NCBI GenBank assembly: GCA_031257715.1
Contig: JAIROE010000231.1
Coordinates: 1-16,079 of the forward strand
Direction of reading: 5' to 3'
DNA: 16,079 nucleotides
Source: Treponema sp.
GTDB taxonomy: Bacteria; Spirochaetota; Spirochaetia; Treponematales; Breznakiellaceae
The notes under the pieces were generated by a model, which saw only the letters and a list, made by a program, of their open reading frames with translations, was not told where the DNA came from and did no database searches. Shown here in pieces: positions 1-16,079 of this stretch (position 1 is the stretch's first letter; every line of letters begins with the position of its first letter). The translations under genes and the position numbers were made by a program.

Positions 1-386
1 CGCTGCCGTAGGCGATGGGGGCGCCGTCCACCGTGTCCCCGGCGGTGATGGTCCATTTCCCCAAGGCAAGGCGGAAGGTGGCTTCCGTTACGCCAGCGGC
101 AAGGCTTTGGGCGAGGACCCCGCCGGGCCCGGTGCAGGTGATGGTGTAGGCGATACGGGGCGCGAGGGCCGCGCCGGGTTTGACGTTCCGGGCCGCGCCC
201 CCGGCAGGCTGCCTGCCTGCGGAAGGCTGATGATGACGTTCCCTTCCCCGCCGCCCGTGGGATTGGCGCAGGAGGCGGCGAGGATGATTGGCAACAGAAG
301 AAGGCTGCTTAACGCGCAGCGGAAGAGGAGGTAAAATGGTTATGACACGCCGTGCGCGCCGCAGGGGACGGAACGGTATTTTTCAT
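1..386 (-). pseudogene. Frameshifted small lipoprotein gene, 5' part (runs off the window start)
   Basis: A good start is the ATG at 386-384 with a strong Shine-Dalgarno sequence (AAGGAGGAT) just upstream at 391-399. It reads MKNTVPSPAARTACHNHF and would soon stop. One extra base in the A run at 333-336 would move it into a frame that reads as a lipoprotein signal: FYLLFRCALSSLLLLPIILA followed by ASC, so a Cys after a hydrophobic core. A second single-base gain in the C run at 198-202 would move the reading from NVIISLPQAG into a frame continuing KPGAALAPRIAYTITCTGPG and on to ALGKWTITAGD, open to base 1. The joined product looks like a secreted protein with a beta-strand-rich repeat beginning at a NVxISLP motif. 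I infer one gene with two one-base deletions, either real decay or homopolymer sequencing errors. The function is unknown. Confidence 0.55.
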
Positions 387-470
387 TATTATCCTCCTTG
401 GCCCAGCCGGAAACCGGGTTTCTGATTGGGCAGGACTAGTGTACACCCCGTGGGGGGATAGGGCAAGTGT

Positions 471-505
471 GCTAAACACCAAATGCGGGGCATTTGGTGT
501 TTAGC
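471..505. repeat. Perfect 16-bp inverted repeat (hairpin)
   Basis: The arms 471-486 (GCTAAACACCAAATGC) and 490-505 are exact reverse complements around a GGG loop. No T run follows on either strand, so it is not a classical intrinsic terminator. It is more like a palindromic intergenic repeat unit. Confidence 0.8.
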
Positions 506-508
506 TGG

Positions 509-533
509 GGAGTTTGCGCCCTGCGCAAACTCC
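509..533. repeat. Perfect 11-bp inverted repeat (second tandem hairpin)
   Basis: The arms 509-519 (GGAGTTTGCGC) and 523-533 are exact reverse complements around a CCT loop. It begins three bases after the first hairpin, and again no T run follows. Confidence 0.75.
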
Positions 534-587
534 ATGGCAATCTACAAAGCGGGGCTCACCGGAAGGCCGCCCGGAGCGGACACGCCC

Positions 588-616
588 TTGTCTTCGGGGT
601 TTGCAGGGAGTATAGT
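588..616 (+). promoter_or_regulatory. Putative sigma-70-type promoter for the UPF0316 gene
   Basis: A -35 box TTGTCT (588-593) and a -10 box TATAGT (611-616) are separated by 17 bases. Transcription would begin near 622-624, immediately before the AAAGGA ribosome binding site at 623-628, giving a very short leader. Predicted by eye only. Confidence 0.4.
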
Positions 617-635
617 TTTCATAAAGGATTATACC

Positions 636-1202
636 ATGGCCGGATATATAATACGTTTTCTGACTGCCGCTCCTCCCCTGGAACTGGCCCTTATCCTCAT
701 TTCCAAGATTGTCGAAGTTTCCCTGGGGACGGTGCGGACCATTCTTATCAACAAGGGCTATCGCCGGGAGGGCACGATCCTTTCCTTCTTCGAGATAATC
801 CTGTGGACGTTTGTCGCCTCGCGGGTGATCATGGGGATAAGCGACGCGCCTATCAAGGGCATTGTGTACAGCGTGGGGTTTTCGCTTGGCATCTACATTG
901 GCTCCCGGATCGAAAACTTCATCGGGATGGGCAAGGTCCTTATTCAGGCGATAATCTCGAAGGAAAACTCGGAGGACATGACCGGCCTGCTCCGTTCGCG
1001 GGGTTACGCGGTTACGACCATGGAGGCCAGGGGGCGGGATTCGGAGAAAACGGTGCTGATGATCTTTGCCAACCGGAAGGGCAAGGAGGAGATCATCCGG
1101 GAGATACGCGCCCTTGACAGGGGCGCCATGATCATCACCAACGATGTCTCGACGCTCCAGGGCGGAACGATTTCGTCCATTCCCCGGAAGCTTTTCAAGT
1201 AG
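636..1202 (+). CDS. UPF0316-family membrane protein (DUF5698 + DUF2179)
   Basis: A 188-residue integral membrane protein of unknown function. The ATG at 636 is chosen because AAAGGA lies at 623-628, seven bases before it; the frame is open further upstream only through hairpin DNA. The N-terminal half has about three hydrophobic segments (roughly residues 8-30, 40-60 and 64-82), with the family-like stretch LILISKIVEVSLGTVRTIL and conserved small and polar residues. The C-terminal half (about 105-185) is soluble and matches the DUF2179 pattern, with GYAVTTMEARG and DRGAMIITNDVSTLQGG. The family is widespread in bacteria, and DUF2179 domains are suspected to bind a small ligand, but no activity is established. 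The next gene starts 12 bases downstream, so the two are probably co-transcribed. Family assignment is confident; role is unknown. Confidence 0.85.
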   Translation: MAGYIIRFLTAAPPLELALILISKIVEVSLGTVRTILINKGYRREGTILSFFEIILWTFVASRVIMGISDAPIKGIVYSVGFSLGIYIGSRIENFIGMGKVLIQAIISKENSEDMTGLLRSRGYAVTTMEARGRDSEKTVLMIFANRKGKEEIIREIRALDRGAMIITNDVSTLQGGTISSIPRKLFK

Positions 1203-1214
1203 CCGTATCCTTGC

Positions 1215-1961
1215 ATGAAGCGGAAAGTCCCCTTTACCGTTGTGTATGAGGATGAACGCATTGCCGTCTTCGACAAGGCTTCCGGTATCGCGGTGGGGCC
1301 CGGTCGCTGGGAGGAAGAGGGCGAGAGGCTGGACAGGATGGCGGCTTCGTTTCTGGGGATGCGCCTCTTTACCGTTCACCGCATAGACCGGGGCACGTCG
1401 GGGCTTGTGGTGTTCGCAAAGGATGCCGAAACTCACGCCTTTCTTTCGGGGGCTTTTGAAAACAGGCTGGTACGGAAACGGTACACGGCCGTGGTCAATG
1501 GGCGGCCCGTGTGGAAGGAGACGGTATGCGATCTTCCCCTTCTTCCCGACGGCAACAAGCGGCACCTGACCATTGTGGAAAAATACCGGGGTAAAAAATC
1601 CCTTACCCGCTTCCGCCTTGTCATCCTGGCGGGGAATTACAGCATCCTCGAAGCCCTGCCTGAAACGGGCAGGACGCACCAGATCCGGGTGCATCTTGCC
1701 GCGCTGGGGCACCCCGTTGTCTGCGATCCCCTCTACGGAAGCGGGAAGCCGGTGTTCCTTTCGTCTTTCAAAAAAAACTGGCGGGGGGACCCCTTTGAGG
1801 AAAAGCCCCTGCTCGACCGTCTGGGCCTGCACGCGGCGGAACTGGTCCTGCCGGCCCGCGCCGGGGTTTCCGGGCCCCTCGTTTTCTCCGCGCCCCTTCC
1901 TCGGGACATGGCCGCGCTTGCCGGGCAGATGGAAAAGGCGGCGGGGAAGAAATTCGCTTGA
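1215..1961 (+). CDS. RluA-family RNA pseudouridine synthase
   Basis: A 248-residue enzyme that converts uridine to pseudouridine in ribosomal or transfer RNA in the cytoplasm. The catalytic motif HRIDRGTSG is at residues 55-63, with Asp58 as the expected nucleophile. The later conserved block GRTHQIRVHLAALGHPVV-CDPLYG is present. There is no S4 RNA-binding domain at the N-terminus, so it is a short single-domain member like RluA, TruC or RluE relatives rather than RluC/RluD. The exact target uridine cannot be told from the sequence. The ATG at 1215 has no strong ribosome binding site and lies 12 bases after the preceding stop, which fits translational coupling with the UPF0316 gene. The end of the gene also carries the -35 box of the leuC promoter. 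Confidence 0.9.
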   Translation: MKRKVPFTVVYEDERIAVFDKASGIAVGPGRWEEEGERLDRMAASFLGMRLFTVHRIDRGTSGLVVFAKDAETHAFLSGAFENRLVRKRYTAVVNGRPVWKETVCDLPLLPDGNKRHLTIVEKYRGKKSLTRFRLVILAGNYSILEALPETGRTHQIRVHLAALGHPVVCDPLYGSGKPVFLSSFKKNWRGDPFEEKPLLDRLGLHAAELVLPARAGVSGPLVFSAPLPRDMAALAGQMEKAAGKKFA

Positions 1962-1986
1962 CGTTTCTCCGGGCTTACGGTATACA
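1958..1986 (+). promoter_or_regulatory. Putative sigma-70-type promoter for leuCD
   Basis: A -35 box TTGACG (1958-1963) and a -10 box TATACA (1981-1986) have an ideal 17-base spacer. The -35 box overlaps the stop codon of the pseudouridine synthase gene. The predicted start near 1993 leaves a leader of about 30 bases with GGAG at 2012-2015. I see no T-box, leader peptide or attenuator in that leader. Confidence 0.5.
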
Positions 1987-2021
1987 AAAGACACTCTAAT
2001 CGGTGCAATCTGGAGTCTGAT

Positions 2022-3338
2022 ATGGGAAAAACACTGGCTGAAAAGATTTTTAAAACCCACACTGTTGACCGGCCCTCGGCGGATGTCCACGTGCTGAGGC
2101 TGGACCGGGTTTTCTGCCACGAGATAACCACCCCCATCGCGGTGAACGACCTGGCCGCGAGGAATCTTGACGCGGTGTTTGATCCTTCAAAAATAAAGGC
2201 GGTTATCGATCACGTGAGTCCCGCGAAGGATTCCAGAACCGCCCTTCAGGGAAAAATACTCCGCGACTGGGCGGCCCGTCACGGCATAAAGGATTTTTTT
2301 GACATCGGCAGAAACGGCGTATGCCACGCGATCTTTCCGGAGAAGGGTTTTGTCCGGCCGGGTTATACCGTGATCATGGGTGACAGTCACACTTGCACGC
2401 ACGGAGCCTTCGGCGCCTTTGCCGCCGGAGTGGGCACTACGGATCTTGAGGTGGGCATACTTAAAGGGATCTGCGCGTTCCGCAGGCCCGCCGCCTTCCG
2501 CGTCAATCTGACGGGTTCCCTCCGTCCCGGCGTCTTCGCCAAGGACGTGATCCTCGCCGTCATCGCAAAGCTCACCGTCAGGGGCGCCATTGACATGGTG
2601 ATGGAATTCCGCGGCCCCGTCGTTGACGCGATGAGCATGGAAAGCCGCATGACCCTGTGCAACATGGCCGTTGAGGCGGGCGCGACAAGCGGGATCTGCA
2701 TGCCCGACATGACGACCGTGGAATATCTGTGGCCTTTTATAAAAAAAACGGAACGGGAAGAAGAGGGCTCGGGCGGTGATAAAGCATACGCCGCAAAGGA
2801 AGAGGCGCTGGAAGATTTTGCAAAATGGCGGAGCGATGATGACGCGGTATATGCCGCGTCGGTGGAGATGGACTGTTCCGCCCTTGAGCCCTGCGCCACG
2901 GTGGGCTACAGGCCCGATGAAATAAAAACGATACGGGAACTCAGGGGAACGCGCATCGATCAGGTTTACATAGGTTCCTGTACCAACGGCCGCATGGAGG
3001 ATCTCAGGGAAGCCGCCGCGGTGCTCAAGGGCAGAAAAGTCGCGGATACGGTGCGGGCCATTGTTTCCCCTGCTACTACCGGGGTCTACAACAAGGCGCT
3101 GGAAGAAGGGCTGCTTGCGATCTTTGCCGGCGCGGGTTTCTGCGTTACCAATCCAACCTGCGGGGCGTGTCTGGGAATGTCCAACGGGGTGCTTGCCGAA
3201 GGAGAGGTCTGCGCCTCCACCACAAACAGAAATTTTTACGGGCGTATGGGAAGGGGCGGCATGGTTCATCTGATGAGCCCCGCATCGGCGGCGGCATCGG
3301 CGGCGGCCGGCTGTATCGCCGGTCCCGAAGATCTGTAG
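2022..3338 (+). CDS. leuC: 3-isopropylmalate dehydratase large subunit (aconitase family)
   Basis: Large subunit of isopropylmalate isomerase, which interconverts 2- and 3-isopropylmalate in leucine synthesis. It is 438 residues, close to the two-subunit prokaryotic type. Visible family marks are CHEITTPIAV near the N-terminus, MGDSHTCTHGAFGAFAAGVG, and the three ligands of a 4Fe-4S cluster: Cys320 in GSCTNGR, and Cys380 and Cys383 in PTCGACLG. Around residues 240-270 there is a charged insertion (KKTEREEEGSGGDKAYAAK) before DDDAVYAASVEMD that makes the protein slightly long. The start has GGAG seven bases upstream. It is followed at once by the small subunit gene. Related enzymes in the same family act on homoaconitate, citraconate/methylmalate or 2,3-dimethylmalate; with no leuA or leuB in view, the substrate is inferred. 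Confidence 0.88.
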   Translation: MGKTLAEKIFKTHTVDRPSADVHVLRLDRVFCHEITTPIAVNDLAARNLDAVFDPSKIKAVIDHVSPAKDSRTALQGKILRDWAARHGIKDFFDIGRNGVCHAIFPEKGFVRPGYTVIMGDSHTCTHGAFGAFAAGVGTTDLEVGILKGICAFRRPAAFRVNLTGSLRPGVFAKDVILAVIAKLTVRGAIDMVMEFRGPVVDAMSMESRMTLCNMAVEAGATSGICMPDMTTVEYLWPFIKKTEREEEGSGGDKAYAAKEEALEDFAKWRSDDDAVYAASVEMDCSALEPCATVGYRPDEIKTIRELRGTRIDQVYIGSCTNGRMEDLREAAAVLKGRKVADTVRAIVSPATTGVYNKALEEGLLAIFAGAGFCVTNPTCGACLGMSNGVLAEGEVCASTTNRNFYGRMGRGGMVHLMSPASAAASAAAGCIAGPEDL

Positions 3339-3347
3339 GAGGCTGAG

Positions 3348-3872
3348 GTGAAAAAGTTCGGCGGTTCCGTACTGTTCCTTGACAGAAGCAATATCAATAC
3401 CGATGAAATAATTCCGGCAAAATATCTGAACGAAAATTCGAAAGACGCCCTTAAACCCTATCTGCTTGAAGATCTCAGGCTTCCGGGTTTTGATCCGAAG
3501 CGGGACATTGCCGGAAAGGGCGCCGTCGTGTCGCGGGCCAATTTTGGATGCGGGAGTTCCCGTGAACATGCCCCCTGGGCGCTGGAAGCGAACGGGATCA
3601 ACGTGGTGATTGCCGAAAGTTTCGCCCGCATCTTCAGGCAGAACATGTTCAACTGCGGGATGATGGCCCTGGAGCTTTCCCCCGAAGCGCTGGACGGCGT
3701 TTTCCGGGATTTCGGCGCGTTTCCTTCTGAACTTGCCGTCGATGCCGAAAACGGCGTTCTTGTCTTTTCGGACGGTGAAAAAAAAAGGGAATTTTCTTTT
3801 AATCTGGGAGAATTTGAAACGGGCCTTGTCAGGGCCGGGGGATGGGTTCAATACGCGGCTCAACGCTATTAG
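3348..3872 (+). CDS. leuD: 3-isopropylmalate dehydratase small subunit
   Basis: The 174-residue swivelling small subunit that pairs with the preceding LeuC. It starts with GTG at 3348; an AGGAGG sequence at 3337-3342, overlapping the leuC stop codon, fixes this start. The substrate-side loop DEIIPAKYLNENSKDAL is near residues 22-40, and the signature NFGCGSSREHAPWALE lies near residues 65-80, followed by VIAESFARIFRQNMFNCGM. Length and motifs fit the short two-subunit type. The loop sequence after YL helps set substrate choice in this family. Here it reads YLNEN, which does not match the archaeal loop variants I know, so isopropylmalate is the likely but unproven substrate. The nine-base gap shows an operon with leuC. 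Confidence 0.88.
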   Translation: MKKFGGSVLFLDRSNINTDEIIPAKYLNENSKDALKPYLLEDLRLPGFDPKRDIAGKGAVVSRANFGCGSSREHAPWALEANGINVVIAESFARIFRQNMFNCGMMALELSPEALDGVFRDFGAFPSELAVDAENGVLVFSDGEKKREFSFNLGEFETGLVRAGGWVQYAAQRY

Positions 3873-3938
3873 CCGTTTGCCGCCGGGAAATGTCCCCTTT
3901 GGCTTGCATTTTTTTTCACGGTCAACTAGGCTGTATGT

Positions 3939-4328
3939 ATGTTTTCAATAACCGTTACCCCCCGCTTTGGGGACATGGATATTCTGGGACACATCAATAA
4001 CACCGTTCCTGTGGCTTGGTTTGAACTGGCCAGAAACCCTCTCTTCAAAATATTCGATCAGGAAATGAAGCTTTCCCGCGAGACCTTTCCCCTCATCATG
4101 GCCCACACCGATTACGATTATGTGGATCAGCTTTACTTCCAGTACGATGTGGAAATCCGCTCGTGGATAAGCCGCATAGGAACCAAATCCTTTACCGTGT
4201 ATCACGAGGCATGGCAGGAAGGCCGGCTCTGCGTTAAAGGCAGCGCCGTGGTGGTCCACTACAATTTCAATACCGAGACGACCACTCCCATTCCGGAAGA
4301 CAAGAAGCGGCTTCTGGAAGGCACTTGA
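3939..4328 (+). CDS. Hotdog-fold acyl-CoA thioesterase (4HBT/YbgC-like)
   Basis: A 129-residue single hotdog domain, the usual size for the 4-hydroxybenzoyl-CoA thioesterase/YbgC group, which hydrolyses acyl-CoA or acyl-ACP thioesters. The N-terminal signature RFGDMDILGHINN is at residues 9-21; Asp14 aligns with the catalytic Asp17 of 4-hydroxybenzoyl-CoA thioesterase. Later blocks (YDVEIRSWISRIGTKSFTVYHE and GSAVVVHYNF) are the expected beta strands. The acyl chain is unknown. The ATG at 3939 has only a weak ribosome binding site, and an ATG at 3935 is out of frame. It lies 66 bases after leuD; whether it is co-transcribed is unclear. A T run at 3910-3917 in the gap has no good stem before it. 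Confidence 0.82.
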   Translation: MFSITVTPRFGDMDILGHINNTVPVAWFELARNPLFKIFDQEMKLSRETFPLIMAHTDYDYVDQLYFQYDVEIRSWISRIGTKSFTVYHEAWQEGRLCVKGSAVVVHYNFNTETTTPIPEDKKRLLEGT

Positions 4329-4413
4329 CGACACCGTCATCTTCACCGGAAACGTAATTTTTCCTGAATATTCCACCGTGTCAGGTATTTTACTTCGGCC
4401 ATGTCTGTGGAAA

Positions 4414-5328
4414 TCAGGCTTCCACCGTGAGGCCTTCGCGGGCCATCATGATCTCCATAGTCGTTTTGCCCCGGACCATGGACCGGTATTTGTTCTCAAG
4501 CTGTTCCAGTTGTTCGTCGGTACGGTTTGGATCATGATGGAAAAGGACAAGCTTTTTGACGCGGGCCTTGTTGGCGAAATTAATGGCGTGTTCGTAGGAT
4601 GAATGTCCCCAGCCCAGATGACTTTCATATTCCGAAGCGGTGTACTGTGCGTCGTGGACAAGAATGTCCGCGCCGAGGAAGAAGCGGAGGATCTTTTCGT
4701 TTTCCTCTCTGGCGACAAGGGCCCCTTCACGGGCGGCATCTTCGTCATAGCTTGGATCGGCGGGATCGACGGGAAAAAGATTGCGGAACGGTTCGTTGTC
4801 GTAAGCGGTAACGATTGATTTTCCCTTATACTCGAAACGGTAACCGAGACAGAGTATGGGGTGGTTCAAATACTTGGTGGTCACCCAGAGACTGCCGCCA
4901 AGATCAAGGGAGGTCTCCTTGATCTGATCATATTCGATCTGCGCGGAAAGCTCGCTCTGCCTGATTGGCCAGTAGCGGTAGGAAAGCTGGGCGCCGATGA
5001 TCGATTCCAGCGTGTCGTCCTCGTAAGAGACAGGCCCCCTGATCCGCAGCTTTGACGTTGGGATGAAGAGCGGCGTGAACATGGGAAAGCCCATGATATG
5101 ATCCCAGTGCGTATGGGTTATGAAGATATCGGCGTCTATGGGGCCTTTCCTGAAGTCATTCGCCATAAGCCAGTCGCCAAAGGGCTTTATCCCCGTGCCA
5201 AAATCGATGATCACGAGCCTGCCGTCGGCCCGTATTTCAAGGCACGAGGTATTGCCCCCGTATTTAACGGTGGCCGGTCCGGGACAGGGGATGGAACCCC
5301 TGTCTCCCCAAAAACGCACGCTTAACAT
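4414..5328 (-). CDS. Metallo-beta-lactamase-fold hydrolase
   Basis: A 304-residue cytoplasmic metal hydrolase. The zinc motif THTHWDH is at residues 71-77 (His72, His74, Asp76, His77), preceded by the strand LVIIDFGTGIKPFG and followed by further candidate ligands in ILVHDAQYT and in LVLFHHDP near the C-terminus. The N-terminus RFWGDRGSIPCPGPATVKYGG-NTSCLE is typical of a bacterial subgroup related to RNase Z-like and cyclic-nucleotide phosphodiesterase-like proteins. Substrate unknown. It converges on the thioesterase gene with an 85-base gap that has no clear terminator. A -10-like TATACT lies only seven bases before the ATG and no ribosome binding site is seen, so the message could be leaderless; this is tentative. 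Confidence 0.82.
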   Translation of the reverse strand: MLSVRFWGDRGSIPCPGPATVKYGGNTSCLEIRADGRLVIIDFGTGIKPFGDWLMANDFRKGPIDADIFITHTHWDHIMGFPMFTPLFIPTSKLRIRGPVSYEDDTLESIIGAQLSYRYWPIRQSELSAQIEYDQIKETSLDLGGSLWVTTKYLNHPILCLGYRFEYKGKSIVTAYDNEPFRNLFPVDPADPSYDEDAAREGALVAREENEKILRFFLGADILVHDAQYTASEYESHLGWGHSSYEHAINFANKARVKKLVLFHHDPNRTDEQLEQLENKYRSMVRGKTTMEIMMAREGLTVEA

Positions 5329-5561
5329 GCAGTCGAGTATATACCGAAAAAAGGAAACCGTGAAGGGGAATGAAACCGTTCTGTTATAAAAGAGCCAGAC
5401 AGAGGTCCCAAACGGCGGGACGGGAATATGATAGAGGCGCCGGTAAAGCGAAGGCTGTTCCGCGCCGCAGGCGGAAGAGCGGACAAGGCCTGACAGGAGG
5501 ACATTTGAGCATTCTTATGTTTCTATAGTCAAGGCATGTGACATTTTTAAAACAATGGACG

Positions 5562-5586
5562 TGTTCAAGAACCCGGCTGGTTCTTT
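5562..5586 (+). repeat. 25-base direct repeat, left copy
   Basis: Matches 9015-9039 at 22 of 25 positions in the same orientation. The core is GAAC, two variable bases, then GGCTGGTTCTTT; the arms AAGAACC and GGTTCTT form a small stem. A second shared word, CAAGTCTC, follows at 5589-5596 and again at 9060-9067. The pair brackets the restriction-modification genes. Confidence 0.7.
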
Positions 5587-5609
5587 TACAAGTCTCACAA
5601 TGCGGTGGA

Positions 5610-5640
5610 AGTTTGTTCAATAGAAGTTATTGAACAAACT
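5610..5640. repeat. Perfect 13-bp inverted repeat downstream of vsr
   Basis: The arms 5610-5622 (AGTTTGTTCAATA) and 5628-5640 are exact reverse complements around a five-base loop, GAAGT. It lies downstream of the minus-strand vsr stop codon and could end or stabilise that message, but no T run follows, so it is called a repeat. Confidence 0.75.
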
Positions 5641-5676
5641 CTAATAATACGCCGTATCCATGCGACGCAAATACAA

Positions 5677-6153
5677 TTAAGACTTATTGGTTTTATACTT
5701 TTCCGAAGTAATTTCCAGCCAAATACTGTCGGAAAGCAGCCAATCGGATACAGATTTTATTGTATTATTAATTTTTGACAATTGTTCTTTGCCTCTAATG
5801 GAGCATTCCCAAATAATGCATATACGCCAGCCGTTTGCGTGTAAATAATTCAAGACTTCCGCGTCTCTTTTTCTGTTTGTATCAATTTTGTCTGTCCAGA
5901 ACTTTTCATTGGAAGACGGAATTCTAAAATTGGGACAGCCAATATGACCATGCCAAAAACATCCATGAATAAAAATAACCGCATTATATTTTCTTAATAC
6001 AATATCAGGTTTCCCAAAAATTTTTCTGTCATTTATCCGGTAGCGGTACCCTGACTTAAACAGTCCTTTTCGAATTAATATTTCCGGCTTGGTATTCCTG
6101 TTGCGAATACCTGACATCATTTCGCTTCTCTTTTGAGAATTAACAATATCCAT
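5677..6153 (-). CDS. vsr: Very-short-patch-repair mismatch endonuclease (Vsr)
   Basis: A 158-residue endonuclease that nicks 5' of the T in T:G mismatches formed when 5-methylcytosine deaminates, starting short-patch repair. The residues known from E. coli Vsr are in place: Asp50 in KPDIVL, His63 in FIHGCFWHGH, His68 in the same stretch, and zinc ligands His70, Cys73 and Cys117. The later NEKFWTDKIDTNRKRDAEV block is also typical. Its length is normal. It starts five bases after the methyltransferase stop and so is in one operon with it, as is usual for Vsr proteins, which repair the product of their partner methylase. There is no clear ribosome binding site, suggesting coupled translation. 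The gene is A+T-rich compared with the genes outside the island. Confidence 0.95.
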   Translation of the reverse strand: MDIVNSQKRSEMMSGIRNRNTKPEILIRKGLFKSGYRYRINDRKIFGKPDIVLRKYNAVIFIHGCFWHGHIGCPNFRIPSSNEKFWTDKIDTNRKRDAEVLNYLHANGWRICIIWECSIRGKEQLSKINNTIKSVSDWLLSDSIWLEITSEKYKTNKS

Positions 6154-6158
6154 GGTTA

Positions 6159-7454
6159 TTAAATTAAAGGCTTTATTGCCTCTGCTATTGTGTGAAACAG
6201 AGGAACAACAACTGAATTTCCAAACTGTTTATATGCCCTCGTATCGGAAACGGGTATTATAAAATCATCTGGATAACCCATTAACCTGGCGCATTCTCGT
6301 GGCGTGAGCCTCCTGGGATTTTTCTTTTTCCCCTGATAAACAAGTATTTCGGAACCGTCTTTATAATACCGTGCTGATAATGTTCTTGCTATATCGTCTT
6401 TTTTTACCAGGCCAAATCCAAACCCATTCCCGGCCGCCTTGTGTTTCTCGGCATAACTTTGCAAATATTCCCACAAATGATCGGTAAGAGTATATTTATC
6501 CAGAACCTTTTTTTCCTTATGATTGAAATATTTGTCCTTGTCATGATCCAAAAAAGGCTCATGTCCGTCTTTTTTATGTAAAATATGAGACAGTTTTATC
6601 TCGCCCTTTGGCGGGTAATTAATATTTTCCAGTGAAAACAAGGTTGGCTCCCTGAAACCGACAATCACAATTCTTTCGCGATGCTGAGGAACCCAGCTTT
6701 GACCATCTATGACTTTATAATCAATGGTATAACCCAATTCCCGTGTTAATGTGCTGGTTATAACTTTAAATGTATTGCCTTTATTATGGGACTTGAGGTT
6801 TTTAACATTTTCAAGGACAAAGGCCTTTGGCTTTTTTTCTTTTATTATTCTTGCTACATCAAAAAACAAAGTTCCCTGTGTTAAATCGGCAAAACCCGTA
6901 GGGCAGCCCAATGCGTTTTTCTTGGAAACACCGGCTATGGAAAAAGGCTGGCATGGAAACCCGGCTAGAAGAACATCATGGCCGGGTATTTCTTTTTCAG
7001 AAATTTGGGTTATGTCTCCATATACAGGTTCATTGGAAGGAAAATTTGTTGTATAGGTTTTCCGGGCATAAGCATCCCATTCGCTGGTAAAAACACATTT
7101 CCCTCCAGCCAGTTCAAATCCTTTCCGTATACCCCCAATACCTGCAAAAAGGTCTATAAAAGTAAAGTGATATTCCCGGTTTTTAGCCTTAAAAGAAACA
7201 ATTTTTCTCTGGATCATATCGTATAGTCGTTCAAGATATATCGTTTTTAGTTCCACTTGGCCATTTAGCCACCTGTGAACCGTACTTGGGTTTACAGAGC
7301 ACTCTTGAGCTATTTCTGAAACATTGTAAAATTTTTCTATCTGTTCAAGAACATTAGATGTATTAAAGACTTGTTCAGGCACAATCCTCTCCCAAAAGGG
7401 AAACTTTCTTGCATTATGCAATAATTCTTCCCAATTTGTCAATGCCCTTTGCAA
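6159..7454 (-). CDS. Dcm-like DNA (cytosine-5) methyltransferase
   Basis: A 431-residue C5-cytosine methyltransferase. Motif I is FIDLFAGIGGIRKGFE (residues 99-114), motif IV AGFPCQPFS with catalytic Cys168, motif VI ENV (215-217), motif VIII QHRER (257-261), then RRLTPRECARLMGYPDDF and QFGNSVVVPL (motifs IX and X). Residues 40-66 form a helix-turn-helix (VSEIAQECSVNPSTVHRWLNG), also seen at the N-terminus of E. coli Dcm. Sequence style and the neighbouring Vsr and MvaI/BcnI-type nuclease point to a CC(N)GG-like site, but specificity is inferred. The TTG start at 7454 has no good ribosome binding site; upstream the frame stays open for about 12 codons without a standard start. It diverges from the nuclease gene across only 39 bases. 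Confidence 0.93.
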   Translation of the reverse strand: MQRALTNWEELLHNARKFPFWERIVPEQVFNTSNVLEQIEKFYNVSEIAQECSVNPSTVHRWLNGQVELKTIYLERLYDMIQRKIVSFKAKNREYHFTFIDLFAGIGGIRKGFELAGGKCVFTSEWDAYARKTYTTNFPSNEPVYGDITQISEKEIPGHDVLLAGFPCQPFSIAGVSKKNALGCPTGFADLTQGTLFFDVARIIKEKKPKAFVLENVKNLKSHNKGNTFKVITSTLTRELGYTIDYKVIDGQSWVPQHRERIVIVGFREPTLFSLENINYPPKGEIKLSHILHKKDGHEPFLDHDKDKYFNHKEKKVLDKYTLTDHLWEYLQSYAEKHKAAGNGFGFGLVKKDDIARTLSARYYKDGSEILVYQGKKKNPRRLTPRECARLMGYPDDFIIPVSDTRAYKQFGNSVVVPLFHTIAEAIKPLI

Positions 7455-7459
7455 AGAAT

Positions 7460-7487
7460 TTGATAAAATCAGGTAAAGACCGATAAT
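7460..7487 (+). promoter_or_regulatory. Putative promoter of the restriction endonuclease gene
   Basis: A -35 box TTGATA (7460-7465) and a -10 box GATAAT (7482-7487), each matching consensus at five of six positions, have a 16-base spacer. The predicted start falls at the ATG at 7494, so the message would be leaderless. The region also has to serve the divergent methyltransferase. Confidence 0.35.
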
Positions 7488-7493
7488 TTATGC

Positions 7494-8876
7494 ATGAATT
7501 TTAATAACTTCGAAAACATTGGACAATTTTTACTCACTTTGGGTGTTACAAGGGCTTTTTTCAAGCCCTTATCAGAAAATGACAATTCCAAGAATCAAAT
7601 TTATCTTGGTGGCAGTTTCAGCGTCTTGCAAGAAATACCTTTTGGTGAAATAAGGGAATTTCCAGAGGGCAGGAACCCTAACTATAAGGCAAATATCAAT
7701 TTTTGGTGGATTAATAACACGGGACAAATTTCCAAAGCCCCTAAAACACAACTTATATTATACACCAGATATCCGGAAGTTAGATTTTCCGGCTTCTTGT
7801 CAAATTGTCCTACAGCCCCCAATGAATATATGAGGGCTCCGGGTTTGGAAGAACGTCAAAAAAACAATGAAAAAGACGGCAGAGTTTTAATTTTTGGCGT
7901 TTGCCCTGATAATAGAATATATGGTTATCTGGCCACAAAAAATTCTTCATTGGCCAATTCAATTTTACATAAATTATTCAACGAAGAATGTAAAAAAACA
8001 ATACAAGACTTTCCTTTACAGGGTATTTCGGAAACGGGCAATTCTGACCTTGTAAGAAAACTTCGTGAAATAGTAAATGCCGGCTGGCATGAGTCAATTC
8101 GCCTTGACGCCAATGGCAGCGTAAAATCTTATCAGGCCGGAAATGGCGGCGGCTATACTCTTGAAGCATTATTTGGCATCGTTCCTAATGGTATTGCGGA
8201 ACCCGATTATAAAGGCTGGGAATTAAAGTCATTTTCCGGAGCAAGAATAACGCTTATGACACGCGAACCGGATAAAGGTTTTTATCATGAAAAAGGAGCA
8301 AAAGAATTTACTCTTAAATATGGTCATGATGCTGATGGTGTTAAAAAATATTTCACAGGAACGCATAAAGCGAACATTTTAAATACAATATCAAAGATGA
8401 CCTTGATAATAAAAGATTTTGATTGGAAGGCGTGGTCCATACCCCGGAGCTTGCTCCGGAAAATTTACAACCCGTAGAAAAGGTGTAAACCGGTTTTCGT
8501 ATCAGGGTATGGACCAAAGAACCCGCTCCACCGGTTCGCGGGGGAGAGTACAATAAATTTCCTATCCAACGAAGATACCCAGGAGCTTGCTCCTGGGTTC
8601 TTCATTAAACATTGGAGCCGCAAGCATTCGCAGGCATGTTATGTAAAATATATCATGGAAGAAAAAAATGGAAAGACAGGATATAAATATTTTTCTCCGG
8701 TCTATCTTGGAGAAAAAACAGACCTTTCTTTGTTTTTAAAAACGTTTCAGTCTGGTTTAATAGTCTATGATCCCGCGACAAAAGTAATGTTAAACAATAA
8801 TGTAAAAGCAAGAAGTCAATTTAGAATAAACTTTAAAGATTTGCATAATGAGGTTCTTTCAAAACTTCAGTTTTGA
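7494..8876 (+). pseudogene. MvaI/BcnI-type restriction endonuclease, interrupted by a palindromic insertion
   Basis: Codons 1-327 run from ATG 7494 to a TAG at 8475-8477. The MvaI/BcnI nuclease domain is clear: GNGGGYTLEALFGIVPNG (residues 217-233), then EPDYKGWELK, giving catalytic candidates Glu224, Asp238, Glu243 and Lys245. Residues 1-190 are an N-terminal region I do not recognise. After KMTLIIKDF the frame enters a 187-base repeat element (8420-8606), meets the TAG, then continues in the same frame through the element and back into nuclease-like sequence: FIKHWSRKHSQACYVKYI, then KYFSPVYLGEKTDLSLFLK, to a TGA at 8874-8876. So one gene has been split by an element carrying a single stop. 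Family members usually have more residues between the two flanks, so some host sequence may be lost. The product stopping at 8477 lacks the C-terminal part of the fold and is probably inactive. MvaI and BcnI cut CCWGG and CCSGG; the site here is not determined. Confidence 0.85.
8420..8606 (+). repeat. 187-base palindromic element, copy A, inside the endonuclease gene
   Basis: This stretch is repeated in inverted orientation at 9110-9297, with about 17 mismatches and one missing base; 13 of the mismatches fall in the central 8468-8504. It is built of two palindromes. The first has 12-base perfect outer arms, TGGTCCATACCC at 8433-8444 and its complement at 8505-8516, with a nested CCGGAGC-TT-GCTCCGG hairpin. 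The second is the hairpin GAAGATACCCAGGAGC with its near-complement up to 8603. Between them is a conserved link (8517-8568). From 8421 to 8606 it is 186 bases, exactly 62 codons, and keeps the host reading frame apart from one TAG at 8475. No transposase gene is present, so any movement would need outside help. Confidence 0.85.
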
Positions 8877-8882
8877 AAGAAC
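8853..8882. repeat. Perfect 13-bp inverted repeat across the endonuclease stop codon
   Basis: The arms 8853-8865 (GTTCTTTCAAAAC) and 8870-8882 are exact reverse complements around the loop TTCA. GAGG at 8850-8853 and CCTC at 8885-8888 lengthen the stem past a small bulge. It contains the last codons and the TGA of the endonuclease frame. It may be a transcript end signal or another inserted palindrome that replaced the native C-terminus. Confidence 0.75.
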
Positions 8883-9014
8883 AACCTCTAAAAAACACAG
8901 TTTTGCAGCCTGTAGGGCGAAAAACTGCAAGAGTTTCGGCAAAACTAACCGAGTTTTGCAAGAAGCTCAATTTGTATGAAAAATTTTATGAACAAATTGT
9001 GTAAATATTGAACT

Positions 9015-9039
9015 TGTTCAGGAACTTGGCTGGTTCTTT
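9015..9039 (+). repeat. 25-base direct repeat, right copy
   Basis: Same orientation as 5562-5586 and identical at 22 of 25 bases. In this copy a further 19 or so bases separate the repeat from the shared CAAGTCTC word at 9060-9067. Confidence 0.7.
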
Positions 9040-9109
9040 GTTAGCCTGCGGTTAGCTTGCAAGTCTCGCTGGGTTTGGCGGATAGCTGCCGGGGCAGCGG
9101 TATGTTGTA

Positions 9110-9297
9110 AATGAAGATACCCAGGAGCAAGCTCCTGGGTATCTTCGTTGGGTAGGAAATTTATTGTACTCTCCCCCGCGAACCGGTGGAGCGGGTTCTT
9201 TGGGCCATACCCCGATCCAAAAGGCGGTTTACAACATTTTCGGTGGTGGTAAATTTTCCGGAGCAAGCTCCGGGGTATGGACCCCGGCTTCCAATCA
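9110..9297 (-). repeat. 188-base palindromic element, copy B, inverted
   Basis: Read on the minus strand this matches copy A from its first GATTGGAAG to its last CTTCATT. Its terminal hairpin is perfect here: arms GAAGATACCCAGGAGC (9112-9127 region on the plus strand) and its complement around AA. The frame equivalent to the endonuclease frame in copy A is open throughout, and reads SIPRSLLRKIY, then PKNPLHRFAGESTINF, then NEDTQELAPG; where copy A has TAG, copy B has an arginine codon. It lies just downstream of the HDOD gene stop. Confidence 0.85.
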
Positions 9298-9334
9298 CTG
9301 TTTCCCAAAAACGGCAATTCGGGGACCTCCGGGT

Positions 9335-10195
9335 TCATAATTTCAAAAAAACCTGTGCCTTTTCAATTTCACCGTTTACAGTTTTTTCTATTTCCTCGAA
9401 CACATTTTTTTGTACGCCCAGGGTTTCCCAGATCGAATTATCTGTTTTTTCGGGATACCTGTCGCCCGAAAATCCCGTCTCCATGATCGAGGCAAAACGG
9501 TTCGCTGCAACTATGCTGAAAAGTATGTCCCGGTATCCACCTGAATAATCAAGGGGAGTATGATGATGAACAATCGTCTCGCCGACGGGACCTTCCAGCT
9601 TCCATGCCTTCACTATCATCGCACCTGAGGCGCAGTGGCTTATTCCCAGGGTTTTTTCTTCGGCGCGGTACAGCGATATCCGCTCACGGTCGGCGGCGCT
9701 GACGGTAAGCATGTACTCTTTGGAAAGCACCGCGTTAAGGGGTATTTTGCCTATGTCATGCAGAAGCCCTGCGGTAAAATATTCCTCTACCTGTTTGGGA
9801 TCTATTCCCCGCTGCTTCGCGAGGAGTTTGGCGGCAACACCGACGCACAGCGAATGCCGCCAGAAGCCCTCCATATTGAGGCCCTGAAAGTCCTTTTTGG
9901 CGGAAAGGCTCCCCATGACCGCAGTGGAAAGGGCAAGGTTCTTTACCGTATTGATTCCCAGCATGATGATGGCCCGGACAAGGTTCGTTACCTGCTGCCC
10001 AAGTCCGTAATAGGCAGAATTGATAAGCTTGAGTACCCGGCCGACAAGGACGGGATCAAGAGAAATGACATGGTTAAGATCCGCGGGACTCGTCTGGGGA
10101 TTGTTACAGACTTCCAGCACCTTGGCTACCGTAGTGGGAAGGCTGGGCATTTCCCTGATGTATTCTTTTATTCTTTCATTTAACACATCATTCAT
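9335..10195 (-). CDS. HDOD-domain signalling protein
   Basis: A 286-residue cytoplasmic protein made of one HDOD domain. HDOD proteins are HD-like regulators linked in many bacteria to motility, stress and signalling cascades; most are thought to work by protein binding. The N-terminal block REMPSLPTTVAKVLEVCNNP and the SLDPVLVGRVLKLINSAYYG block are typical. Unlike many HDOD proteins it keeps an HD pair in LLHDIGKIPL and a later IVHHHTPLDY, so catalysis is possible but unproven. Two in-frame ATGs exist. The one at 10195 is preferred, with GGGGA five bases upstream and a short overlap with the TPR stop codon; starting at 10201 would add MF. It is the last gene of the probable three-gene minus-strand operon. 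Confidence 0.85.
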   Translation of the reverse strand: MNDVLNERIKEYIREMPSLPTTVAKVLEVCNNPQTSPADLNHVISLDPVLVGRVLKLINSAYYGLGQQVTNLVRAIIMLGINTVKNLALSTAVMGSLSAKKDFQGLNMEGFWRHSLCVGVAAKLLAKQRGIDPKQVEEYFTAGLLHDIGKIPLNAVLSKEYMLTVSAADRERISLYRAEEKTLGISHCASGAMIVKAWKLEGPVGETIVHHHTPLDYSGGYRDILFSIVAANRFASIMETGFSGDRYPEKTDNSIWETLGVQKNVFEEIEKTVNGEIEKAQVFLKL

Positions 10196-13100
10196 GAACA
10201 TCCCCGTTTTTTCCTGTGGACGGAACCGGCTGTTTATCGGCCGGTTTTATTTCCGAAATTACCGTCTTCACCTTGCGGTTGATTGCCGTCCCCAGATGGG
10301 GATCGGGCAGGGCGCCTGCGAGCTTCCCCAAAAAGGCCAGCATGTCCGCAATGCTGTGCCGCCTCTTCGGCTTTCCCGTATTGTTTGACGGCGCGGCCCT
10401 GAGAGCGGCCATCCTGCCCTGAGGCGCCGCGGCGGGCGCGGGCACAGCAGGAACAACCGCCACCTGATTTTCAAACGGCGGCGCATTTACGGAGAGCGCC
10501 GCCGCTCTCCGCTGTTCAATGTCCTGTATGAGTCCCTGACGGCCTTCCAGCGTGTCAATGATGTACTCCATGCTGATTCTGGCGTCGCTCTGCATAAAAC
10601 TATCACGATCCCTGTCGGGAAGTGAACCGGTCATTGCCTTAAGAAATTTCATGAGACCAAGAAGATCTTCCCTGGATTTTTTCCCGTCCGGTTTTTCTCC
10701 GTCATCCTGCGCCGCGGTGCCCTGCGTCGCGGCATCTTCCGCCGGTTCCTTTCCGGCTTCCGCCTGATTTTGTCCGGCGGCATCTTTTGCGGCAGGAGCT
10801 TCTTCCCCCGACATTTCTTCCGGGAAAAAATCTTCCGGCGTTTCTTCCTCCAGGGAATCTTCCGGATTTTCTTCAAGGTTTTCGGGAACCTCCTCCTCAA
10901 AAAGATTTTCCTCTTCAGGCAAATCTTCGGCGGACTCTTCCGGTTCTTCGAACTCATCCTGCGGCGGCAGTTCTTCGTCCCCGTCTTCCCATGAGATCTC
11001 GTCTTCGGGGGAAGTTTCGTCAAAGGGCAGTTCACCGGCCTGTTCCCCATCCTCTGCGGTTTCGCCGGGAAAGGGCTCGTCTTCCTCAACCACATCATCG
11101 GGCGGAAGAAACGGCGGCCGGGGAGACGGTTGAAACGGAGACTGCGGCTGCGGGGGCTGTGGAAGATCCGGCTGTTGCTGCGGCATGGAGTCTTCCTGAT
11201 GCATGGAATCTTCCTGCGGCGGCTCAGGCGGCATCCGTTCTGCCGGCGCTTGCTCTGCCGATGCTTGCCCCGCCGGCTGCTGCGGCTGAAGCGGTTGTTG
11301 CGGGGACTGCGGCGCCTGTTGGGAGGGCATTTCCGGCTGCTGCGACTGCGGCTGAAATGACGATGGCTGCTGCGGGGGCTGCGGCGTCTGTTGGGGAGAC
11401 GTTTCCGGCTGCGGAGACTGTGACTGGAGTGACGGCGGCTGGGAAGGCATTCCGGATGGCGGTGACATGAAAGGCAAGAAGTCGCTTTTTTCGGGAAGCG
11501 AATCCAGGGAATTATCTTCCTCATCAAACAGGGGCTCGCTTTCATCGTCGGAAATAAAATCCTCTTCCTCATTCTGCATTTCCACATCTTCGATAAAGAG
11601 GGCCTCGGTTTCCTCGTCGGCCACCGGAACCATACCGGCCGCGCCGAGAAGCGTAGACATGTCTGGTTCTTCCTCCGCTTCTCCGCCTTCCGTCCCGCCC
11701 GTGACGGCCTTGATGTTCCTGTCCCACATTTCACGCACCGAATTGGAATAGGCGTTGACGGCGTTATCATAAAATTCCAGGGACTTGTTGAGATCGGAAA
11801 GATCATCCGGGGTCGCCCGCTTTCCCTGAAGGTTCACCAGTTTGTCCGCGGTACGGAGGGCTTTTTCTATGGAGCCGGAATTTTTGTGAATCTCGGCGGC
11901 CGCCGTCAGCGCTTCCGTATCGTTGGGATCGGCCTTGGCCAGTTCCTCGAAAATTTGAAGCGCGTGCGCCTTGTTGCCCATCTCGGTGTAAAGTTTTCCG
12001 AGCAGGAGCTTTGCGGTTCTGTCGTTGGGCCGGCAGGCAAGAAACGCATTGATCCTTTCCTCCGCTTCCCTGTATTCCTTCCGCCTGAAAAAAATATCGG
12101 CGAGATCCAGATGAAAAGAATAATTTCCCGGATCTATGCTGAGGATTTTTTCAAAGGCGGCCTGGGCTTCCTTGTCGTTTCCAAGGATACGCTGAACGGT
12201 TCCCCTGATTTTAAGCGCGGGAATGCTTTCCGGCTCCCATTCAAGGGCGGCTTCGGCTTCTTCCAGCGCCTCGTGGTAGCGTTCCATTTTCATGTAGAGG
12301 CCGGCAAGCCTGACCCGCACTTCCGCGCTGTCGGGCGTAAGCTTTATCAGTTTTTCAAGCTCCACCACCGCGTCGGCAAAATCGCCCGAATCCTCCAGCG
12401 CCCGTTCCAGATTTACCACCGCCCTGGCATACTTGGGATCGGATTCTATGGCCCGCCGGTAATTCTGTATCGCCTCTTTGGTGCGGCCCTGATCGGCCTG
12501 CACTACTCCCATGTTATTTCTGGCTTCGGCGTTAAAGGGATCCGCATCAAGGATGCGGTTGAAGGCCGCCAGCGCCTTTGCGTGCTGTCCCTGTTTGAAA
12601 AGGATAATGCCCAGATTGTTCATGGGCTCGACCCAGCCCGGCTTGCTGCGTATCGCCGCCCGGTATTCTTCGGCGGCCTTTTCAAGGCTGCCGTTGGCTT
12701 CAAGCGCCACCCCGTAATTGAAGTGAAGGGTAGGATTGTTCCGGTCCAGCGCGAGTCCCTTGCTGAACATGTTAAATGCCTTGTCATATTCCTTTAGCTG
12801 TTCATAGATGGTCCCCAGGTTGTTGTAGGCCGGAACATAGGAATGATCCAATTCTACCACCTTGGCGTAGGCCATGGATGCGGCCTTGAAGTTTCCCAGC
12901 TGTTTGTGAATGTTGCCGACATTGTAGTGAAATTCCGCGCGGTTCGGATCGATGTCAATCGCCTCAACAAGGGTTGCAAGGGCATCCTGCAGCTTTCCCT
13001 GACGGCGGTAAATTACCGCGATATTGTTGAGCGCTTCAATATCCTGGGGGTTCTTTTCAAGGAGGACGTTGAATTCATCGGCTGCTTCGGGGAAATTTCC

Positions 13101-13259
13101 TTTCTTTGCCATGGTGGTTCCCAGAAGCAGGCGGGCTTCCCGGCTGCCGGGGATTTGGGCAAGGTAACTTTTAAGCAGCCGTTCCGCCGCGTCATGATCC
13201 CCGATGCGGGCGGCTCCTTTGGCACGTTCAAGAACATCCTGTACATCAGCGGGACTCAT
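10188..13259 (-). CDS. Large TPR protein with acidic and Gln/Pro-rich linker
   Basis: A 1023-residue protein with no signal peptide or membrane segment, so probably cytoplasmic. Residues about 5-460 are roughly 13 tandem tetratricopeptide repeats (for example EALNNIAVIYRRQGKLQDAL), a helical scaffold for protein partners. Residues about 540-600 are acidic. Residues about 600-720 are Gln/Pro/Ser-rich with degenerate repeats (PQQTPQPPQQP, then SQQAPQSPQQP) and a short EDSM duplication. Residues about 720-830 are very acidic. The C-terminus holds two copies of a helical motif: LMKFLKAMTGSLPD (near 868) and MLAFLGKLAGALPD (near 970). The ATG has AAAGGA seven bases upstream. It lies 26 bases after the LamG/FN3 gene and overlaps the HDOD gene start. 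I infer a scaffold or adaptor role; the partner is unknown. Confidence 0.88.
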   Translation of the reverse strand: MSPADVQDVLERAKGAARIGDHDAAERLLKSYLAQIPGSREARLLLGTTMAKKGNFPEAADEFNVLLEKNPQDIEALNNIAVIYRRQGKLQDALATLVEAIDIDPNRAEFHYNVGNIHKQLGNFKAASMAYAKVVELDHSYVPAYNNLGTIYEQLKEYDKAFNMFSKGLALDRNNPTLHFNYGVALEANGSLEKAAEEYRAAIRSKPGWVEPMNNLGIILFKQGQHAKALAAFNRILDADPFNAEARNNMGVVQADQGRTKEAIQNYRRAIESDPKYARAVVNLERALEDSGDFADAVVELEKLIKLTPDSAEVRVRLAGLYMKMERYHEALEEAEAALEWEPESIPALKIRGTVQRILGNDKEAQAAFEKILSIDPGNYSFHLDLADIFFRRKEYREAEERINAFLACRPNDRTAKLLLGKLYTEMGNKAHALQIFEELAKADPNDTEALTAAAEIHKNSGSIEKALRTADKLVNLQGKRATPDDLSDLNKSLEFYDNAVNAYSNSVREMWDRNIKAVTGGTEGGEAEEEPDMSTLLGAAGMVPVADEETEALFIEDVEMQNEEEDFISDDESEPLFDEEDNSLDSLPEKSDFLPFMSPPSGMPSQPPSLQSQSPQPETSPQQTPQPPQQPSSFQPQSQQPEMPSQQAPQSPQQPLQPQQPAGQASAEQAPAERMPPEPPQEDSMHQEDSMPQQQPDLPQPPQPQSPFQPSPRPPFLPPDDVVEEDEPFPGETAEDGEQAGELPFDETSPEDEISWEDGDEELPPQDEFEEPEESAEDLPEEENLFEEEVPENLEENPEDSLEEETPEDFFPEEMSGEEAPAAKDAAGQNQAEAGKEPAEDAATQGTAAQDDGEKPDGKKSREDLLGLMKFLKAMTGSLPDRDRDSFMQSDARISMEYIIDTLEGRQGLIQDIEQRRAAALSVNAPPFENQVAVVPAVPAPAAAPQGRMAALRAAPSNNTGKPKRRHSIADMLAFLGKLAGALPDPHLGTAINRKVKTVISEIKPADKQPVPSTGKNGDVHE

Positions 13260-13285
13260 TTACTACATCCTTTGAGACGGCCGGA

Positions 13286-14932
13286 TCAGCGGCCGGTCCG
13301 GGATTCGGATACCGGCCGGATAATGGGCTCGGGTACCGGCCGAACCCCCACTTCCCGGGAAAATTCACCAGCGTGGAAGGAAGATCCCGGTACACCTCCC
13401 CTGTCATAGGCGGCAACGGCAAAATAGTAGAGGACACCATTGGTAAGGCCCTCTATGCGCAGGCCGGTGTTTTTTCCCGCGTCAACCGGAGATGTTCCCA
13501 GTATAGCATCTTCTCCGAAATATTCACCCCTTGAAGTTCCGTAATACACAAGATAACCCGCCGTATCCTGATCGGGGCTCGGCTTCCAGCTTAATTCTAC
13601 CGCGCCGTCGCGGGTAACGGCCGTTACCGACATGGGCGGCCGGGGCGGATCATCCGGCAGGTACACGATGCGCAGTTCTTCAAGATACGGGCTTGTTTCT
13701 CCGTCTCCCGAAGGATAGAAATCGGCGGCGAACTGAACATAGCGGCTCCGTATTTCAGACAGATCCGTTCCGGGAAAGAAGGGCTGCCAGTCCGCCTCCG
13801 TCCAGTCATACGGATTGCCGGCCGTACGGATATAGAAGCGGACGGCCGCATTGTCGGGATAATTGAAACCACCTCCGTATGTATTCCGCCTGACGCCGCC
13901 TTCGACGCGGGTTCTGCCGCCCGAAGCTTCCACGCGGATCATCCCTCCGCCGCCCTGCCCCAGATCAACGGGCCCGGTCTCGAACCTGCCGCTCCGGCGG
14001 TATTTTTGCAGCCCCGGTTTTTCAGGTGATCCCCGCAGCGCCAATTCATCAAGAAGGCCGGAAAAGCGGTTCCCGGCGCTGAAGCTGCCGCCTGCCCCCG
14101 TGAGCGGCGTGTACACCTCGCCTCCCTCCCTGCCTGACGGGGAAGCGTACACAATGGCTTCGCTTCTGCCGTTTACCAGGTATTCCAGAAGTCCCGTATC
14201 CGATTCAAAACGGACAAGATGATGGGACCACACCCCCGGCACAACCGGGGCATTACCTGAAAGGGAAAGATCGATATGATCCGTCCCGCCGGGAGAGATA
14301 AAAAAATCCGCGAAAGTCCATTGCAGGCGGTTTTTAACCGCCGCACACAGTATGCGCTGAAAACCGGTTTCCGTTTCTGAACGGCCCGGATGCCATCCCT
14401 TTCCGGATGCGGTCCATGTCAGAATCTGCTCCCCGTCTTCCATGTGAAGCGGATAGAGCCAGAATTCCAGGGAAAAATCCCCGATACGTCTCCCCGGCGC
14501 AAAAAGAGCTTCCCCGTTCGAGGGCTCGACAAGTATCGGCTCTGATGACGCGGCGGCTCCGGCTCCGGTTTGAAAAAGGGCGGCCCCGGTGCCCATACGG
14601 GCCCGCGTTCCATCCGCAGCCTGTACGCCGTTTGAAATGGAGACCCGGTAACGGCCTGTGCGGTCGCCGAAACGGCCGGGGCTGCCCTCATCAAAGGAGA
14701 GGAGCATGTCCGGGACGGACAGTCCTGCCTGCCCAATTCCGGAAGCGGAGGAGAGAGCCAGCACCGGATGGGGCCGTACCGATGAAATTTCGACAAGTCC
14801 GTCACGTTTTTCGGCTGCACGCCAGCCCGATGCACCCCCTATGACGAGGGTCTTTTCGCCCAAACCACGGAGCGGCCCTGAAAGCGACGCGAAAATGAAA
14901 AAAAATAGATGAAAACAGGCGGATTTCTTCAT
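13286..14932 (-). CDS. Secreted LamG-like / fibronectin type III protein
   Basis: A 548-residue exported protein. The N-terminus MKKSACFHLFFFIFASLSG is a signal peptide with likely cleavage near residue 25; there is no lipobox Cys after the hydrophobic core, so it is probably periplasmic or surface-associated. Residues about 140-310 look like a LamG/concanavalin-type beta-sandwich (FSLEFWLYPLHMEDGEQILTW, then VWSHHLVRFESDTGLLEYLVNG and RFSGLLDELALRG). Residues about 430-525 form a fibronectin type III domain (PPMSVTAVTRDGAVELSWKP, then GYLVYYGTSRGEYF and LTNGVLYYFAVAAYD). Such modules usually bind sugars or proteins; no catalytic motif is seen. The start has an AGGAGGA ribosome binding site. 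It heads the operon with the TPR and HDOD genes and diverges from uvrC across 79 bases. Confidence 0.8.
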   Translation of the reverse strand: MKKSACFHLFFFIFASLSGPLRGLGEKTLVIGGASGWRAAEKRDGLVEISSVRPHPVLALSSASGIGQAGLSVPDMLLSFDEGSPGRFGDRTGRYRVSISNGVQAADGTRARMGTGAALFQTGAGAAASSEPILVEPSNGEALFAPGRRIGDFSLEFWLYPLHMEDGEQILTWTASGKGWHPGRSETETGFQRILCAAVKNRLQWTFADFFISPGGTDHIDLSLSGNAPVVPGVWSHHLVRFESDTGLLEYLVNGRSEAIVYASPSGREGGEVYTPLTGAGGSFSAGNRFSGLLDELALRGSPEKPGLQKYRRSGRFETGPVDLGQGGGGMIRVEASGGRTRVEGGVRRNTYGGGFNYPDNAAVRFYIRTAGNPYDWTEADWQPFFPGTDLSEIRSRYVQFAADFYPSGDGETSPYLEELRIVYLPDDPPRPPMSVTAVTRDGAVELSWKPSPDQDTAGYLVYYGTSRGEYFGEDAILGTSPVDAGKNTGLRIEGLTNGVLYYFAVAAYDRGGVPGSSFHAGEFSREVGVRPVPEPIIRPVSESRTGR

Positions 14933-15011
14933 GGATTCCTCCTATTTTATCGGCGAAACAGGGGGATTTCATAAATACGGAACGGTGATGTACAATTTAA
15001 GGAAGAACGAT

Positions 15012-16079
15012 ATGGACGCCGGACATCCTGACAATTTTACCGTCCTCAAAAAAATCGCCAGGGAGGCGCCGCCGGAGGCGGGCGTGTACATCATGCGGAA
15101 CAGCGAGGACCGCATCATCTATGTCGGAAAAGCGCGAAATCTGAGGAACCGGCTTTCGTCCTATTTTTCAGGGATCAAGGACGTAAAGACAGGCGTCCTC
15201 ATGAAGCATGCCGGGAGCATAGAGACGATCATTGTCTCCAATGAGTACGAAGCCCTCCTTCTTGAAAACACCCTCATCAAACAGCATAGCCCCAGGTACA
15301 ACATCAACCTCAAGGACGGCAAGACGTATCCCGTTATACGGGTTACCCGCGAGGATTTTCCCCGGATCTTCAGGACCCGCCGCATTATTGAGGACGGGAG
15401 TCTTTATTTTGGTCCTTTCCCGAACATTCAGGCGGTGGACACGCTCCTTGAACTTATTGATAAACTCTTTCCCCTGCGGAAATGCCGCATCCTCAGAAAA
15501 CGGGAAAGCCCCTGCATGTACTACCACATCGGCCGCTGTATGGCCCCCTGTTGCGGAAGAATCACGGCGGACGAATACCGCCTTCAGATTGAAAAGGTAA
15601 AAAAGCTCCTCTCGGGCGAAACAGAATCGCTCATCGCCGATCTTGAAGCCGAAATGAAGAAGGAAGCGGCTGCTCTGAGATTCGAGCGCGCTGCCGGACT
15701 GCGGAATGCCGTCAGGGCGATAGCGGATCTTTCAGGGCCGGTCAATCTGGTTGATTTTGACGAGGATGCCAGGGACTACATAGCATGGGCCGCCGAAGGG
15801 ATCTTCGCCACCTTTACGGTTTTTTCCATGCGCGGCGGAAAGATGACGGGAAGGGAACTCTTCCGCACGAATTCCGCCGCCGGCGAGGGGGAATCGCTTG
15901 AAACCTTCGTCGCCGCCTATTATAGCCCCGACCATCCGCCGCCGCTGTCAATTTATATTCAGAAAAAAACCGAAACCGGTGAGGACGGCGGCGAAGAATA
16001 CGGGGAACTGCGCCGCTATTTTTCCGAACAGTTCGGGTACGAGCCCAGGCTGCTGACGCCGGATGAAAAACACCACGCG
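15012..16079 (+). CDS. uvrC: UvrABC excinuclease subunit C, N-terminal part (runs off the window end)
   Basis: The first 356 codons of UvrC, the nuclease that makes both cuts around DNA damage in nucleotide excision repair. The GIY-YIG nuclease domain is at residues about 22-100: AGVYIM, YVGKARNLRNRLSSYF, and EYEALLLENTLIKQHSPRYN with the conserved Glu. The cysteine-rich stretch PCMYYHIGRCMAPC follows near 170-185, and a UVR helical hairpin that contacts UvrB is at about 197-235 (EAAALRFERAAGLRNAV). The C-terminal RNase H-like endonuclease and HhH domains lie beyond the window. ATG 15012 is chosen because AAGGA lies eight bases upstream; an in-frame ATG at 14988 has no comparable site. A TACAAT at 14991-14996 could be a -10 box but would give a very short leader. 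Confidence 0.95.
   Translation, partial: MDAGHPDNFTVLKKIAREAPPEAGVYIMRNSEDRIIYVGKARNLRNRLSSYFSGIKDVKTGVLMKHAGSIETIIVSNEYEALLLENTLIKQHSPRYNINLKDGKTYPVIRVTREDFPRIFRTRRIIEDGSLYFGPFPNIQAVDTLLELIDKLFPLRKCRILRKRESPCMYYHIGRCMAPCCGRITADEYRLQIEKVKKLLSGETESLIADLEAEMKKEAAALRFERAAGLRNAVRAIADLSGPVNLVDFDEDARDYIAWAAEGIFATFTVFSMRGGKMTGRELFRTNSAAGEGESLETFVAAYYSPDHPPPLSIYIQKKTETGEDGGEEYGELRRYFSEQFGYEPRLLTPDEKHHA

Follow-up and report, generated by a model that had tools for sequence, protein, structure and literature searches.

How does a restriction endonuclease gene come to hold a palindromic repeat that its reading frame enters and leaves again in phase? The question is raised by a 16,079-nucleotide stretch of DNA from Treponema sp. 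(the whole of which is called the window here), in which a gene of the MvaI/BcnI type is interrupted in this way. The preliminary description of the window compared the interruption with the Rickettsia palindromic elements (RPEs) and suggested a family of repeats that invade proteins, probably in a spirochaete. The host assignment fits, the named homologues of the endonuclease (P0007, P0022) being from Treponema sp., and the insertion of a real palindromic repeat into the gene stands. The protein-invading part of the proposal does not, and we consider the element to be very probably a nonautonomous derivative of IS200/IS605-family transposons (those with a Y1/HUH TnpA), of the kind known as PATEs.

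The interrupted endonuclease gene

In the list of open reading frames (ORFs), the endonuclease occupies 7494-8477, ending at a TAG at 8475-8477, and matches positions 2-103 of the Pfam family PF15515 (MvaI_BcnI; E 6e-20); positions 143-224 of the family are matched by 8478-8873 in the same frame (E 1e-10). The domain is therefore incomplete, being present as two separate pieces with approximately 32 residues replaced by the element. Exactly 186 nt (8421-8606) lie between the pieces, with the TAG as the sole in-frame stop, so that the frame does, as first described, enter a palindromic repeat and exit in frame 62 codons later. The features of the locus are as follows:

5677..6153, − strand: Vsr mismatch endonuclease, which looks intact (PF03852 positions 1-70 of 74, E 2e-29)
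6159..7454, − strand: C5-cytosine methyltransferase, apparently intact, ORF of 431 codons (PF00145 positions 1-323 of 324, E 6e-89)
7494..8423, + strand: native N-terminal segment (310 codons) of the MvaI/BcnI-type restriction endonuclease (PF15515 positions 2-103; 75-76% identical to P0002, its closest homologue)
8419..8423, + strand: TTGAT, the host pentanucleotide 5′ of the element, within conserved Phe-Asp codons (from left-end contexts and homologues)
8424..8605, + strand: copy A of the mobile element, 182 bp with palindromic ends, TGGAAGG...TTCTTCAT (from copy comparison and an empty site in genome G141)
8444..8459, + strand: left-end hairpin, 6-bp stem with a CTTG loop
8475..8477, + strand: in-frame TAG within a CCGTAG motif of the subfamily, found in the same context in six other copies
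8571..8603, + strand: right-end hairpin
8607..8849, + strand: endonuclease, native middle and C-terminal part (PF15515 positions 143-224; alignment with P0002, L146, and L147)
8850..8968, + strand: second repeat, not related to the element, 119 bp long and with GAGNTTCTTNCAAAACT as its inverted ends, bounded by a 3-bp direct repeat (AAT at 8847-8849 and 8969-8971)
8972..9004, + strand: C-terminal tail of the endonuclease, native but now out of frame, LYEKFYEQIV and stop (compare P0002, ...NNLYKNFYKQYV)
9111..9293, − strand: copy B of the element (183 bp), located between the endonuclease gene and an HDOD gene convergent with it, flanked by GTGAT at 9294-9298

The interruption is not a chance feature of the gene, because an inverted copy lies nearby (8420-8598 is 91% identical to 9119-9297 over 179 nt), because the stretch 8421-8606 folds as DNA with a z-score of −5.1 that none of 200 shuffles equals, and because matching sequences are found in a further genome (G001). 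An alignment with homologues, proposed at the outset, places both joints. In 10 of 10 homologues (alignment A2) the conserved FD or YD is separated from HW by 33 residues, a spacing with which L146 and L147 agree, compared with 62 codons (8424-8609) in the window, where the final Lys codon may be native. The FD/YD itself is kept in all 10, and L147 has TTTGAC and L146 TACGAT at the place of TTGAT. TTGAT at 8419-8423 is read as host sequence, position 8606 being ambiguous, and the element proper, originally placed at 8420..8606, spans 8424-8605, the length of which is not a multiple of three. Family sequence begins again at 8607, as had been stated, but approximately 95-96 native bases (∼32 codons) are missing to the right of copy A in the alignment with P0002, L146, and L147, and the site is not a clean insertion.

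As the length of copy A is 2 modulo 3, its insertion alone would shift the endonuclease frame; to judge from the alignment, the frame survives only because the 182-bp insertion coincides with the loss of ∼95 native bases. The right joint could have arisen by deletion between short ATTA repeats, and L147 has an ATTA repeat at the corresponding position. A later mutation is an unlikely source of the TAG, as the same CCGTAG context recurs in six copies of genomes G177 and G044 (L078, L079, L080, L088, L090, and L035, L080 and L036 being the same copy). Since it belongs to a motif shared by a subfamily, the insertion of copy A was probably disruptive from the outset.

The second repeat, relatives of which occur in 147 of the 195 genomes compared from one spirochaete family, separates the last native endonuclease residues from those that precede them and puts them out of frame. 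Exact flanking repeats of 3-4 nt accompany 6 of 11 copies of this repeat, and none accompany the other 5. Elsewhere in the window, two stretches of 44 nt (5543-5586 and 8996-9039) are 77% identical and perhaps represent another dispersed repeat. The endonuclease looks like a pseudogene, because the element brings in a TAG and the second repeat breaks the 3′ end. That a protein is still made, through readthrough of the TAG or as two chains, would accord with the recognizable family sequence retained in both pieces; it is nevertheless extremely unlikely, given that the ∼32 residues present in 10 of 10 homologues are gone and the C-terminal tail is replaced by the second repeat.

Ends, hairpins, and target site

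Copies of the element begin after (T/C/G)TGAT and finish with CTTCAT. The 55 end-to-end matches measure 115-216 nt, which is too short to encode a transposase. Within copy A, the right-end hairpin is strongly favored over shuffled sequence (z −6.8, 0 of 200 shuffles as good), and the left-end hairpin on its own only slightly so (z −1.3, 20 of 200 shuffles as good). In an alignment of 19 copies (A4), 95.6% of cells are paired in the left hairpin, 96.6% in the right, and 96.3% in both together, with changes on both sides of 2 of 6, 6 of 14, and 8 of 20 pairs, respectively, this compensation being owed largely to two copies (L086 and L047). None of 500 shuffles of the alignment reaches any of the five measures of pairing. 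An unconstrained RNAalifold prediction (36 pairs, 9 with compensated changes) retains the right hairpin and folds the left arm onto the core, and the left end of the element may fold in two ways. A structured RNA family was also considered and rejected, since Rfam gave no match at gathering scores anywhere in the window and none at E ≤ 0.1 within 7400-9700.

A search with a single pattern found four places with short copies of 46-47 bp, in which left and right ends are fused at a shared GGAGCTTGCTCC (L014, L015, and two in L122). The core of the element in the window contains a GC-rich palindromic piece of 30 bp (AAGAACCCGCT...CGCGGGGGAG) at 8517-8546 and in the matching part of copy B. This piece, which may itself be another small repeat, is present in some copies and absent in others, and one like it is found next to copy L006 but outside the element.

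Among 64 distinct left-end contexts, counted over copies with a recognizable C(C/T)TCCA end, 47 read TTGAT, 9 CTGAT, 5 GTGAT, and 3 something else; the element thus adjoins TTGAT or a one-base variant, on the 3′ side, in 61 of 64. One clear empty site supports this as the point of insertion. In genome G141, an 82-bp copy (L125:2484-2565) sits inside a PDDEXK_2 gene, the pieces of which match the family at positions 4-142 and 150-224, and two paralogs (L150 and L151, 97% and 96% identical in DNA to the left of the site) carry the site without the element. The paralogs read TAGAT followed directly by GTGGAG, whereas the filled site reads TTGAT, element, GTGGAA; insertion therefore took place 3′ of the pentanucleotide without target duplication. 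Since both paralogs have TAGAT rather than TTGAT, the copy that was interrupted must have differed from them by one base. A further copy (L065:195-323) interrupts and frameshifts a Y1_Tnp gene in G001; compared by eye with L062-L064, it is consistent with precise insertion to within ∼2 nt.

Distribution and position relative to genes

An exact 21-mer of the element was found in one contig of a species-genome collection, assigned to “Spirochaetaceae bacterium isolate Ncb351_bin73” (G001), and in none of the viral contigs searched. Scoring of 40 of the 91 first-look candidates in G001 gave at least 42 matches to the element. The wider search of spirochaete genomes that the preliminary description had proposed located the element in at least 100 of the 195 genomes from a single spirochaete family, that of G001 (E ≤ 0.001), a lower bound because at most four candidates were scored per genome. 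In an evenly drawn sample of the phylum, 2 of 392 genomes match at E ≤ 1e-6 (G001 and G141), both of which also belong to the family set. These spirochaetes presumably come from termite guts, to judge from the spirochaete family and the isolate name. A literature search, conducted mostly without subscription journals, found no earlier report of the element, which adds a family to an established type.

Like the present element, the RPEs are palindromic repeats of approximately 150-190 bp found in frame inside genes, and nearly half of those first described are reported to lie in ORFs as translational fusions, each encoding a conserved peptide (PMC10969869). A family of this kind, inserted in frame and translated as part of the host protein, would account for the 62 in-frame codons in the endonuclease, and three of the six reading frames of the element are free of stops in 18-20 of 55 copies, compared with ∼5 in shuffled sequences. 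These stop-free frames involve both strands and related copies, however, and we do not take them as selection for coding. The spirochaete family, unlike the RPEs as described (PMC10969869), avoids genes and has no frame preference. Gene-like sites hold 12 of the 54 copies with 400 bp on both sides, against 706 of 1,107 random points in the same loci (64%; p ∼6e-10); at two of the 12, L109 and L125, a single gene on both sides is supported. The exact lengths of the 38 copies (of 55) with both ends located, the end of L044 having been corrected by 5 nt, are distributed 15/11/12 over the three residues modulo 3; match lengths, which do not represent exact ends, are distributed 18/19/18 in the 55 copies.

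Frames of at least 70 codons are open on both sides, on one strand, in 13 of 66 copies (60 loci and the window). Pfam identifies the same gene on both sides at L125 and in the window endonuclease, and the assignment of L109 is backed by comparison with homologues. The L106 copy sits between two different genes, and for the nine other open-frame copies no Pfam family is common to both sides. These calls rest on open frames of at least 70 codons together with Pfam, such that genes without a Pfam match could be missed, and copies near contig ends can be judged on one side only. At L068 a subthreshold match to Uma2 on one side may mark the end of a decayed gene. The in-gene copies at L125 and L065 are frameshifted, and in the window copy A has 182 bp, with the endonuclease frame kept by a compensating deletion and a TAG common to the element subfamily.

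Elsewhere, two protein segments derived from the element are RPE-like. At L109 in G001 (L126:1622-1731 being the same place), a remnant of 109 nt (nhmmer E 2e-21; 78% identical over 104 nt) runs in frame and stop-free through a lipoprotein- or TPR-like ORF of 468 residues, which begins with what appears by eye to be a signal peptide and has weak, subthreshold TPR matches. The homologue in G046 aligns to residues 148-468 at 76% and to residues 1-52 at 58%, with only 45 nt in between, and the linker in G045, although of comparable length, could not be aligned. On these comparisons L109 comes closest to an RPE, in a linker that is hypervariable among orthologs. The other segment is the annotated N-terminus of an aldouronate-type permease (P0121), of which residues 1-24 correspond to the right half of the element in the endonuclease frame, so that the annotated start falls inside an element copy (E 0.09, from the protein sequence only).

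We searched 5.8 billion predicted proteins, considering those of 0.55-1.75 times the query length that share five-residue words with the query. The peptide in the endonuclease frame (residues 308-373) returned, among five candidates and at E ≤ 10, its own protein and the permease, and that in the L109 frame solely the L109 protein itself (P0122). The pattern that the preliminary description had set against its own proposal, with every other copy intergenic and random in frame, is nearly realized, the exceptions being the L109 remnant and the permease start. On the strength of the lengths modulo 3, the gene-avoidance control, and the protein searches, we reject an RPE-like protein invader as very unlikely. 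A weaker version, in which an IS200/IS605-derived element breaks genes and is now and then fixed as protein, is somewhat less improbable, though still doubtful. The ∼36 codons at L109 and the start of P0121 would be its successes and the endonuclease a failed instance, in which a stop-poor element and a frame-restoring deletion came close to providing a new protein segment.

Relation to IS200/IS605 transposons and proposed origin

Genes with a Y1_Tnp domain (PF01797, “Transposase IS200 like”) occur in 119 of the 195 family genomes, and the ends of some of the corresponding transposons resemble those of the element. Of 30 Y1_Tnp (tnpA) loci fetched, 8 have the right-end motif of the element above threshold, 80-83 bp 3′ of the Y1_Tnp match, and 2 have the left-end motif, leaving 22 and 28 loci, respectively, below it; L189 alone has both ends. 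The threshold was the best score among 2,000 random 320-bp windows of 20 other loci, and in the background the right-end threshold is exceeded at a single position, itself an element remnant, in L126. Judged by eye, the transposons of L189 and L167 span ∼576 and ∼578 bp, and those of L167, L181, and L189 are seemingly preceded by TTATT. With four stop codons in its transposase match and seemingly TTATT at its left flank, the L189 transposon is a relative rather than the proven partner. An intact tnpA flanked by TTGAT was not found. Between neighboring copies, no transposase was recognized by eye in the translated frames of L092, L100, and L108, and the interval between the two copies of L122 has no frame long enough to be listed.

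A different HUH-based origin, in which a domesticated TnpA associated with REPs (RAYT) spreads a REP or REPIN sequence, would suit an element that is palindromic and mostly extragenic, and G001 has Y1_Tnp genes (L062-L065) that we take to be RAYT-like. Of the five Y1_Tnp loci in this genome, only L065 has a clear element copy, which lies inside the gene. No clear copy flanks the gene at L061-L064, L062 having one weak match of 26 nt ∼300 bp away (E 0.004 to 0.03). Copy alignments contain no GTAG-type tetranucleotide before the palindrome, and long copies have two different hairpins ∼80-110 bp apart. For REP sequences, too, movement by HUH enzymes has been proposed (PMC8266576), and the element is like the REP/RAYT system (REPtron) in being palindromic, mostly extragenic, and linked to such enzymes, but it differs from that system as described there in lacking a GTAG-like tag, in being a composite with two ends, and in not clearly flanking the Y1_Tnp genes of G001 (PMC8266576). 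For want of clear flanking copies at these genes, we reject this origin as improbable. An ordinary MITE, with terminal inverted repeats and moved by a DDE transposase, would also be a short noncoding repeat, and a short imperfect match (GAAG...CTTC) is present near both tips of the element. The empty site without target duplication, the fixed 5′ pentanucleotide, and the subterminal hairpins speak against this reading, to which we give very little weight; the second repeat in the endonuclease gene illustrates how a repeat with inverted ends and flanking duplications appears in this DNA.

An IS200/IS605 derivation is consistent with what is known of related elements. The PATEs (palindrome-associated transposable elements) of Haloquadratum walsbyi are described as related to IS605-type transposons, with near-terminal palindromes, too short for a transposase, and without terminal inverted repeats or target duplication, and an IS605-type element of Haloquadratum also has a terminal-only version of 52 bp (PMC3119063). 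The match to this description is close: the spirochaete element shares a length too small for a transposase, near-terminal palindromes resembling those of the IS605 type, the absence of target duplication, and terminal-only forms through core loss, and differs in its bacterial host and its TTGAT-type flank, the likeness being one of description (PMC3119063). A PATE-like sequence with IS605 ends and no working transposase gene is reported from another bacterium, Halanaerobium hydrogeniformans, as a single sequence, compared with up to tens of matches per genome in many spirochaete genomes (PMC7290912). The TnpA of ISDra2, an IS200/IS605 element of Deinococcus radiodurans, inserts 3′ of TTGAT; ISDra2 likewise has secondary structures at both ends but, unlike the present element, is autonomous and encodes its TnpA (PMC2806898).

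We therefore favor the following history of the locus. A PATE-like element with no gene, a hairpin near each end, and insertion 3′ of TTGAT (or C/GTGAT) without target duplication would rely on a TnpA acting in trans, which would move it as single-stranded DNA. In the window, copy A would have entered 3′ of the TTGAT formed by the Phe-Asp codons of the endonuclease, and the ∼95 native bases to its right would have been lost afterwards, perhaps via deletion between short direct repeats, so that 182-bp insertion and deletion together restored the frame by arithmetic accident. The second transposable repeat would have struck the 3′ end of the gene.

We read the doubly interrupted endonuclease beside an apparently intact methyltransferase as a restriction-modification system becoming an orphan methyltransferase. 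For the spirochaetes, the element adds an abundant nonautonomous family derived from IS200/IS605, for which the flanking pentanucleotide, both ends, short terminal-only copies, and a single clean empty site are described. It also illustrates that an insertion may seem to keep the frame through a coincidence of lengths, here a gain of 182 bp and a loss of ∼95 bp.
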